Positions 1 to 64,000 of a DNA stretch of 64,000 bases are shown here, piece by piece. The stretch is from Mammaliicoccus sciuri. GTDB lineage: Bacteria > Bacillota > Bacilli > Staphylococcales > Staphylococcaceae. The position numbers and the translations under genes were made by a program. The stretch covers positions 372,001 through 436,000 of the forward strand of contig NZ_CP094824.1 of assembly GCF_025561425.1 (NCBI RefSeq), written 5' to 3'. The notes under the pieces are model-generated. The model did no database searches. It had not been told where the DNA came from and saw nothing but the letters and a program-made list of their open reading frames with translations. Positions within the stretch are counted from its first letter, which is position 1. Each line of letters starts with the position of its first letter.

Positions 1-199
1 TAATAAATTATTGAAACTCTTTAATATTACAAATCCGATTGCAAGAGGATTAGCTTTAGGTACAAGTGGACACACACTCGGTGTCGCAGCAGCAAAAGAA
101 TTAGGTGAAGTAGAAGAATCAATGGCCAGTATTTCACTCGTTCTTGTTGGTATCGTAGTCGTAGCAGTCGTTCCATTCTTTGTTATGTTCTTATTATAG
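1..199 (+). CDS. LrgB/CidB-family membrane protein, C-terminal part
   Basis: The reading frame is open from the window edge (base 2), so only the last ~66 residues are seen. They contain the family's conserved [17 protein letters not shown] stretch followed by a small-residue region and a final hydrophobic helix. LrgB/CidB proteins are multi-pass membrane proteins that act with LrgA/CidA in control of murein hydrolase activity, cell lysis or metabolite export. An lrgA-type partner probably lies upstream, outside the window. A second pair of the same families is encoded at 39.6-40.6 kb, so this is one of at least two systems. Confidence 0.85.
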
Positions 200-296
200 A
201 AAAAATGAAAAGATAATGTGCAATATCATTTTCTGGAATTAATACTTCAATATTTAATGGTAGAGTTATTTGAGACATGTTATAATCTTTATACAT

Positions 297-360
297 AAGG
301 CACCTCGTTAATTTAGTTTTTGTTGTGATTAATTAAATTATACGAGAGTGCTTTATTTTT
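297..360 (+). terminator. Imperfect hairpin with T-run downstream of the LrgB gene
   Basis: AAGGCACCTCGT (297-308) pairs imperfectly with ACGAGAGTGCTTT (342-354) and is followed by a T-rich run. It is placed to end the LrgB transcript. The loop is long, so the call is moderate. Confidence 0.4.
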
Positions 361-383
361 TTTGTATAAAATTGGAAATTTGT

Positions 384-481
384 AACGATTTTGTAAAGTG
401 CTGACGCCTGAGGGAAAAGTATGCGTGAGAGACTACAGGCTCGAACCATACCATAGGCAAGCATGCACGAACAAAATCGTA
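384..481. repeat. ~96-bp structured intergenic element with nested inverted repeats
   Basis: A perfect 10-bp inverted repeat, ACGATTTTGT (385-394) and ACAAAATCGT (471-480), encloses further nested pairs: GTGC near 398 with GCAC near 465, GCC with GGC, GCCTG with CAGGC, and GTATG with CATAC. The interior is richer in GC than the surroundings. It resembles the intergenic palindromic elements or small structured RNAs common in staphylococci, but I cannot name it. No reading frame of useful length is present. Confidence 0.55.
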
Positions 482-488
482 GATTATA

Positions 489-541
489 AAAAATAACACC
501 TCATCTCTACTGAATAAATCAGTAGAATGAGGTGTTATTTA
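489..541. terminator. Strong bidirectional terminator
   Basis: AAATAACACCTCAT and ATGAGGTGTTATTT form a long stem that continues through TACTGA/TCAGTA with a short loop. It has A and T runs on both sides. It would end the kynU-gtrA transcript on the minus strand. Confidence 0.85.
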
Positions 542-578
542 ATTTGAGTTAGGAATTATGTCCCAGACTCTTGTCGTT

Positions 579-956
579 TTATTTATCTACTAATATCCAT
601 CTAGATAATATAAACGTTATTGGAATTGTAAAAATTAATCCGATAAATGGTGCAAAAGTTTCGTTTACATGAAATAACTGTACAAACACAAATAATAGCA
701 ATGTTTGTAATCCCATATTTACAACTTGAGTAATAGGGAATTGAATGAATTTTTTGATGGTAGGTTGAACTCGATAAACAAAACAACAATTCAAATAAAA
801 TGAAATGATAAAGCTTATTATGAAACTCAATATATGACTCACTAAATATTGAATGTCGAACACTTTTAATAATAATAAATATATCCAGTAATAATTAACT
901 GTATTGATGTCACCTACAAGTATAAATCGAATAATTTCTCCGTGTTTCTTGAACAT
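579..956 (-). CDS. GtrA-family membrane protein
   Basis: 125 residues with four predicted membrane segments. It starts in the GtrA manner, with a short basic N-terminus followed by an IRFILVGDINTVNYY-like first helix. GtrA-family proteins are thought to help move lipid-linked sugars across the membrane in teichoic acid or polysaccharide glycosylation. The start has AAGGAG seven bases upstream. It lies 27 bp after kynU on the same strand and shares its terminator, so the two are probably cotranscribed, although no functional link is obvious. Function is inferred from family only. Confidence 0.75.
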   Translation of the reverse strand: MFKKHGEIIRFILVGDINTVNYYWIYLLLLKVFDIQYLVSHILSFIISFIISFYLNCCFVYRVQPTIKKFIQFPITQVVNMGLQTLLLFVFVQLFHVNETFAPFIGLIFTIPITFILSRWILVDK

Positions 957-983
957 ATAGCTACTCCTTAAGTACGCAATTTA

Positions 984-2267
984 TTATACGACCAGGCCAC
1001 GTTTCGTACTATATTGTTCGTATAAATGATCTTGTGCAATTTCTTCTAAAATCTCAACGACTTTATAGACTTCTTCATATGATGTATATAAAGCAATAGG
1101 TGCTAATCGAATTACATTCGGCTCTCTAAAATCAGGAATGACGCCTTTATCTTTCAACGCTAAACTGATTCTATATGCTTCATCATGCACTAAACATACA
1201 TGTCCACCTCGTTTAAAATCATCACGTAAGTTCCCAACTGAATAACCATAGTCAGTTAACTTTTCATCAATTAAATACATTAAGTATGACGTAATATGAA
1301 GTGATTTCGTTCTAATAGCATGTATGCCAACTTCGTTAAAAATGTTAAGCACACCTTCTAATGGTGCCATAGATAGAATATTTGGCGTTCCAACTTGCCA
1401 ACCTGAAGCATCTCGTTGATGTTCAAATGTATGATTAAGTTGGAATTGTGTTTCGTCTTTATTCCCAAACCATCCGGCCGTACCAGGACTGCGATTAAAG
1501 TGTTTCTTATTGATATATAAGCCAGCCGTTGAACCAGGACCACCTGATAAATATTTATATGTACACCATACAGCAAAGTCTGCATCAATTTGGGTTAAGT
1601 CCATTTCAATCGCACCGATTGCATGACATAAATCCCATCCAATGATGATTTGACGTTCCTTCGCAGCCATTGTTATTTTTGCCATGTCTAATACTTGGGC
1701 ACTTCGGTAGAGTACGGTAGGCAATAGAATAAGTGCAACATCATCCGTCATTGCTTCAATAATGGCATCTTCATCAATAAATACACCATCTGAACTTTTA
1801 ACAACTTTAACTGCATCGTTTGGATCTAATCCTTTTAGACGCACTTGACTATCTACAGCATAACGATCAGTAGGGAAGTTTAAGTCATCAACTAATATTT
1901 TGTATTTATCTTTAGTCGGTTCGTAAAAAGTACTGATAGCTTGATGTATATTGGATGTCGTGCTACCAACTACAACAACTTCTTCAGGACTCGCACCAAG
2001 TAACGGCGCCATGTTTGAAGCAATGTGCTTAGAATAATGATAGTATTTGCTGTCTTCAATATTCCAAATTTTAATGCCTTCTTTTTTCCAATCTTCTAAC
2101 GCATTGAGCAATGAGGCCTCAGCATCTTTAGAAGCAAGACCTAAAGAATTCCCATCCATGTAAATTTCGTTAGGTTGTATATAAAATCGATCACGAACAT
2201 GATGTAACACATCCGCTTTATCCAAAGCTTCGGCAAATTCTTTTGTTGTATTAAATGAAGTATCCAT
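984..2267 (-). CDS. kynU: Kynureninase
   Basis: 427 residues, the normal length for kynureninase, a fold-type I pyridoxal-phosphate enzyme that splits L-kynurenine into anthranilate and alanine. The N-terminus has YMDGNSLGL, the cofactor-binding region has the GWDLCHAIG stretch, and the PLP lysine lies in WCTYKYLSGGPGS. The start has a good AAGGGG site. No tryptophan 2,3-dioxygenase or kynurenine formamidase is encoded nearby, so it probably acts on imported host kynurenine or 3-hydroxykynurenine. gtrA follows directly. Family assignment is firm; physiological role is inference. Confidence 0.93.
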   Translation of the reverse strand: MDTSFNTTKEFAEALDKADVLHHVRDRFYIQPNEIYMDGNSLGLASKDAEASLLNALEDWKKEGIKIWNIEDSKYYHYSKHIASNMAPLLGASPEEVVVVGSTTSNIHQAISTFYEPTKDKYKILVDDLNFPTDRYAVDSQVRLKGLDPNDAVKVVKSSDGVFIDEDAIIEAMTDDVALILLPTVLYRSAQVLDMAKITMAAKERQIIIGWDLCHAIGAIEMDLTQIDADFAVWCTYKYLSGGPGSTAGLYINKKHFNRSPGTAGWFGNKDETQFQLNHTFEHQRDASGWQVGTPNILSMAPLEGVLNIFNEVGIHAIRTKSLHITSYLMYLIDEKLTDYGYSVGNLRDDFKRGGHVCLVHDEAYRISLALKDKGVIPDFREPNVIRLAPIALYTSYEEVYKVVEILEEIAQDHLYEQYSTKRGLVV

Positions 2268-2430
2268 TTGTTCATCCCCTTATAAATAATGAATCATTCT
2301 TTAAATATAATTGTATACTTTCCATGTAAAAGTCACAAAGATAATGATATTTGGGATCGGTGGATGTAGGAGTGTGGGTGTGGGCAGGAAGTGAGAAGGT
2401 AGAATTGGGATTTCCAGGCCGATAAATGTA

Positions 2431-2460
2431 AACCTGAGTCATCACAAGATGACTCAGGTT
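2431..2460. terminator. Hairpin between azoR and kynU
   Basis: AACCTGAGTCATC and GATGACTCAGGTT form an almost perfect 13-bp stem. It lies just after the azoreductase stop on the minus strand. The T-run is weak. The rest of 2268-2478 is a G-rich spacer with no gene visible. Confidence 0.6.
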
Positions 2461-2478
2461 CAGTATTACAATATTAAA

Positions 2479-3114
2479 TTAGAATGTTTGTCCTAATGAT
2501 TTTGCACGCTCGATTGCGTCTGCTTTGATTTCTTCTGCTTTTTCTGGGTTAGCATTGTGGCCTTCAACAATTAAACCGTCAAAGTCAGTAATTCCGTAGA
2601 AGTTCATCATTTGTCCGATGTAACGGTGACCCATTTCTAAGTCAGCTGCTGGACCTTCACTATAGTATCCACCACGTGCTTGAATGTGTAATGCTTTTTT
2701 ATCTGGTAATAAACCAACTGGACCTTCAGCTGTGTATTTGAATGTTTTGCCAGCTACTGATACTGAATCTAAGTATGCTTTCATAACTGGTGGGAATGAG
2801 AAATTCCAGAATGGTGTAACGAATACATATTTGTCTGCATTAACAAATTGATCACTTAATTCGTTTAAGCGACGTACTTTGCCTTGTTCGCCTTCTGAAA
2901 GTTCTTCAAATCCTTGCCCTGATTGTAATTTACCCCAACCAGCGAATACATCTGCATCAATTTGTGGAATGTATGAATTGTATAAGTCGATATGAACGAC
3001 TTCATCATTTGGGTTTGAAGCTTTATAACTTTCGATAAATGATTTAGCTGTTGCCATTGAAAAAGAAACAGTTTCATCATGTGGATGAGCTGTAATAAAT
3101 AATACTTGTGACAT
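2479..3114 (-). CDS. azoR: FMN-dependent NADH:quinone oxidoreductase / azoreductase
   Basis: 211 residues of the AzoR/AcpD flavodoxin-like family. These cytosolic FMN enzymes use NADH to reduce quinones and azo compounds. The N-terminus [16 protein letters not shown] is the flavin phosphate loop, [20 protein letters not shown] is the conserved central motif, and the ARGGYYSEG stretch near residue 147 lies at the active site. Length is typical. It appears monocistronic with a hairpin downstream. Confidence 0.9.
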
Positions 3115-3285
3115 AATAATATTTCGCCTCTGTGATAAAAATTAAACTAACTATAAATATTATGCTTAAAATTTTTACTAAAGCAATAGGAATGCTCACG
3201 AAAATAAATGTCATTTTACACTTAAGTTTTAATAATGGTAGGATAAATGTAATGAATGATAATTTGATAATAGGGATGATGGGTT

Positions 3286-3870
3286 TTGAGTAAGAAATTA
3301 TACTTAATGAGACACGGACAAACATTATTTAATGAGAAGAAAAAAATTCAAGGTGCATCTGATTCACCATTAACACAATTAGGTATTGAACAAGCGCGTA
3401 TGGCAAAAAAGTATTTCGATGAATCGAATATAACATTTGAGTCGTTATACGCATCTGCACAAGAACGCGCAAGTGATACGCTTGAAATTATATGTCCAGA
3501 AAGGCCATATGTAAGATTAAAAGGATTGAAAGAATGGAACTTTGGACTTTATGAAGCTGAAAGTGAAACTTTAAATCCGCCACATAAGCCAGGTGAAACT
3601 TCTTATGGAGACTTCTTTATTGATTATGGCGGTGAGTCTAGTGAGGAACTACAAAATAGAATGAATGAAACATTAACAGATATCATGAATACAGACGAAG
3701 CGGATACAATATTAGCAGTAAGCCATGGTGGAGCATTATATATGTTTTTACAACTATGGTTACCATTTGAAAAAGTTAAAGAAGTGAAATTCTCCAATTG
3801 TTGCATACTCGAATTTGAAAACAATACATTTAAATTTATACAAGCCATTAATCCAACAGAAATAGCATAA
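3286..3870 (+). CDS. Histidine phosphatase family protein (GpmB-like)
   Basis: 194 residues. The start is TTG. The N-terminal LMRHGQTLFN carries the catalytic RHG motif, and SHGGALYMFL near residue 145 carries the second catalytic histidine. This branch of the phosphoglycerate-mutase superfamily includes cofactor-dependent phosphatases with varied substrates, and the substrate here cannot be read from sequence. The gene stands alone, between azoR (divergent) and a terminator shared with the convergent GntR gene. Confidence 0.85.
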   Translation: MSKKLYLMRHGQTLFNEKKKIQGASDSPLTQLGIEQARMAKKYFDESNITFESLYASAQERASDTLEIICPERPYVRLKGLKEWNFGLYEAESETLNPPHKPGETSYGDFFIDYGGESSEELQNRMNETLTDIMNTDEADTILAVSHGGALYMFLQLWLPFEKVKEVKFSNCCILEFENNTFKFIQAINPTEIA

Positions 3871-3915
3871 AAAGACGGGACAGCCATCGTACATGATGAC
3901 TGTCCCGTTCTATTA
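3871..3915. terminator. Bidirectional terminator between convergent genes
   Basis: GACGGGACAG and CTGTCCCGTTC form a GC-rich stem with A-rich and T-rich flanks. It separates the histidine phosphatase from the convergent GntR regulator and overlaps the latter's stop codon region. Confidence 0.85.
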
Positions 3916-4614
3916 TTTAATTGAAGGTATATAGAATCTAGAATTTTCATAATGGAATATGATTTTAGAGTAGTCGAAAGGAATACCTGTACTTGTGTAG
4001 AATATTTGTTCATATTCTAATGATGGATCACCTTCATTTAATTCTAAGTGTGTCGCATCTTCTTTATTTAATTTACCAATATTGAAATATATATCAGTGA
4101 ATCCTACTTTGACTTTTAAGTTATTTTCAATGTAATGAAAAATTGAACCATTGGCAATTTCTTCATTCATGTATAAGACAACATTCTTACTAAAATAAGA
4201 AGTTTCAATACAGAATACTTCTCCATCAAGATATCTAACGCGATCAACAAGATATACAGTATCGTTATCTTTTAACTTTAATTGTTGTTTTACTTCATCT
4301 TCAGGTTGAATCTCTGCGACTTTTAAGATTTTGCTCGTTACATCGTGTCCTTTAAATTCATCTGAAAATCCATCGGCTGTAAATAAGTTAACAAATCCAT
4401 CTCTTTTCGGATTTCTAACATAGATGCCACTGCCTCTAGCTTGATAGATTAAACCTGTTTTTTCTAGATTTTTAAGAGCATTGATAATTGTACTCTTGCT
4501 CACGTTAAATTCACTTCTTAAAACTTCAACACTCGGTAATTTATCTCCAGCTTCATAATGCCCATTATTGATAAGTGACTCAATACGTTCAGCAATAAGC
4601 TCGTACTTAAGCAT
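3913..4614 (-). CDS. GntR-family transcriptional regulator (HutC/TreR subfamily, UTRA domain)
   Basis: About 233 residues. Residues 1-70 form a winged helix (KLPSVEVLRSEFNVSKSTIINAL), and the remainder is a UTRA effector domain ending in a YSKIIFHYENSRFYIPS-type strand. I place the start at 4614 because GGGG lies seven bases upstream of that ATG; an upstream in-frame ATG at 4647 has no good site. It is divergent from the 6-phospho-beta-glucosidase pseudogene, so it is probably the local repressor, sensing a phosphorylated beta-glucoside. Two TGTACA-centred half sites (about 4684 and 4732) flank the promoter and could be operators. Confidence 0.85.
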   Translation of the reverse strand: MLKYELIAERIESLINNGHYEAGDKLPSVEVLRSEFNVSKSTIINALKNLEKTGLIYQARGSGIYVRNPKRDGFVNLFTADGFSDEFKGHDVTSKILKVAEIQPEDEVKQQLKLKDNDTVYLVDRVRYLDGEVFCIETSYFSKNVVLYMNEEIANGSIFHYIENNLKVKVGFTDIYFNIGKLNKEDATHLELNEGDPSLEYEQIFYTSTGIPFDYSKIIFHYENSRFYIPSIK

Positions 4615-4695
4615 ATTAATCCCCACTTTATGATAGATATTACTCATATTATAGCACTTGTTAAATTAATAACACCAACTAAATGTACATCCATC

Positions 4696-4724
4696 TTTAC
4701 AAATTGTATCGGTATAATTATAAT
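4696..4724 (+). promoter_or_regulatory. Sigma-A-type promoter of the beta-glucosidase locus
   Basis: TTTACA (4696-4701), a 17-bp spacer, then TATAAT (4719-4724). TGTACA motifs on both sides are candidate binding sites for the divergent GntR protein. Confidence 0.75.
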
Positions 4725-4757
4725 GTAAGTGTGTACAAAATATCCGGAGGTAATCGT

Positions 4758-6189
<1,432 letters not shown>

Positions 6190-6210
6190 TACAATGCTTT
6201 AACGAATTAA

Positions 6211-6245
6211 TCTCTTGTCATATTAAATGACAAGAGATTTTTTTA
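6211..6245 (+). terminator. Terminator after the beta-glucosidase pseudogene
   Basis: TCTCTTGTCAT and ATGACAAGAGA form a stem followed by a seven-T run. Confidence 0.88.
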
Positions 6246-6369
6246 TGTTGTAATCAGGAATTTTTGTAAATATGTTCTTTCTTAAATTTATAAGAAAAAT
6301 ATATGTTGTATTAAACAACGTTATACAACGCAAAATATATTTATTGATATTTTCTTTTAAATTTAAATA

Positions 6370-6398
6370 TTGTTTTATTTAAATTCAAAAAGTATAAT
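6370..6398 (+). promoter_or_regulatory. Promoter of the Sdr-like adhesin
   Basis: TTGTTT (6370-6375), a 17-bp spacer and TATAAT (6393-6398). It is followed by a leader of about 65 nt. Confidence 0.6.
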
Positions 6399-6403
6399 TA
6401 CAC

Positions 6404-6438
6404 TTGATAAGTGCTCTATAAATTAAAAAACTTATCAA
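6404..6438. repeat. Inverted repeat in the adhesin leader
   Basis: TTGATAAGT (6404-6412) and ACTTATCAA (6430-6438) are perfect complements with a 17-nt spacer, just downstream of the promoter. It could be an operator or a leader hairpin. Confidence 0.5.
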
Positions 6439-6775
6439 TAGAAAATGATAAAGCATAGGAGGAATGTAGAATGAAGAAAAAGCCGAGATCAAGTAAGGGA
6501 AAATTAGACTTTATCCCTAATAGACTTAATAAGTATTCTATTAGAAAATTTACAGTAGGAACTGCTTCTATTTTAGTCGGAGCTACTTTACTTTTCGGGA
6601 TAGGTGAAGAAGCAAAAGCGGATGAACAACAAAATAATTCTGTACAATCACAGCCAAATAATTTAAATGATGATGGTCAATCTGAATAGGCTATAGAAAA
6701 ACAAATTGTAGATCAAGAGAGCACAGAAGAAATTGCAACTAATGAACAAGATGTCGCTAAAGAAGAACAAACAGA

Positions 6776-7217
6776 AGAAGCGCCAACAGCTGAAGAAACA
6801 GAAAAAGTGGAAACAGAAGAAGCGCCAACAGCTGAAGAAACAGAAAAAGTGGAAACAGAAGAAGCGCCAACAGCTGAAGAAACAGAAAAAGTGGAAACAG
6901 AAGAAGCACCAACAGCTGAAGAAACAAACAAAGTAGAAACAGAAGAAGCGCCAAAAGCTGAAGAAACAAACAAAGTAGAAACAGAAGAAGCGCCAACAGT
7001 TGAAGAAACAAACAAAGTAGAAACAGAAGAAGCGCCAAAAGCTGAAGAAACAAAGTAGAAACAAAAGAAGCGCCAAAAGCTGAAGAAACAGAAAAAACAG
7101 TAACAGAAGAAGCGCCAAAAGCTGAAGAAACAAACAAAGTAGAAACAGAAGAAGCGCCAGCAGCTGAAGAAACAAACAAAGCAGCAATAGAAGAAGCATC
7201 AACAGTTGAAGACACAA
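6776..7217 (+). repeat. 42-bp tandem repeats encoding [14 protein letters not shown]
   Basis: About eleven 42-bp copies, each giving 14 residues of the type [14 protein letters not shown]. Copies differ by a few bases. The frameshifting 4-bp deletion at about 7050 lies inside one copy. Both antisense frames are open through it only because of composition. Confidence 0.9.
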
Positions 7218-8266
7218 ATAAAGTAGAAATAAAAGAAACTAACAATGATAATTTTAAAAAATTAACATCAGTTTCTGATGAAGACGTTAATGATCAAATT
7301 AAGGTTGAAGAATTTAGATTTGATAATAACACTTTACATCCTAACAATTCTGGATATTCAAAAATGAGTAGCAAATTCAGGGTTGATGGTACAGTTAAAG
7401 AAGGTGATTATTTTACATTTGTTATTCCTGAAAATTTAACAGTTGACGGAGATATTGACTATTCAAAAACTGATAATTCTATGAAATTAGTTGATATTAA
7501 AAATGCAAATGGAGATATTGTTGCAAAAGGCGAATATAATGTACTTTCTAAAAATGGTAGGTATATTTTCACTAATTATGTAAATGATAAAGAAAATATT
7601 AACGGATTTTTTGAGTTACCACTATGGACTGATAGAAAAATCACTCCTTATTCAGGGAACTATGATGTTCAATTTGATATAGCTAATCAAAAATTTAATT
7701 CTAATATAGATATTGATTATGGTAATCCGTCGATGGGACTTCCAGGTAAAGATGGAGCAAATGTTTCGTCGTTTATTACAAAAATAGATAATGCTTCAGG
7801 AGAACGAACATATAAACAAACTATATATGTGAATTCAAAAAATAACAATTTAAGAGACACAATTGTGACTTTGCAGGGTTATCATAATGATCCTAATACA
7901 AGTAGTACAGTTCTAAATAAAGATGTTACTAAATTTAAAGTGTATAAATTAGCTGATGGTGCAAAAGTAACTGACAGTTATTATATTGATCCTAATAGCT
8001 CTAATTATATTGATGTTACTAATGGTGTTTTACCATATATCTATGATAATGGTGATAACACTATCACATTTAATTTTGGTGATATCAATGAAACTTACAT
8101 TATAACTGTAGATGGTCAGTATGATGATAGCGGAGAAAACGTGAAGACAAGAGTAACTGAAACAAATAGTGACATTTATGGTGTAAAAAGGAAATCTTAC
8201 TATTGGGATAATGAGAACATAATTCGCACTGGTGATGGTGGAGCAGATGGAGATAATAGACAGAAA

Positions 8267-9270
8267 TATAAATTAGGTAATTATGTATGGCATGATATTG
8301 ACTGAGATGGTGTACAAGGAACAGATGAAAATGAGAAACCAATTTCAAATGTAGAAGTAATTTTACGAGACGAAAATGGTAAAGAAATAGGTAGAACAAA
8401 AACAGATGAAACAGGTTATTACGAATTTGATGGATTAGAGAATGGGAACTATGAAGTTGAATTTATAACACCAGAAGGTTTCGAAGAAACGCCAACAGAA
8501 CAAGGTGAAAATGAAGAAACAGATTCAAATACAAGAATCACAAAAGCAACAATTGATGGCGCAGATAACATGAGTGTTGATAAAGGTTATTATAAGCCGA
8601 CATATAAATTAGGTAATTATGTATGGCATGATATTGACCGAGATGGTGTACAAGGAACAGATGAAAATGAGAAACCAATTTCAAATGTAGAAGTAATTTT
8701 ACGAGATGAAAATGGTAAAGAAATAGGTAGAACAAAAACAGATGAAACAGGTTATTACGAATTTGATGGATTAGAGAATGGGAACTATGAAGTTGAATTT
8801 ATAACACCAGAAGGTTTCGAAGAAACACCAACAGAACAAGGTGAAAATGAAGAAACAGATTCAAATACAAGAATCACAAAAACAACAATTGATGGCGCAG
8901 ATAACATGAGTGTTGATAAAGGTTATTATAAGCCGACATATAAATTAGGTAATTATGTATGGCATGATATTGACCGAGATGGTGTACAAGGAACAGATGA
9001 AAATGAGAAACCAATTTCAAATGTAGAAGTAATTTTACGAGATGAAAATGGTAAAGAAATAGGTAGAACAAAAACAGATGAAACAGGTTATTACGAATTT
9101 GATGGATTAGAGAATGGGAACTATGAAGTTGAATTTATAACACCAGAAGGTTTCGAAGAAACGCCAACAGAACAAGGTGAAAATGAAGAAACAGATTCGA
9201 ATACAAGAATCACAAAAGCAACAATTGATGACGCAGATAACATGAGTGTCGATAAAGGTTATTATGAATT
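8267..9270 (+). repeat. Three 336-bp B repeats of the adhesin
   Basis: Units start at 8267, 8603 and 8939, exactly 336 bp (112 codons) apart, each beginning [12 protein letters not shown]. They are nearly identical. They carry the [13 protein letters not shown] calcium-binding-type loop known from SdrD B domains. Unit 1 holds the TGA nonsense codon. Confidence 0.92.
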
Positions 9271-9446
9271 AGATGACTCTGACTCAGATGCGGACAGCGA
9301 TTCAGACGCAGACAGTGGTTCAGACGCAGATAGCGACTCAGATGCGGATTCTGATTCAGATGCGGATTCTGATTCAGATGCGGACTCTGACTCAGACGCG
9401 GACAGTGACTCAGATGCAGATAGCGATTCAGACTCTGACTCAGATA
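9271..9446 (+). repeat. Ser-Asp/Ala dipeptide stalk repeat
   Basis: Alternating DSD and DAD codons in six-base steps, the SD stalk that carries Sdr proteins through the cell wall. It is short compared with typical Sdr stalks. Confidence 0.9.
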
Positions 9447-9686
9447 TGGGAATGGGTTCAACTGATTCAAACAACAATGATGGAAACGGCATTGCAAAAG
9501 CTGCAACTACAGATGATCATGATAAATCAAATAATGATAAGAAATTACCAGACACTGGTGAACAACCAATAAATAACGCTGCTTTATTCGGCGGTTTATT
9601 TGCTGGAATTGGATCATTATTCTTACTTGGTCGTCGCAAAAAAGACAACAAAGAAAATAACTAGAATTATATAAATGTAATTTTAT

Positions 9687-9727
9687 GGCTGGGGCAAATT
9701 TTTTGTCCCGGCCTCTATGATTTTTAG
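9687..9727 (+). terminator. Terminator after the adhesin
   Basis: GGCTGGGGCA pairs with TGTCCCGGCC around an AAATTTTT loop, a pattern common in staphylococcal terminators, with a weak T-run after it. Confidence 0.65.
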
Positions 9728-9805
9728 GGTAGTGTCATAATTTTCATTAATAAAACAGATTTAGGCTTATTTTTATAAAAGTTAATACAGAAAGGTATGT
9801 AATGT

Positions 9806-11410
9806 ATGGAGATATCTAATCAACTAAAGAATTTATTCAATAGTAATTCTGATGTAGAAAAAATATTTGTTAGTGTTGGTCATCCTTCCCAAAAGGCTAT
9901 AGTAAAAATGTTTAAAGCTCATAATGCTGAACGAAATATTAAAAAATATATCGAATCATTTCGAAAAAATACTGGTAAAAATGCTGAATGGGTTAAAATA
10001 GATTTCGTTACATCAATTGAAAAAATTAAATATGAACAATTAAAGCATGATTTAACTCATACACGTAGAAATTATGTAGAATATGGCTTTTCATTAGATA
10101 ATAATTGGGAGTTAGCATTCTTACCTGAAGAAATTAATACCAATGCATTTATAAGACCAGAACCTAATAGTAAAGAGCTTTTCATGTCTGAGAAGAACAT
10201 TAACAACTATATTAAAAAATACAAAAGAATAAGAAAATATTTCACACATCGTAACTATGAAAACGAATCTGTTTATAAGTTCTACACGAAAAGTTATTTC
10301 TTTGAAGAAAATCAACTTATTGAATTAGAAGAAAAAGGATATCGTAAAGGTCTAAGAAAAATAGATAATCTTAATGAAGAAATTGATCGATTAATTAAAA
10401 CAAGTACACACTTTTTGAAAGATCAAATTCAAGATAACGGAAAGTATATTTACGGTTATTTTCCACATTTTGATAATGAAATAGGCTTCTATAACAACTT
10501 ACGTCATTCATCTTCGACATATGCATTAATAGAAGGTCTGAGTTATTTAAATGAAGATGTCACAATTGTAGAAAAGGCGATTGATTATTTAATAAAACAT
10601 TATTTATATGAAGTTGATGCCGCGGGATATATATTTGATGATACAGAAGGTATGAATGAAATAAAATTAGGTCAAAACGCTGCATTTATCTTCGCGATTT
10701 GTGAATATTTAAAACATGTACCTGATAATGCTCGATATTTAGAAGCTGCACAGAAAGTTGCTAAAGGGATATTGTCGATGATTGATGATCAACAACAAAC
10801 GATTCACGTATTAAATTATCCTGATTTAACGATAAAAGAACAATTCAGAATTGTATATTATGATGGTGAAGCTGCTTTAGCGTTATTAAGACTTTACCAA
10901 ATTGATCATAATGAAGAATGGTTGAATACAGTCAAAATGTTATTTGAAATGTTTATAGAGAAAAAATATTGGAAGTATCATGATCACTGGTTAGGATATT
11001 GTATAAATGAATTAGTACAAATTGATCCACAAGAGAAATATTATAAATTTGGCATTCAGAACGTATCGAGTTATTTAGATTATATGCAACAAAGGGAAAC
11101 GACATTCCCAACATTTTTAGAAATGTTAATGGCGACTTATCACTTAGTTGAAAAAGCTAAGAGTACTGGCTATGCTGATCTTGTTGAAACTTATTTAGAT
11201 GAAGAAAAATTCATTAAGACAATACATATAAGAGCTGATTATGAAAGAACAGGCTACTTTTATCCTGAAATTGCAATGTACTTTAAAAATCCAGCACGCA
11301 TTGTGAATTCATTCTTCATTAAACATCATGGCTATAGAGTAAGAATAGATGATATTGAACACTATTTATCAGGGTATGTTCAATACCAAAAAGTATTTAA
11401 AGATTCCTAG
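9806..11410 (+). CDS. Uncharacterised protein with a probable (alpha/alpha) helical-toroid domain
   Basis: 534 residues, no signal peptide or membrane helix. Residues 1-190 are charged and not recognised. From about residue 195 to 500 there are repeated helical hairpins, each with a small-residue motif: RHSSSTYALIEGL near 232, LGQNAAFIFAICEYL near 287, and YYDGEAALALLRLYQ near 350. This is the look of six-hairpin glycosidases and sugar epimerases. The RHSSS motif and several Asp/Glu residues could be catalytic. It directly follows the adhesin, as glycosyl-modifying genes follow sdr genes in staphylococci, but that link is only positional. AAAGG lies upstream of ATG 9806. Confidence 0.55.
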   Translation: MEISNQLKNLFNSNSDVEKIFVSVGHPSQKAIVKMFKAHNAERNIKKYIESFRKNTGKNAEWVKIDFVTSIEKIKYEQLKHDLTHTRRNYVEYGFSLDNNWELAFLPEEINTNAFIRPEPNSKELFMSEKNINNYIKKYKRIRKYFTHRNYENESVYKFYTKSYFFEENQLIELEEKGYRKGLRKIDNLNEEIDRLIKTSTHFLKDQIQDNGKYIYGYFPHFDNEIGFYNNLRHSSSTYALIEGLSYLNEDVTIVEKAIDYLIKHYLYEVDAAGYIFDDTEGMNEIKLGQNAAFIFAICEYLKHVPDNARYLEAAQKVAKGILSMIDDQQQTIHVLNYPDLTIKEQFRIVYYDGEAALALLRLYQIDHNEEWLNTVKMLFEMFIEKKYWKYHDHWLGYCINELVQIDPQEKYYKFGIQNVSSYLDYMQQRETTFPTFLEMLMATYHLVEKAKSTGYADLVETYLDEEKFIKTIHIRADYERTGYFYPEIAMYFKNPARIVNSFFIKHHGYRVRIDDIEHYLSGYVQYQKVFKDS

Positions 11411-11506
11411 TATTGCTAAAGGTTGATTTAATGAATGACTTTAAGTGATAATATGTATAAAGTTATCTTGAAATAATAAAAAATGATGTACGAAGGAGTC
11501 TTTTTA

Positions 11507-11902
11507 ATGCAAGAGAGAAAATTAGTCGCTGAAAAAGAAATCGAAGTTAATGTTTATGATATTGATGCTATGGGCATTGTGAGTAATATTGTGTATGTAA
11601 GATGGTTTGAAGATTTAAGAACTGCTTTTATCAACCAATATATGACTTACTCAGAAATGATGAAATTTAACATATCACCAATATTGATGAGAACTGAGGC
11701 AGACTATAAAGTACCATTGACGATTCATGATAAACCAGTCGGTAGATGTTGGTTAGTTAAAGCGAGTAGAATGAAGTGGGAACTTGAATTCGAAATTGCT
11801 ACAGAAGATAAAGTGCATTGTACGGGATATCAAAAAGGTGGATTTTATAACGTGGTAGATGAGAAAATAGCACAAACACCGAAAGTATTTTTAGAAATTT
11901 AA
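11507..11902 (+). CDS. Hotdog-fold acyl-CoA thioesterase (YbgC/FadM type)
   Basis: 131 residues. It has the 4-hydroxybenzoyl-CoA-thioesterase-type opening, EVNVYDIDAMGIVSNIVYVRWFEDLR, in which the Asp/Asn active-site stretch and the following helix are typical. These enzymes hydrolyse acyl-CoA esters in the cytosol. ATG 11507 is preferred because GAAGGAG sits eight bases upstream; the in-frame ATG at 11483 precedes that site. The racemase paralogue follows after 15 bp, suggesting a shared transcript. Confidence 0.8.
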   Translation: MQERKLVAEKEIEVNVYDIDAMGIVSNIVYVRWFEDLRTAFINQYMTYSEMMKFNISPILMRTEADYKVPLTIHDKPVGRCWLVKASRMKWELEFEIATEDKVHCTGYQKGGFYNVVDEKIAQTPKVFLEI

Positions 11903-11917
11903 GTTAGGATGGCATAT

Positions 11918-12724
11918 ATGACAAATAATCAAGACACGTTATTGCAACCTATTGCTGTTTTTGATGCGGGAATTGGCAGTTATTCAATTGTAGAATTGTT
12001 AAAAAAGACATACCCAAATCTAGACATCATATATCTGGCAGATCGCAATCAGTTTCCTTATGGTCAAAAATCTATCCATGAATTAGAAACTGTAATTAAG
12101 GAAACCATTCATTATTTAGAAAAGTGGAATCCACGTTTAATTATCGTCGCATCTAATGTACCAACGATTACTATTTTAAATGACATGAAAGATAACTTTG
12201 ATACTGAAATCATAGGTGTAGTTCCACCGGTGAAAGAAGCGTTAGAGAAATCTTCTAGTAAACAAATAGGTATTTTAGGTGTTCAATCTTTAATTGAAAG
12301 TGATGCATTAAATGAATTTATAAAAAATGAAGTTTCTTCAAGAAATGTATATCAATTTAATGCTTCTTCATTAGTTGAATTAGTTGAAGACGGATCATTT
12401 ATATCCGATAAATATCGTACTTTAATGACTGTGAAGAATTTTATGGATGATATTTTAGATCAACATGAAGAAATCGATATATTTACATTATCATCTACAC
12501 ATTTACCGTGGTTGTATAGTTATTTTAAAGAGTTATATCCACATATCATGTTTATTGACCCTGCTCAAACTATTATTGAACAAGCAGAATCACATACTTC
12601 CAACGGTCATGGAACGATTAAGACATTAGTAACTGAAAATGATGACTATACTATAGAAGGTTTTGAATCAATACTTGAAAAGTTAAATATAAGCTTAGAC
12701 ATTGAAAAAGTCGAGATAAACTAA
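11918..12724 (+). CDS. Glutamate/aspartate racemase-family protein lacking both catalytic cysteines
   Basis: 269 residues aligning with MurI end to end: substrate loop VFDAGIGSYS (Asp16), the LADRNQFPYGQKS motif, and a C-terminal STHLPWL block. In MurI the two catalytic cysteines lie in CNTA and GCTHYP. Here the equivalents are ASNVPT (Ser79) and SSTHLP (Ser193), so both thiols are gone. Standard two-base racemisation is therefore unlikely. The neat Cys to Ser changes in an intact frame suggest a changed role (regulator, binding protein or different chemistry) and not decay. ATG 11918 is preferred because TAGGA lies eight bases upstream. It probably shares a transcript with the thioesterase. 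Confidence 0.82.
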   Translation: MTNNQDTLLQPIAVFDAGIGSYSIVELLKKTYPNLDIIYLADRNQFPYGQKSIHELETVIKETIHYLEKWNPRLIIVASNVPTITILNDMKDNFDTEIIGVVPPVKEALEKSSSKQIGILGVQSLIESDALNEFIKNEVSSRNVYQFNASSLVELVEDGSFISDKYRTLMTVKNFMDDILDQHEEIDIFTLSSTHLPWLYSYFKELYPHIMFIDPAQTIIEQAESHTSNGHGTIKTLVTENDDYTIEGFESILEKLNISLDIEKVEIN

Positions 12725-12792
12725 AATTTTCATTTTACAACTTTAGATTATATGTTAGTATATCTTAACGATTAATTTAAAGGGGGTAAATG

Positions 12793-13419
12793 ATGTTTGA
12801 TATCGTATCTTTTCAACTGTTTTTAATCACAGTGCTTATCATCTGTATCACACCTGGTATTGATATGATGTTTATACTAAATAGAAGTATTTCACAAGGT
12901 AGAGATGCAGGTATATATTCAGCATTAGGTGTTTCGGTTGGTGCAGTTGTTCATACTGTACTGTCAGGAATAGGGTTGTCTGTTATTTTACAAACTTCCG
13001 TTGTCTTGTTCACAATTATTAAAATTATCGGAGCAGTATATTTAATTTATTTAGGTATACAAATGTTTATAAGTAAACAATCTTCAATCTCAATAAAGAA
13101 GACTGTGTATCAATCTCGTAGAAAATTATTATTACAAGGCGTGATCACGAACGTTACGAATCCTAAGGTAGCACTATTCTTTATTTCCTTTATTCCACAG
13201 TTTATTTCAGTGGATAATCAGTACGGTCCAATACCATTTTTAATATTGGGCAGTATTTTCGCAGTAATGGGTGCGATAACATCATTTATCATTGTGATCT
13301 TTTCAAGTAGTTTAACAACAAAATTAAGAGATAATATCGTAGCAGAAAAAATTATCAATAAAATAAGTGGAGCAGTATTTGTCATATTAGGAATAAGTCT
13401 ATTTGGTACAAAATCATAA
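12793..13419 (+). CDS. LysE/RhtB-family amino-acid exporter
   Basis: 208 residues with about six membrane helices. The N-terminal TPGIDMMFILNRSISQGRDAGIYSALGVSVGA motif and GVITNVTNPKVALFFISFIPQF in the middle are hallmarks of LysE/RhtB efflux proteins, which export amino acids or analogues. Two adjacent ATG codons (12790 and 12793) are possible; the AGGGGG site fits the second better. A strong terminator follows. Confidence 0.88.
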   Translation: MFDIVSFQLFLITVLIICITPGIDMMFILNRSISQGRDAGIYSALGVSVGAVVHTVLSGIGLSVILQTSVVLFTIIKIIGAVYLIYLGIQMFISKQSSISIKKTVYQSRRKLLLQGVITNVTNPKVALFFISFIPQFISVDNQYGPIPFLILGSIFAVMGAITSFIIVIFSSSLTTKLRDNIVAEKIINKISGAVFVILGISLFGTKS

Positions 13420-13427
13420 AGAAGTGA

Positions 13428-13469
13428 AAATGGCGCGGGACATTGAATGATGTCCCGGCCATTTTTTTA
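13428..13469 (+). terminator. Terminator after the LysE gene
   Basis: AATGGC-GCGGGACAT pairs with ATGTCCCG-GCCATT and is followed by a seven-T run. Confidence 0.88.
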
Positions 13470-13500
13470 TTGGGGAATAGTGGGATGAATGAAGTGACGC

Positions 13501-13785
13501 TGAATTTATCAAGACTGGCTAAACAAGATAAATAGAGGCGCTGTATTTATCAAGACTGAGCAAACAAGATAAATAGGAGGTCTGAATTTATCAAGACTGG
13601 CTAAACAAGATAAATAGAGGCGTTGTATTTATCAAGATTGACCAAACAAGATAAATAGAGGTGTCGAATATTGCAAGTGGAGCGTGACTAGCAACATTGG
13701 AGGTCTGAATATTGCAAGTGGGACGTGACTAGAAATGTTGGAGTTCTGAATATTGCAAGACTGCCCAAACAAGCAACATACATCC
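13501..13785. repeat. Array of seven ~41-bp hairpin units with exchangeable stems and loops
   Basis: Units begin near 13501, 13542, 13583, 13624, 13666, 13706 and 13747. Units 1-4 have stem ATTTATC/GATAAAT around a 16-nt loop of the type AAGACTGGCTAAACAA. Units 5 and 6 have stem AATATTGC/GCAACATT (imperfect in 6) with a different loop, AAGTGGAGCGTGACTA. Unit 7 combines stem ATATTGC/GCAACAT with the first loop type (AAGACTGCCCAAACAA). Both arms change together. The 13420-13964 gap holds no gene; 13786-13940 is C-rich and then AT-rich spacer leading to the ABC exporter. A sister array lies at 39.25-39.50 kb. Confidence 0.85.
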
Positions 13786-13964
13786 GCCGAACCCTAAAAC
13801 TCCAGTACCCCACACCTCCCAATCTCCCTCATCTACAAAATTCCCGTATACGCCATTCGGATGATTTTCATATAAATGTATGAAAATTATGAACTTTCAA
13901 TTTTCAGATGATTGTTTTGTGCTAAAATTTTAAATGTGTAGATATAAGGGGAGTGTGGACGATT

Positions 13965-15755
13965 ATGAAGGTATTTGCAAAATTGGGCTGGTTTATTAAA
14001 CAAGAAAGGAAAAATTATATTTTTGGCATTCTCATATTATTACTTGTAGCACTAATTGATTTGTTGCCTCCACAAATTATCGGTCGAGTGATTGATGGTA
14101 TTAGCTTTAATACTTTAACGGGAAAGACGCTTCTTATTTATCTCATCATTTTATTTCTTGCTGCTGTATTAACATATGTATTTCGTTACTACTGGCGTAT
14201 TATGATATTCGGGGCGAGTATGAGGTTAGGAAAGATATTAAGAGAGCGACTGTATCATAAATATACGTCGATGAGTCCTTCTTTTTTCCAAGAAAGACGT
14301 ACTGGCGATTTAATGGCACATGCTACCAATGATATTAGAGCTGTTCAGAACACTGCAGGTGGCGGCGTTCTGACAATTGCGGATTCACTGATGTCAGGTG
14401 GAGCTGTTCTGATTACTATGGCGATTACTGTTGATTGGCGTTTAACTTTAATTGTGATGATTCCACTTCCTATTATGATTATATTAACGAGTTATTATGG
14501 TAAATTGCTTAACCGCGGTTTCAAAAAGGCACAAGCTGCGTTTAGTCAGTTGAATGATAAGACTCAAGAGAGTATTGCTGGGATAAAAGTTACAAAGACA
14601 TTTGGTTATGAAAAAGACGATCAAGCAGATTTTAAGCAACTAAGTGATGATGTGGTGTACAAAAATTTAAAAGTTTCTAAAATTGATGCGTTGTTTGATC
14701 CAACCATTATGTCAGTAATTGGTGTGAGTTATTTTTTAGCGATATTCTTTGGCGCAAGAATGGTGATTCAAGATGATATTACAATTGGACAACTTGTTAC
14801 ATTTACAACTTATTTAGGGATGATGGTTTGGCCACTACTCGCACTTGGATTATTCTTTAACATTGTTCAAAGAGGTCATGCTTCATATGAAAGAATTAAT
14901 GAAATTACCAATGTTCCAAACGATGTCGATACAGAAGTTAAGACGGATATGATTCCTGAAGGGGATATTCATGTTGACATTAAATCCTTTAAATTTCCAA
15001 ACGATGATAAAGTGGCATTACATGACATTCATTTCACGATTGAAAAAGGTACAACATTAGGTATTGTTGGTCGAACAGGGTCAGGTAAAAGTGCAATCAT
15101 TCGTCTATTATTACGCGAATTTGATACGAAAGAAGCGGATGAAATGATATATGGTCATCATCCATTAAGTTATTTTAATATTCGCCATTTAAGAGCGCAA
15201 TTTGGTTATGTCCCTCAAGACCATTTTTTATTCTCGACTTCAATAAGAAATAACATTGCCTTTAGCGATCCGACTATCGATGATGACATCATTCATAACG
15301 CGAGTAATATTAGTTATATTCACCAAGATATATTAAGCTTTCCTGAAGGCTACAATACAGTTGTCGGTGAGAGAGGTGTTTCATTATCAGGCGGTCAGAA
15401 GCAAAGGATTTCTATCGCAAGAGCATTAATTATGAATCCCCCTGTACTGATATTAGATGATTCATTATCAGCAGTAGATGCAGAAACTGAAGAACATATA
15501 CTTGAAAATATGCAGAATGTCAGACAAGGTAAGACGAATATTATAACAGCTCATAGAATGAGTGCTGTCAGTCATGCCGATATGATTATCGTGATGGATG
15601 AAGGCACAATCATTGAACGCGGTACACATCAAGAGTTGATGAATCTTAAGGGTTGGTATTATGACACGTATCAATCACAAGCGTTGCATGAAAAGCTTGC
15701 GAGTAGTCTAGATGAATTGGCAAAGGGGGGCTACAACGATGGCACAAAATCATAA
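13965..15755 (+). CDS. ABC exporter half-transporter, degenerate-site subunit (YheI/BmrC type)
   Basis: About 596 residues. A six-helix transmembrane domain (residues 1-300) is followed by an ATPase domain with Walker A GRTGSGKSA, signature LSGGQKQRIS, and Walker B LILDDSLSAVDAE. The residue after the Walker B Asp, normally the catalytic Glu, is Asp here, as in BmrC-type subunits whose own ATP site is degenerate. It should pair with the next gene to form a heterodimeric drug or lipid exporter. The ATG at 13965 has AAGGGGAG 11 bases away; a GTG at 13953 overlaps that site and is less likely. Confidence 0.85.
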   Translation: MKVFAKLGWFIKQERKNYIFGILILLLVALIDLLPPQIIGRVIDGISFNTLTGKTLLIYLIILFLAAVLTYVFRYYWRIMIFGASMRLGKILRERLYHKYTSMSPSFFQERRTGDLMAHATNDIRAVQNTAGGGVLTIADSLMSGGAVLITMAITVDWRLTLIVMIPLPIMIILTSYYGKLLNRGFKKAQAAFSQLNDKTQESIAGIKVTKTFGYEKDDQADFKQLSDDVVYKNLKVSKIDALFDPTIMSVIGVSYFLAIFFGARMVIQDDITIGQLVTFTTYLGMMVWPLLALGLFFNIVQRGHASYERINEITNVPNDVDTEVKTDMIPEGDIHVDIKSFKFPNDDKVALHDIHFTIEKGTTLGIVGRTGSGKSAIIRLLLREFDTKEADEMIYGHHPLSYFNIRHLRAQFGYVPQDHFLFSTSIRNNIAFSDPTIDDDIIHNASNISYIHQDILSFPEGYNTVVGERGVSLSGGQKQRISIARALIMNPPVLILDDSLSAVDAETEEHILENMQNVRQGKTNIITAHRMSAVSHADMIIVMDEGTIIERGTHQELMNLKGWYYDTYQSQALHEKLASSLDELAKGGYNDGTKS

Positions 15756-17502
15756 TTTAACTGCCAAAGATCAGTTTGATGTACTCAAAAGATTAATTAA
15801 ATATACGTTCCCCTTTAAAGGTATCATTGCACTTGCTTTCTTGATGCTGACGATTTCGACAGTTGCAAGTGTCGCAACACCTTATTTGGTAAAAGTATTT
15901 ATCGATGATTATTTAACGCCACGTGTATTTCCAGAATCTGATATGACATTATTGATTGTCATATTCTTTGTCGTTCAAATCATTGGTGCTGTAACAACCT
16001 ATTGGAATGTATACTTATTTCAATATTTAGCTTTTAAAGTGATTCAACAATTAAGAATTGATGCTTTTGATAAAATTGGCCAATTAGGCATGCGCTATTT
16101 TGATAAAGAGCCAGGTGGCAGTATAGTATCAAGGTTAACGAATGATACTGAGGCTATTGTAGAAATGTTTATCGGTGTATTTTCTTCATTTTTAATGGCA
16201 TTATTTATGGTTATTTCAAGTTATGTCATGATGTTTATTTTAGATTTTAAATTAGCTTTAATGGCACTTGTATTTGTACCTATTATAGTTGTCATATTAG
16301 CACTTTATAGAAAATATTCTGCGATATACTTTTCCCAAGCGAGACAGCTTTTATCAGATTTAAATGCGAAGTTAGCTGAATCTATCGAAGGTATGAGAAT
16401 TATTCAAGTATTTAATCAAGAAAAGAGACTGCAAAAAGAATTTAATGACATTAACGATGAGCACTATGAGTTTAATATGAAGACAGTCAAAATCGATGGT
16501 TTACTACTCAGACCGGCAATCAGTATGATTTCAGTATTTGCTGTTATTATGATATTAAGCTACTTCGGTATATTGAGCTTTTCAGGTGGCATTACAGCAG
16601 GTGTTGTATTTGCATTTGTACAATATATGGAACGTTTCTTTGAACCGATTAACCAAGTCAGTCAAAATTTAAACGTACTTCAACAAGCACTCGTATCAGC
16701 GAGTCGTGTATTTAAACTGATCGATAATGATATGCTTGAGCCCGCGCAACAAGAGCGTCAAGATTTTCATATTACTGACGGCAAAATTGAATTTAAAGAT
16801 GGAACGTTTAGTTATGATGGCAAAACAGATGTATTAAAAAATATATCATTCACCGCAAATCCAGGTGAAACAGTTGCACTTGTTGGGCATACAGGTTCTG
16901 GGAAAAGTTCAATCATTAACTTGTTTATGAGATTTTATGAATTTGAACAAGGTGAAATACTAATCGATCAACAATCGATTAAGCAAATACCGAAAAAAGA
17001 ACTGAAATCTAATATTGGACTTGTGCTTCAAGATGCATTTATTTTCTACGGAACGATTACATCGAATATAAAATTGTATCATCCGACGATGACTTTTGAA
17101 AAAGTGAAAGAAGCGGCTGAATTTGTAAATGCAGATCAATTTATCAATAAATTACCTGGGAAATATGAACATAAAGTAATCGAAAAAGGTAGTGCATTTT
17201 CAAGTGGAGAAAGACAATTGTTAGCATTTGCAAGAACGATCGCAAGTGATCCAAAAATATTAATACTGGATGAAGCGACTGCTAATATCGATTCAGAAAC
17301 AGAAGCGCAAATTCAAGCATCTTTAGAAAAAATGAGAAAAGGCAGAACAACTTTAGCGATTGCGCATAGACTATCAACTATTCAAGATGCTGATCAAATC
17401 GTCGTATTGAATAAAGGTGAAATCGTTGAAAGAGGTACACATGACGAGTTGATTAAACAAGACGGTATTTATCACAAAATGTATTTACTTCAAAATGGAT
17501 AA
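15739..17502 (+). CDS. ABC exporter half-transporter, catalytic-site partner (YheH/BmrD type)
   Basis: 587 residues: six-helix membrane domain then ATPase with Walker A GHTGSGKSS, signature FSSGERQLLA (non-canonical second residue) and Walker B LILDEATANID with the catalytic Glu present. In the heterodimer the intact site is built from this Walker B and the partner's LSGGQ, which fits the asymmetry seen in both genes. The start overlaps the upstream stop by 17 bp, with a GGGGGG site, indicating translational coupling. A terminator follows. Confidence 0.87.
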   Translation: MAQNHNLTAKDQFDVLKRLIKYTFPFKGIIALAFLMLTISTVASVATPYLVKVFIDDYLTPRVFPESDMTLLIVIFFVVQIIGAVTTYWNVYLFQYLAFKVIQQLRIDAFDKIGQLGMRYFDKEPGGSIVSRLTNDTEAIVEMFIGVFSSFLMALFMVISSYVMMFILDFKLALMALVFVPIIVVILALYRKYSAIYFSQARQLLSDLNAKLAESIEGMRIIQVFNQEKRLQKEFNDINDEHYEFNMKTVKIDGLLLRPAISMISVFAVIMILSYFGILSFSGGITAGVVFAFVQYMERFFEPINQVSQNLNVLQQALVSASRVFKLIDNDMLEPAQQERQDFHITDGKIEFKDGTFSYDGKTDVLKNISFTANPGETVALVGHTGSGKSSIINLFMRFYEFEQGEILIDQQSIKQIPKKELKSNIGLVLQDAFIFYGTITSNIKLYHPTMTFEKVKEAAEFVNADQFINKLPGKYEHKVIEKGSAFSSGERQLLAFARTIASDPKILILDEATANIDSETEAQIQASLEKMRKGRTTLAIAHRLSTIQDADQIVVLNKGEIVERGTHDELIKQDGIYHKMYLLQNG

Positions 17503-17509
17503 TAGTATG

Positions 17510-17543
17510 AACTGATCAGACGAAAGTGTCTGGTCAGTTTTTG
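17510..17543 (+). terminator. Terminator after the ABC exporter pair
   Basis: ACTGATCAGAC pairs with GTCTGGTCAGT around GAAAGT, followed by a T-run. Confidence 0.85.
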
Positions 17544-17596
17544 TATATGTAATTATGTATAATAAGCAGTAATAGATAACTAGAGGAGGATTTTAC

Positions 17597-19597
17597 ATGG
17601 GTGTTTTTGATGTAGACTATAATAAAATAACTGAGCGAACACAATTTCCATATGAAATCGAAGTGATTCATCATACTTGGATAACGATGCAAGATGGTAC
17701 GAAATTATCAGCTAAAATCTGGCAACCTAAGACCGACTCAAAGACTAAAGGTGCGGTATTAGAATATTTACCATATAGAAAAGATGAATTTACAGCTTTA
17801 CGGGATGAAATTAGACATAAGTATTTTGCAGGGTTTGGGTATACTGCTATTCGAGTTGATATAAGGGGAACTGGGGATTCTGAAGGTATTATCGAAGACG
17901 AATATCCATTACAAGAACAAGACGATGCATTGGACATTATAGAATGGATAACAAACCAAGAGTGGTCAAATGGTTCAGTAGCAATAATCGGTAAATCGTG
18001 GGGAGGATTTAACGGATTACAAGTTGCTGCGAGACAACCAGAAGCATTGAAGACCATTATCTCATTATGTTCAACGGATGATCGATACGCGGATGACGTT
18101 CATTATAAAGGCGGAACGCTTATGGCTTCTGATATGCTTTGGTGGGCTTCTACGATGTTTGCATATAATGCACGACCAGCTTTTCCGAAATATTTCGGTG
18201 ATAAATGGTATGAAAACTGGCTTGAACGTTTAGAACATACACCACCATTTTTGGAAGAATGGGTTAGTCATCAAAGAAGAGATGATTATTGGAAGCATGG
18301 TTCTATCAATGAAGACTATTCAAACATTACCATACCAGTATTAACGATGAGTGGTTGGGCAGACGGCTATACAAATGCTGTGTTTCGTTTAATGCGTCAT
18401 TTGAATGTTCCAAAGAAGGGTATTATAGGACCTTGGGCACATGAATTTCCAGATGTCGCAATTCCTGGACCTCAATTTGGATATTTACAAGAAGTTGTTG
18501 CATGGTTAGATAAATGGATGGAACCGAATGAACATTTTAACCATAAAGATGAATTTCTTGTTTATGTTCAAGATAGTGTAGAACCACAAACTTCATACGA
18601 CTATCGAGAAGGTAAATGGTTAGATTTATTAAAAGAAGACATTAAGTCGAAAGATATTTTTAGTAGTATGACGCAAGAAATCACGTTGAAAAATAATCAA
18701 CAACATGGTCTTTATTCAGGCGTGTTCTGTCCTTTTGGCCAAGAAGGGGACTTATCAGATGACCAAACAATCGATAATGCTTTAGCATGTTCATTTATGC
18801 TTGAGACGTATGGTGAAACTATGAATATCATTGGACAACCTGTCGCAAAGCTCCATGTTAAATCTGATCGTGAATATGGCAATATCCATGTGCGTATTTC
18901 TGACGTGCATCCTAACGGCAAGAAGACATTGATTACGAAAGGTCAGCTGAATCTAAATCACTATAAGAGTCATGAAACGCCAGAGACACTTCCAATGAAC
19001 GAATATATCAATGCAGAAGTACCTTTAGATGTTATAGGCTATCAAATACCAGTAGGACATAAAATAGAAGTGTCTATCTCACCTACATATTGGCCACAAA
19101 TTTGGCCGAGCAAAGAGATAGCAAATATAAAAGTGGATTTAGAGTATTCGCAATTGATATTACCTTTAGTTGATCATTTTGAAGAAATTCAATTAGACTA
19201 TCCTTTATCAGAAACTGCACAGCCTCTAGAAAAAATCATTCATAGAGAAGGGTCTCGAACGAGGGATATCACGAAGCGGTTAACGACAAATAAATGGGAA
19301 TTAAGAGATTATTCAGATGAAGGGTTGAGAACGTTAAAAGACAGCCATATTACATATGGAACAGAGAATTTAAATGTCTACACAATTAAAGAAGACGATC
19401 CATTATCAGCCAAAGTTCAATGTGATTGGAAAGTAATTGTTAAAGATGATGATATAGATACGGAAGTAGAGACATTTAGTACGATGACATGTGATGAAGA
19501 CTATTATTACTTATATAATAAAGTCATAGCTTATAACGAAGGCGAACAATGCTTCTCAAAAACATGGAAAAAGAAAATAGAACGAGATTTTACTTGA
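17597..19597 (+). CDS. CocE/NonD-family hydrolase (peptidase S15-like)
   Basis: 666 residues. The alpha/beta-hydrolase core has RVDIRGTGDSEG, nucleophile motif GKSWGGFNG, an acid residue in SGWADGYTNAV, and the catalytic His in GPWAHEFPD. A C-terminal jelly-roll domain (about 360-620) is typical of X-Pro dipeptidyl-peptidase and cocaine-esterase relatives. No signal peptide is visible, so it is cytosolic. The substrate (acyl ester or peptide) cannot be told from sequence. Strong AGAGGAGG site before ATG 17597. Confidence 0.85.
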   Translation: MGVFDVDYNKITERTQFPYEIEVIHHTWITMQDGTKLSAKIWQPKTDSKTKGAVLEYLPYRKDEFTALRDEIRHKYFAGFGYTAIRVDIRGTGDSEGIIEDEYPLQEQDDALDIIEWITNQEWSNGSVAIIGKSWGGFNGLQVAARQPEALKTIISLCSTDDRYADDVHYKGGTLMASDMLWWASTMFAYNARPAFPKYFGDKWYENWLERLEHTPPFLEEWVSHQRRDDYWKHGSINEDYSNITIPVLTMSGWADGYTNAVFRLMRHLNVPKKGIIGPWAHEFPDVAIPGPQFGYLQEVVAWLDKWMEPNEHFNHKDEFLVYVQDSVEPQTSYDYREGKWLDLLKEDIKSKDIFSSMTQEITLKNNQQHGLYSGVFCPFGQEGDLSDDQTIDNALACSFMLETYGETMNIIGQPVAKLHVKSDREYGNIHVRISDVHPNGKKTLITKGQLNLNHYKSHETPETLPMNEYINAEVPLDVIGYQIPVGHKIEVSISPTYWPQIWPSKEIANIKVDLEYSQLILPLVDHFEEIQLDYPLSETAQPLEKIIHREGSRTRDITKRLTTNKWELRDYSDEGLRTLKDSHITYGTENLNVYTIKEDDPLSAKVQCDWKVIVKDDDIDTEVETFSTMTCDEDYYYLYNKVIAYNEGEQCFSKTWKKKIERDFT

Positions 19598-19673
19598 AGA
19601 TGAAATTTGAATTGGAGAATCGCGCACGAAGACTTTGAACATAACCCTGTCAAGTAGACACTAAAAAAAGTAA

Positions 19674-20572
19674 TCAATATGTTGGCTGTGCTTTTATAAG
19701 CGCAGCCATTTTTAATGAAATTCTTTTAGAATTATAAAATTTTATATATTCATTTATTTGCTTTGTGGCGTGTTTTATATCATTGAATGTTTGAGATTTG
19801 TCTTTGAATACCTCTGATTTGAGTAACCCCCAAAAGCCTTCCATAGGACCATTATCAATACATCTACCTACACGAGACATGCTTTGCTTCATAGAAGCAT
19901 TTTTAATCATCTCTCTAAATAGAACACTCGTATATTGGAATCCTCTGTCGCTATGAAATATAATGCCTTCGGTATTTCTTTTAATTATGGCTTTGTTAAA
20001 GGTATCGTATACAAGCTTATTATTGTTTTGAGATGAGACTACATGGCTGATGACTTTCTTAGCACCTAAATCATAAATAGCGCTTAAATACACTTTAGAT
20101 CCATTTTTCAATTTAAATTCTGTCACATCTGTTAACCAGACCTTATTAACTTTACTTGTTGTAAATTTTCTGTTTAGGATATTTTGAGAAGTGATTTCTG
20201 GCTTACTAAGTTTATATTGCCTTCTCTTTTTTCTAATGACAGCTTTTAATCCATACTTCTTCATAATTCTATATACGCGTTTATGATTAACCTGGAATTT
20301 AGTATATAATCTCAGATAAATATAAATTCTTCGATATCCATATATGCCATCATGTTCATGATAAATCCTGAAAATCTCATCTTTTAATTCGTTATTGAAT
20401 CTTTCAGATTCTGAAACCTCTCTGTTTTTCCATTTATAATAACTTGCTCTCGATATTTCAAGTGCGGCGCATATCCATTTGATTGGATACTTATCTTTTA
20501 ATGCTTCGATTGTCTTGTATGCTGCTATTTGCTTGATTTTCGATTCATCAACTGCCTCTCTATTTCTTCCTG
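19674..20572 (-). CDS. IS-A OrfB, DDE transposase, copy 1 (made by minus-1 frameshifting)
   Basis: The frame is open from the slippery site to 19674, giving about 300 residues fused to OrfA. The rve integrase core shows D in WLTDVTEFKL, D in FHSDRGFQYTS and E in GPMEGFWGLLKSE. A shorter product could start at an internal ATG (20264), but the YGYRRIYIYLRLYTKFQVNHKRV segment upstream is family-typical and in frame. Confidence 0.9.
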
Positions 20573-21226
20573 CTTTTTTAATACCTCATTCTCCATTTGG
20601 AGAAATTTATTTCTTTGTTCAAGTGCTTTTATTTTTAATTCAAGTTCTTCTTCTCTAGTTAAAGCTTCAACTGGTTTTCCTTTACCTCTACCATCTACTA
20701 AACCAATATCACCATGTTTTTCATACTTTTTTACCCAATTATAGACTTGTGAATAGTTAACTTGGTACTTTTCAGCTGTCTTATTAAAGTCTCTATTATT
20801 TTCAATACAATATTTAGCTATTTCAATTCTCTCTTCAAATGTTGTTTTTCTAGTATTCATAGTGTCTACCTCCAGATATGGAAAATAAGATTTATTTTCC
20901 TTTCCTTCAGTATACTTTTCCACCCAATTTTTTAAAGTAGCATGATGTGAAATATTGTAATAGGCTGCTAGATCTGAATACGTCTTATTAGTCTCTAGAT
21001 ATTCTTTAACAACTTTTTCTTTAAATTCGCGTGTATAGATTTTATTTCGATTCTTATTTATAAGTGCTGTTATACCATGTTGCTTATACACTTTATATTT
21101 AAATCGAATCACACTATCACTAATATCTAAATTTAACTTATCAATTATATTTTGAAAGGAATAACCCTTTTCATGCAAATCGAAGATTTCCTGATACAGT
21201 TTAACAGGTAGTCTAGTTTTATACAT
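20525..21226 (-). CDS. IS-A OrfA (HTH protein), copy 1
   Basis: 233 residues with repeated helix-turn-helix units (SFQNIIDKLNLDISDSVIRFK, YSDLAAYYNISHHATLKNWV, FNKTAEKYQVNYSQVYNWV) and a C-terminal leucine-rich coiled coil (LELKIKALEQRNKFLQMENE). It binds the IS ends. At 20573-20579 (minus) the slippery heptamer A AAA AAG lies in the right phase to feed the minus-1 frame of orfB, with a GGAGAATGAGG Shine-Dalgarno-like stretch just upstream that could stimulate slippage. Confidence 0.9.
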   Translation of the reverse strand: MYKTRLPVKLYQEIFDLHEKGYSFQNIIDKLNLDISDSVIRFKYKVYKQHGITALINKNRNKIYTREFKEKVVKEYLETNKTYSDLAAYYNISHHATLKNWVEKYTEGKENKSYFPYLEVDTMNTRKTTFEERIEIAKYCIENNRDFNKTAEKYQVNYSQVYNWVKKYEKHGDIGLVDGRGKGKPVEALTREEELELKIKALEQRNKFLQMENEVLKKQEEIERQLMNRKSSK

Positions 21227-21347
21227 AAAAATACCCCCTATAGAGTTTTAGTTTTTTTAATGTCTACTCTATAGGGAATAATACACTGCGAGATATCGTG
21301 CGCTAATATTTGAAAAGTCATATGTTCTTTTTCAAATAACATATAAT

Positions 21348-21390
21348 AAAAACCGCGAAAACTAACGTGAACTGTTAGTTTTCGCGGTTA
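21348..21390. terminator. Terminator of fbp
   Basis: CCGCGAAAACTAAC pairs perfectly with GTTAGTTTTCGCGG, with A and T runs on both sides. A second hairpin, ATTTGAAAA/TTTTTCAAAT, lies at 21308-21337. Confidence 0.9.
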
Positions 21391-21392
21391 TT

Positions 21393-23348
21393 TTAATCTA
21401 TATAACGATATGACATTAATTCTTGTAACATTTGAATTTCTTCTTGCAGTTTGGCACCGATATTTGTATCTCGAACTTTCTTTCTTTCGAGTTCTTCATC
21501 TACAACACGTCTAACGGATAGTTCATCAGCCCCGTTGAGTAGTACATTTTCTTTTGTACCGAAGTGTTTGTGGGCAACGAGCTGCATACCAAATGAGTTA
21601 TACAGTAATGTATAGCCGGCGATTCCTGTTGTAGATTGATAAGCTTTTGAAAATCCACCATCTATAACGATCATCTTACCATTTGCTTTAATTGGATTTT
21701 CACCATCAATTTCTTTAACAGGTGTGTGACCGTTGATAATACGACCTTGTTCAGGATCTAAATCAAACTCTTCTAACATTTTGCGACACATATCGCTATC
21801 TTCTCTTAAGTAATAATAAGGATTTTTTTCTTCTTTATGTGATGCTTTATCTTTTATAAAATATCTTTCGAATGTTGTCATGGCACGTTTACCGAATAAT
21901 GAAGAATATTTACCTGTCCATAAATACCAAATTAAATCTGTAGATAAGTCATCTGTTTCATGTTTATGACTAAATGAATTTCTAATATGATATTCGAATT
22001 GGTCTAATAACTCTCGTCCATTATAGACTTTACCGTCAATTTCCATTTCTTCCATATGACCTTGTTCATCTACAGGAATACATCCATGGATAAGTAAATT
22101 ACCATTATATTTTAAATATAAGTTACCTTTTTTCATTAAAAAGTTCATATGACGTTTCAGTTTTTCGGATTCTTGTACAGAAAGTAGAAGTTTATTAATG
22201 ACTTCCTCTTCTTCTTCATTTAATTGTGCTGGATTTGCTGGATCAACGGTTTCAAAGCACGTATTTTCTAACTGATACGTTTGACCATAAATGGTAATTT
22301 CGTTGTTATCGTAATTTACTTTTTCGAGTACGAGTCTTTCTTCCATATCAAATGAAGGACGACGTTTAATAATTGGACTTTCTAGTTTAAATTGAATGAT
22401 GGCGATTGCTTGATGAATCTTAGTGATTTGAAGTTTTTCTTCTTCTGATAGTTCTTTGTCGGCATGTTTTTTTGGATGAAATGCAGTATTATCGCCGTAA
22501 TATTTTTCAGCTAAATTAACTAAAGGTCGCAAATTAATGCCATATGCATCTTCAATAATATCTAAATTATCATAACGTGCGCATATTCTTAAAATATTTG
22601 CTAAACATACTTTTGAACCAGCATAAGCGCCAATCCACAATACGTCATGGTTACCCCATTGGATATCAACAGAATGATAATTGATTAACGTTTCCATAAT
22701 TTTATCGGGTTCAGGACCACGGTCATAAATATCTCCTACAACATGTAAATGGTCAACGACTAATCTTTGAATTGTGTATGCTAAACCAATAATCAGTTTA
22801 TCTGATTGACCTAGTGAAATGATTTTTTGAACAATTGTTTCGTAGTAAGTCGTTTTATTATTATAGACATTGCTTTTATATAATAACTCTTCGATTATGT
22901 ATACGAATTGTTTTGGTAAAGCTTTACGTAATTTAGAACGTGTATACTTACTTGAAGCGTATGATATAAGATGTATCATCTGTTGAATTGTTTCAATATA
23001 CCATTCATTTAATTCTGATTTCGAAGCAAATTGATTTTTAACAAGTTTCAATTTTTCTTCCGGATAATAAACGAGTGCAGCAAGGTCGCTAATATGTTCT
23101 TCAGAATGTGTATCTTTAAAAATATCATTAATTTTAGCTCTCACATTACCAGAACCATTTCTTAAAACATGTTGGAATGCATGATATTCACCATGTAAGT
23201 CACTTACGAAATGTTCTGTTCCTTTAGGTAAGTCTAAAATAGATTGTAAATTAATAATTTCAGTTGCTACTTTTTCTTCTTCATCAAACTTTTCTGCTAA
23301 TAAATTTAAGTATTTTTCTTTTAAATTCTGGCTGTCGTATTGAGTCAT
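21393..23348 (-). CDS. fbp: Fructose-1,6-bisphosphatase class III
   Basis: 651 residues, the long gluconeogenic FBPase typical of Firmicutes, which removes the C1 phosphate from fructose-1,6-bisphosphate. Metallophosphatase motifs are present: [13 protein letters not shown] near the N-terminus, [26 protein letters not shown], and GHTPVKE and [10 protein letters not shown] near the C-terminus. I prefer the ATG at 23348 because GGAGTG precedes it; an in-frame ATG at 23372 lies upstream of that site. It appears monocistronic. Confidence 0.93.
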
Positions 23349-23497
23349 AAAAAAATTCACTCCGTTCATCATTTCGAGATTTTTTATTTATAAATTAAAC
23401 CTACCATTTGAGATATAGTATAACACATTAAGCGTTTTCTTTTATGGTTTAAGATTCACTTCTATAGGCTAAATATATATAAAGGAGTCGATCATTC

Positions 23498-23851
23498 ATG
23501 GCATGTAAAATAGATAGGATTTATAATAATCTTGATGAAAAAGGTGTAAGAGTATTAGTGGACCGAGTATGGCCGAGAGGGATATCTAAAGACAAAGCAA
23601 ATTTAGATCATTGGTTAAAAGACATCGCGCCCTCTAGTGAATTAAGAAAATGGTTCAATCACGAACCAAGCAAATTTGAAACATTCAAAGAAAAATATAA
23701 ACAAGAACTCGAATCCGGAGATCAACAAGAAGCTTTAAATAAGCTAAAAGAAATATATAAAGACAATAAACAAACACTCATCATTCTGTATGGCGCTAAA
23801 GACGAAAAACACAATCAAGCAATCGTGTTGAAAGAAATATTGGATGGGTGA
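23498..23851 (+). CDS. DUF488-family protein
   Basis: 117 residues. The VDRVWPRGISK motif and the C-terminal LIILYGAKDEKHNQAIVLKEIL match the short DUF488 family. These are small cytosolic proteins of unknown biochemical function with one near-invariant Arg-rich loop. Good AAAGGAG site. It stands alone, followed by hairpin repeats and IS-C. Confidence 0.85.
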   Translation: MACKIDRIYNNLDEKGVRVLVDRVWPRGISKDKANLDHWLKDIAPSSELRKWFNHEPSKFETFKEKYKQELESGDQQEALNKLKEIYKDNKQTLIILYGAKDEKHNQAIVLKEILDG

Positions 23852-23930
23852 GTCATGGCTTAAGTGCTGAATAAAGCCAAGAGATAGCGAAAGTCATGGC
23901 TTAACGCCTGAATAAAGCCAAGAGATAGCC
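23850..23930. repeat. Two 41-bp hairpin repeat units
   Basis: Two copies of AGTCATGGCTT, loop (AAGTGCTGAATA or AACGCCTGAATA), AAGCCAAGAGATAGC, starting 41 bp apart (23852 and 23893). The stem TGGCTT/AAGCCA is perfect in both; the loop start varies. Same period as the arrays at 13.5 and 39.3 kb but different sequence. IS-C begins seven bases after it. Confidence 0.75.
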
Positions 23931-23991
23931 CAATTCTGATGTGAACCCAAATATTTGAACTAAACAAATCAAAATATTGGGGTGCATTCTA

Positions 23992-24528
23992 ATGAGGAAA
24001 AAATATGAATTTAAATTCAAACTAAAACTTGTAAAAGAATATTTAGAAAGACATCAAAGTTATAGAACAATTGCTTTAAAATATGGTATTTCAAGTTGGT
24101 CTGTCCTTCGGATTTGGGTCAATCAATATAAAGAGTTTGGAGAAGAAGGTTTAGAAATAAAAAGTAGAAATACTGTTTATACTAGCGAATTTAAATTATC
24201 TGTTTTAAAATTTAGACAAGAAAATATGTTGTCTTATCAAGATACTGCGAATCACTTTAGAATTATTAATCCTATTATCATTGCCAATTGGCAACATCAA
24301 TTTGATGAAAAGTGTCGTCTTGATATAGATAATAAACAAAAGGGACGATCTCACACTATGACTAAAAAACGATCTAAATCAGATAATAAAAATTTACCTT
24401 TAAATGAAAATGAACGTGAAGAACTTGAAAGACTTAGAAATGAAAATGAGACGTTAAAGGCAGGTATAGCTTATCAAAAAAAGTTACAAGCCTTGACCGA
24501 CATTTACGGAAGCAAAAATCAGAAATAG
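23992..24528 (+). CDS. IS-C OrfA (HTH protein)
   Basis: 178 residues: HTH units (YRTIALKYGISSWSVLRIWV, YQDTANHFRIINPIIIANWQ) and a C-terminal coiled coil (ELERLRNENETLKAG). The ATG at 23992 follows TTGGGGTG. A slippery A AAA AAG at 24477-24483 is in the correct phase for minus-1 frameshifting into orfB. Confidence 0.88.
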   Translation: MRKKYEFKFKLKLVKEYLERHQSYRTIALKYGISSWSVLRIWVNQYKEFGEEGLEIKSRNTVYTSEFKLSVLKFRQENMLSYQDTANHFRIINPIIIANWQHQFDEKCRLDIDNKQKGRSHTMTKKRSKSDNKNLPLNENEREELERLRNENETLKAGIAYQKKLQALTDIYGSKNQK

Positions 24529-25400
24529 TAAAGGTCATTAAGGAACTAAATGAAACATATAATATACGATTAAGTATCTTATTTAAAGTCGCTCAAATAG
24601 CTAAATCTGTATACTATTATTGGATAAATAAATTTAGTAAAGCTGATAAAGATGAAACATTGATTCAAGTAATAAAAGAAATATGTGAAGAATCGAACCA
24701 TACCTATGGTTATCGTCGTGTTACACAAGCACTAAGAAATAGAGGTCTTATCGTAAATCATAAAAAAGTACTAAGAATTATGAAAGAACATAATCTAACT
24801 TGTACAAAGTTCACACATAGAGGTCGTAAGTATCGTTCCTTTAAAGGTAAAGTTGGTAAAGTAGCTCAAAATATATTAAATCGTAGATTTAAAACAAGTC
24901 TCCCATTTCAAAAAGTCGTAACAGATATTACAGAGTTCAAATTAATGAATGGTCAGAAATTATATTTATCACCTTTTATGGACTTATATAGTTCAGAGAT
25001 TATCAGCTTTAAAATCTCAAGTCGTCCTACATTAGATATAGTCATCAATCCATTAAAAGAAATGATAAAGCGTCGTCCAAACCTAGATCATCGTTTAACG
25101 ATTCATTCAGATCAAGGCTGGCATTATCAACATTCACAATACACTAGATTATTAAAAGACCATAAAATATTTCAGAGTATGTCTAGAAAAGGTAATTGTC
25201 TAGATAATTCAGTTATGGAAAACTTTTTTTGGTTACTTAAACAAGAAATGTATTATGGCCAAGAATTTAAAGATTTTCAGGACCTTGAACAAGCTATTCA
25301 TCGATATATCGATTTTTATAATAACGAAAGAATCAAATCAAAATTAAAAGGCTTATCTCCCAAAAATTACAGGAGACAAACCTTTGAAATAATATACTAA
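24484..25400 (+). CDS. IS-C OrfB, DDE transposase (minus-1 frame)
   Basis: Open in the minus-1 frame from the slippery site to 25400, about 305 residues. It has the family N-terminus (YGYRRVTQALRNRGLIVNHKKV) and catalytic residues D in VVTDITEFKL, D in IHSDQGWHYQ and E in SVMENFFWLLKQE. It looks intact and active. Confidence 0.88.
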
Positions 25401-25407
25401 TTAAGGT

Positions 25408-26319
25408 TTAGATTTTTGGGTTCAGTACACTACTTGATAATAATGGAATGTATTTACATGCTTGACGCATTAACCAATTTTCTCCTTCAACTGATGTGCC
25501 GACAGTATAGTCATCTAAATAACTCGTCGCACCCACTAAAAATCGATTGCCACGTTTCGGCACAATGTAACAGCCATTCGTCATAAAAAGTGTTTGTTCT
25601 AATTTTAAGTCTGGATGTTCTAACATTAGAACTTCGCCTTTAACACCTGTTACTTTTGGCTCAATTTCATAGTCGGTTAATAACTGATGACTCCATGCAC
25701 CACCAGCAACAATGACTTTTTTGGAAAGTAAAATTTGGTTTGCAGTGAGCACTTTAAACGCATCATTTAAGCGATGTATAGATTTAACTTCAGTATGATA
25801 AATGCGTTCAATTCCTTTGAACTCAATAGATTTCAACAATGCTTTAGCATATTGATTGGCATTAATTTGTCCATCATATGGAATATAAATCGCTTTATGA
25901 TTATAAGAAATCGTATGATTTGAAAGATGACGAAGTGATTGACTATCTAACGTCGTAACTGAACGATCGCGTTTATTCAAAAAACGATATTGCGCTTTTA
26001 AACTGTCGATATCATCTCGTGAAGCGGCCATTTTAATTAAACCGTGCGCTTGATAATCAATATTGATATTCGTTTCTTTATATAACGTGTGACTGAGTGA
26101 TTCGAAATAATCTCTCGAACGTAATGCAAGTTGATAAAGAGGTGTATCTTCAATAAATTCATTTTGTACACCTAACATGCCACCTGCTTTATAAGATGCG
26201 TGTAATCCAGGCACATCCCGATTTATCACAGCGATAGACAACGAATCATTCTTAAGTGCTAATTCACGTGCAATAGACATGCCCATGACGCCAGAGCCAA
26301 CAATTAACACGTCATACAT
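25408..26319 (-). pseudogene. thiO: Glycine oxidase ThiO, 3' end removed at IS-C
   Basis: ThiO is an FAD enzyme that oxidises glycine to iminoglycine for the thiazole of thiamine. The N-terminal VLIVGSGVMGMSIARELA is the FAD Rossmann motif, and IVAGGAWSHQLL and GCYIVPKRGNRFLVGATSYLDDYTVG are DAO-family signatures. The native sequence stops at 25430 after KYIPLL; the last residues (VLNPKI) come from IS-C. About 297 native residues remain of the usual ~370, so the C-terminal FAD-binding glycine motif is missing. The start overlaps tenI by 8 bp. thiS, thiG and thiF, usual followers, are not in the window. Confidence 0.88.
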
Positions 26320-26896
26320 ATGTATGCCACTCCTCTCTTAATAACTGAGTTTCACGCAAACTTCGATCTCTGAAAAATGAAATTGCGCAAACACCTTTAA
26401 AGCCATGAGGTAACGACTTAATAGAATGCGTATCTATGCCACCAATTGCATATACAGGAATATCTATAGATACTGCATCTGTTATTTCTTTAGAAGACCT
26501 TGGTTTAAGACCATGTTTAGAACGCGTTTCAAACACGTGACCAAAGAACACGAAATCTAAAGACCACTCACGTGCGCGTTTCACACTTTCTGCTGAATGT
26601 GTAGACATACTAACGGATATATGAGGGTGAAGCTTTTTATATTCAAATGCATGCACGTCATCTTCACGAAAATGAATAAAATTTAAATCATATTTTTCAA
26701 GTATGGCTATATCAGAATGAATCATTAATTTCATTTTTGGAAAGCCATGTGCTAATAAATAATCAAGCACCCAGCATAGATCATCACGTGTCATAGGCAC
26801 TCTCAGTAACAACAAATCAATCTCTTCAGCAATCTCTATATAATGTTCTAAATCATCAACATCTAAGTCTTTATACGGTGTAACAGCAATAAACAA
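26312..26896 (-). CDS. tenI: Thiazole tautomerase TenI (ThiE-like)
   Basis: About 194 residues of the ThiE/TenI TIM-barrel family. The motif VFFGHVFETRSKHGLKPRS and the phosphate loop YAIGGIDTHSI match TenI, which aromatises the thiazole precursor; a ThiE synthase is less likely. I prefer TTG 26896, as GGAG lies eight bases before it; the GTG at 26905 overlaps that site. It is the first gene after a TPP riboswitch and its terminator, and is coupled to thiO. Confidence 0.8.
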   Translation of the reverse strand: MFIAVTPYKDLDVDDLEHYIEIAEEIDLLLLRVPMTRDDLCWVLDYLLAHGFPKMKLMIHSDIAILEKYDLNFIHFREDDVHAFEYKKLHPHISVSMSTHSAESVKRAREWSLDFVFFGHVFETRSKHGLKPRSSKEITDAVSIDIPVYAIGGIDTHSIKSLPHGFKGVCAISFFRDRSLRETQLLREEWHTYV

Positions 26897-26911
26897 TGAA
26901 ATCACTCCAAA

Positions 26912-26949
26912 TAAAAAAAACGCTATTTTTCTGTATAGAAAAATAGCGT
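26912..26949 (-). terminator. Riboswitch expression-platform terminator
   Basis: On the minus strand CGCTATTTTTCT pairs with AGAAAAATAGCG, followed by eight Ts, between the TPP aptamer and tenI. This fits transcription attenuation by thiamine pyrophosphate. Confidence 0.88.
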
Positions 26950-26983
26950 AAAAATTTAATTATAAGTATAAGTAAGCTTATAT

Positions 26984-27079
26984 ACGCCACTTTCCTACGC
27001 CAGTATGAACTGGATCAGGTTCAAGGAATCCCGAAGTCACTACTTCAGTCTCAGCCTATAATAAGGCACTTCCAGTGGA
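26984..27079 (-). promoter_or_regulatory. TPP riboswitch (THI element)
   Basis: On the minus strand the order is CCACT (P1), GGCTGAGACTGAAG, GGGATTCCTTGAACCTGATCC, AGTTC, then GCGTAGGAAAGTGG. CTGAGA, ACCTGATC and GCGTAGGAA are the diagnostic THI-box blocks that bind thiamine pyrophosphate. The outer CCACT/AGTGG closes the aptamer. It controls tenI-thiO. Confidence 0.95.
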
Positions 27080-27264
27080 CATTTATTCAATTATTACATC
27101 CATTGTACATATAAAAGTAAGAATGTTCAAATTTATATTTTTAGTCTGGTAAATACCACAATAATCTTAATCTATAAATTGTTATTATTTTAATATTTGG
27201 AATAAATTGTACAAATTTAATAGTAAATTTGATAATATATAAGAAAAGGTCAAAGGAGTACTAT

Positions 27265-28110
27265 ATGTTTGAATTCCATAATATTTCTACAAAAAATAAA
27301 GAATATGTAGATACTAAAGAGAAATATGCTCATGAATTAAAGAATTTTGAAAAATATGCAGAAGACTTAACAAATAAAGCGGGTAAAGCAATTAAAGGTA
27401 GTCAGAAAGCAAGTTCATATAAGAGAAGTTTAGTAAGATTAATCATAGGCTATAATTTAATTTTTAACGAAACAATAGAATCCATTGAAGATTTTGAAAC
27501 ATATAAAAAGTTATTGAAGATAACTGAATTAAAAGGTTTTAAAGAATTCAATAAAAATACTAATCATTTTTATAGTGCAACTATAGGGTGTTTATTATCT
27601 TATTTAACAAGTTTAAATTCTATAAATGAAGATGAAGTTGATTTATTATTAAATAATCCAAATCCAAATCAAGAAACAAATAACTTAATAAATTTTGGTG
27701 AGAGTGAAGTTAAGAAGGTAAAACGAAAGAATAAAAAATTAGTGCATGATAAATTATATTATCCAAGAAATTACAATGAAAGTTTAAGAGCCAAAATAAA
27801 TAGTAATTATCAATGTGAATATGATGAAAATCATAAAACTTTTATTAATGAATGGGACAGAAATCCACACGTTGAAGCACATCACCTAATACCCATGGCT
27901 GCACAAAGTCTATATGATCTCTCAATAGATTTTTCTGAAAACATAGTAAGCTTATGTCCGAATTGCCATAGAAGAATTCATCATGCAGTTAATAAAGATA
28001 AGAAGGAAATGTTGGAATATTTCTTTAACAATAGAAAAGATATATATAGTGAAAGAGGTATTGATATAACATTGAAAGAATTATATAGAATGTATGGTAT
28101 TTTAAGATGA
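27265..28110 (+). CDS. HNH endonuclease, restriction-like
   Basis: 281 residues. Residues 1-170 are Lys/Glu-rich, helical and unrecognised. The C-terminal part is a zinc-type HNH domain: YQCEYDENHKTF, then HVEAHHLIPMAAQ, then ENIVSLCPNCHRRIHHA, with the His-His, Asn and His metal residues and the CxxC pair. This arrangement is seen in McrA-like and other stand-alone restriction nucleases, suggesting defence against modified or foreign DNA. No methyltransferase lies beside it. The ATG at 27265 has AAAGGAG seven bases upstream. AT content is higher than in its neighbours. Confidence 0.75.
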   Translation: MFEFHNISTKNKEYVDTKEKYAHELKNFEKYAEDLTNKAGKAIKGSQKASSYKRSLVRLIIGYNLIFNETIESIEDFETYKKLLKITELKGFKEFNKNTNHFYSATIGCLLSYLTSLNSINEDEVDLLLNNPNPNQETNNLINFGESEVKKVKRKNKKLVHDKLYYPRNYNESLRAKINSNYQCEYDENHKTFINEWDRNPHVEAHHLIPMAAQSLYDLSIDFSENIVSLCPNCHRRIHHAVNKDKKEMLEYFFNNRKDIYSERGIDITLKELYRMYGILR

Positions 28111-28193
28111 TTCAATATGAATATAAGAATAATTTAAATATCAAATGAAGTTTCTAAAAATTCACATTCAAAATTAAATATATTTTAATTTCT

Positions 28194-28225
28194 AGACACA
28201 ACATAAAAATGTTGTGTCTTATTTT
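28194..28225 (+). terminator. Terminator after the HNH gene
   Basis: AGACACAACAT pairs with ATGTTGTGTCT around AAAA, followed by TATTTTGTTTT. The region 28226-28570 has no supportable gene. Confidence 0.85.
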
Positions 28226-28437
28226 GTTTTAATAAGTATCTCTCACTAAATTCAAGTATAGATTAAGATGTGTTATGACTTTTTTAAAAACTATTTCTCC
28301 ATCTTTTTTAGTTTAGCAGCAATAAATATAAGTGCGCGTTCCATGGGAAATTTTTAAATTCCTATGAATAAAATCACGCTCATTATATTCTGTTTATTGG
28401 CACGACCAATTCGTATATCTACCTCGTAACTACTATC

Positions 28438-28483
28438 TGTTAATAATCAATAATATTATTTACCCGATTATTGATTATTAACA
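28438..28483. repeat. Perfect 17-bp inverted repeat, 12-nt spacer
   Basis: TGTTAATAATCAATAAT (28438-28454) and ATTATTGATTATTAACA (28467-28483) are exact complements in the spacer before the heme operon. There is no T-run. It may be an operator, an attachment or recombination site, or a remnant of a mobile element. Confidence 0.7.
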
Positions 28484-28570
28484 CATCCTAAATTATTCCA
28501 TTCTAACAATTTTTAAATTTCGTGAAATAAAATTCGCATAATCAATTATTTATTAAAATAGAAAATAACA

Positions 28571-28599
28571 TTGACATTGATAACCATTATCAATTAAAT
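28571..28599 (+). promoter_or_regulatory. Fur box inside the promoter of the heme-uptake operon
   Basis: ATTGATAACCATTATCAAT (28576-28594) is a near-perfect 19-bp Fur palindrome. It overlaps TTGACA (28571-28576), which with 17-bp spacing gives a weak TTAAAT minus-10. Iron-loaded Fur would block the promoter, as in known isd loci. Confidence 0.85.
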
Positions 28600-28646
28600 T
28601 ATAAGGTGGAAGGAGAATTTCAATAAATTTACAAAGGAGGTATATT

Positions 28647-29330
28647 ATGCAAAGGTTAAAACAGTTTTTAAATATTGGGTTATTAGTACTTATTTTATTA
28701 TCAGTAGGTGTGGGTAAAGTGGCTTCTGCTGATGTGAAAGATGGTACTTATGACGTTAATTACACAGTATTGAAACATGGTACTTCAGATGTTTCGATTG
28801 CAAATGATTATTTTAATAAACCAGGTAAGTTAGTTGTTAAGAATGGTGAAAAGCAACTTCAATTAACGATGAATCATAGCCATTGGATTAAAGGTATTAC
28901 AGTTGATGGTTCTGCTGAGAGTATCGTAAGTGAAGACAAAGGTTCAGACGTTAGAACGTCTAGCTTCAAAGTGAATTCGACATCTGGACAACTTGCTGGA
29001 ACAATTGATGTTTATATCAATGAAAAAGTCGATGGTAAACCGTTCTTATACGATAACAAATACAAAATCACATTTGACGTGAAAGAACCTTCTGGCCAAG
29101 CTGCAGCAGTTTCATCTAGTGATGCTTCTAAGAATTCAACAGCAGCTGCATCTTCTAGTTCAAATAGTAGTACACCATCTAATGGTTCTACTACAACTTC
29201 ACAAGATGTGAAAAATCCTCAAACGAGCGCAGGCACACCGGTAATGATCACAGTCCTTCCAATTGTTGCAGGTATGTTATTAATCGTTACGTTTATGTTC
29301 AATAAAAAATTGAAAAGAGGTCATAATTAA
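28647..29330 (+). CDS. isdC: IsdC-like single-NEAT heme protein, sortase B substrate
   Basis: 227 residues: signal peptide (cleaved near ASA, residue 28), one NEAT domain (about 30-150) with the heme-ligand pattern YDNKY at its last strands, a Ser/Thr-rich linker, and the sorting signal NPQTS, a hydrophobic helix and KKLKRGHN. NPQT-type signals are read by sortase B, which buries the protein in the wall. It probably relays heme from outer NEAT proteins to IsdE. First gene of the operon; AAAGGAGG site. Confidence 0.88.
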   Translation: MQRLKQFLNIGLLVLILLSVGVGKVASADVKDGTYDVNYTVLKHGTSDVSIANDYFNKPGKLVVKNGEKQLQLTMNHSHWIKGITVDGSAESIVSEDKGSDVRTSSFKVNSTSGQLAGTIDVYINEKVDGKPFLYDNKYKITFDVKEPSGQAAAVSSSDASKNSTAAASSSSNSSTPSNGSTTTSQDVKNPQTSAGTPVMITVLPIVAGMLLIVTFMFNKKLKRGHN

Positions 29331-30904
29331 TGAAGAAAAGTGTTAAGTCACTATTAGCGTTTTCTTTATTATTCTCAACTCTTGCATTCAATACTTATGA
29401 ACCGCTTAGTCATACAACAATGAAAAAAGTTGAAGCAGCAGAAGAACAAGCATCAGCAGTGGAAAGTAAGGCAATTGATTTTGTAGTTAATAAAGATAAA
29501 TCAAATGAAGTCTCTTATATGGATCAATATATGGTAAAACCAGCAAAGGTATATTTTGAAAATGGGGAAACGTATGTTGAGATGACTTTGAAAAGTGCTT
29601 CTTATTGGAAGTCATTTGAACTGTATGATGAATCAGGCGCGATTGCCATTCAAACATTTAAAGAAGACCATCAAGCTGATACTAAAGTCATTAAGTTTAA
29701 AGTTAAACCAGGTAGCCAATCGCTTACTTCAAAAGTTCACATTGTTGTACCGGCAATCAATTATGACAACAAATATACAACTCATGTAAATTTTAAAGAA
29801 GTTATTCCTAGTGCACCGACAACTCAGAATTCAAATCAACAAGATACAGGAAAAGTAGATAAAAACGATAAAGCGAAAGATGATTCAAACCAATCAATGA
29901 CTGACCAAAAGCAGGATAATACGAATCAGAATGTAGAAGATACACAACAAGCACCTTCAAAGGATTCAAATCATGAGAAACGACAAACAGAACTTCCAAA
30001 GCAAGATACACTTAAGAACACAACACCAAAGAACGATGAAAAGCCGATAACAAAAAAAGAAGTGCCAATTCCTGATAAAGTTAAAAATCCGTCTGGCTCC
30101 AACCAAGGATCAACTCAACAAGAAAAAGCAACTTCAACATTAGGTTACATGGTCTATAAAAATGGTTCAAGTGAAATCTCTTATATGGACCAATATATGG
30201 TGAAACCTGCACGTATTGTTGAAGAAAATGGTAAACAATATGTAGAAATCACATTGAAATCAGCTTCATATTGGAAGTCGTTTGAATTATTCGATCATGA
30301 TAAGAAATTAAATGTCACAACTGTGTCAGAAGATCAATCTGCAGATACAAAAATCATTCGATTTGAAATGCCGAAAGATTTAAAAGTACTGACATCTAAA
30401 GTTCACATTTTTGTACCAGCAATTAATTACGACAATCATTACACAACACGAATTGAATTTGATAAAGAAGCGGCATCTAGCAATGTAAATACAAGCACAA
30501 GTGATGAACAACAACAACCTGTTAGCACATCAAGTAAAGATGATGACACTAAAGGTCATGATTCTACAAATGTTCAACACAATCAGACAACACAAACAGA
30601 TGACCAAAAATCCGAATCTTCGAATGTTTCATCTGGAGTAAATAGTTTAACAAATCATAGTTCATCAACTGCCACACCTACAAATCAAGCTGTGACAAGT
30701 GATAACAATGCAACAAGTTCTACAACTGCAGATAAAGCTAATCCAAGTTTCGATCGTAACGCAGATGGTTCAACTAACATGAAACTCGTTAATCCTTCAA
30801 CAAGTAGCAGTGGAGATGCGATGACATATGCACTTATCTTCAGTGGTGCAGTATTGTTATTAGCTGGTTCATTCTTCTTAGGTAAGAAGCGAGCATCTAA
30901 ATGA
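29330..30904 (+). CDS. Two-NEAT heme-binding wall protein, probable sortase B substrate
   Basis: 524 residues. Signal peptide (residues 1-36, VEAAE), NEAT1 (about 48-162), a Gln/Asn/Lys-rich linker, NEAT2 (about 270-385), a Ser/Thr-rich region, and the C-terminal signal NPSTS followed by a hydrophobic helix and KKRASK. Both NEATs have the SYMDQYMVKPA helix and a YDNxY motif (INYDNKY, INYDNHY) that supplies heme ligands, so both should bind heme. The two NEATs are close duplicates. S. aureus IsdA/B/H use LPxTG; the NPxT-type signal here suggests sortase B. The start overlaps isdC's stop by one base. Confidence 0.85.
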   Translation: MKKSVKSLLAFSLLFSTLAFNTYEPLSHTTMKKVEAAEEQASAVESKAIDFVVNKDKSNEVSYMDQYMVKPAKVYFENGETYVEMTLKSASYWKSFELYDESGAIAIQTFKEDHQADTKVIKFKVKPGSQSLTSKVHIVVPAINYDNKYTTHVNFKEVIPSAPTTQNSNQQDTGKVDKNDKAKDDSNQSMTDQKQDNTNQNVEDTQQAPSKDSNHEKRQTELPKQDTLKNTTPKNDEKPITKKEVPIPDKVKNPSGSNQGSTQQEKATSTLGYMVYKNGSSEISYMDQYMVKPARIVEENGKQYVEITLKSASYWKSFELFDHDKKLNVTTVSEDQSADTKIIRFEMPKDLKVLTSKVHIFVPAINYDNHYTTRIEFDKEAASSNVNTSTSDEQQQPVSTSSKDDDTKGHDSTNVQHNQTTQTDDQKSESSNVSSGVNSLTNHSSSTATPTNQAVTSDNNATSSTTADKANPSFDRNADGSTNMKLVNPSTSSSGDAMTYALIFSGAVLLLAGSFFLGKKRASK

Positions 30905-31785
30905 AGATCAAATCGCTATTAAGTTTAATCCTTATATGTAGCTGTCTACTTGCGGCATGTAATATCAACTTTAGTAAATCATCAGAACCTGCAAGTAAAC
31001 AGAAAAAAGAAGAATTCAGAATCGTACCAACTACTGTAGCTTTAACGGAAACTTTAGATGCATTAGATTTAGATATCGTAGGTAAACCGACAACTTATAA
31101 AGATTTACCGAAGCGATACAAAGATGTACCTGAAATTGGTCAGCCTAAGAAACCGAATGTTGAAGTTGTGAAATCACTTAATCCAACACATGTATTAACG
31201 GTTACAACAATTAAATCTGAGATGGATCCTGTGTTTGAACAACTTAAAATGAAAGGTACTTATTATGATTACGACAGTTTAAATGGTTTGAAGAAATCTA
31301 TCACCGAAATGGGTAATACGTTCAATCGTAAAGAACAGGCTAAAAAGCTTAATAAAAAGTTTGATAATGCCGAAGCAGAAATTAAAGCTAAGATTCAAGG
31401 TAAAAAACGCCCTAAAGTACTAATTCTTATGGGTGTGCCTGGTAGTTATCTTGTAGCAACAGAACACTCTTATATAGGTGATTTAGTGAAAATTGCCGGA
31501 GGAGAGAATGTTATACAAAATGAATCAAGAGCTTATTTAGCTTCTAATACGGAAGAGCTTTATAAAGTTAATCCGGATATTATTTTAAGATTGCAACATG
31601 GTTTTCCAGACCAAGTTAGAGAAATGTTTAAGAAAGAGTTTAGTACAAATGATATATGGAAACACTTTGACGCAGTTAAAAATAATAGAGTTTATGATTT
31701 AGAAGAAATTCCATTTGGCATAACAGCAAGTATTAAAGCTGACGATGCGTTAGTACAGCTTTATGACATTTTATATAATAAGTAA
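30901..31785 (+). CDS. isdE: Heme ABC transporter substrate-binding lipoprotein IsdE
   Basis: 294 residues. The lipobox LLAAC places the lipidated Cys near residue 20. The rest is a helical-backbone iron/heme-binding fold (VVKSLNPTHVLT, IGDLVKIAGGENVI). A His in RLQHGFPDQV sits where IsdE's axial heme ligand is expected. It receives heme from NEAT proteins on the outer face of the membrane. The start overlaps the previous stop (ATGA). Confidence 0.88.
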   Translation: MKIKSLLSLILICSCLLAACNINFSKSSEPASKQKKEEFRIVPTTVALTETLDALDLDIVGKPTTYKDLPKRYKDVPEIGQPKKPNVEVVKSLNPTHVLTVTTIKSEMDPVFEQLKMKGTYYDYDSLNGLKKSITEMGNTFNRKEQAKKLNKKFDNAEAEIKAKIQGKKRPKVLILMGVPGSYLVATEHSYIGDLVKIAGGENVIQNESRAYLASNTEELYKVNPDIILRLQHGFPDQVREMFKKEFSTNDIWKHFDAVKNNRVYDLEEIPFGITASIKADDALVQLYDILYNK

Positions 31786-31797
31786 AGAGGTTAAAAC

Positions 31798-32772
31798 ATG
31801 AAAAAATATTCGCGACTCACGTTCTGGATCATGTTATGTATGCTTGTCATAACAATTTATATATCGCTTGTAAGTGGGAAGTTACCTTTAAGTATAGAAC
31901 AAATCATCACGAAACTTACAACAGGTACTGAACCTCAAGTAGATGCAGTTATTGATTTACGCATGCCAAGAATATTCATCGCGTTATTTGTTGGAGCTGC
32001 TCTGAGTGTATCAGGAGCTTTGCTACAAGCGGTATTACAAAATCCTCTAGCTGAAGCGAATATTATTGGTGTGACATCTGGTGCACTTGTTGCACGAGGT
32101 GTCATACTTATATTTTTACCTACCTTGTATTTTTATTTACCGATATTCGTCTTTATTGGTGGGGTTATACCGTTTCTTATATTATTCCTATTAGTATCTC
32201 GTTATCACATAACACCGATTAGACTCATATTAGTAGGTGTTGCGATATACGCCATGTTAAATGGTGTAATAGAGGTTTTATCTATGAGTCCTGTTATGCA
32301 GTTACCAACAGGTTTAACGATGAAAGTATGGCAAGATGTCTATATAATCGCCGTCATGTCAACAATAGGGATTATATTCGCACTCGTGTTAGTAAACAAA
32401 GTGAACTTGTTATCATTTGAAGATAAACAAGCGCATAATATTGGTTTTAATATTACGAAATACCGCCTCATCGTCGGTTTAGTTGCTGTATTTTTAGCAA
32501 GTAGCGCAACAGCTATCGTAGGTCAATTAGCTTTTGTAGGCTTAATCGTGCCACATATTATAAGACGTATCGTTGGAACGAATTATAAAAAGGTCATACC
32601 ATATTCCATTATATTTGGTGCCTGGCTTGTATTATTAGCAGACACGGTAGGTCGAACAATAGCGCCACCTTTAGAAATACCAGCGAGTACGATTACAACT
32701 GTAGTAGGTGGGCCATTCTTGATTTACCTTATTTGTAAAGGAGCGTATGTCCATGCGAACAGAGAACGTTAG
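31798..32772 (+). CDS. isdF: Heme ABC transporter permease IsdF (FecCD family)
   Basis: 324 residues with about nine membrane helices. FecCD signatures are present: DLRMPRIFIALFVGAALSVSGALLQ near the N-terminus, and GQLAFVGLIVPHIIRRIVG with AGTVGRT-like ADTVGRTIAPP near the C-terminus. It forms the membrane channel for IsdE-delivered heme. It lies 12 bp after isdE and overlaps the ATPase gene. Confidence 0.9.
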   Translation: MKKYSRLTFWIMLCMLVITIYISLVSGKLPLSIEQIITKLTTGTEPQVDAVIDLRMPRIFIALFVGAALSVSGALLQAVLQNPLAEANIIGVTSGALVARGVILIFLPTLYFYLPIFVFIGGVIPFLILFLLVSRYHITPIRLILVGVAIYAMLNGVIEVLSMSPVMQLPTGLTMKVWQDVYIIAVMSTIGIIFALVLVNKVNLLSFEDKQAHNIGFNITKYRLIVGLVAVFLASSATAIVGQLAFVGLIVPHIIRRIVGTNYKKVIPYSIIFGAWLVLLADTVGRTIAPPLEIPASTITTVVGGPFLIYLICKGAYVHANRER

Positions 32773-33613
32773 TTTCAAATACCAGCGAAATCATATTTTT
32801 AAATCGTTAAACATACAACTCAAAAAGCACGCCATTACAACTATCATCGGACCTAATGGATCAGGTAAATCAACATTGTTACAAATATTATCACGTAATT
32901 TAGAGCCGAGTGAAGGTATTGTTTATATAGATAATCATGCTATTTCATCATTAAATATAAAGACGTTAGCAAGGCAGTTAGCAACCGTACATCAAAATAA
33001 CCGTGCGCCAGAAGATTTTACAGTAAAAGAAGTTGTACAGTGTGGCAGATATAGTTACCAATCCATATTGAAGAAAGATATCAAACAAGAAGAAGTCATT
33101 CAGCATGTGTTACATCAACTAGAACTAGAAGACTATCAAGATAAACCCATTAGTGAATTGTCAGGCGGAGAATTACAACGTGTGTATATCGCAATGTCAC
33201 TTGCGCAAGAACCACAATATATGTTGCTAGATGAACCAACGACATACTTAGATTTTAACTATCAATATCAAGTGTTGGACATTATACGATCACTGAAAGA
33301 GAACTTTAATATCACCATTATTATGGTGTTACATGACATTAACCAAGCGATAGAATATAGCGATGAAATCGTATGTATACATAACAATCAAGTCATCCAA
33401 GGACCTCCAGAAGAAGTCGTAACAGAATCCTTTATTTCACGCGTATATAATATCGATGCGAAAATCATCCATGACCCAGAATGTGGCATGCTGATTTGTA
33501 AGAGAAAGGGCAGAGCGCCGCATGAAAATCATCATGAAAATCATCATGAAAATCATTCAAATAGCATTAGTCGCTGTCATTATATGGTCTGGATATGTCA
33601 TGTTTCACAATAA
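32753..33613 (+). CDS. Heme/iron ABC transporter ATPase (FecE/FhuC-like)
   Basis: 286 residues. Walker A GPNGSGKST, signature LSGGELQRVYIAM, Walker B YMLLDEPTTYLD and H-loop VLHDINQA are intact. It powers IsdF. S. aureus isd has no ATPase of its own and borrows FhuC, so this operon is more complete. The last ~30 residues (HENHHENHHENHSN...) come from a 12-bp repeat and overlap the srtB start by 92 bp. That tail is not family-like. ATG 32753 fits the AAAGGAG spacing better than 32747. Confidence 0.88.
   Translation: MRTENVSFKYQRNHIFKSLNIQLKKHAITTIIGPNGSGKSTLLQILSRNLEPSEGIVYIDNHAISSLNIKTLARQLATVHQNNRAPEDFTVKEVVQCGRYSYQSILKKDIKQEEVIQHVLHQLELEDYQDKPISELSGGELQRVYIAMSLAQEPQYMLLDEPTTYLDFNYQYQVLDIIRSLKENFNITIIMVLHDINQAIEYSDEIVCIHNNQVIQGPPEEVVTESFISRVYNIDAKIIHDPECGMLICKRKGRAPHENHHENHHENHSNSISRCHYMVWICHVSQ
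33522..33557 (+). repeat. 12-bp triplicate at the ATPase/srtB overlap
   Basis: ATGAAAATCATC occurs three times in tandem (33522, 33534, 33546, the last with one change). In the ATPase frame each unit reads HENH-like residues; in the srtB frame each reads MKII. Copy-number change keeps both frames and changes the number of srtB start codons. Confidence 0.9.
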
Positions 33614-34253
33614 ACAAGAAGATAAAGAAGCGGAAGAACGCTACATTCATTTACAACAAAATTATACACAAATGACAAACACCAATACCGTGCGACCACA
33701 ATTCAAACAACTCAGCAACATCAACAAAGATATCATAGGGTGGATACATCTAGAAGGCACATCATTGAACTATCCAATACTACAATCGAAAGACAACAAA
33801 GACTACTTAAAGAAAGACTTTGAACTACAAGAAAGCAGAAAAGGTAGTATCTTTATGGATTATCGTAATACACCAAAGCACGATAAAATGAATACCGTCA
33901 TATATGGACATCACGTAGGAGATAACACCATGTTTGACGTCGTAGAAAAATATTTAGATCAATCATTTTATAATCAACATAAAACAATCCAGTACGACAC
34001 ACAATACGGTAAATATCAATTAGAAGTCATTAGCGCCTATGAAACAACAACAAAAGATAATTACATACAAACAGACTTTAAAGACAAAGCAACATATGAA
34101 CAATTTCTAGAACAAACATTAAAAAAATCACAAATCTCAACAACAACAGAAGTTAATAAAGACGACAAGATCGTCACCCTCTCAACATGTGAAGACCCAT
34201 ATTCACTCACATCAGGACGAATCGTCGTCGTAGCCAAACTCGTAAAAGTATAA
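33522..34253 (+). CDS. srtB: Class B sortase
   Basis: Up to 243 residues. One N-terminal membrane anchor (IIQIALVAVIIWSGYVMF) is followed by a sortase domain. The catalytic His is in YGHHVGDNTMF, the Cys (residue 223) in TLSTC, and the Arg in SGRIVVV. SrtB cleaves NPxT-type signals and attaches IsdC-like proteins to peptidoglycan. Three in-frame ATGs (33522, 33534, 33546) within the 12-bp repeat could each start translation, and no strong RBS decides between them. Confidence 0.92.
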   Translation: MKIIMKIIMKIIQIALVAVIIWSGYVMFHNKQEDKEAEERYIHLQQNYTQMTNTNTVRPQFKQLSNINKDIIGWIHLEGTSLNYPILQSKDNKDYLKKDFELQESRKGSIFMDYRNTPKHDKMNTVIYGHHVGDNTMFDVVEKYLDQSFYNQHKTIQYDTQYGKYQLEVISAYETTTKDNYIQTDFKDKATYEQFLEQTLKKSQISTTTEVNKDDKIVTLSTCEDPYSLTSGRIVVVAKLVKV

Positions 34254-34653
<400 letters not shown>

Positions 34654-34945
34654 GTGGGGTAAGATATAAAATAATAAACAATATACATAAAAAGTTTGTT
34701 TGATTTAAACTTCTAGCATTCATTAAAACATTTATACAATGAAAGTAATTTAGATTTTCAATATTCATAATCTTTAATATTGAATAGTTAAAAATGTAAT
34801 TTGTTTCTTTTGGAAAAAATTAAAGTATCTTTTTTATTTTTTATTGTGCATAATCTTAATAAGTGTTGTAAAATATTACTAATAGTAAAAAATAAACGGC
34901 TTTCATTAGCTATTAATATGTAGCTTATAAAGGGGTGTAAGCTTT

Positions 34946-35788
34946 TTGAGTAATATTGAAAATAGTAGTTATAAATACAGGTTAGAAGATGAAAGAAAGT
35001 ATATTAATAACTGGCAAATTCAAACACAATGGATGAAATTTTTTGAGTGTATAGGTAAATTTGTCCAAACTAAAAATAACATAAATTTATATATATCTTA
35101 CATAGATGAAATATTGCCAGCATTGTTTATTTCAAAAGGGATTATAGAAAGTCAATTAGAGTATTATAAGCACTATGATGATATTCCAAAATTAGTAGTA
35201 GGAGATGAAATAGCCTTACTAACTGATTCGAAGAATGAAATATGGAGAAAAGCAAAAGTTTTGGAAGTATATTACGACTCGTCGAAGATAGCGCTTAATC
35301 CATTTGCAAAACTAAAGATAATTCTAGGGAAAAACAATACATATGATAATCATATACCATTTAGAGATTGGAATACTAAAATAAGATTGAATCCAAACTT
35401 TAAAAGTACAGCTGGATCAAAAGTTAAATTAGATGACAGTATAAGTGATTTTTTACGTAGAAAATATAGTGTTAATTATTTAAAAAACCTCAAAATGAAA
35501 AATCAGAATATTGTGAATCTAATAGGGAATAATATCGAGCAAACGATTTATGATTATATGAAGATATTTAATTTTAATAATGAAAAGCATCATTATAAAT
35601 TAGATGATATTATTCAGCACAGTGGAAATGCAAAAAATTATTCTAATACACAGATTATTAAATCTAGAAATTATACAAATGATATTAACAATAATGAAGT
35701 GTCAATTTTTTTAGGTGATAATTCTAGCCTTATCTTTTCTGAATATAGGACTGAGAGAAATATATTTATTTCAAATAGAAAAAAATAA
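34946..35788 (+). CDS. Unrecognised protein, possibly cut short by a frameshift
   Basis: 280 residues from a TTG start with AAAGGGGTG upstream. No family is recognised. The N-terminal 80 residues look helical; residues 85-135 form a beta-rich stretch (VVGDEIALLTDSKNEIWRKAKVLEVYYDSSKIALN); the C-terminus is Asn-rich. No signal peptide or membrane helix. The frame ends at TAA right after a seven-A run (35780-35786). With six As the frame would continue to 35933, which looks coding, so the intact product may be about 329 residues. Strongly AT-rich, typical of acquired genes. It forms a pair with the next gene. Confidence 0.55.
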   Translation: MSNIENSSYKYRLEDERKYINNWQIQTQWMKFFECIGKFVQTKNNINLYISYIDEILPALFISKGIIESQLEYYKHYDDIPKLVVGDEIALLTDSKNEIWRKAKVLEVYYDSSKIALNPFAKLKIILGKNNTYDNHIPFRDWNTKIRLNPNFKSTAGSKVKLDDSISDFLRRKYSVNYLKNLKMKNQNIVNLIGNNIEQTIYDYMKIFNFNNEKHHYKLDDIIQHSGNAKNYSNTQIIKSRNYTNDINNNEVSIFLGDNSSLIFSEYRTERNIFISNRKK

Positions 35789-35933
35789 CTTACAGCATCA
35801 GGAAATTTTCTTAGAAAGTTTCTTAAACGATAGCTATAGCAACAATTGTTTAGAGGTTAATAAAGAAATTAAAGAGTTTTTAAAGAAATATAAAATTGAG
35901 ATTCCGAAAGGGGTTGAAATTTATGGGTATTAA
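35789..35933 (+). other. Likely C-terminal extension of the preceding gene in another frame
   Basis: After the A-run at 35780-35786 the neighbouring frame reads NNLQHQEIFLESF... and then NKEIKEFLKKYKIEIPKGVEIYGY, a natural-looking helical tail. It ends 11 bp inside the next gene's start, as expected for coupled genes. It is either a frameshift mutation, slippage on the A-run, or a sequencing error. Confidence 0.5.
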
Positions 35934-36327
35934 TAAAATTAATCTATTGAATGATTATAGTAACCAAACTAATTCAATATATAATATACAAGTTCAATCA
36001 AAAGAAATTGAGGAATTACATGATTTATTTAATAAAATTAAGAAAGAAATATATAGTGAAGGATTAAATGAACTTAATGAAGAATTTAGGAATTTGAAAT
36101 ATATATATTATAGGTTAATTAATACTTTAAAACCATATAATGATGAACTACGAGATAGGTTTGATCAAGATGATTGGGAAAAATTTACATCTATATTACG
36201 AAAATTTAATTCAATTAATGAAAACATGGAAGTATACTTAAAAAAATTTGTATATTTAATAAAGTTATTTCAAAAGGGAAAAGTTATTAATGAATTAAAA
36301 TTAGAAGTGGAGTCACTATATACCTAA
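35923..36327 (+). CDS. Unrecognised helical protein
   Basis: 134 residues, almost wholly helical and charged (SKEIEELHDLFNKIKKEIY, LRKFNSINENMEVYLKKFVYLIKLFQKG), likely coiled coil. No family recognised. AAAGGGG lies before ATG 35923, and its start overlaps the extension frame of the previous gene, suggesting translational coupling and a two-protein system. Its last 12 bp overlap the convergent LytTR pseudogene. AT content matches its partner. Confidence 0.6.
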   Translation: MGINKINLLNDYSNQTNSIYNIQVQSKEIEELHDLFNKIKKEIYSEGLNELNEEFRNLKYIYYRLINTLKPYNDELRDRFDQDDWEKFTSILRKFNSINENMEVYLKKFVYLIKLFQKGKVINELKLEVESLYT

Positions 36328-36771
36328 TATTTCAGTTAAATTTTTAACATATCTTCTTGAAATGGTTACTTTTTTATTATTGGATAAAGTTGCATATAAA
36401 TTCCCTGAGAATGACGGTGATACTTTGTTGATATGTTCTATGTTGACGATAGATGATTTACTAATTTGTATGAACTTCTGCTAAGGCAAAGTTTGCTGTA
36501 AGGCAGTGAGTGACATTCGAGTTGTGAGTGTTTCACTGATTGTGATGATGTTCAGTTGTTTATCAAAAACTTCTGCAAAAATGATATCTTCTTTTAAAAT
36601 AAGTGACGTTTCTTGTGATGTCTTAATACCTATTTTATGATTGGATGTTTCAAATTGTTGAATATACGTTAATAGGTTATGACCAAGTTCCTGTTCAAAG
36701 GTTCTGATTGAAATATCCGTCGTCGTTTGTGAAGTGTCGATGTTTAGTTGAACGTTGAATGGCTCTGTCAT
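36316..36771 (-). pseudogene. LytTR-domain transcription regulator with internal TAG
   Basis: Reading through one in-frame TAG (36481-36483) gives a 151-residue protein. The N-terminal half (MTEPFNVQLNIDTSQT...) is typical of short LytTR regulators and holds KEDIIFAEVFDKQLNIIT. The C-terminal half is a clear LytTR end: KFIQISKSSIVNIEHINKV, then KKVTISRRYVKNLTEILG. Such genes often sit beside a DUF3021 membrane protein, which is not present here. The single nonsense codon removes the DNA-contacting half. Confidence 0.8.
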
Positions 36772-36879
36772 AGCATAACCTCCTTTGGTTATATAGTATG
36801 TTGTATCACATTATTTGTCAGTAGTTATGTCACAACCGGTTTAATATACGGTGTAAGTGGTTATGTATTGATTGTATAG

Positions 36880-36927
36880 AAAAAGCTTCCTGAACTTGTC
36901 TTCTTGAGACAAATTGAGGAAGCTTAA
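36880..36927. terminator. Terminator after the DUF4256 gene
   Basis: AAAGCTTCCT pairs with AGGAAGCTT, extended by TTGTC/GACAA inside, with A-rich and T-rich flanks. Confidence 0.8.
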
Positions 36928-36929
36928 TT

Positions 36930-37484
36930 TTATATTTTTAACATGCTTCGGAAACCTCTTGCGCCATAATAAGAATCAGCGCCATTATGGTACGTGAATA
37001 CTGTGTCATAACGTAAATCACAGAATAATGCACCACCAAGGTCTCTAATTTTTGCAGGTGTTTCAATCCAACTAGATGTTTTCTTATCAAATTCACCGAG
37101 TGTTTGAAAATGTCTATATTGTTCTTCATTAAGTAATGTAACCTTCATTTCATGAACCATGTCCATTACGCTTGTTTCTGGTTTATGTTTCTTTCTAGAT
37201 TCTAATGCTGCTCTATCGTAGCAAACACTTCTACGACCTTTAGGACTTTCTTTCGAACAGTCTACGAATATATAAGTATCGTCTTCTAATCCTATTACAT
37301 CAGGCTCTCCTTCAGTTTGTTCCATTTGATTAAGCGACCATAATTTTTCTGGATGTTCATTTAATCGCTTTTCTACATCTGACCATTCTATATTTTTATG
37401 ACGTTCTGGAAATTTTTCGAAACGCTTTTGTAAAGTTGTAAGTAGTTCAGCTTGTTCTTCTTGTGAAAGTTTTTGAGTTGTCAT
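36930..37484 (-). CDS. DUF4256 family protein
   Basis: 184 residues, cytosolic. The family pattern is clear: LLTTLQKRFEKFPERHKNIEW, DTYIFVDCSKESPKGRRSVCYDR, and the C-terminal FTYHNGADSYYGARGFRS. Function unknown. Monocistronic with its own terminator. Confidence 0.85.
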   Translation of the reverse strand: MTTQKLSQEEQAELLTTLQKRFEKFPERHKNIEWSDVEKRLNEHPEKLWSLNQMEQTEGEPDVIGLEDDTYIFVDCSKESPKGRRSVCYDRAALESRKKHKPETSVMDMVHEMKVTLLNEEQYRHFQTLGEFDKKTSSWIETPAKIRDLGGALFCDLRYDTVFTYHNGADSYYGARGFRSMLKI

Positions 37485-37544
37485 AAAATCCCCCTTTTTT
37501 ATTTTATTGTAGCAAACTATGAAGCGATTAAAAGCAATATGTGA

Positions 37545-37898
37545 TTAGGCTTTATCTTTAGTATTTAAAAAGTCTAAAAATTCGTCTCCCCAGTCACAAA
37601 TGCCATTAACAACAGGTTCTAAATCTTTACCTATTTGTGTCAAACTATATTCAACTTTAGGCGGTACGACCGGATATACAGTACGGTTTACGATATGATC
37701 GTCTTCAAGTTCTCTCAACTGTCTAATAAGCATACGCTGATTAATATCTGGTAGTTTCTTTTCTAATTCGTTGAGTCTAAGAGGTGACGCTTGTAATAAA
37801 TGCCAGATAATTGGTATTTTCCAACGACCGCCAATAACAGATAATGCTAAGTCTTTAGAATTATAATATTCCGTTTCTTTATAGTTAATTAATACCAT
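37545..37898 (-). CDS. HxlR-family transcriptional regulator
   Basis: 117 residues with the HxlR winged helix: LALSVIGGRWKIPIIWHLLQ, LRLNELEKKLPDINQRMLIRQLRELEDD, and YSLTQIGKDLEPV. It is divergent from hxlA-hxlB, the arrangement after which the family is named, so it probably controls the formaldehyde-fixing pair. The ATG at 37898 follows GGGG and fits better than 37919. A conserved Cys is absent from the N-terminal region, so thiol sensing is not evident. Confidence 0.85.
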   Translation of the reverse strand: MVLINYKETEYYNSKDLALSVIGGRWKIPIIWHLLQASPLRLNELEKKLPDINQRMLIRQLRELEDDHIVNRTVYPVVPPKVEYSLTQIGKDLEPVVNGICDWGDEFLDFLNTKDKA

Positions 37899-37923
37899 GA
37901 TACGACCCCATTTCTTCACTAAG

Positions 37924-37937
37924 TGACATATTTGTCA
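37924..37937. promoter_or_regulatory. Candidate operator of the HxlR regulator
   Basis: TGACATATTTGTCA is a palindrome just upstream of the regulator start in the divergent spacer. Role inferred from position. Confidence 0.4.
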
Positions 37938-38010
37938 GTATTGCATAATTTTATACATTGTATCACAATTATTAGTGTAAAATAATATAGATAAAGGAGA
38001 TATGATTAAT

Positions 38011-38643
38011 ATGAAATTACAATTAGCAATTGATTTATTAAATAAAGAAGAAGCAGCTCAATTAGCGCAACAAGTTGAGGAATATGTAGATATAGTAGAA
38101 ATCGGTACACCTATCGTTATTAATGAAGGATTAGGTGCAGTAGAAAAATTAAGTCAATCTGTTAAAGATGTTCAAGTATTAGCTGACTTAAAAATTATGG
38201 ATGCTGCTAGTTATGAAGTAAGCCAAGCTGTTAAATTTGGGGCGGATATCGTAACAATTTTAGGTGTAGCAGAAGATGCTTCTATTAAAGGTGCAGTTGA
38301 AGAAGCACATAAACATGGTAAAGAATTATTAGTGGATATGATCGCAGTTCAAGATTTAGAAAAACGTGCGAAAGAATTAGACGCATTAAGTGCAGATTAT
38401 ATCGCTGTGCATACTGGTTATGATTTACAAGCTGAAGGTGTATCACCATTAGAAAGCTTACGTACAGTTAAATCAGTTATCAAAAATTCAAAAGTAGCAG
38501 TAGCAGGTGGTATTACACCAGAAACAATTCAATCTGTTGCTGATGAAAATCCAGATTTAATTATTGTCGGTGGAGGAATTGCTAACGCAGACGATCCAAA
38601 AGCAGCTGCAAAATTATGTAGAGAAATTATTGAAGGTAAATAA
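38011..38643 (+). CDS. hxlA: 3-hexulose-6-phosphate synthase
   Basis: 210 residues, an orotidine-decarboxylase-like barrel: MKLQLAIDLLNKEEAAQ, ADLKIMDAASYEVSQAVKFGAD (catalytic Asp/Lys), LVDMIAVQDLEKRA, and VAGGITPETIQSV near the C-terminus. It condenses formaldehyde with ribulose-5-phosphate. The ATG at 38011 matches the family N-terminus; AAAGGAG lies upstream. Operon with hxlB, 1 bp apart. Confidence 0.93.
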   Translation: MKLQLAIDLLNKEEAAQLAQQVEEYVDIVEIGTPIVINEGLGAVEKLSQSVKDVQVLADLKIMDAASYEVSQAVKFGADIVTILGVAEDASIKGAVEEAHKHGKELLVDMIAVQDLEKRAKELDALSADYIAVHTGYDLQAEGVSPLESLRTVKSVIKNSKVAVAGGITPETIQSVADENPDLIIVGGGIANADDPKAAAKLCREIIEGK

Positions 38644-38644
38644 T

Positions 38645-39184
38645 ATGAGCCCTTATCAATTAATATTGGATGAAATTAAGCAAACATTAAATCAAGTAGA
38701 CTTGATGGATACTGAGCAATTCGTAAATAGCTTGTTGTCAGAAGATCCAGTGTTTGTAGCAGCTAAAGGACGCTCTGCATTTGTCGCGAACGGTTTTGCT
38801 ATGAGATTGAACCAATTAGGTAAGAAAAGCTATGTAGTAGGTGAGACGAGTACACCTTCTATTCAAGAAGGAGATAAATTATTGATTGTCTCCGGATCAG
38901 GCTCAACAGCTCACTTGAAATTACTCGCACAAACAGCAAAAGATATCGGAGCGAATGTCATATTAATTTCTACAAAAGAACAATCACCAATCGCTGAAAT
39001 AGCAGATGACGTGATCGTTTTACCAGCAGGTACTAAATATGATGAAAAAGGATCAGAACAACCACTAGGAAGTCTGTTCGAACAAAGCACTCAATTATAT
39101 TTAGATAGTATCGTAATGGATTTAATGGAACAATTAAACGTAAGTGAAACATATATGCAAAATAAACACGCGAATTTAGAATAA
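38645..39184 (+). CDS. hxlB: 6-phospho-3-hexuloisomerase
   Basis: 179 residues with one SIS domain: AAKGRSAFVANGFAMRLNQLGKKSYVVGE, then LLIVSGSGSTAHL and GTKYDEKGSEQPLGSLFEQSTQLYLD. It converts hexulose-6-phosphate to fructose-6-phosphate, completing formaldehyde fixation. It starts 1 bp after the hxlA stop, so translation is coupled. Confidence 0.93.
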   Translation: MSPYQLILDEIKQTLNQVDLMDTEQFVNSLLSEDPVFVAAKGRSAFVANGFAMRLNQLGKKSYVVGETSTPSIQEGDKLLIVSGSGSTAHLKLLAQTAKDIGANVILISTKEQSPIAEIADDVIVLPAGTKYDEKGSEQPLGSLFEQSTQLYLDSIVMDLMEQLNVSETYMQNKHANLE

Positions 39185-39188
39185 TAGA

Positions 39189-39228
39189 GGAAACCGTCTG
39201 AAACATTCAGACGGTTTCTTACTTTTTA
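39189..39228 (+). terminator. Terminator of hxlAB
   Basis: GAAACCGTCTG and CAGACGGTTTC form a perfect 11-bp stem around AAACATT, followed by TTACTTTTT. Confidence 0.88.
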
Positions 39229-39249
39229 GATAGAGATGCGTGTTGTTGG

Positions 39250-39500
39250 AGGTGTGAATATTGCAAGTGAGGTGTGACTAGCAATGTTGGGGGTCTGAAT
39301 ATTGCAAGTGAGGTGCGACTAGCAATATTCAGGACCTTGTATTTATCAAGACTGGTGAAACAAGATAAATAGGCGCGTTGTATTTATCAAGACAAGCGAA
39401 ACAAGATAAATAGGAGCTCTGTATATTGCAAGACTCCCCAAACAAGCAACATAGCTCGCCCGTATATTGCAAGACTCCCAAAACAAGCAATATAGAACCT
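39250..39500. repeat. Second array of ~41-bp hairpin units (six units)
   Basis: Units 1-2 carry stem AATATTGC/GCAATATT (or GCAATGTT) around AAGTGAGGTGTGACTA. Units 3-4 carry ATTTATC/GATAAAT around AAGACTGGTGAAACAA or AAGACAAGCGAAACAA. Units 5-6 carry ATATTGC/GCAACAT or GCAATAT around AAGACTCCCCAAACAA-type loops. These are the same stems and loops as at 13.5 kb, in a different order. The array sits between hxlB and the lrgB-type gene and has no coding capacity of its own. Confidence 0.85.
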
Positions 39501-39570
39501 CGTACAGCCCTAAATACAGACCTACAAACTCATTCCAATCTCAAACTCTTTATAATTCTCCTCTAAATTC

Positions 39571-40254
39571 TCAATATATTAATATAACAAACAATGGTAT
39601 CACGACTGAGCTGATTAAGGCTGTTAGAATCATGCCGATTGAACTGAAGGCTGCTGATTCGATATCAGTTTCTAATATTTTGGCTGTCCCAATAGCATGT
39701 GAGGCATTGCCATAAGTGAGTCCTTTGGCAATGGATGTTTGGAATTTGGCTATTTTGATAAGATATGATCCCAACATACTTCCAATTAATCCTGTACCTA
39801 TAATAAACAACACGGCCAAGCTATCTATTCCGCCTATTTGTTGTGATACTTGTACACCGACTGCTGCTGTTATAGATCTAGGCAACAGCGATGCGATCAT
39901 TTCTTTTGAATAACCGAATATATTTAAAATCGTAAACATTAAAATAATATTAATCGTTATCCCAACTAATACACTCGTGATAATGACTTTGAAATGTTGA
40001 ACAATCATTTTTCTATATAAATATAGTGGATATGCTAAACATACAACTGTGCAATTTAAAAAGTCATAAATCCATTGTCCACCTACCATATAGTCGTTGT
40101 AATTATATCCAAATAACACAAGTACACAGATAATCGCAACGGATGAAACGAGTGCAGGGTGTAAGATGGCGATCTTGAATTTTTTCTGTATAAATAATGC
40201 GAATATGTACATGATAACTGTTAAAAGAATCATTAAAAGTGCTTTAATCATCAT
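39571..40254 (-). CDS. LrgB/CidB-family membrane protein
   Basis: 227 residues, about seven membrane helices. The [38 protein letters not shown] motif and the C-terminal [18 protein letters not shown] block define the family. It works with the LrgA/CidA-like protein encoded just upstream (overlapping by 4 bp) in lysis control or export of small metabolites. It is the second LrgB-type protein in the window and is clearly different from the one at the left edge. Confidence 0.87.
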
Positions 40255-40637
40255 GATTGATCACCACTTTCTTCTATATGATTCCTTTTTAACATTTTCT
40301 CAGCTATGTATCCTGACGAGAGTGCAACGATGCATGTGCTTGCGATGACTAATACAATTAAAAAGATAAACTGTGCGTTTATTTGATCAACTAAATTCAT
40401 AGCACCGACGATTGATGGGATGAAGAAGAAAATCATCGTACTTAATAATAAATTTGCACCATCTTTAATCCATTCTTCTTTTATAATTTTGAATTGTAAT
40501 AATAAGAAAAGTATCACAAGTCCGATAATACTACCTGCAATAGGTATGTTTAATGTGTCTTGAATCCAACTACCTAGAACGGTAATAAAATAGATCATAC
40601 ATATTTGGAGTATGATTTTTATGAATTTATAAATCAT
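40251..40637 (-). CDS. LrgA/CidA-family holin-like protein
   Basis: 128 residues with four membrane helices. [53 protein letters not shown] is the family core: the PIPGS-like turn is PIAGS here, with the FFxPxxVG motif after it. Paired with the downstream LrgB-like gene through an ATGA overlap. Which of cid or lrg it matches cannot be settled without the regulators. Confidence 0.87.
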
Positions 40638-40791
40638 GACAACTCAATCCTTTGAACATTTTATAATGATATTCATTTATTATAGAACTGATTGGTATAT
40701 TTTGAAATGCTATCGGACGGTCTTTTTATTTTTAAAAGTTTGCAATTAGTGGTTCAATAGACGTAACAATTAAAAGATTGGAGCGAATCAT

Positions 40792-41478
40792 ATGCCAAAA
40801 TTAATTTTATGTCGGCATGGGCAAAGTGAATGGAATGCGAAAAATTTATTTACAGGTTGGGCAGATGTAGAGTTATCAGAGCAAGGGTATAATGAAGCGA
40901 GAATCTCAGGGGAAAAATTATTAAAACAAAATATCGAAATAGATGTTGTGTATACATCACTTTTAACAAGAGCAATTGAAACCACATATTTATTATTGAA
41001 ATATTCGCATCAACTTTGGATACCAGTATACAAAACGTGGCGTTTAAATGAACGTCACTATGGTGGTATTCAAGGTGAAAACAAAGATCAAGCACGAGAA
41101 GAATATGGTGAAGAACAAGTGCATATTTGGAGACGTTCTTATGATACAAGACCGCCAGAAGCGGGTGAAAAGTTACGAGAAGAATACTTGAGTGATAGAA
41201 GATATGAAATGTTAGATAGAAGAATCATGCCTGTTTCAGAAAGTCTTAAAGATACATTGGATAGAGTTATTCCATATTGGATCGATCATATTTCAACAAG
41301 TTTATTAAACCATCAAACGACTTTAGTTTCTGCACACGGTAATTCTTTAAGAGCACTGATTAAGTATTTAGAAGATATTCCAGATGATGAAATTTCAAAC
41401 TTAGAAATCAAAACAGGTGCACCATTGATATATGAATTAGATGATTCTTTAAAAGTGATAGACAAGTATTATTTATAG
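40792..41478 (+). CDS. gpmA: 2,3-bisphosphoglycerate-dependent phosphoglycerate mutase
   Basis: 228 residues. The N-terminal LILCRHGQSEWNAKNLFTGW carries the phosphorylated His; LNERHYGGIQGENKDQAREEYG and SAHGNSLRALIKYLE are signature blocks. It interconverts 3- and 2-phosphoglycerate. The usual GGLQGLNK motif is GGIQGENK here. It stands alone, divergent from lrgA. Confidence 0.9.
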   Translation: MPKLILCRHGQSEWNAKNLFTGWADVELSEQGYNEARISGEKLLKQNIEIDVVYTSLLTRAIETTYLLLKYSHQLWIPVYKTWRLNERHYGGIQGENKDQAREEYGEEQVHIWRRSYDTRPPEAGEKLREEYLSDRRYEMLDRRIMPVSESLKDTLDRVIPYWIDHISTSLLNHQTTLVSAHGNSLRALIKYLEDIPDDEISNLEIKTGAPLIYELDDSLKVIDKYYL

Positions 41479-41527
41479 GTTATAGCGCATGATAAAAGTA
41501 AAATAAAAGTTTAATTTAACCTAAAGC

Positions 41528-41556
41528 TTTACATTCAATCATTTATAGCGTATAGT
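41528..41556 (+). promoter_or_regulatory. Promoter of the cold-shock gene
   Basis: TTTACA (41528-41533), 17-bp spacer, TATAGT (41551-41556). The resulting leader of about 120 nt before ATG 41684 fits the long, structure-switching leaders known for cold-shock genes. Confidence 0.7.
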
Positions 41557-41683
41557 GGGTAGCAAGTGATATTTCGAGATTAAATTAATTGGTAGTTTTA
41601 TTCATAGTTAATAAAGTCCATTTAAGTTTGAAGATTGATTATTGCAAATATACGTGCAAAAGCACAATAGGAGGACTTTTATT

Positions 41684-41884
41684 ATGAATAAAGGTACAGT
41701 AAAATGGTTTAACGCAGAAAAAGGTTACGGATTTATCGAAGGAGAAAATGGTAACGACGTATTCGTACATTTCTCATCTATCCAAGCTGAAGGTTACAAA
41801 TCATTAGACGAAGGTGCTTCAGTTACTTTCGATATCGAAGAAGGACAACGTGGACCTCAAGCAGTCAACGTTATCAAAAACTAA
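41684..41884 (+). CDS. Cold-shock protein (CspA family)
   Basis: 66 residues, a single OB-fold: [16 protein letters not shown] (RNP1) and DVFVHFSSI (RNP2), with the GPQAVNV C-terminus. It binds single-stranded RNA and DNA and melts RNA structure in the cold. AGGAGG site before ATG 41684. Transcribed from its own promoter with a long leader and its own terminator. Confidence 0.95.
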
Positions 41885-41901
41885 TATTTAACCAATTAGT
41901 T

Positions 41902-41938
41902 AAACACTTCATAACTTTGTTATGGAGTGTTTTTTTGT
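41902..41938 (+). terminator. Terminator of the cold-shock gene
   Basis: AAACACTTCATAAC pairs with GTTATGGAGTGTTT, followed by TTTTTT. Confidence 0.88.
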
Positions 41939-42039
41939 ATATTAAAATAGAAATTGGTGAACAATTCTGAATATAATCATTCGCTTTATCGGCTGTGAAA
42001 TGGTTAAATAAGTATAACAACATATAGGAGGTAAACGTT

Positions 42040-42552
42040 ATGACAGAAATCCAACATTTAACAGTAGGAAGCAATGACGCAAACATAACAATTGAGGCAT
42101 TTATTAATTTTGCATGCCCATATTGTTTAAATTATTTTGCAGCAGCTGACGAAGTTTTAGAACCTTATATTAATGAGAATAAAGTACAATATATCGTTAA
42201 GCATTTTGATAAGACGAAACAAAGGTTGCTTAAAGGAACTGTTGCGAATATTTATCTGGATTACGATGACCCCGAAGAAACTTTTAAAATAATACGATAC
42301 CTATATGAAACACAAGACGAATGGACATTGAATTTTGAAACAATAGAAAGAAAAATGGAACATGAATTAGGCTTATCACCACAAAAAAATGCAGACGACC
42401 GATCCTTAGCCATTATGCAAGAAACATTTGAAAGAGGGATTAAAGGCGTGCCAACCGTTTTTATAAATGATAAAAAATTTGAATTTAATCCTGAAGAAGA
42501 TGATAAAGAGAGAATACAAGAAAAATTAAAAAGCGCATTAGAAAGTATATGA
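42040..42552 (+). CDS. DsbA/thioredoxin-like protein
   Basis: 170 residues. A CPYC redox motif (FACPYCLNYF) follows the first strand, and the cis-proline loop is GVPTVFIND. The helical insert between them is DsbA-like. No signal peptide or lipobox, so it acts in the cytosol, unlike secreted DsbA. Likely role is thiol-disulfide exchange or glutathione/bacillithiol-linked chemistry. AGGAGG site. IS-A copy 2 begins 27 bp after the stop. Confidence 0.8.
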   Translation: MTEIQHLTVGSNDANITIEAFINFACPYCLNYFAAADEVLEPYINENKVQYIVKHFDKTKQRLLKGTVANIYLDYDDPEETFKIIRYLYETQDEWTLNFETIERKMEHELGLSPQKNADDRSLAIMQETFERGIKGVPTVFINDKKFEFNPEEDDKERIQEKLKSALESI

Positions 42553-42638
42553 TGAAGCGGTGAGAACGCACGAAGACTCTGTATTATTCCCTATAGAGTA
42601 GACATTAAAAAAACTAAAACTCTATAGGGGGTATTTTT

Positions 42639-43340
42639 ATGTATAAAACTAGACTACCTGTTAAACTGTATCAGGAAATCTTCGATTTGCATGAAAAGGG
42701 TTATTCCTTTCAAAATATAATTGATAAGTTAAATTTAGATATTAGTGATAGTGTGATTCGATTTAAATATAAAGTGTATAAGCAACATGGTATAACAGCA
42801 CTTATAAATAAGAATCGAAATAAAATCTATACACGCGAATTTAAAGAAAAAGTTGTTAAAGAATATCTAGAGACTAATAAGACGTATTCAGATCTAGCAG
42901 CCTATTACAATATTTCACATCATGCTACTTTAAAAAATTGGGTGGAAAAGTATACTGAAGGAAAGGAAAATAAATCTTATTTTCCATATCTGGAGGTAGA
43001 CACTATGAATACTAGAAAAACAACATTTGAAGAGAGAATTGAAATAGCTAAATATTGTATTGAAAATAATAGAGACTTTAATAAGACAGCTGAAAAGTAC
43101 CAAGTTAACTATTCACAAGTCTATAATTGGGTAAAAAAGTATGAAAAACATGGTGATATTGGTTTAGTAGATGGTAGAGGTAAAGGAAAACCAGTTGAAG
43201 CTTTAACTAGAGAAGAAGAACTTGAATTAAAAATAAAAGCACTTGAACAAAGAAATAAATTTCTCCAAATGGAGAATGAGGTATTAAAAAAGCAGGAAGA
43301 AATAGAGAGGCAGTTGATGAATCGAAAATCAAGCAAATAG
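42639..43340 (+). CDS. IS-A OrfA, copy 2
   Basis: 233 residues, identical in translation to copy 1. Slippery A AAA AAG at 43286-43292, preceded by GGAGAATGAGG. Confidence 0.92.
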   Translation: MYKTRLPVKLYQEIFDLHEKGYSFQNIIDKLNLDISDSVIRFKYKVYKQHGITALINKNRNKIYTREFKEKVVKEYLETNKTYSDLAAYYNISHHATLKNWVEKYTEGKENKSYFPYLEVDTMNTRKTTFEERIEIAKYCIENNRDFNKTAEKYQVNYSQVYNWVKKYEKHGDIGLVDGRGKGKPVEALTREEELELKIKALEQRNKFLQMENEVLKKQEEIERQLMNRKSSK

Positions 43341-44191
43341 CAGCATACAAGACAATCGAAGCATTAAAAGATAAGTATCCAATCAAATGGATATGCGCCG
43401 CACTTGAAATATCGAGAGCAAGTTATTATAAATGGAAAAACAGAGAGGTTTCAGAATCTGAAAGATTCAATAACGAATTAAAAGATGAGATTTTCAGGAT
43501 TTATCATGAACATGATGGCATATATGGATATCGAAGAATTTATATTTATCTGAGATTATATACTAAATTCCAGGTTAATCATAAACGCGTATATAGAATT
43601 ATGAAGAAGTATGGATTAAAAGCTGTCATTAGAAAAAAGAGAAGGCAATATAAACTTAGTAAGCCAGAAATCACTTCTCAAAATATCCTAAACAGAAAAT
43701 TTACAACAAGTAAAGTTAATAAGGTCTGGTTAACAGATGTGACAGAATTTAAATTGAAAAATGGATCTAAAGTGTATTTAAGCGCTATTTATGATTTAGG
43801 TGCTAAGAAATTCATCAGCCATGTAGTCTCATCTCAAAACAATAATAAGCTTGTATACGATACCTTTAACAAAGCCATAATTAAAAGAAATACCGAAGGC
43901 ATTATATTTCATAGCGACAGAGGATTCCAATATACGAGTGTTCTATTTAGAGAGATGATTAAAAATGCTTCTATGAAGCAAAGCATGTCTCGTGTAGGTA
44001 GATGTATTGATAATGGTCCTATGGAAGGCTTTTGGGGGTTACTCAAATCAGAGGTATTCAAAGACAAATCTCAAACATTCAATGATATAAAACACGCCAC
44101 AAAGCAAATAAATGAATATATAAAATTTTATAATTCTAAAAGAATTTCATTAAAAATGGCTGCGCTTATAAAAGCACAGCCAACATATTGA
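43293..44191 (+). CDS. IS-A OrfB, DDE transposase, copy 2 (minus-1 frame)
   Basis: Open from the slippery site to 44191. It differs from copy 1 by a Val to Phe change (GAKKFISH for GAKKVISH). All three catalytic acids are present, so it should be functional. Confidence 0.9.
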
Positions 44192-44228
44192 TTACTTTTT
44201 TAGTGTCTACTTGACAGGGTTATGTTCA

Positions 44229-44291
44229 CTCCGAGATATAGTGCGCAAAGGTGCGAAATCAAGGTGTAACGCACGAAGACTCCTAACCTAA
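44229..44291. repeat. Hairpin element hit by IS-A and a second partial unit
   Basis: Right half of the target (CGAGATATAGTGCGC), then GTGCG...CGCAC, then a second CGCACGAAGACTC at 44270, 51 bp from the first once the IS is removed. The second unit lacks its right half and runs into a terminator. Confidence 0.65.
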
Positions 44292-44293
44292 CG

Positions 44294-44341
44294 CCTCTGT
44301 ATAACAAGGTATAAAAACCATGCTATACAGAGGTTTTTTTA
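44294..44341 (+). terminator. Terminator upstream of mmuP
   Basis: CCTCTGTATA pairs with TATACAGAGG, followed by seven Ts. Confidence 0.85.
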
Positions 44342-44425
44342 TATTTACAGAAAATTATGAGTTGACTGAATTATTCGAAAGATATAAAATTGAAGATATT
44401 TTTAATTTTAGAGAGAAGGTATATC

Positions 44426-45781
44426 GTGTCAAATCAGTCATATAAACGTGATATGAAACAACGTCATATTATGTTATTAAGTTTTGGTGGTGTAATTGGG
44501 ACTGGGTTATTTTTAAGTTCTGGTTATACATTGCAACAAGCGGGTCCGTTAGGTACAATGTTATCTTATGTTGTTGGTGCTATTCTCGTGTATCTCGTTA
44601 TGTTATGTCTCGGACAATTAGCGATTGAACATCCGGTGACAGGCGGATTTCATGTTTATGCTTCAAAATATATACATCCTTCAATAGGGTTTATAGTTGC
44701 TTGGTTTTATTGGTTAACATGGATTGTAGCACTTGGTTCAGAATTTACGGCAGTTGGTATTTTAATGCAGAAGTGGCTACCCGATGTACCTGTATACATA
44801 TTTTCAAGTATTGCGATTATACTTGTCTTAGCCTTTAATATTGTATCTACGAAATTCTATGCTGAAGTTGAATTTTACTTTTCTTTAGTGAAAGTGTTAG
44901 CGATTATACTGTTTATTTGTTTAGGCGCCCTCACTTTATTCGGGCTTATTCACTACAATGGTTATAGCGGTCTAGATACAATTAAATCACGATATACGAA
45001 TCCAACATTCCCAAATGGTTTAGGTGCTGTATTCTTAACGATGTTAGCTGTTAACTATGCGTTTAGTGGTACTGAACTGATTGGTATTGCAGCAGGTGAA
45101 ACGAAAAATCCTAAAAAAGTCATTCCGAAAGCAATTAATGCAACGTTATGGCGATTGATCATTTTCTTTATTGGAACAATGGTTATTATTTCTATTCTCA
45201 TTCCGAGTTATCAAGGGAAATCTTTAGAAAGTCCATTTGTTGTCATCTTTCAAAATATGGGGATCCCATATGCTGGAGATATTATGAATTTAGTCATTAT
45301 AACTGCATTATTATCAGCAGCCAATTCAGGGTTATATGCAGCTAGTCGAATGGTTTGGAGTCTTTCAAATGAAGGCATGTTCCCTAAATATTTTAAGAAA
45401 TTAAATAAACATCAAATGCCGATCCGCGCGACTATTTTTAGTATGTGTGGAGGTTTACTGGCATTATTCTCAAGTATTTATACTGCAGATACATTATATA
45501 TCGTACTTGTTTCTATAGCTGGTTTAGCTGTCGTTATCGTATGGATGAGCATTTGTTTATCTTATTTCAATGCGAAACGTGCGAATAAACATTTGAAAAT
45601 TCATCAAAGTGTACCAATCATTGGCTTTATCCTTTGTTTAGTGTCATGTGTTGGTATGATCTTTGATCCAAACCAATCACCAGCATTATATTTCGGTATT
45701 CCGTTTGCGATTATTGCGATTGTATTTTATTTTGTAAAATATCATAAAAAGGACGGTCAGATCATTGAGACTTCTGAATAA
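44426..45781 (+). CDS. mmuP: S-methylmethionine/amino-acid permease
   Basis: 451 residues, twelve membrane helices, APC family: MKQRHIMLLSFGGVIGTGLFLSSGYTLQQAGPLG and FSGTELIGIAAGETKNPKKVIPKA are the signatures. It is coupled to a homocysteine methyltransferase gene, so S-methylmethionine is the likely substrate. The GTG start at 44426 has AGAAGG six bases upstream. Confidence 0.87.
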   Translation: MSNQSYKRDMKQRHIMLLSFGGVIGTGLFLSSGYTLQQAGPLGTMLSYVVGAILVYLVMLCLGQLAIEHPVTGGFHVYASKYIHPSIGFIVAWFYWLTWIVALGSEFTAVGILMQKWLPDVPVYIFSSIAIILVLAFNIVSTKFYAEVEFYFSLVKVLAIILFICLGALTLFGLIHYNGYSGLDTIKSRYTNPTFPNGLGAVFLTMLAVNYAFSGTELIGIAAGETKNPKKVIPKAINATLWRLIIFFIGTMVIISILIPSYQGKSLESPFVVIFQNMGIPYAGDIMNLVIITALLSAANSGLYAASRMVWSLSNEGMFPKYFKKLNKHQMPIRATIFSMCGGLLALFSSIYTADTLYIVLVSIAGLAVVIVWMSICLSYFNAKRANKHLKIHQSVPIIGFILCLVSCVGMIFDPNQSPALYFGIPFAIIAIVFYFVKYHKKDGQIIETSE

Positions 45782-46667
45782 AAATAAACAAGAACGTACT
45801 TTAGTATTAGATGGCGGATTAGCCACAACATTAGAAGGTTATGGCTGTGATTTGAATTCGTCATTATGGTCTAGTGAGGTTATCATTCATGAACCTCATA
45901 AAGTGAAGCAAGCGCATCAAGCATTTACAGATGCAGGTGCTGATATTGTATTAACAAGTACTTATCAAGCAAGCTTTGCTACATTTGAATCTATTGGCAT
46001 GCAAACATCTGAAATAGAACATTTATTTGATGTTGCTGTCGAACAAATAAAATCATCAGTAACGGATGAACAAGTTATAGTAGGAAGTTTAGGTCCATAC
46101 GGTGCTTATTTAAGTGATGGTTCAGAATATACTGGAGCATATGAAATATCTATAGAAGATTATATCGACTTTCATCAAGCACGTATCCAAGCACTCATTG
46201 ATAGAGGTATATATGATTTTGTATTTGAAACGGTGCCTAACTTTAATGAAATAAAAGCAATCGTTGAACATATCATTCCTCAATATTCAGATGACATGAC
46301 ATTCTGGATATCATGTACCGTTAATGATGAAGGTAATTTATCTGATGGTACTGACTTTGAGACGGTATGCCAATATATTAAAGAGCATGAAGCGCGTCTG
46401 CCTGTATTTGGCGTGAATTGTTCAAAGATTGAAAGTGTTGATAAAGCAATTGATAAAGGATTGACGGCATTACCACAAGTCATTGCTGTTTATCCGAATG
46501 GTGGTAAGACATTTGATCCAGTAGAGAAAGTTTGGGTAGGTCAAGGAGATCATGCATTGCTTGCTCAAAAGTCTAAAGAGTGGATATCGCAAGGTATTCA
46601 AATTGTAGGTGGATGTTGTGAAACAACGCCACAAGATATTCAACACATTCATCAAGCGATTAAATAA
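45765..46667 (+). CDS. mmuM: Homocysteine S-methyltransferase
   Basis: 300 residues. Zinc ligands are visible: Cys in FGVNCS and the Cys pair in VGGCCETTP. LDGGLATTLEGYG opens the barrel. It transfers a methyl group from S-methylmethionine to homocysteine, giving two methionines. The TTG start overlaps the mmuP stop by 17 bp. Confidence 0.9.
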   Translation: MRLLNKNKQERTLVLDGGLATTLEGYGCDLNSSLWSSEVIIHEPHKVKQAHQAFTDAGADIVLTSTYQASFATFESIGMQTSEIEHLFDVAVEQIKSSVTDEQVIVGSLGPYGAYLSDGSEYTGAYEISIEDYIDFHQARIQALIDRGIYDFVFETVPNFNEIKAIVEHIIPQYSDDMTFWISCTVNDEGNLSDGTDFETVCQYIKEHEARLPVFGVNCSKIESVDKAIDKGLTALPQVIAVYPNGGKTFDPVEKVWVGQGDHALLAQKSKEWISQGIQIVGGCCETTPQDIQHIHQAIK

Positions 46668-46691
46668 AGTATATAATTTCTTTATTCGAGT

Positions 46692-46729
46692 AATGATGAG
46701 ACATCTTGTGATGTCTCATCATTTTTTTG
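46692..46729 (+). terminator. Terminator of mmuPM
   Basis: ATGATGAGACATC pairs with GATGTCTCATCAT around TTGT, with a T-run. Confidence 0.9.
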
Positions 46730-46896
46730 TGTGTGATACTCTGAAGTACTGTTGTTACAAGGATTATAAGCTTTTTGAATAATAATCATTTCTTTATGAA
46801 AGCCCTTTACTTGATAATTTTTAAAATACAATAGTAAAATGTTTTATAAGAGGTATTTATCTCTTATTAGGTTTATATTTTTAGGAGGTATGAAGG

Positions 46897-48447
46897 ATGG
46901 TAGTAGAATTTCACAATGAACCAGCAACAGATTTTACAAATCAAGAGAATCAACAAGCGTTTAAAGATGCATTAATAAAAGTTAAATCTGAATTTGGGAA
47001 AGAAATTCCTCTAGTAATTAATGGGGAGAAGATTTATACAGATGATAAGTTTGAATCTGTAGATCCAGCAAACCACCAACAAGTACTAGGTACAATTTCA
47101 AAAGCTTCTAAAGAACAAGTTGACCAAGCGATGGAAGCGGCTAAAGAAGCCTATAAGACTTGGAGAAAATGGTCTCATAAAGAAAGAGCCGAATTATTAA
47201 TTAGAGTTTCTGCAATCATTCGCAGAAGAAAACATGAACTTTCTGCATTAATGGTCTATGAAGCGGGGAAACCATGGAATGAAGCAGATGGAGATACAAA
47301 TGAAGGTATTGATTTTATTGAATATTATGCGCGTTCTATGATGGAGTTGGTTAATGGTAAGCCAGTCTTTGATAGAGAAGGGGAGCATAACCAATATATT
47401 TATAAACCAATGGGTCCTGGTGTTACAATTCCACCTTGGAACTTCCCATTTGCAATTATGACAGGTACAACAGTTGCACCTATTATTGCAGGTAATACTG
47501 TATTGCTTAAACCAGCAGAAGATACGCCATTAATTGCTTATAAATTAATGGAAATTTTAGAAGAAGCAGGTCTTCCAAAAGGTGTTGTAAACTTTGTACC
47601 AGGTGATCCGAAAGAAATCGGTGATTACTTAGTCGATCATAAAGATACGCACTTTGTAACATTTACTGGTTCAAGAGCAACAGGTACACGTATTTTTGAA
47701 AGAGCAGCTAAAGTTCAAGAAGGCCAAAACTTCTTAAAACGTGTCATCGCTGAAATGGGCGGTAAAGATGCAATTATTGTAGATGAAAATACAGATACTG
47801 ATTTAGCAGCAAAAGCAATTGTGGATTCTGCATTTGGCTTTTCTGGTCAAAAATGTTCTGCATGTTCTAGAGCAATCGTGCATAAAGATGTTTATGATGA
47901 AGTTCTAGAAAAATCAATCGCATTAACAAAAGAACTTTCAATTAATCATACAGAAGGCGGTTCTGATGTATACATGGGACCTGTCATTAATAAAAAACAA
48001 TTCGATAAAATTAAAAATTATATCGAAATTGGTAGTAAAGAAGGTAAGCTAGAAGTTGGCGGTAAGACTGACGACAGTAAAGGTTATTTCGTACATCCAA
48101 CAATCATTTCTGGACTTAAATCAAGTGATCAAATTATGCAAGAAGAAATCTTCGGACCAGTTGTTGGCTTCACTAAAGGCGATAACTTTGAAGAATTATT
48201 AGAAATTGCTAATGACACAGATTACGGATTAACAGGAGCAGTCATTACAAATAATCGTGAACATTGGAGACAAGCATGTGAAGATTATGACGTAGGTAAC
48301 TTATACTTGAACAGAGGTTGTACATCAGCAGTAGTAGGTTATCATCCATTCGGAGGCTTCAAAATGTCAGGAACAGATGCTAAGACAGGTAGCCCAGACT
48401 ATATGCTAAACTTCTTAGAACAAAAAATCTTATCAGAACAATTCTAG
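46897..48447 (+). CDS. rocA: 1-pyrroline-5-carboxylate dehydrogenase
   Basis: 516 residues, aldehyde-dehydrogenase fold. [18 protein letters not shown] binds [12 protein letters not shown] carries the general-base Glu, and [11 protein letters not shown] the catalytic Cys. The ~35-residue N-terminal extension is typical of RocA/PutA-type enzymes. It oxidises P5C to glutamate in proline/arginine use. Strong AGGAGG site; monocistronic. Confidence 0.93.
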
Positions 48448-48459
48448 TATAGATAAAGA

Positions 48460-48499
48460 GAACCTGAGGCACATCGTGCGCCTCAGGTTCTTCTTTTTT
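48460..48499 (+). terminator. Terminator of rocA
   Basis: GAACCTGAGG pairs with CCTCAGGTTC, followed by TTCTTTTTT. Confidence 0.88.
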
Positions 48500-48517
48500 G
48501 ATGAGTATTTTAGGTTG

Positions 48518-48632
48518 TTAGGGACAGAATTCTGAGAAATGTCCGTAAGAGATGCTGTTAGGGACAGAATTCAGAATAATGTCTCTAATCGAGCGCCCGT
48601 CTAATTACCAGAATTCGAAATAAAGGTAGTTA
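48518..48632. repeat. Three hairpins with conserved AGAATTC-type loop and covarying stems
   Basis: Unit 1 (48518): TTAGGGACA / TGTCCGTAA. Unit 2 (48558): TTAGGGACA / TGTCTCTAA. Unit 3 (48602): TAATTACC / GGTAGTTA. Loops are GAATTCTGAGAAA, GAATTCAGAATAA and AGAATTCGAAATAAA. Stem 3 differs from stems 1-2 on both arms while staying paired. No gene is seen between rocA and the LLM gene. Confidence 0.75.
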
Positions 48633-48694
48633 AATCCCCGCGTACATCCCAACACACCTCAATCCATCCCAACATATCTCCATCAATTCTCATT

Positions 48695-49690
48695 TTAAGT
48701 TAAGATTTCTTCTGCTAGTAATTGATATGATTTTTTCTTGGCTTCGAAATCATAAATATTTGTAATAATCATAAATTCGTCTGTTTGATATTCTTCTGTT
48801 AGTTGATTAAGTTGTTTTTTTACTGTTTGTGGTGAACCTATAATGCTTCTTTTTCGGTTCTTCTTAATGAGTTCTAATTCTTCTTCTGTATAATCGTCTA
48901 TATTGATTTCTTCTGGTGGTTGAACTTTTGTTCCTAATCCTTTACCTACGTTTAATAACCATTTGTCTTGTGTTATGGCTAATTGTTCTGCTGCTTCGTC
49001 TGTTTCTGCACATACTACAAAAATACAAACAATGGTTGATGGTTCTTTCATATTAACGGATGGTTTAAAGTCTTCGTAATAGCGTTTCATTGCAACTTCT
49101 TTATATTTAGGATTTATAAAGTGACCGAATACAAATCCAATACCGAGTTGAGCTGCGTTTCTAGCACCGTTCTCAGTTAAACCTAATAACCACATTGTTG
49201 GTGGATTGTCTATGCGTGGTCCTGCTTTAACGAGTCTAAATTGATGATCTCTAGGTAATGAATTATGCAAGAATCCTTGTAAGTCAGATGCTTGTCTGTA
49301 AAAGTCTTCTATTGGTTTAATATGATCATCAGTTAAAGCTTTTTGTGTAATTGGAGAACCACCTGGTGAATTACCAAATCCTAAGTCGATACGGTTAGGA
49401 AATAATGCAGATAAAGTCTTACCATTCTCTGCAATTTTATAAGGATTATATTGTGGTAATAATATGCCACCAGAGCCAACTCTAATATGTTCAGTTGAAG
49501 CTGCAATTTGAGTCATCAAGATTTCTGGGGAAGAACTTGCGAGACCACTCGTATTGTGATGTTCAGCAACCCAATATCTGTGATAACCTAACGACTCAGT
49601 CCATTGTGCTAATGCGATAGTATTTTGTAATGTTTCTTCAGGCGTACTTCCTTTAGAAATGGGTGCTTGATCTAATACACTTAATTTCAC
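48695..49690 (-). CDS. LLM-class flavin-dependent oxidoreductase
   Basis: 331 residues of the bacterial-luciferase-like family: LSVLDQAPISKGSTPEETLQ, YWVAEHHNTSGLASSSPEIL, and GSGGILLPQYNPYKIAE, typical of the MsnO8-type branch in Firmicutes. It uses reduced flavin; the substrate is unknown. The GNAT gene lies 13 bp upstream on the same strand, so the pair is probably an operon. Confidence 0.87.
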   Translation of the reverse strand: MKLSVLDQAPISKGSTPEETLQNTIALAQWTESLGYHRYWVAEHHNTSGLASSSPEILMTQIAASTEHIRVGSGGILLPQYNPYKIAENGKTLSALFPNRIDLGFGNSPGGSPITQKALTDDHIKPIEDFYRQASDLQGFLHNSLPRDHQFRLVKAGPRIDNPPTMWLLGLTENGARNAAQLGIGFVFGHFINPKYKEVAMKRYYEDFKPSVNMKEPSTIVCIFVVCAETDEAAEQLAITQDKWLLNVGKGLGTKVQPPEEINIDDYTEEELELIKKNRKRSIIGSPQTVKKQLNQLTEEYQTDEFMIITNIYDFEAKKKSYQLLAEEILT

Positions 49691-49703
49691 TTTATAACGC
49701 TCC

Positions 49704-50207
49704 TTATAATTGACGTTTGTATTTTAATGAAATGTAGTTTTCATTTTCTGGCAAAGTATACATTGGTTTTTCGTATTGGTATTTAAATCCTTTAGCTTCA
49801 TAAAAAGGAATTCCCATATGGTTTCCTTTACTTACTGAAACCCACTGTTCTCTAGCACCTCTTCTTATTTGATTTTCTGTAATAATATTTAATAAACCTG
49901 AACCGATGCCTTCTCGTTTACGCGTTGGATCCAAGTATAGGACATATAATTCAGAGATATGTGGTTCTCTAAAACTGCCGCCACCAGCTCCAACAATTTG
50001 TCCATTATCTTCAGCAACAAACCAACCATTCCAATATTGATCAATATTCGTGATTTCATTTGAAACGCGTTGTTCATTATAAAATTCATTAATAATTTGT
50101 GTGATGTATTTTTCAGGTAGTATATCTTTATATGTCACACGATATCCATCAGAACAAACTTTTATAATACCTTGTACATCATTAATTGTGGCCATTCTAT
50201 ACTCCAT
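49704..50207 (-). CDS. GNAT-family N-acetyltransferase
   Basis: 167 residues. The acetyl-CoA loop is LDPTRKREGIGSGLL and the C-terminal FYEAKGFKYQYEKPMYTL is typical. Substrate unknown. The ATG at 50207 has AAGGTGAT upstream and is favoured over 50222. Operon with the LLM oxidoreductase. Confidence 0.83.
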   Translation of the reverse strand: MEYRMATINDVQGIIKVCSDGYRVTYKDILPEKYITQIINEFYNEQRVSNEITNIDQYWNGWFVAEDNGQIVGAGGGSFREPHISELYVLYLDPTRKREGIGSGLLNIITENQIRRGAREQWVSVSKGNHMGIPFYEAKGFKYQYEKPMYTLPENENYISLKYKRQL

Positions 50208-50367
50208 ATGTATCACCTTCATAATTTACTTAATTCTAGTATATCTTATCTTTAAAATTTTTAACTATTTTTGCTTATGTGTATGGTTATTTTCTATATC
50301 CAACCTCAAATATTTAATACTAAACACGAAAATGATTTATACGTTAAAATAACAATAGGATAGTTAG

Positions 50368-51619
50368 GGTAGTGCCCCCCCAAAGTTAGAGTTTCCATTA
50401 TGCTATTAATTGGCTGGATTGAGTTCGGTATTGTACTGGACTTCGTCCAGCCAATTTTAATTTCAAACGTTCATTGTTATACCAATAGATGTAATCCTCA
50501 ATTCTTCTTTTTAATGTTTCATAGTTAACAAGTTCTTCTCCATGATACATTTCCTGCTTCATGATGCCAAAGAAATTCTCCATAGAAGCATTATCCGCAC
50601 ACGTCGCTTTACGTGACATACTTTGATAAATCCTTTGTTCCGATAATCTTCTAATCCATGCATTATGCTGATAATGCCAACCTTGATCAGAATGTATCGT
50701 CGTACGATATGGTGCTTCATGCTTAATGATTGTAACTGCTTTATCCAATGATTGAAGTACTAAGTCTAATGTTGGTCTTCTGGATATACCATAAGAAATG
50801 ATTTCCCCATTGTATAAATCCATAATAGGGCTGAGATATAATTTTTGTTCTTCAGCACATTTAAATTCAGTGATATCTGTCACTAATTTTTGAAGTCGAA
50901 TAGATGTATGGAATCTACGATTCAAGCGATTTTCAGCCACTTTACCAACTGTACCTTTGTATGATTGATAGCGTGATTTACGTGTGAATTTTTGACATTT
51001 TAATCCTAGTTCTCGCATAATTCGTTGTACTTTCTTATGGTTAATGAGATAACCTTGATTTCTCAAAGCTAAATATATACGACGATAGCCGTATTTACCG
51101 TTGTGTTTTTGAAAAAGTTCAATGATCTTTTTCTTCCAACCTTTATCTAAATCTTCCTTTTGTAATTGTTTGGCATGGTAATGATAGGTTGCTTCTGGTA
51201 TACCAACCTTTACTAAGATATCTTTTAATTTGAATCCTTCTTCTTTGAGTTCGAATGCCACTGCTGCTTGTGCTTTTCTAGAAAGGCACTCGGATTCTCT
51301 CGAAAAGCGTTCAACTTTTTTAAATAAGCATTCTCTAATCGAAGATTTTCATTTTCTAGCTCTAACTCTTTTTCTCGTGATAGGTTTTGATTAGATTTCT
51401 TCTGTTTCTTCTTTTTCATGGGAGGTCGTCCTTTCGGCTTTTCGAGTCCTTCCACACCTTCTTTGTCATATATCTTTTTCCATCGCACAATAATAGATGG
51501 GGTATTTAGGCCAAATTTAATCGCTGTATCTTGGAAGGAATCGCCTGTTCTTTTCATATAGTTTAATACATTTATTTTGAATGTAACAGAATAAACTGTC
51601 TTTTTCTGTTTCTTTTTAA
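50368..51619 (-). mobile_element. IS-B (IS3 family), left end lost at IS-A copy 3
   Basis: The right end lies near 50368 with TAGTGCCCCCCCAAAGTTAGAG; the exact boundary is uncertain. The orfB-orfA pair is present, but the matching inverted repeat upstream of orfA is missing: IS-A begins immediately at 51620, and no IS-B sequence occurs on the far side of IS-A. This is therefore a deletion or recombination product, not a simple insertion. Confidence 0.8.
50398..51261 (-). CDS. IS-B OrfB, DDE transposase
   Basis: 287 residues, rve core with D in LVTDITEFKC, D in IHSDQGWHYQ and E in ASMENFFGIMKQE, and the YGYRRIYLALRNQGYLINHKKV N-terminal block. Overlaps orfA by 37 bp. Catalytically complete but the element lacks one end. 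Confidence 0.88.
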   Translation of the reverse strand: MAFELKEEGFKLKDILVKVGIPEATYHYHAKQLQKEDLDKGWKKKIIELFQKHNGKYGYRRIYLALRNQGYLINHKKVQRIMRELGLKCQKFTRKSRYQSYKGTVGKVAENRLNRRFHTSIRLQKLVTDITEFKCAEEQKLYLSPIMDLYNGEIISYGISRRPTLDLVLQSLDKAVTIIKHEAPYRTTIHSDQGWHYQHNAWIRRLSEQRIYQSMSRKATCADNASMENFFGIMKQEMYHGEELVNYETLKRRIEDYIYWYNNERLKLKLAGRSPVQYRTQSSQLIA

Positions 51620-51626
51620 TGAACAT
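51225..51626 (-). CDS. IS-B OrfA, 5' end replaced by IS-A
   Basis: 133 residues: HTH (FQDTAIKFGLNTPSIIVRWK) and a C-terminal coiled coil (KELELENENLRLENAYLKK). The current ATG and next codon (51621-51626) belong to the end of IS-A, so the native start and promoter are gone. Confidence 0.8.
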   Translation of the reverse strand: MFIKKKQKKTVYSVTFKINVLNYMKRTGDSFQDTAIKFGLNTPSIIVRWKKIYDKEGVEGLEKPKGRPPMKKKKQKKSNQNLSREKELELENENLRLENAYLKKLNAFRENPSAFLEKHKQQWHSNSKKKDSN

Positions 51627-51657
51627 AACCCTGTCAAGTAGACACTAAAAAAAGTAA

Positions 51658-52556
51658 TCAATATGTTGGCTGTGCTTTTATAAGCGCAGCCATTTTTAAT
51701 GAAATTCTTTTAGAATTATAAAATTTTATATATTCATTTATTTGCTTTGTGGCGTGTTTTATATCATTGAATGTTTGAGATTTGTCTTTGAATACCTCTG
51801 ATTTGAGTAACCCCCAAAAGCCTTCCATAGGACCATTATCAATACATCTACCTACACGAGACATGCTTTGCTTCATAGAAGCATTTTTAATCATCTCTCT
51901 AAATAGAACACTCGTATATTGGAATCCTCTGTCGCTATGAAATATAATGCCTTCGGTATTTCTTTTAATTATGGCTTTGTTAAAGGTATCGTATACAAGC
52001 TTATTATTGTTTTGAGATGAGACTACATGGCTGATGACTTTCTTAGCACCTAAATCATAAATAGCGCTTAAATACACTTTAAATCCATTTTTCAATTTAA
52101 ATTCTGTCACATCTGTTAACCAGACCTTATTAACTTTACTTGTTGTAAATTTTCTGTTTAGGATATTTTGAGAAGTGATTTCTGGCTTACTAAGTTTATA
52201 TTGCCTTCTCTTTTTTCTAATGACAGCTTTTAATCCATACTTCTTCATAATTCTATATACGCGTTTATGATTAACCTGGAATTTAGTATATAATCTCAGA
52301 TAAATATAAATTCTTCGATATCCATATATGCCATCATGTTCATGATAAATCCTGAAAATCTCATCTTTTAATTCGTTATTGAATCTTTCAGATTCTGAAA
52401 CCTCTCTGTTTTTCCATTTATAATAACTTGCTCTCGATATTTCAAGTGCGGCGCATATCCATTTGATTGGATACTTATCTTTTAATGCTTCGATTGTCTT
52501 GTATGCTGCTATTTGCTTGATTTTCGATTCATCAACTGCCTCTCTATTTCTTCCTG
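51658..52556 (-). CDS. IS-A OrfB, DDE transposase, copy 3 (minus-1 frame)
   Basis: Open from the slippery site to 51658. One Ser to Phe change (NGFKVYL) next to the first catalytic Asp region; catalytic acids intact. Confidence 0.88.
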
Positions 52557-53210
52557 CTTTTTTAATACCTCATTCTCCATTTGGAGAAATTTATTTCTTT
52601 GTTCAAGTGCTTTTATTTTTAATTCAAGTTCTTCTTCTCTAGTTAAAGCTTCAACTGGTTTTCCTTTACCTCTACCATCTACTAAACCAATATCACCATG
52701 TTTTTCATACTTTTTTACCCAATTATAGACTTGTGAATAGTTAACTTGGTACTTTTCAGCTGTCTTATTAAAGTCTCTATTATTTTCAATACAATATTTA
52801 GCTATTTCAATTCTCTCTTCAAATGTTGTTTTTCTAGTATTCATAGTGTCTACCTCCAGATATGGAAAATAAGATTTATTTTCCTTTCCTTCAGTATACT
52901 TTACCACCCAATTTTTTAAAGTAGCATGATGTGAAATATTGTAATAGGATGCTAGATCTGAATACGTCTTATTAGTCTCTAGATATTCTTTAACAACTTT
53001 TTCTTTAAATTCGCGTGTATAGATTTTATTTCGTTTCTTATTTATAAGTGCTGTTATACCATGTTGCTTATACACTTTATATTTAAATCGAATCACACTA
53101 TCACTAATATCTAAATTTAACTTATCAATTACATTTTGAAAGGAATAACCCTTTTCATGCAAATCGAAGATTTCCTGATACAGTTTAACAGGTAGTCTAG
53201 TTTTATACAT
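52509..53210 (-). CDS. IS-A OrfA, copy 3
   Basis: 233 residues with a few substitutions relative to copies 1-2. Slippery A AAA AAG at 52557-52563 (minus). Confidence 0.9.
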   Translation of the reverse strand: MYKTRLPVKLYQEIFDLHEKGYSFQNVIDKLNLDISDSVIRFKYKVYKQHGITALINKKRNKIYTREFKEKVVKEYLETNKTYSDLASYYNISHHATLKNWVVKYTEGKENKSYFPYLEVDTMNTRKTTFEERIEIAKYCIENNRDFNKTAEKYQVNYSQVYNWVKKYEKHGDIGLVDGRGKGKPVEALTREEELELKIKALEQRNKFLQMENEVLKKQEEIERQLMNRKSSK

Positions 53211-53321
53211 AAAAATACCCCCTATAGAGTTTTAGTTTTTTTAATGTCTACTCTATAGGGAATAATACAAAGTCTTCGTGCGCTATGGCCCTGCCTACAC
53301 AGCCTTCAAACATCAACTCAC

Positions 53322-53696
53322 TCAAAATATTCCATTTAGATTTAAGTTCATAACTTTATTCCAATCTTCAAATGTGAGTTCTTCTTCTGTTACGTTGTAT
53401 GTCATCCCAACTTTATTGACTAACATATCAATTTTGCCAAATTGTTCTATGACGTTATTGAGCATTTGATTTACCGATGTTGGATCGGTTATGTCTACTT
53501 TTAATGCTATTGTTTCAATGTCTTCGCTCTGTTTAATTCCTGAGAGTGTTTTGTTTGTTGATGAGATGTTATGATCAGCAATGATAATCTGAACGCCTGC
53601 TTGTGCTAATGCCATTGATTGACCTATTCCTATTGTGCCACCGCTAATGATTGCAACTTTGCCTTGTAATTTGAAGTTCTCTAATATATTTGTCAT
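53322..53696 (-). pseudogene. Short-chain dehydrogenase, C-terminal half missing
   Basis: 124 residues: LQGKVAIISGGTIGIGQSMALA (NAD loop), ADHN, and IDMLVNKVGMT (usual NNAG changed to NKVG), ending at LNLNGIF followed at once by TGA. The catalytic Ser, Tyr and Lys, normally beyond this point, are absent; a typical SDR has ~250 residues. Only ~50 bp separate the break from IS-A copy 3, consistent with an IS-linked deletion. Confidence 0.85.
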
Positions 53697-53774
53697 AGCA
53701 TATCACCTTTTTATTCATGATTGGACTGCATTATTGCTATCGTTGAGCTTATAAATTGTTTGAACATAGCTAAA

Positions 53775-54395
53775 TTATGATGAGATATTAAAGATAAATG
53801 AGTTTAAATCGCCTCTGTATTTAGAGACAGAATATTCTATTGGTACCCGATTCTCAATATAACCCACACTATGGAAGTAGAAGAGTGGGGCATCTATCTC
53901 TACAGATAATAAATCACTTACGGTTTCATCTGCTGTGATTAATTCAAGCTTTCTCGTTATTTCTTTAATAGGTGTTTGGTTTTTTTCTAACACTTCGTAA
54001 AATCTTGTCGTTGTAAAATCAATTTCTTTTAAATTAGGTACTAATGATAATGGAATATAAGTTGTTACAAGAACGATTGGATCTTCTTCTGCATATCTTA
54101 AACGGACTAATTTATATACAGATTCTCCAGGTTTTAGTTCTAATTGTTGCATGACTTCTTCATTGGCAACTTCTGATTTCAATGATAGAACTGTTGTCTT
54201 TGGGATTAATCCTTTTCTTGTCATTTCATCATTATAGCTTTCGATGACGTGTGTAAATTCTTGATTGATTTTACGTTGTCGAACGATTGTACCTCGCTTT
54301 TTTCGACGTTCTAAAAAACCATCAATAACAAGTGCATTAATTGCTTGTCTAACTGTAGGTCTACTTACTTTATAATTTGTGTTAACATACTTAAC
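53775..54395 (-). pseudogene. GntR-family regulator, N-terminally truncated
   Basis: The UTRA domain (from about 54200 down to 53775) is complete: SVYKLVRLRYAEEDPIVLVTTYIP and PIEYSVSKYRGDLNSF. Upstream in the same frame the end of the winged helix is readable (YKVSRPTVRQAINALVIDGFLERRKKRGTIV), but the first ~35 residues of the HTH and any start codon are missing before about 54395. A fragment could start at ATG 54224 and would lack DNA binding. Convergence of two truncated genes suggests a dismantled catabolic locus. Confidence 0.8.
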
Positions 54396-54609
54396 AAATA
54401 TTACATTTCTGTAGGGTTTTCGGGTATAATTAAGTATTCTGAATATTATAGTTTTTAATATATAAATGATATAATTATTTATAACGTGAGATATATAGTT
54501 ATTTGAAATGTGTACATTAGAACATTATTAAACGGGGATTTACAAACTTAGATTAATAGACATCATGAATTGACGATTGATGTGTAAGGTAGATAGAGGA
54601 GAGATATTT

Positions 54610-55086
54610 ATGGCAAATGTAAGAAAAGCAACAATTGAAGATTATTCAGGTATTAAAAATGTAGCGTCTAAGGCTTGGTATGACACGTATACCAATATTT
54701 ACACTGCGAGCACTGTGACGGCATTTTTAAATGCGTCTTATTCTAAAGAGATGCTTCAAAAGCGCATTAATGATTCTGATTTCTTTGTTGCAGAAGATGA
54801 AGATAAGATTGTTGGTTTTGCTAATTTTATCAAAGGTACTGAATTGTATTTATCTTCTCATTATGTTCTACCTGAAGCGCAACGTGAAGGGTATGGTAAA
54901 GCTTTATTACAAGCAGGTTTAGATCAATACAAAGATTCATATCATGAAGTTTATTTAGAAGTGGATGGCAAGAATGATATCGGTATAGCCTTTTATAAAA
55001 AGGAAGGTTTTGAAGTGATACGTGAATATGAAGAATTACTTTTTGGAGACACAATGCGCACGACGTTAATGAAAAAAACTTTTTAG
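54610..55086 (+). CDS. GNAT-family N-acetyltransferase
   Basis: 158 residues. VRKATIEDYSGIKNV opens the domain, VLPEAQREGYGKALLQ is the acetyl-CoA loop and FYKKEGFEVIREYEE ends it. Substrate unknown. GGAGAG precedes ATG 54610. The following hydratase gene starts 13 bp after its stop. The spacer 54396-54609 is AT-rich with no gene. Confidence 0.83.
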   Translation: MANVRKATIEDYSGIKNVASKAWYDTYTNIYTASTVTAFLNASYSKEMLQKRINDSDFFVAEDEDKIVGFANFIKGTELYLSSHYVLPEAQREGYGKALLQAGLDQYKDSYHEVYLEVDGKNDIGIAFYKKEGFEVIREYEELLFGDTMRTTLMKKTF

Positions 55087-55099
55087 GAGGTTGATTGTA

Positions 55100-55861
55100 A
55101 TGGAACAATCACTAAATAAATGGATTTCACAATTTTATGAAGCTTATGAGAATCAATCAATTATTCCAAATGGTGTTTTACCATCGAATATAACTGAACA
55201 TGTTGCATATGATATTCAAGAAGGTGTGTTGCAGCGTAAGGAAGAAACTGAAATTCATAAAGGTTATAAAATTAGTTTAACGAGTCAAGAAACGAGAGAT
55301 ATCTTTTCTTCAACAACGCCATTATATGGTGCAATGGGAGAAACAACTATTCTGGACAAACATATTTATTTGAATGATTTAAATGAACCTTTAGCAGAGT
55401 TAGAATTAGTCTTTATTGTTCAAGAAGAATTAACAGAAGAAGATAGCCTTGAAGATATTATGAATAAATGCTTGATAGCACCAGGGATAGAGATTCCGGA
55501 TTCACGTTTTAGTAACTGGTTTCCTAATTTATCTGTAACAGAAATTATTGCCGATAGCGCAGTAAGTGGTGGCGTTGTATACGGTGAACCTAAGAAATTA
55601 AGTTATGAAGATATTGATAACATTAAAGGGACATTATATTTAGACGGTAAAGAATTAGCTTCTGGATATAGTACAGAAGTTGAGGGACATCCTGCTAAAG
55701 CCGTTAAGTGGTTGATTAATGAAATTAAAGAATATAATCGTTCATTAACACCTGGCATGTTTATTTCAAGCGGAACATTTATTTTACCTAAACCTTTAAC
55801 ACAAGGAGAGTATAAAGCCGTATATGAAAATGTCGGCGAAATAGAGTTTATTGTAGAATAA
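55100..55861 (+). CDS. 2-keto-4-pentenoate hydratase / fumarylacetoacetate hydrolase-family protein
   Basis: 253 residues. The MhpD-like pattern is visible: HKGYKISLTSQETRDIF, PLAELELVFIV (metal-binding Glu pair), APGIEIPDSRFSNW, and GMFISSGTFILPKPL. Such enzymes hydrate or decarboxylate 2-oxo acids with a divalent metal. No aromatic catabolic genes are nearby, so the substrate is open. AGGAGG site. Confidence 0.78.
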   Translation: MEQSLNKWISQFYEAYENQSIIPNGVLPSNITEHVAYDIQEGVLQRKEETEIHKGYKISLTSQETRDIFSSTTPLYGAMGETTILDKHIYLNDLNEPLAELELVFIVQEELTEEDSLEDIMNKCLIAPGIEIPDSRFSNWFPNLSVTEIIADSAVSGGVVYGEPKKLSYEDIDNIKGTLYLDGKELASGYSTEVEGHPAKAVKWLINEIKEYNRSLTPGMFISSGTFILPKPLTQGEYKAVYENVGEIEFIVE

Positions 55862-55884
55862 TTGGATGAAATGGAGGGAACAAA

Positions 55885-57183
55885 GTGACACAGGAAGCTT
55901 ATGGAACAAAAAAATTACCTGAAGAGAAAGTTTTTAAAGACCCTGTTCATCGTTATATACACGTAAGAGACCAATTAATTTGGGATCTTATCAAAACGAA
56001 AGAATTTCAACGCTTAAGAAGAATTAAACAACTTGGAACACTCTATTTATCTTTCCATACAGCTGAGCATAGTCGCTTTGGACATTCTCTAGGTGTATAT
56101 GAAATTGTACGACGTATGATAGACGAAGTATTTGAAGGACGTGCACATTGGGATAATAAGGATAGACCACTCGCATTATGTGCAGCACTTCTACATGATT
56201 TAGGGCACGGTCCATTTTCACATTGTTTTGAAAAAATCTTTCTAACGGATCATGAAAAATTCACACAGCTGATCATTAAAGGTGATACAGAAGTTAATGA
56301 AGTGTTGAGTAGAGTTTCGCCTGACTTTCCAGCTGAAGTAGCAGACGTGATTAATAAGACACATGAAAATAAATTAGTCATATCGATGATTTCATCTCAA
56401 ATAGATGCAGATCGCATGGATTATTTACAGCGAGATGCTTATTTTACAGGTGTGAGTTACGGTCAATTTGATATGGAACGTGTACTGAGATTGATGCGTC
56501 CTTCTAAAGATGAAGTGTTGATTAAAGAAAGTGGCATGCATGCAGTTGAAAACTTCTTAATGAGTCGTTATCAAATGTATTGGCAAATTTATTTTCACCC
56601 GGTGAGTCGAGGTGGAGAAGTGTTGCTAAATCGCTGCTTTAAGCGTGCGAAAGTACTTTATGATCAAGGGTATTCATTTAAAGAGCAACCTAAATATTTA
56701 ATTCCATTTTTTGAAGAAGACGTTTCAATCGCTGATTATATTCGTCTTGATGAAGCGGTCGTAATGTATTATTTAGAAGAGTGGACTGAAGAAGATGATC
56801 CAATCTTAAGTGATTTAAGTAAAAGATTTGTTAATCGTGATTTGTTTAAATACTTACCATTTGATGGATCTATTATTATGATTGGTGAACTGACAGATCT
56901 ATTTGAAAAAGGTGGTATTGATCCAGAATATTATTTCGTTTGTGACTCGTTCTCAGACTTACCATATGATTATGACCGACCAGGATCAAATAGACAACCG
57001 ATACATCTATTACAGAAGACAGGTCGTATTAAAGAAATTAGTAGCCAATCAGTTATCATCCATAGTATTACAGGGATTAAACGTTTAGACTATAAACTGT
57101 ATTATCCTAAAGAATTAATTATAGAAATGGAAGATGAAACGATTAAAGGCGATATTATCAATATATTAAATGAACTCGTATAG
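55885..57183 (+). CDS. HD-domain phosphohydrolase (YwfO/dGTPase-like)
   Basis: 432 residues. HD-domain metal ligands are seen in HSRFGHSLGVYEIVRRM (His), ALLHDLGHGPFSH (His-Asp) and SQIDADRMDYLQRD (Asp). Relatives such as YwfO hydrolyse (deoxy)nucleoside triphosphates. GTG start at 55885 with GGAGGG. It lies in a run of core genes leading to argS. Confidence 0.85.
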   Translation: MTQEAYGTKKLPEEKVFKDPVHRYIHVRDQLIWDLIKTKEFQRLRRIKQLGTLYLSFHTAEHSRFGHSLGVYEIVRRMIDEVFEGRAHWDNKDRPLALCAALLHDLGHGPFSHCFEKIFLTDHEKFTQLIIKGDTEVNEVLSRVSPDFPAEVADVINKTHENKLVISMISSQIDADRMDYLQRDAYFTGVSYGQFDMERVLRLMRPSKDEVLIKESGMHAVENFLMSRYQMYWQIYFHPVSRGGEVLLNRCFKRAKVLYDQGYSFKEQPKYLIPFFEEDVSIADYIRLDEAVVMYYLEEWTEEDDPILSDLSKRFVNRDLFKYLPFDGSIIMIGELTDLFEKGGIDPEYYFVCDSFSDLPYDYDRPGSNRQPIHLLQKTGRIKEISSQSVIIHSITGIKRLDYKLYYPKELIIEMEDETIKGDIINILNELV

Positions 57184-57251
57184 ATTACAAACTTGAATGT
57201 CAGTCTGATACTCTAGTATGATGTAATCATGAATTAAATGAGGTGAAACAA

Positions 57252-57764
57252 GTGGCTGAAAAGAAAGGATTTCAATTTAATATCATTAAAAATGATCCAT
57301 TAGATGGGCATAAAGGTACAAATATAGGCTCTATAAGTTTAGACAACGTTGCGCCTGTATTTGTCGATGTATCAGAACAAACTGCATTTATCGATATTGG
57401 AGCCATGCATGCTAGAGCTGAAGTAGAAAAGCGTGTGAAATGGGTTAATGATATAGAAGAAGTCAAAGGTGAAGAAACAAAAGAATATTGGCTTTGCTGG
57501 GTTACAACTGAACGTGGCGAACAAGGTCCATATTATGCAGGGCTAACAGGTTGCTATTTAATGGTTAATAAACCTAAGAAGCGTGGATATAAAAGTATGC
57601 CAGAACATGTGAATATGATGGATAAATCTATGAAACATCAAGTGAAAATTGACCAAATTGGTGACGAAAATAGAGCAGTTCTTAAAAAATTCCTTCAAGA
57701 ACATAATTCTGAAATGTGGCATAACAGCAGTGATGAACTAAAATCATCTTTAGAGATAAATTAA
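57252..57764 (+). CDS. YwhD family protein
   Basis: 170 residues, cytosolic, clear match to the YwhD family (QFNIIKNDPLDGHKG, AFIDIGAMHARAEVEKRVKW, GPYYAGLTGCYLMVN). Function unknown. GTG at 57252 is favoured since GAGGTG lies six bases before it. Conserved close to argS in Firmicutes. Confidence 0.85.
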   Translation: MAEKKGFQFNIIKNDPLDGHKGTNIGSISLDNVAPVFVDVSEQTAFIDIGAMHARAEVEKRVKWVNDIEEVKGEETKEYWLCWVTTERGEQGPYYAGLTGCYLMVNKPKKRGYKSMPEHVNMMDKSMKHQVKIDQIGDENRAVLKKFLQEHNSEMWHNSSDELKSSLEIN

Positions 57765-57875
57765 ATATGTCTATTTTGTGACTTAATTGTGAATTATCAC
57801 AATTCAATTAAATAGCTATTGTCTTTTCACAATATCATAAGTAAAATAGTTGATAGCTACTATGGCTAGGACACT

Positions 57876-57909
57876 AAAAAAAGCAGGCGCTTTTAGCCCT
57901 GCTTTTTTT
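57876..57909. terminator. Bidirectional-type terminator upstream of the DUF1934 gene
   Basis: AAAAAAAGCAGGGC-like arm (AAAAAAAGCAGG) pairs with CCTGCTTTTTTT. Confidence 0.88.
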
Positions 57910-57927
57910 AATTTTAATAGTCAAATA

Positions 57928-57936
57928 TGCTATAAT
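57928..57936 (+). promoter_or_regulatory. Extended minus-10 promoter for DUF1934-argS
   Basis: TGCTATAAT, an extended minus-10 element 33 bp before the DUF1934 start; no clear minus-35. Confidence 0.6.
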
Positions 57937-57969
57937 GATATACGTTCTTAAACGGTGAGGTGGCCAATT

Positions 57970-58386
57970 ATGAAAGAAAATATTAATATAAATATTAAAC
58001 AAGTCGTGAAACAAAATGGCGAGAAAGAAACATTTCAAACAAAAACATCAGGTACATTTCATAGAAGAAATAGCGATATAATTAGATATGAAGAAACGAT
58101 TGATGAACAAATCGTAAAAAATATGCTTAAAATAGAAGATGATGGCGTGAAAATCCACCGTACTGGCGCGGTCAAAACAGTCTTTCACTTTGTAGAAGGA
58201 CAAGAAACGATTAGTTATTATGATACTGATGCAGGACGCATGACAATGCACGTTAATACATTATCAATCAAACACTTTATAGACGATCAACAAGGTAAAC
58301 TCAGGATACATTATCAGCTAAGTGATCAAACTGGGTTACTTGGAACATACCAATTTCAAATTAATTATAAGGAGATAAATGAATGA
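57970..58386 (+). CDS. DUF1934 family protein (YwiB-like)
   Basis: 138 residues, a small lipocalin-like beta-barrel family ([44 protein letters not shown]). Role unknown. It sits directly before argS with a 4-bp overlap, as in Bacillus, so it is cotranscribed with arginyl-tRNA synthetase. GAGGTGG before ATG 57970. Confidence 0.87.
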
Positions 58387-60041
58387 ACATTATTAACCAA
58401 GTTAAAGAAACGTTAATTGAAGAAATTAAAGCAAGTATCATTAAATCTGAACTTGTAGAAACAGTTCCAGAAATTAAAATCGAAACACCTAAAGACCCTG
58501 CAAATGGAGATTATTCTTCAAATATTGCGATGGTATTAACAAAATTAGCGCGCAAAAATCCACGCGAAATAGCGAATCAAATCGTTGAAAATTTAGATAC
58601 AAATAAAGCGAATGTTAAAAAAGTAGATATTGCAGGTCCTGGGTTTATTAACTTTTACTTAGATCAACAATATTTAACTGAAATTATTAAGACAGCTTTA
58701 ACAAAAGGCGAAACATTTGGTCAAACAGAAGAACGTAAAAACGAAAGTATCATCGTCGAGTACGTATCTGCAAACCCAACAGGAGATTTGCATATTGGAC
58801 ATGCACGTAATGCAGCAGTAGGTGATACGTTATCAAACGTGTTAAGTGCTGCTGGTTATGATGTAACACGTGAATATTATATTAACGATGCAGGTAAACA
58901 AATTGAAAATTTAGCACATTCTATTGAAGCACGTTATAACCAAGCGTTAGGTTTAGATGCTGAATTACCTGAAGATGGTTATTACGGTAAAGATATTATC
59001 GCAATCGGTAAAGACTTAGCTGAAAAACATCCTGAAATTAAAGATGAAGCTGAAGAAGAACGTATTAAGACATTCCGTAAGCTTGGTTTAGATTATGAAA
59101 TGAAAAAATTAAAACAAGACTTAGCAGATCTTAATATTCATTTTGATAATTGGTTCAGTGAAACATCATTATATGAAACAAACAAAATTTCAGCTGTCTT
59201 AGATAAAATGACAGAATTAGGCTATACTTATGAACAAGATGGCGCAACATGGTTAAAAACAACAGAATTTGGTGACGATAAAGACCGTGTGTTAATTAAA
59301 CAAGACGGTACGTATACGTATTTTTTACCAGATATCGCTTATCATTATGATAAAGTAGACCGTGGTTTTGACAAATTAATTAATTTATTTGGTGCTGATC
59401 ACCATGGTTATATTAATCGTTTAAAAGCATCTCTTGAAACATTTGGCGTAGATTCAAAACGTCTTGAAATACAAATTATGCAAATGGTACGATTATTACA
59501 AGACGGCGTTGAAGTGAAAATGAGTAAACGTACAGGTAATGCTATTACATTACGTGACATTATGGATGAAGTGGGCATTGATGCTGCTCGTTACTTCTTA
59601 ACGATGCGTAGTCCTGATACACACTTTGACTTTGATATGGAATTAGCTAAGAAAGAATCACAAGATAACCCAGTGTATTATGCACAATATGCACATGCGC
59701 GTATATCATCTATTATTCGCCAAGCAGAAGAAAAAGGTATCACGATTGATCAAAACGTCGATTTATCTTTAATTACTCATGAAAAAGCATTTGATTTATT
59801 GAAGAAAATTGCTGAATTTGAACCAACAATTGTTTCTGCTGCAGAATCACGCAGTCCGCATCGTATTACGAATTATATTCAAGATTTGGCTGCACAGTTC
59901 CATAAGTTCTATAATGCAGAGAAAGTATTAACAGATGATGCAGAGAAGACAAAAGCGCATTTAGCTTTAATTGAAGCGGCGCGTATTACACTTCGCAATG
60001 CGTTAGCATTAGTAGGTGTGTCAGCTCGAGAATCTATGTAA
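58383..60041 (+). CDS. argS: Arginyl-tRNA synthetase
   Basis: 552 residues, class I synthetase. The HIGH motif is in [18 protein letters not shown] and the KMSK motif is VKMSKRTGN; the C-terminal anticodon-binding DALR domain ends in [20 protein letters not shown]. It charges tRNA-Arg and is essential. Start overlaps the DUF1934 stop. Confidence 0.97.
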
Positions 60042-60062
60042 TTTAATCATTATTTTAATTGA

Positions 60063-60097
60063 GGTGCAGCTCAATCTTATTTGAGTTGCGCCTTTTT
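60063..60097 (+). terminator. Terminator of argS
   Basis: GGTGCAGCTCAA pairs with TTGAGTTGCGCC, followed by TTTTTG. Confidence 0.85.
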
Positions 60098-60136
60098 GTG
60101 TACCATTTTTTAATTAAATATATGGAGGGATTAAGT

Positions 60137-61027
60137 ATGAAAATAAACAAAATATTTTATTTAATTTTTGCTGCTATGATCATCGTGACAGGTTGCCAAA
60201 GCGGAGATAATACGGATAACAAGAAAGAAACGAAACAAGAAACAACTGATAAGAAAGAATATAAGCGTATTGTGTCGCTTATTCCAAGTAATACAGAAAT
60301 ATTATACGCGTTAGGACTTGGAGATAAAGTCGTTGGGGTATCAACTGTTGATGATTATCCTAAAGATGTGAAAGATAAAAAACAATTCGATGCCTTTAAA
60401 CTTGATACAGAAGCATTATTAAAAGCAAAACCTGATTTAATTTTGGCGCATGAGTCGAACAAATCTACACAAGAAAAAGATTTAAAAAAATTAAGTGATG
60501 CAGGTGTGAAAGTCGTCTACATAGATGATGCAAATTCAATTAATGAAATGTATGATACATTCAAGCAAGTTGGAAAAGTAACAGGTAAAGAAAAAGAAGC
60601 AGATAAATTAGTAAGTAAAGTGAAGAAAGAAATAGAAGATGTTGTAAAAGATGTCCCTAAAGACCAACATGGTAAAAAAGTATTTATGGAAATTTCTTCT
60701 CAACCTGACATTTACACTTCAGGGTCAAATACGTTTTATGATGATATGTTAACTTCTATCAAAGCTAAGAACCTTTATCATGATCAAGAAGGATGGATTA
60801 AAACGGATAAAGAAAGTATTCTTAAAAGAAATCCTGATGTTATGATTACAACAAGTGGACAGTCTGAAGCGGAATATCAAAAATTAAATAACAATAGAGA
60901 CGGCTTTGACCAAGTTAATGCTGTTAAAGAGAAACACGTTCATGCACTCAATGCAGATATGATTTCTAGACCAGGACCAAGATTAGCGAAAGGTCTAAAA
61001 GAACTTTCTGAAAAAGTTTATGACTAA
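60137..61027 (+). CDS. Iron/B12-type ABC transporter substrate-binding lipoprotein
   Basis: 296 residues. Lipobox IVTGC, a charged linker, then a BtuF/FecB fold: RIVSLIPSNTEILYALGLGDKVVGVSTVDDYP, and SRPGPRLAKGLKELSE. SNTEIL and YP motifs are BtuF-like, so a corrinoid, siderophore or heme is bound. GGAGGG before ATG 60137. No Fur box is seen. Overlaps the permease gene by 8 bp. Confidence 0.85.
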   Translation: MKINKIFYLIFAAMIIVTGCQSGDNTDNKKETKQETTDKKEYKRIVSLIPSNTEILYALGLGDKVVGVSTVDDYPKDVKDKKQFDAFKLDTEALLKAKPDLILAHESNKSTQEKDLKKLSDAGVKVVYIDDANSINEMYDTFKQVGKVTGKEKEADKLVSKVKKEIEDVVKDVPKDQHGKKVFMEISSQPDIYTSGSNTFYDDMLTSIKAKNLYHDQEGWIKTDKESILKRNPDVMITTSGQSEAEYQKLNNNRDGFDQVNAVKEKHVHALNADMISRPGPRLAKGLKELSEKVYD

Positions 61028-62000
61028 TAATCATAAAATTTATCGCCATGTTGTGATATGGTTTCTCGTTCTATTGTTTGCAATTGGCATTTCTTTATTC
61101 GTAGGATCTACGGGTATAACATGGAAATTTGATAATCAACTAGAATGGACGATTTTTTACAAGTTAAGAGTACCGCGGACACTGTTAGCATTAATTGCTG
61201 GTATGGGGCTAGTCATGAGTGGTCAAATCTATCAAACGATATTGAATAATCCACTCGCGGATAGTTTTACGTTAGGATTAGCAAGCGGGGCAACATTCGG
61301 AAGTGCGCTCGCCGTATTTATTGGCGTATCCATTTGGTTTGTGCCACTATTTTCTATATTCTTCAGCTTGTTAACGCTTATCGTTGTTGTACTGATTACA
61401 GAAACAATGGTCAAAACATTTCATGTAGCAACAATGATACTTTCAGGTATTTTTATTGGTGCGTTCTTCAGTTCTGCACTCTATATACTTTTATTGCTTA
61501 AGCCGGATAAAGTTAATAGCATGGTGTCATATATGTTTGGTAGTGTCTCGTCTGCCGAAAAAATAACTGTAGAAATCACTGGGATTGTTACTTTAATCTG
61601 TATCTTAATCTTGTTTATGATGAGTCAGTATATTAAAATGATTCAATTAGGTGAAGATAAAGCAACAACACTTGGTGTGAATGTTCGATTGATATCTTGG
61701 ACATGTTTGCTATTAGCTGCTATAATGACAGCCGTTATTATAAGTTTTACGGGTATTATAGGATTTATTGGTATGATTGTACCTCAAGTTGTTAGAAGGG
61801 TGTACAAAGTACCTATTAACGTTCAAATGATATTGAATTTATTAATCGGCGGTGCACTTTTATTAATTGCAGATACTATTGGCAGAATTATCATGAGTCC
61901 GATACAAATTCCGGTTGGTATCATACTCTCTATTATTGCCATACCGATTATGATGTATTTAATGATTACAGAACAACGAAAAAAAGAAAGAACTTACTGA
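61020..62000 (+). CDS. FecCD/BtuC-family ABC permease
   Basis: 326 residues, about nine helices: KLRVPRTLLALIAGMGLVMSGQIYQ, NPLADSFTLGLASGATFGS, TGIIGFIGMIVPQVVRRVY and ADTIGRIIMSPIQIPVGI. Partner of the preceding lipoprotein. No ATPase gene follows, so an ATPase from elsewhere (FhuC-like or the one in the heme operon) must serve it. Confidence 0.88.
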   Translation: MTNNHKIYRHVVIWFLVLLFAIGISLFVGSTGITWKFDNQLEWTIFYKLRVPRTLLALIAGMGLVMSGQIYQTILNNPLADSFTLGLASGATFGSALAVFIGVSIWFVPLFSIFFSLLTLIVVVLITETMVKTFHVATMILSGIFIGAFFSSALYILLLLKPDKVNSMVSYMFGSVSSAEKITVEITGIVTLICILILFMMSQYIKMIQLGEDKATTLGVNVRLISWTCLLLAAIMTAVIISFTGIIGFIGMIVPQVVRRVYKVPINVQMILNLLIGGALLLIADTIGRIIMSPIQIPVGIILSIIAIPIMMYLMITEQRKKERTY

Positions 62001-62040
62001 ATATTTAAGGTATCAAACAGTATTAAATCACAATCAATAG

Positions 62041-62091
62041 CATACGGACACCAATCCTTTAAACATTATGATAGAGGGTTGGTGTTTTGTA
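62041..62091. terminator. Terminator after the permease gene
   Basis: CATACGGACACCAATCC pairs imperfectly with GGGTTGGTGTTTTGTATG. Confidence 0.65.
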
Positions 62092-62155
62092 TGTAAAAAT
62101 TGTATTGCTTTCTTTATGGAATAGTTTAAAATGTTTCTATGAAAGGGATGATGAC

Positions 62156-62851
62156 ATGTGTTCGTGTGATATTCAAGCGATTATTTTTGACTTAGAAGAT
62201 ACGCTTGTAGATCGGGAGAAATCGCGAATGAAGTTTTTGGAAGAACAGTTTGAGAGATTTCATGAGTTAATGGTAACAGTCCAAAGACGTGATTTTGAAA
62301 AGGTATATTTAACGTTAAATCCCTATGGTATAGAAGATGTTGAATGGGTATATCAAGAACTTGTTAAGAGATTAAATATAGAAAGGATATCATGGAAGAC
62401 ATTTTATAACGACTATAAAATGCACCACTACAGATACCATTTTCCTTTCTATGATACATTGGTAGCATTGGATAAATTACGCAGTATGGGTTATAAATTA
62501 GGTGTTGTAGCGAATGGTAAGAGTGAAGAGATTACACACGTTATGAATGCAATCGGTATTTATCCATACATTCATTATGTTTCAACTTCTGATGAGGTGG
62601 GGGCTATAAAGCCAGACCCAATTATATTTGAAGATATATTGAAACGTCTTGGCATAACGGCACATCATGCATTATATGTTGGAGATTGTCCTTTAAATGA
62701 CATCGCAGCAGCACATGCTATGGGCATGAAGACTGCATGGATGGCTAATTCAGTCATTGGTACACCAGAGGAGCACGAATTAGATTATACAATCGAAAGT
62801 TTAAGTGATCTCATAGATGTTTGTAAACAAATCGAAAGAGGTGAAGCATGA
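62156..62851 (+). CDS. HAD-superfamily hydrolase
   Basis: 231 residues. Motif I is IFDLEDTLVD: nucleophile Asp12 is present, but the second Asp of DxD is Glu14. Motif II is VVANG, motif III KPDP, motif IV GDCPLNDIAAAHAMGMKTAW. Cap domain is helical (residues 20-95). It resembles phosphoglycolate phosphatase/YjjG-type HADs. ATG 62156 follows AAAGGG; an upstream in-frame TTG-like frame to 62087 overlaps the terminator and is unlikely. Overlaps the next gene. Confidence 0.85.
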   Translation: MCSCDIQAIIFDLEDTLVDREKSRMKFLEEQFERFHELMVTVQRRDFEKVYLTLNPYGIEDVEWVYQELVKRLNIERISWKTFYNDYKMHHYRYHFPFYDTLVALDKLRSMGYKLGVVANGKSEEITHVMNAIGIYPYIHYVSTSDEVGAIKPDPIIFEDILKRLGITAHHALYVGDCPLNDIAAAHAMGMKTAWMANSVIGTPEEHELDYTIESLSDLIDVCKQIERGEA

Positions 62852-63627
62852 TGAACTTATTTTTAACGAAAGAAAATGTTGCCATACACTATAATACAAA
62901 AGGAAGCGGCTATCCAATTATTTTGTTACATGGTGTTTTTCAAGACATGGATGTCTTTGAACCACTTATCAAAAAATTAAGTAAAAATTATCAAGTTATA
63001 TCTATTGATTTAAGAGGTCATGGATTAAGTGATACACCAAATGATAGTAGAGTAGATGACTATATTTCAGATATTCAACAACTATTAAATGGATTATTCA
63101 TTAACTCAGCATATGTGATTGGTCTAGAACTTGGCGCAACAATTGCAACAGGTCTCACATATAAGAATCCTGATTTAATCAATGGTATGGTGTTAATTAA
63201 TCCTACAGACGATCATTCAACGTTTCCAGATAACCGTATTTATGATAGACATGCTGATGAAATTAGAACGATGTCTGATGAGGACAAAGAAAAATATTTA
63301 TTAAGATTCAGATATAAAAATATTAAACAAGCTAAAAAGTTTGTAAAGTCACATATTCCGTCGAATGACCTTCAAACGATGGAAGAAGAAATTGCTGTTA
63401 AGCGTTCTTTTAAAGACTTTGATATTATATCGTTACTTCCAGATATTGAAACACGTACGCTCGTCATTTCTGGACAATACGATGGCAAAATATTATATAG
63501 CGAAGGTAAAAGAATAAGTGAATTGTTACCGAATGCTGAATTTAAACTGTTTGAAGGTTCAGGAGAATTACCTTTTATTGAGGAAAAAGAGAAATTCATT
63601 AAAGTATTGGGAGAATTTTTAAGTTAA
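62848..63627 (+). CDS. Alpha/beta-hydrolase-fold protein without catalytic Ser and His
   Basis: 259 residues with the full fold: oxyanion loop LLHGVFQDMDVFEPL, ISIDLRGHGLSDTP, C-terminal acid in SGQYDGKI (Asp212). The nucleophile elbow, normally GxSxG, reads GLELGA with Glu94 in place of Ser. The histidine motif, normally GHLPFIE, reads SGELPFIE with Glu240 in place of His. The frame is intact. It is probably non-catalytic, or has different chemistry. Starts by ATGA overlap with the HAD gene, GAGGTGAA upstream. Confidence 0.83.
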   Translation: MMNLFLTKENVAIHYNTKGSGYPIILLHGVFQDMDVFEPLIKKLSKNYQVISIDLRGHGLSDTPNDSRVDDYISDIQQLLNGLFINSAYVIGLELGATIATGLTYKNPDLINGMVLINPTDDHSTFPDNRIYDRHADEIRTMSDEDKEKYLLRFRYKNIKQAKKFVKSHIPSNDLQTMEEEIAVKRSFKDFDIISLLPDIETRTLVISGQYDGKILYSEGKRISELLPNAEFKLFEGSGELPFIEEKEKFIKVLGEFLS

Positions 63628-63648
63628 TCAAGCGATATTTCACAGTTT

Positions 63649-63665
63649 TGTTACATGATTGTAAT
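63649..63665 (+). promoter_or_regulatory. WalR (YycF) binding site
   Basis: TGTTAC-ATGAT-TGTAAT fits the WalR consensus TGTWAH-N5-TGTWAH exactly. It lies five bases upstream of the promoter of the next, secreted, protein, where WalR usually activates cell-wall genes. Confidence 0.65.
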
Positions 63666-63670
63666 AAAAG

Positions 63671-63699
63671 TGGTCAATTTGTAATCTGTATGTTATAAT
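63671..63699 (+). promoter_or_regulatory. Promoter of the secreted-protein gene
   Basis: TGGTCA (63671-63676), 17-bp spacer, TATAAT (63694-63699). Confidence 0.65.
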
Positions 63700-63751
63700 T
63701 AACGCAGTTCAATGCATAACATATAAGACACAAACTGAAGGAGAACCTCAT

Positions 63752-64000
63752 ATGAAAAAATGTCTCTTAATAATTGCAATGGTACTTATGGTTCTGCCAT
63801 TTTCAACTTTTGCTGAGGCAAATGCTGCAACTAAAAATCAATTAAATATTAACGAAAATAATGTGCAGACCTATAAAGACGGTACAGTAACAATCAAAGG
63901 TATTAAAATTGGTGATAAGATTTCTAAAATTAAATCAAAGTATCCTAATTTAATGTTCTCATATTCTGACGATAGTAATGATAGAGAAAATTATTACGAA
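63752..64000 (+). CDS. Secreted protein, N-terminal part (runs off the window)
   Basis: 83 residues seen from ATG 63752 (GAAGGAG site). Signal peptide MKKCLLIIAMVLMVLPFSTF with cleavage likely near ANA (residue 25). The mature start has VTIKGIKIGDKISKIKSKYPN, a motif seen in small secreted staphylococcal proteins of unknown function. No lipobox or anchor in the visible part. Confidence 0.75.
   Translation, partial: MKKCLLIIAMVLMVLPFSTFAEANAATKNQLNINENNVQTYKDGTVTIKGIKIGDKISKIKSKYPNLMFSYSDDSNDRENYYE

Follow-up and report, generated by a model that had tools for sequence, protein, structure and literature searches.

BIMEs prefer the 3′ ends of genes, and the REP sequence of REP/BIME arrays is a GC-rich palindrome with a head of the GTAG or GGAG type. 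REPs have also been reported as targets of IS elements (PMC1525189). STAR elements are intergenic and dispersed, and consist of tandem units of ∼56–59 bp with spacers, in variable copy number (PMC3532100). Both STAR and the dru repeats of SCCmec are used for typing staphylococcal strains, and the sister-genus family described here amounts to over a hundred units per genome.

The window analysed, a stretch of 64,000 nucleotides (positions 372001–436000 of the 2.92 Mb genome) from Mammaliicoccus sciuri, contains two arrays of short tandem units with palindromic arms (Table 1). Both belong to a large intergenic family of 41-base palindromic tandem repeats in the genus Mammaliicoccus, apparently new to the literature, which represents a novel family within a known class, that of bacterial intergenic palindromic repeat arrays.

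Table 1. Features of the window associated with the repeat arrays, and the only Rfam match (positions within the window).
Feature	Position	Strand	Description
Module X copy	398–468	-	72 bp, GTGCATGCTTGCC..GCCTGTAGTC..GTCAGCAC; alone, sole copy in window
LysE-type translocator gene (PF01810)	12790–13419	+	upstream of first array
Terminator-like hairpin	13430–13470	+	GGCGCGGGACATTGAATGATGTCCCGGCC followed by T-run, between LysE-type gene and array; read from sequence alone
First array, units 1–4 (type B)	13502–13665	+	arms ATTTATC/GATAAAT, 16-nt loop AAGAYTGRSYAAACAA (AAGAYTG..AAACAA); read from sequence and covariance model
First array, units 5–6 (type A)	13666–13747	+	arms ATATTGC/GCAACAT (unit 6: mutated GAAATGT), loop AAGTGGRRCGTGACTA (AAGTG..ACTA)
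First array, unit 7 (type C)	13748–13788	+	arms ATATTGC/GCAACAT, B-type loop AAGACTGCCCAAACAA; 3′ end of array
ABC exporter gene (ABC_membrane and ABC_tran)	13953–15755	+	downstream of first array
TPP riboswitch (RF00059)	26975–27083	-	Rfam
SIS-domain gene	38564–39184	+	left of second array
Second array	39256–39502	+	six units, order A A B B C C
LrgB-like gene	39571–40254	-	right of second array

An earlier sequence-only reading had described the first array as seven units of ∼41 bp with two stem types and two loop types, the last unit joining the second stem to the first loop. All of this was confirmed in the sequence: the array, also detected by TRF, spans 13502–13788, with units of 41 bp each starting at 13502, 13543, 13584, 13625, 13666, 13707 and 13748. 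The unit with the second loop had 4 matches within the window versus 0 in 100 dinucleotide shuffles, so that the pattern is far from chance. This array sits between codirectional genes. The second array, which had been placed at 39.3 kb, does exist, with its boundaries corrected to those of Table 1 and one 42-bp step among its six units; it is flanked by a convergent gene pair.

Each unit is composed of a 5′ arm (7 nt), a loop (16), a 3′ arm (7) and a spacer (about 11, arm to arm), and of 434 steps measured, 426 had a period of 41 bp. Loop and spacer each have a dyad at their centre, so that an arm recurs every ∼20.5 bp, or two helical turns, on alternating strands. The arms are conserved, and so are an AAG that follows the 5′ arm and an AC close to the end of the loop, the invariance of these two motifs being partly by construction because the pattern used for extracting units required them; loop centre and spacer are the variable parts. 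Arm classes comprise ATTTATC/GATAAAT, A[TC][AG]TTGC or AAATTGC with GCAA[CT][AG]T and, in the relative G007, TGATTGC with GCAATCA or GCAACGA. A CRISPR was rejected, as a 41-bp period with a variable gap of ∼7 bp leaves no room for spacers.

A covariance model of 41 nt, of the kind proposed by the sequence-only reading along with a search of relatives and trained on 30 units from seven genomes, retrieved the family from related genomes, with 83 matches distributed over 16 loci for the genome under study, 181 over 37 for G007, and 215 over more than 40 for relative G002. The units of the first array scored E-values down to 1e-9 genome-wide, in a model built from units of the family which its own members match by construction; plain BLAST also recovered the other loci and other species, and detected the family in all eight Mammaliicoccus genomes, two of them weakly. 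Among 108 Staphylococcaceae genomes, the model matched 7 of the 8 genus members and a single unit in one other genome (G024), at the same gene as one locus of this genome. Arrays are nearly absent from G003 and G004, and a search of named genomes with the exact unit pattern returned M. sciuri and M. fleurettii only, the genome under study possibly being omitted from the list. In Rfam, no family exceeded the gathering threshold over the window except the TPP riboswitch, and arrays and module X at loci L032, L037, L042, L048 and L066 gave no match; searches of plasmids, phages and viral contigs were equally negative, and the literature searched on intergenic repeats of the sciuri group contained nothing on this family. 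The earlier impression that no named family has this design stands as far as searched, with only STAR and dru comparable in the literature.

Like the Mammaliicoccus arrays, STAR elements are intergenic and dispersed tandem units of variable copy number at species-specific loci. Their start signature GTGGGACAGAAATGAT, of GGGACA type, is comparable with the GTCTGGGACAGAAATGTTC hairpin found to the left of six arrays here, and their palindromic spacer parts differ between units (as read from L055–L059), the hairpin inserts changing in both arms. However, the Mammaliicoccus arrays have a 41-bp period and lack the defining motif TNTGTTGNGGCCC, a repeated 14-bp motif of the form T(G/A/T)TGTTG(G/T)GGCCC(C/A), which had 0 matches in this genome and seven relatives, against as many as 142 on a strand in species of Staphylococcus. 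Of three STAR variants, one aligned full-length to the unit of G006 above shuffles (p = 0.005, one of four tests), whereas the other two and dru did no better than shuffles (p = 0.33–0.61), and scanning of STAR loci with HMM and covariance models yielded no match. A GCAAG-N14-CAACA spacing seemingly shared with STAR by eye was discarded, the STAR gaps actually being 12, 15 and 16. From such comparisons, homology with STAR would be weak at best.

The case of dru is different in that a neighbouring element is shared. Module X, a 71–73-bp repeat with inverted ends and a consensus fold that includes three pairs with two-sided changes, occurs near arrays in G002 and G007, not beside those of the window. 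It also adjoins the dru array of SCCmec in two Staphylococcus genomes; there it matches its placement at the arrays of G002 and G007 in both side and orientation and is 92% identical to a G002 copy, and thereby ties some array neighbourhoods to the dru region through a conserved module of 72 bp. The site of primer druR2, whose sequence is given in PMC3636274, falls within module X. While dru is also an intergenic tandem array of ∼40 bp units, its unit is unrelated in sequence to ours (alignment p = 0.5 versus shuffles), and the covariance model found no match in the dru loci L066 and L067; the two systems share a neighbour, not a proven ancestor. That our unit family is a direct relative of STAR or dru, as the common organisation, the left signature, the single significant alignment and module X might suggest, is thus judged decidedly improbable, and both were dismissed as parent families since unit homology is unsupported or weak by motif, alignment and models.

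REP/BIME arrays resemble ours as intergenic arrays of alternating palindromic units with mosaic units, and the targeting of REPs by IS elements compares with IS256-like insertions inside arrays here. They differ from the present family in its AT-rich 7-mer arms (by inspection) and strict tandem period of 41 bp.

Whole arrays have been gained or lost between close species. Flank-to-flank comparison with G001, the closest relative compared, found the arrays to be shared at most of the sites tested; two sites, at 1,663,480 and 2,139,864, are empty in G001 with intact flanks, and the DNA inserted in this genome includes the GTCTGGGACAGAAATGTTCTAGACTC hairpin; both insertions relative to this close species brought a terminator-like hairpin along with the array. 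At 2,139,864, the extra DNA begins with GAGTTTGGGACAGAAATGTTCTAGACTC and stops within the final unit; at 1,663,480, a single terminator-like hairpin (CCCGCTTCACT..AGTGAAGCGGG) in G001 corresponds to hairpin, array and hairpin in this genome. The boundaries differ between the two comparisons, so that a defined transposing unit is not proven. The left hairpin with TTTTTCRTATTTTTAGAAATA is common to six arrays of this genome, many G007 loci carry module X or part of it on the left and a right module GCTAACGAGATAG, and most sampled G002 loci carry module X and AAGTACATGCT on the left. Different unit types occupy orthologous sites (385502 in this genome and L079 in G007; 411256 and L109 in G002), and at the site of our array at 1,070,833, G002 carries an inverted single unit with module X. 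The arrays behave as cassettes, with units apparently homogenised within genomes; orthologous arrays across species could also be old loci under selection at particular genes.

A second pattern was noted in the location of arrays. Among 53 loci, with gene context taken from a simple ORF caller run on the fetched flanks, 30 lie between convergent and 15 between codirectional genes, 5 are antisense to both neighbours and 3 lie between divergent genes, relative to a background of 5 convergent pairs out of 63 neighbouring gene pairs (∼8%; this window, a small sample). Arrays strongly prefer gaps between convergent genes. With fork direction judged from the located dif and from dnaA at the contig start, arrays are co-oriented with replication at 14 of 16 loci in this genome (binomial p = 0.004) and at 36 of 37 in G007 (p = 6e-10), i.e. 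50 of 53 over the two genomes. The G007 exception is a near-palindromic locus readable either way, and one of those in this genome lies 16 kb from dif. The five loci antisense to both neighbours still follow the fork, not the genes. In G002, 20 of 41 arrays are fork-coherent (counted by hand) and no bias is seen, so that the orientation rule is lineage- or cassette-specific rather than general. It is conceivable, if doubtful, that in two species the arrays are locked to the fork whatever the neighbouring genes, and between convergent genes, as a directional chromosome element whose unit sequence is renewed in each species; such an element would then consist of DNA sites, or of products of single-strand copying at the fork.

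The sequence-only reading had argued for selection on a folded structure from stem swaps that alter both arms. Such swaps do recur across species: in 30 units from seven genomes, two-sided changes occur at 4 of 7 stem pairs and 92.9% of cells pair, whereas shuffles reach 73% and slid controls no more than 49%; these figures are not independent proof because the aligned units are related to each other and also supplied the structure of the model. In this genome, the stem type changes in 15 of 63 spacers versus 5 of 77 hairpin loops (Fisher p = 0.006). On the other hand, it changes equally often in spacer and loop in G005, and chimeric units with non-complementary arms make up 5 of 77 units in this genome, mostly B units that close an array and end with GCAACAT (L011, L012, L016), and 6 of 31 in G005. 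The dominant G007 unit (128/200), ACATTGC/GCAACAT, displays one-arm drift with two uncompensated plus-strand changes, which is the very observation that had been named beforehand as speaking against structural selection. Individual B and C units in the window fold about as well as shuffles (z from +0.7 to -1.6), and only the AAGTG-loop type folds clearly better, on some strands; z-scores of -2.5 and -2.9 for the whole array on the two strands are inflated, as the repeats contain both arms many times. As for the plus-strand A-C mismatches that become G-U wobbles on the minus strand, which had been taken as a hint of a folded minus-strand RNA, they are real in units 5 and 7, but the reverse is found elsewhere in the genome, where units with arms ATATTGC/GCAATGT have G-T on the plus strand. 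Counted by distinct arm pair, deviations that favour the minus strand outnumber those favouring the plus strand by 34 to 14 (p = 0.006), a bias which is a hint only because nearly all deviations trace to few inherited types.

Selection on RNA structure is thus only partly supported. Under such an explanation, the units would be RNA hairpins selected in a transcript, as part of a 3′-UTR or an antisense RNA and possibly on the minus strand; their role would be to halt RNA decay or to obstruct convergent transcription. The two-sided changes, the preference of stem-type changes for spacers in this genome, the wobble counts, the whole-array folding and the position between convergent 3′ ends all fit, yet the mostly shuffle-like folding of single units on both strands, the chimeras, the uncompensated changes in the commonest G007 unit and the lack of an Rfam match make this explanation unlikely. 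A palindromic DNA site explains the same pairing data; palindromy is loosely conserved and does not single out RNA. A slightly better case can be made for double-stranded sites of a chromosome-organising protein, with dimers spaced 41 bp apart on the same face of the helix, following the fork direction and located where supercoils are trapped by convergent transcription. The 41-bp period corresponds to some four turns of the helix and the spacing of inverted half-sites to some two, and species-specific unit types at all loci would fit co-evolution with a binder, in addition to fork coherence in two genomes and the convergent preference. We nevertheless regard this as a minority possibility: there is no known binder, the fork bias is missing in G002, close species differ in which arrays they have, arrays are nearly absent in G003 and G004, and half-sites are asymmetric beyond the 7-bp arms, with AAG on the 5′ side only. 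Dispersal by a single-strand Y1 transposase (TnpA_REP/RAYT-like), as for REP, would also account for palindromic units and fork orientation in two genomes, but is very improbable indeed. Unlike REP/BIME, the family has no Y1/RAYT partner in seven of the eight genus genomes, where PF01797 is absent, including the array-rich G007 and G002, for which present-day Y1 activity is largely refuted, though an enzyme since extinct may have acted earlier; the copies in this genome have the appearance of a single recent IS200/IS605-type element and are unlinked to the arrays.

The explanation we favour, and consider reasonably probable, overlaps with that of chromosome-protein sites: the arrays would be passively maintained, non-coding and non-autonomous intergenic cassettes, with palindromic arms kept since a process at the DNA level recognises or generates them. 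Already shown are the dispersal in many copies, the fixed period, the strong preference for convergent gaps and the fact that entire cassettes come and go between close species; orthologous sites also carry unit types particular to each species, and orientation follows the fork in two of the three genomes tested. A cassette would consist of tandem 41-bp imperfect palindromes, whose left side frequently carries a terminator-like or otherwise structured module. Unit number may shift by slippage or unequal recombination within the array, and units may be homogenised between loci of one genome. The arms would be retained via DNA recognition, either by a dimeric DNA-binding or recombination protein or through a hairpin formed transiently in single-stranded DNA as it is copied; cassettes presumably survive best where no promoter is harmed. 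Organised in a BIME- or STAR-like manner, they would persist in a way that resembles the supposed life of REP/BIME arrays. No mobilising enzyme, target duplication, binding protein or linked gene product was identified for the arrays. With its insertion polymorphism, convergent preference and fork coherence, the family offers a tractable system for studying the function and spread of such repeats.

Several mobile or repetitive sequences were also encountered. An IS256-like element (translation by inspection) interrupts the arrays at 999,986 and 1,568,108 (L013:2111-3540 and L015:2152-3562), and its end also borders an array of G005 (L025) and interrupts dru in the same genome (L062); these insertions were found via their contact with arrays, so that no preference is claimed. 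The Y1 (IS200/IS605-type) transposase is present in about nine copies in this genome (G000:C1:1758260 and eight other places) and in none of seven other genus genomes. In the window, an IS3-type element encoding an HTH protein (233 aa) and an rve integrase (196 aa) occurs three times (19674–21226, 42639–44191 and 51658–53210), and an unrelated 41-bp tandem pair with palindromic core TGGCTT..AAGCCA (23851–23929) lies beside a transposase-like ORF at 23977. Finally, a coding region at 8266–9441, with three near-identical repeats of 336 bp and then an Asp/Ser-rich repeat, resembles an Sdr-type surface protein.
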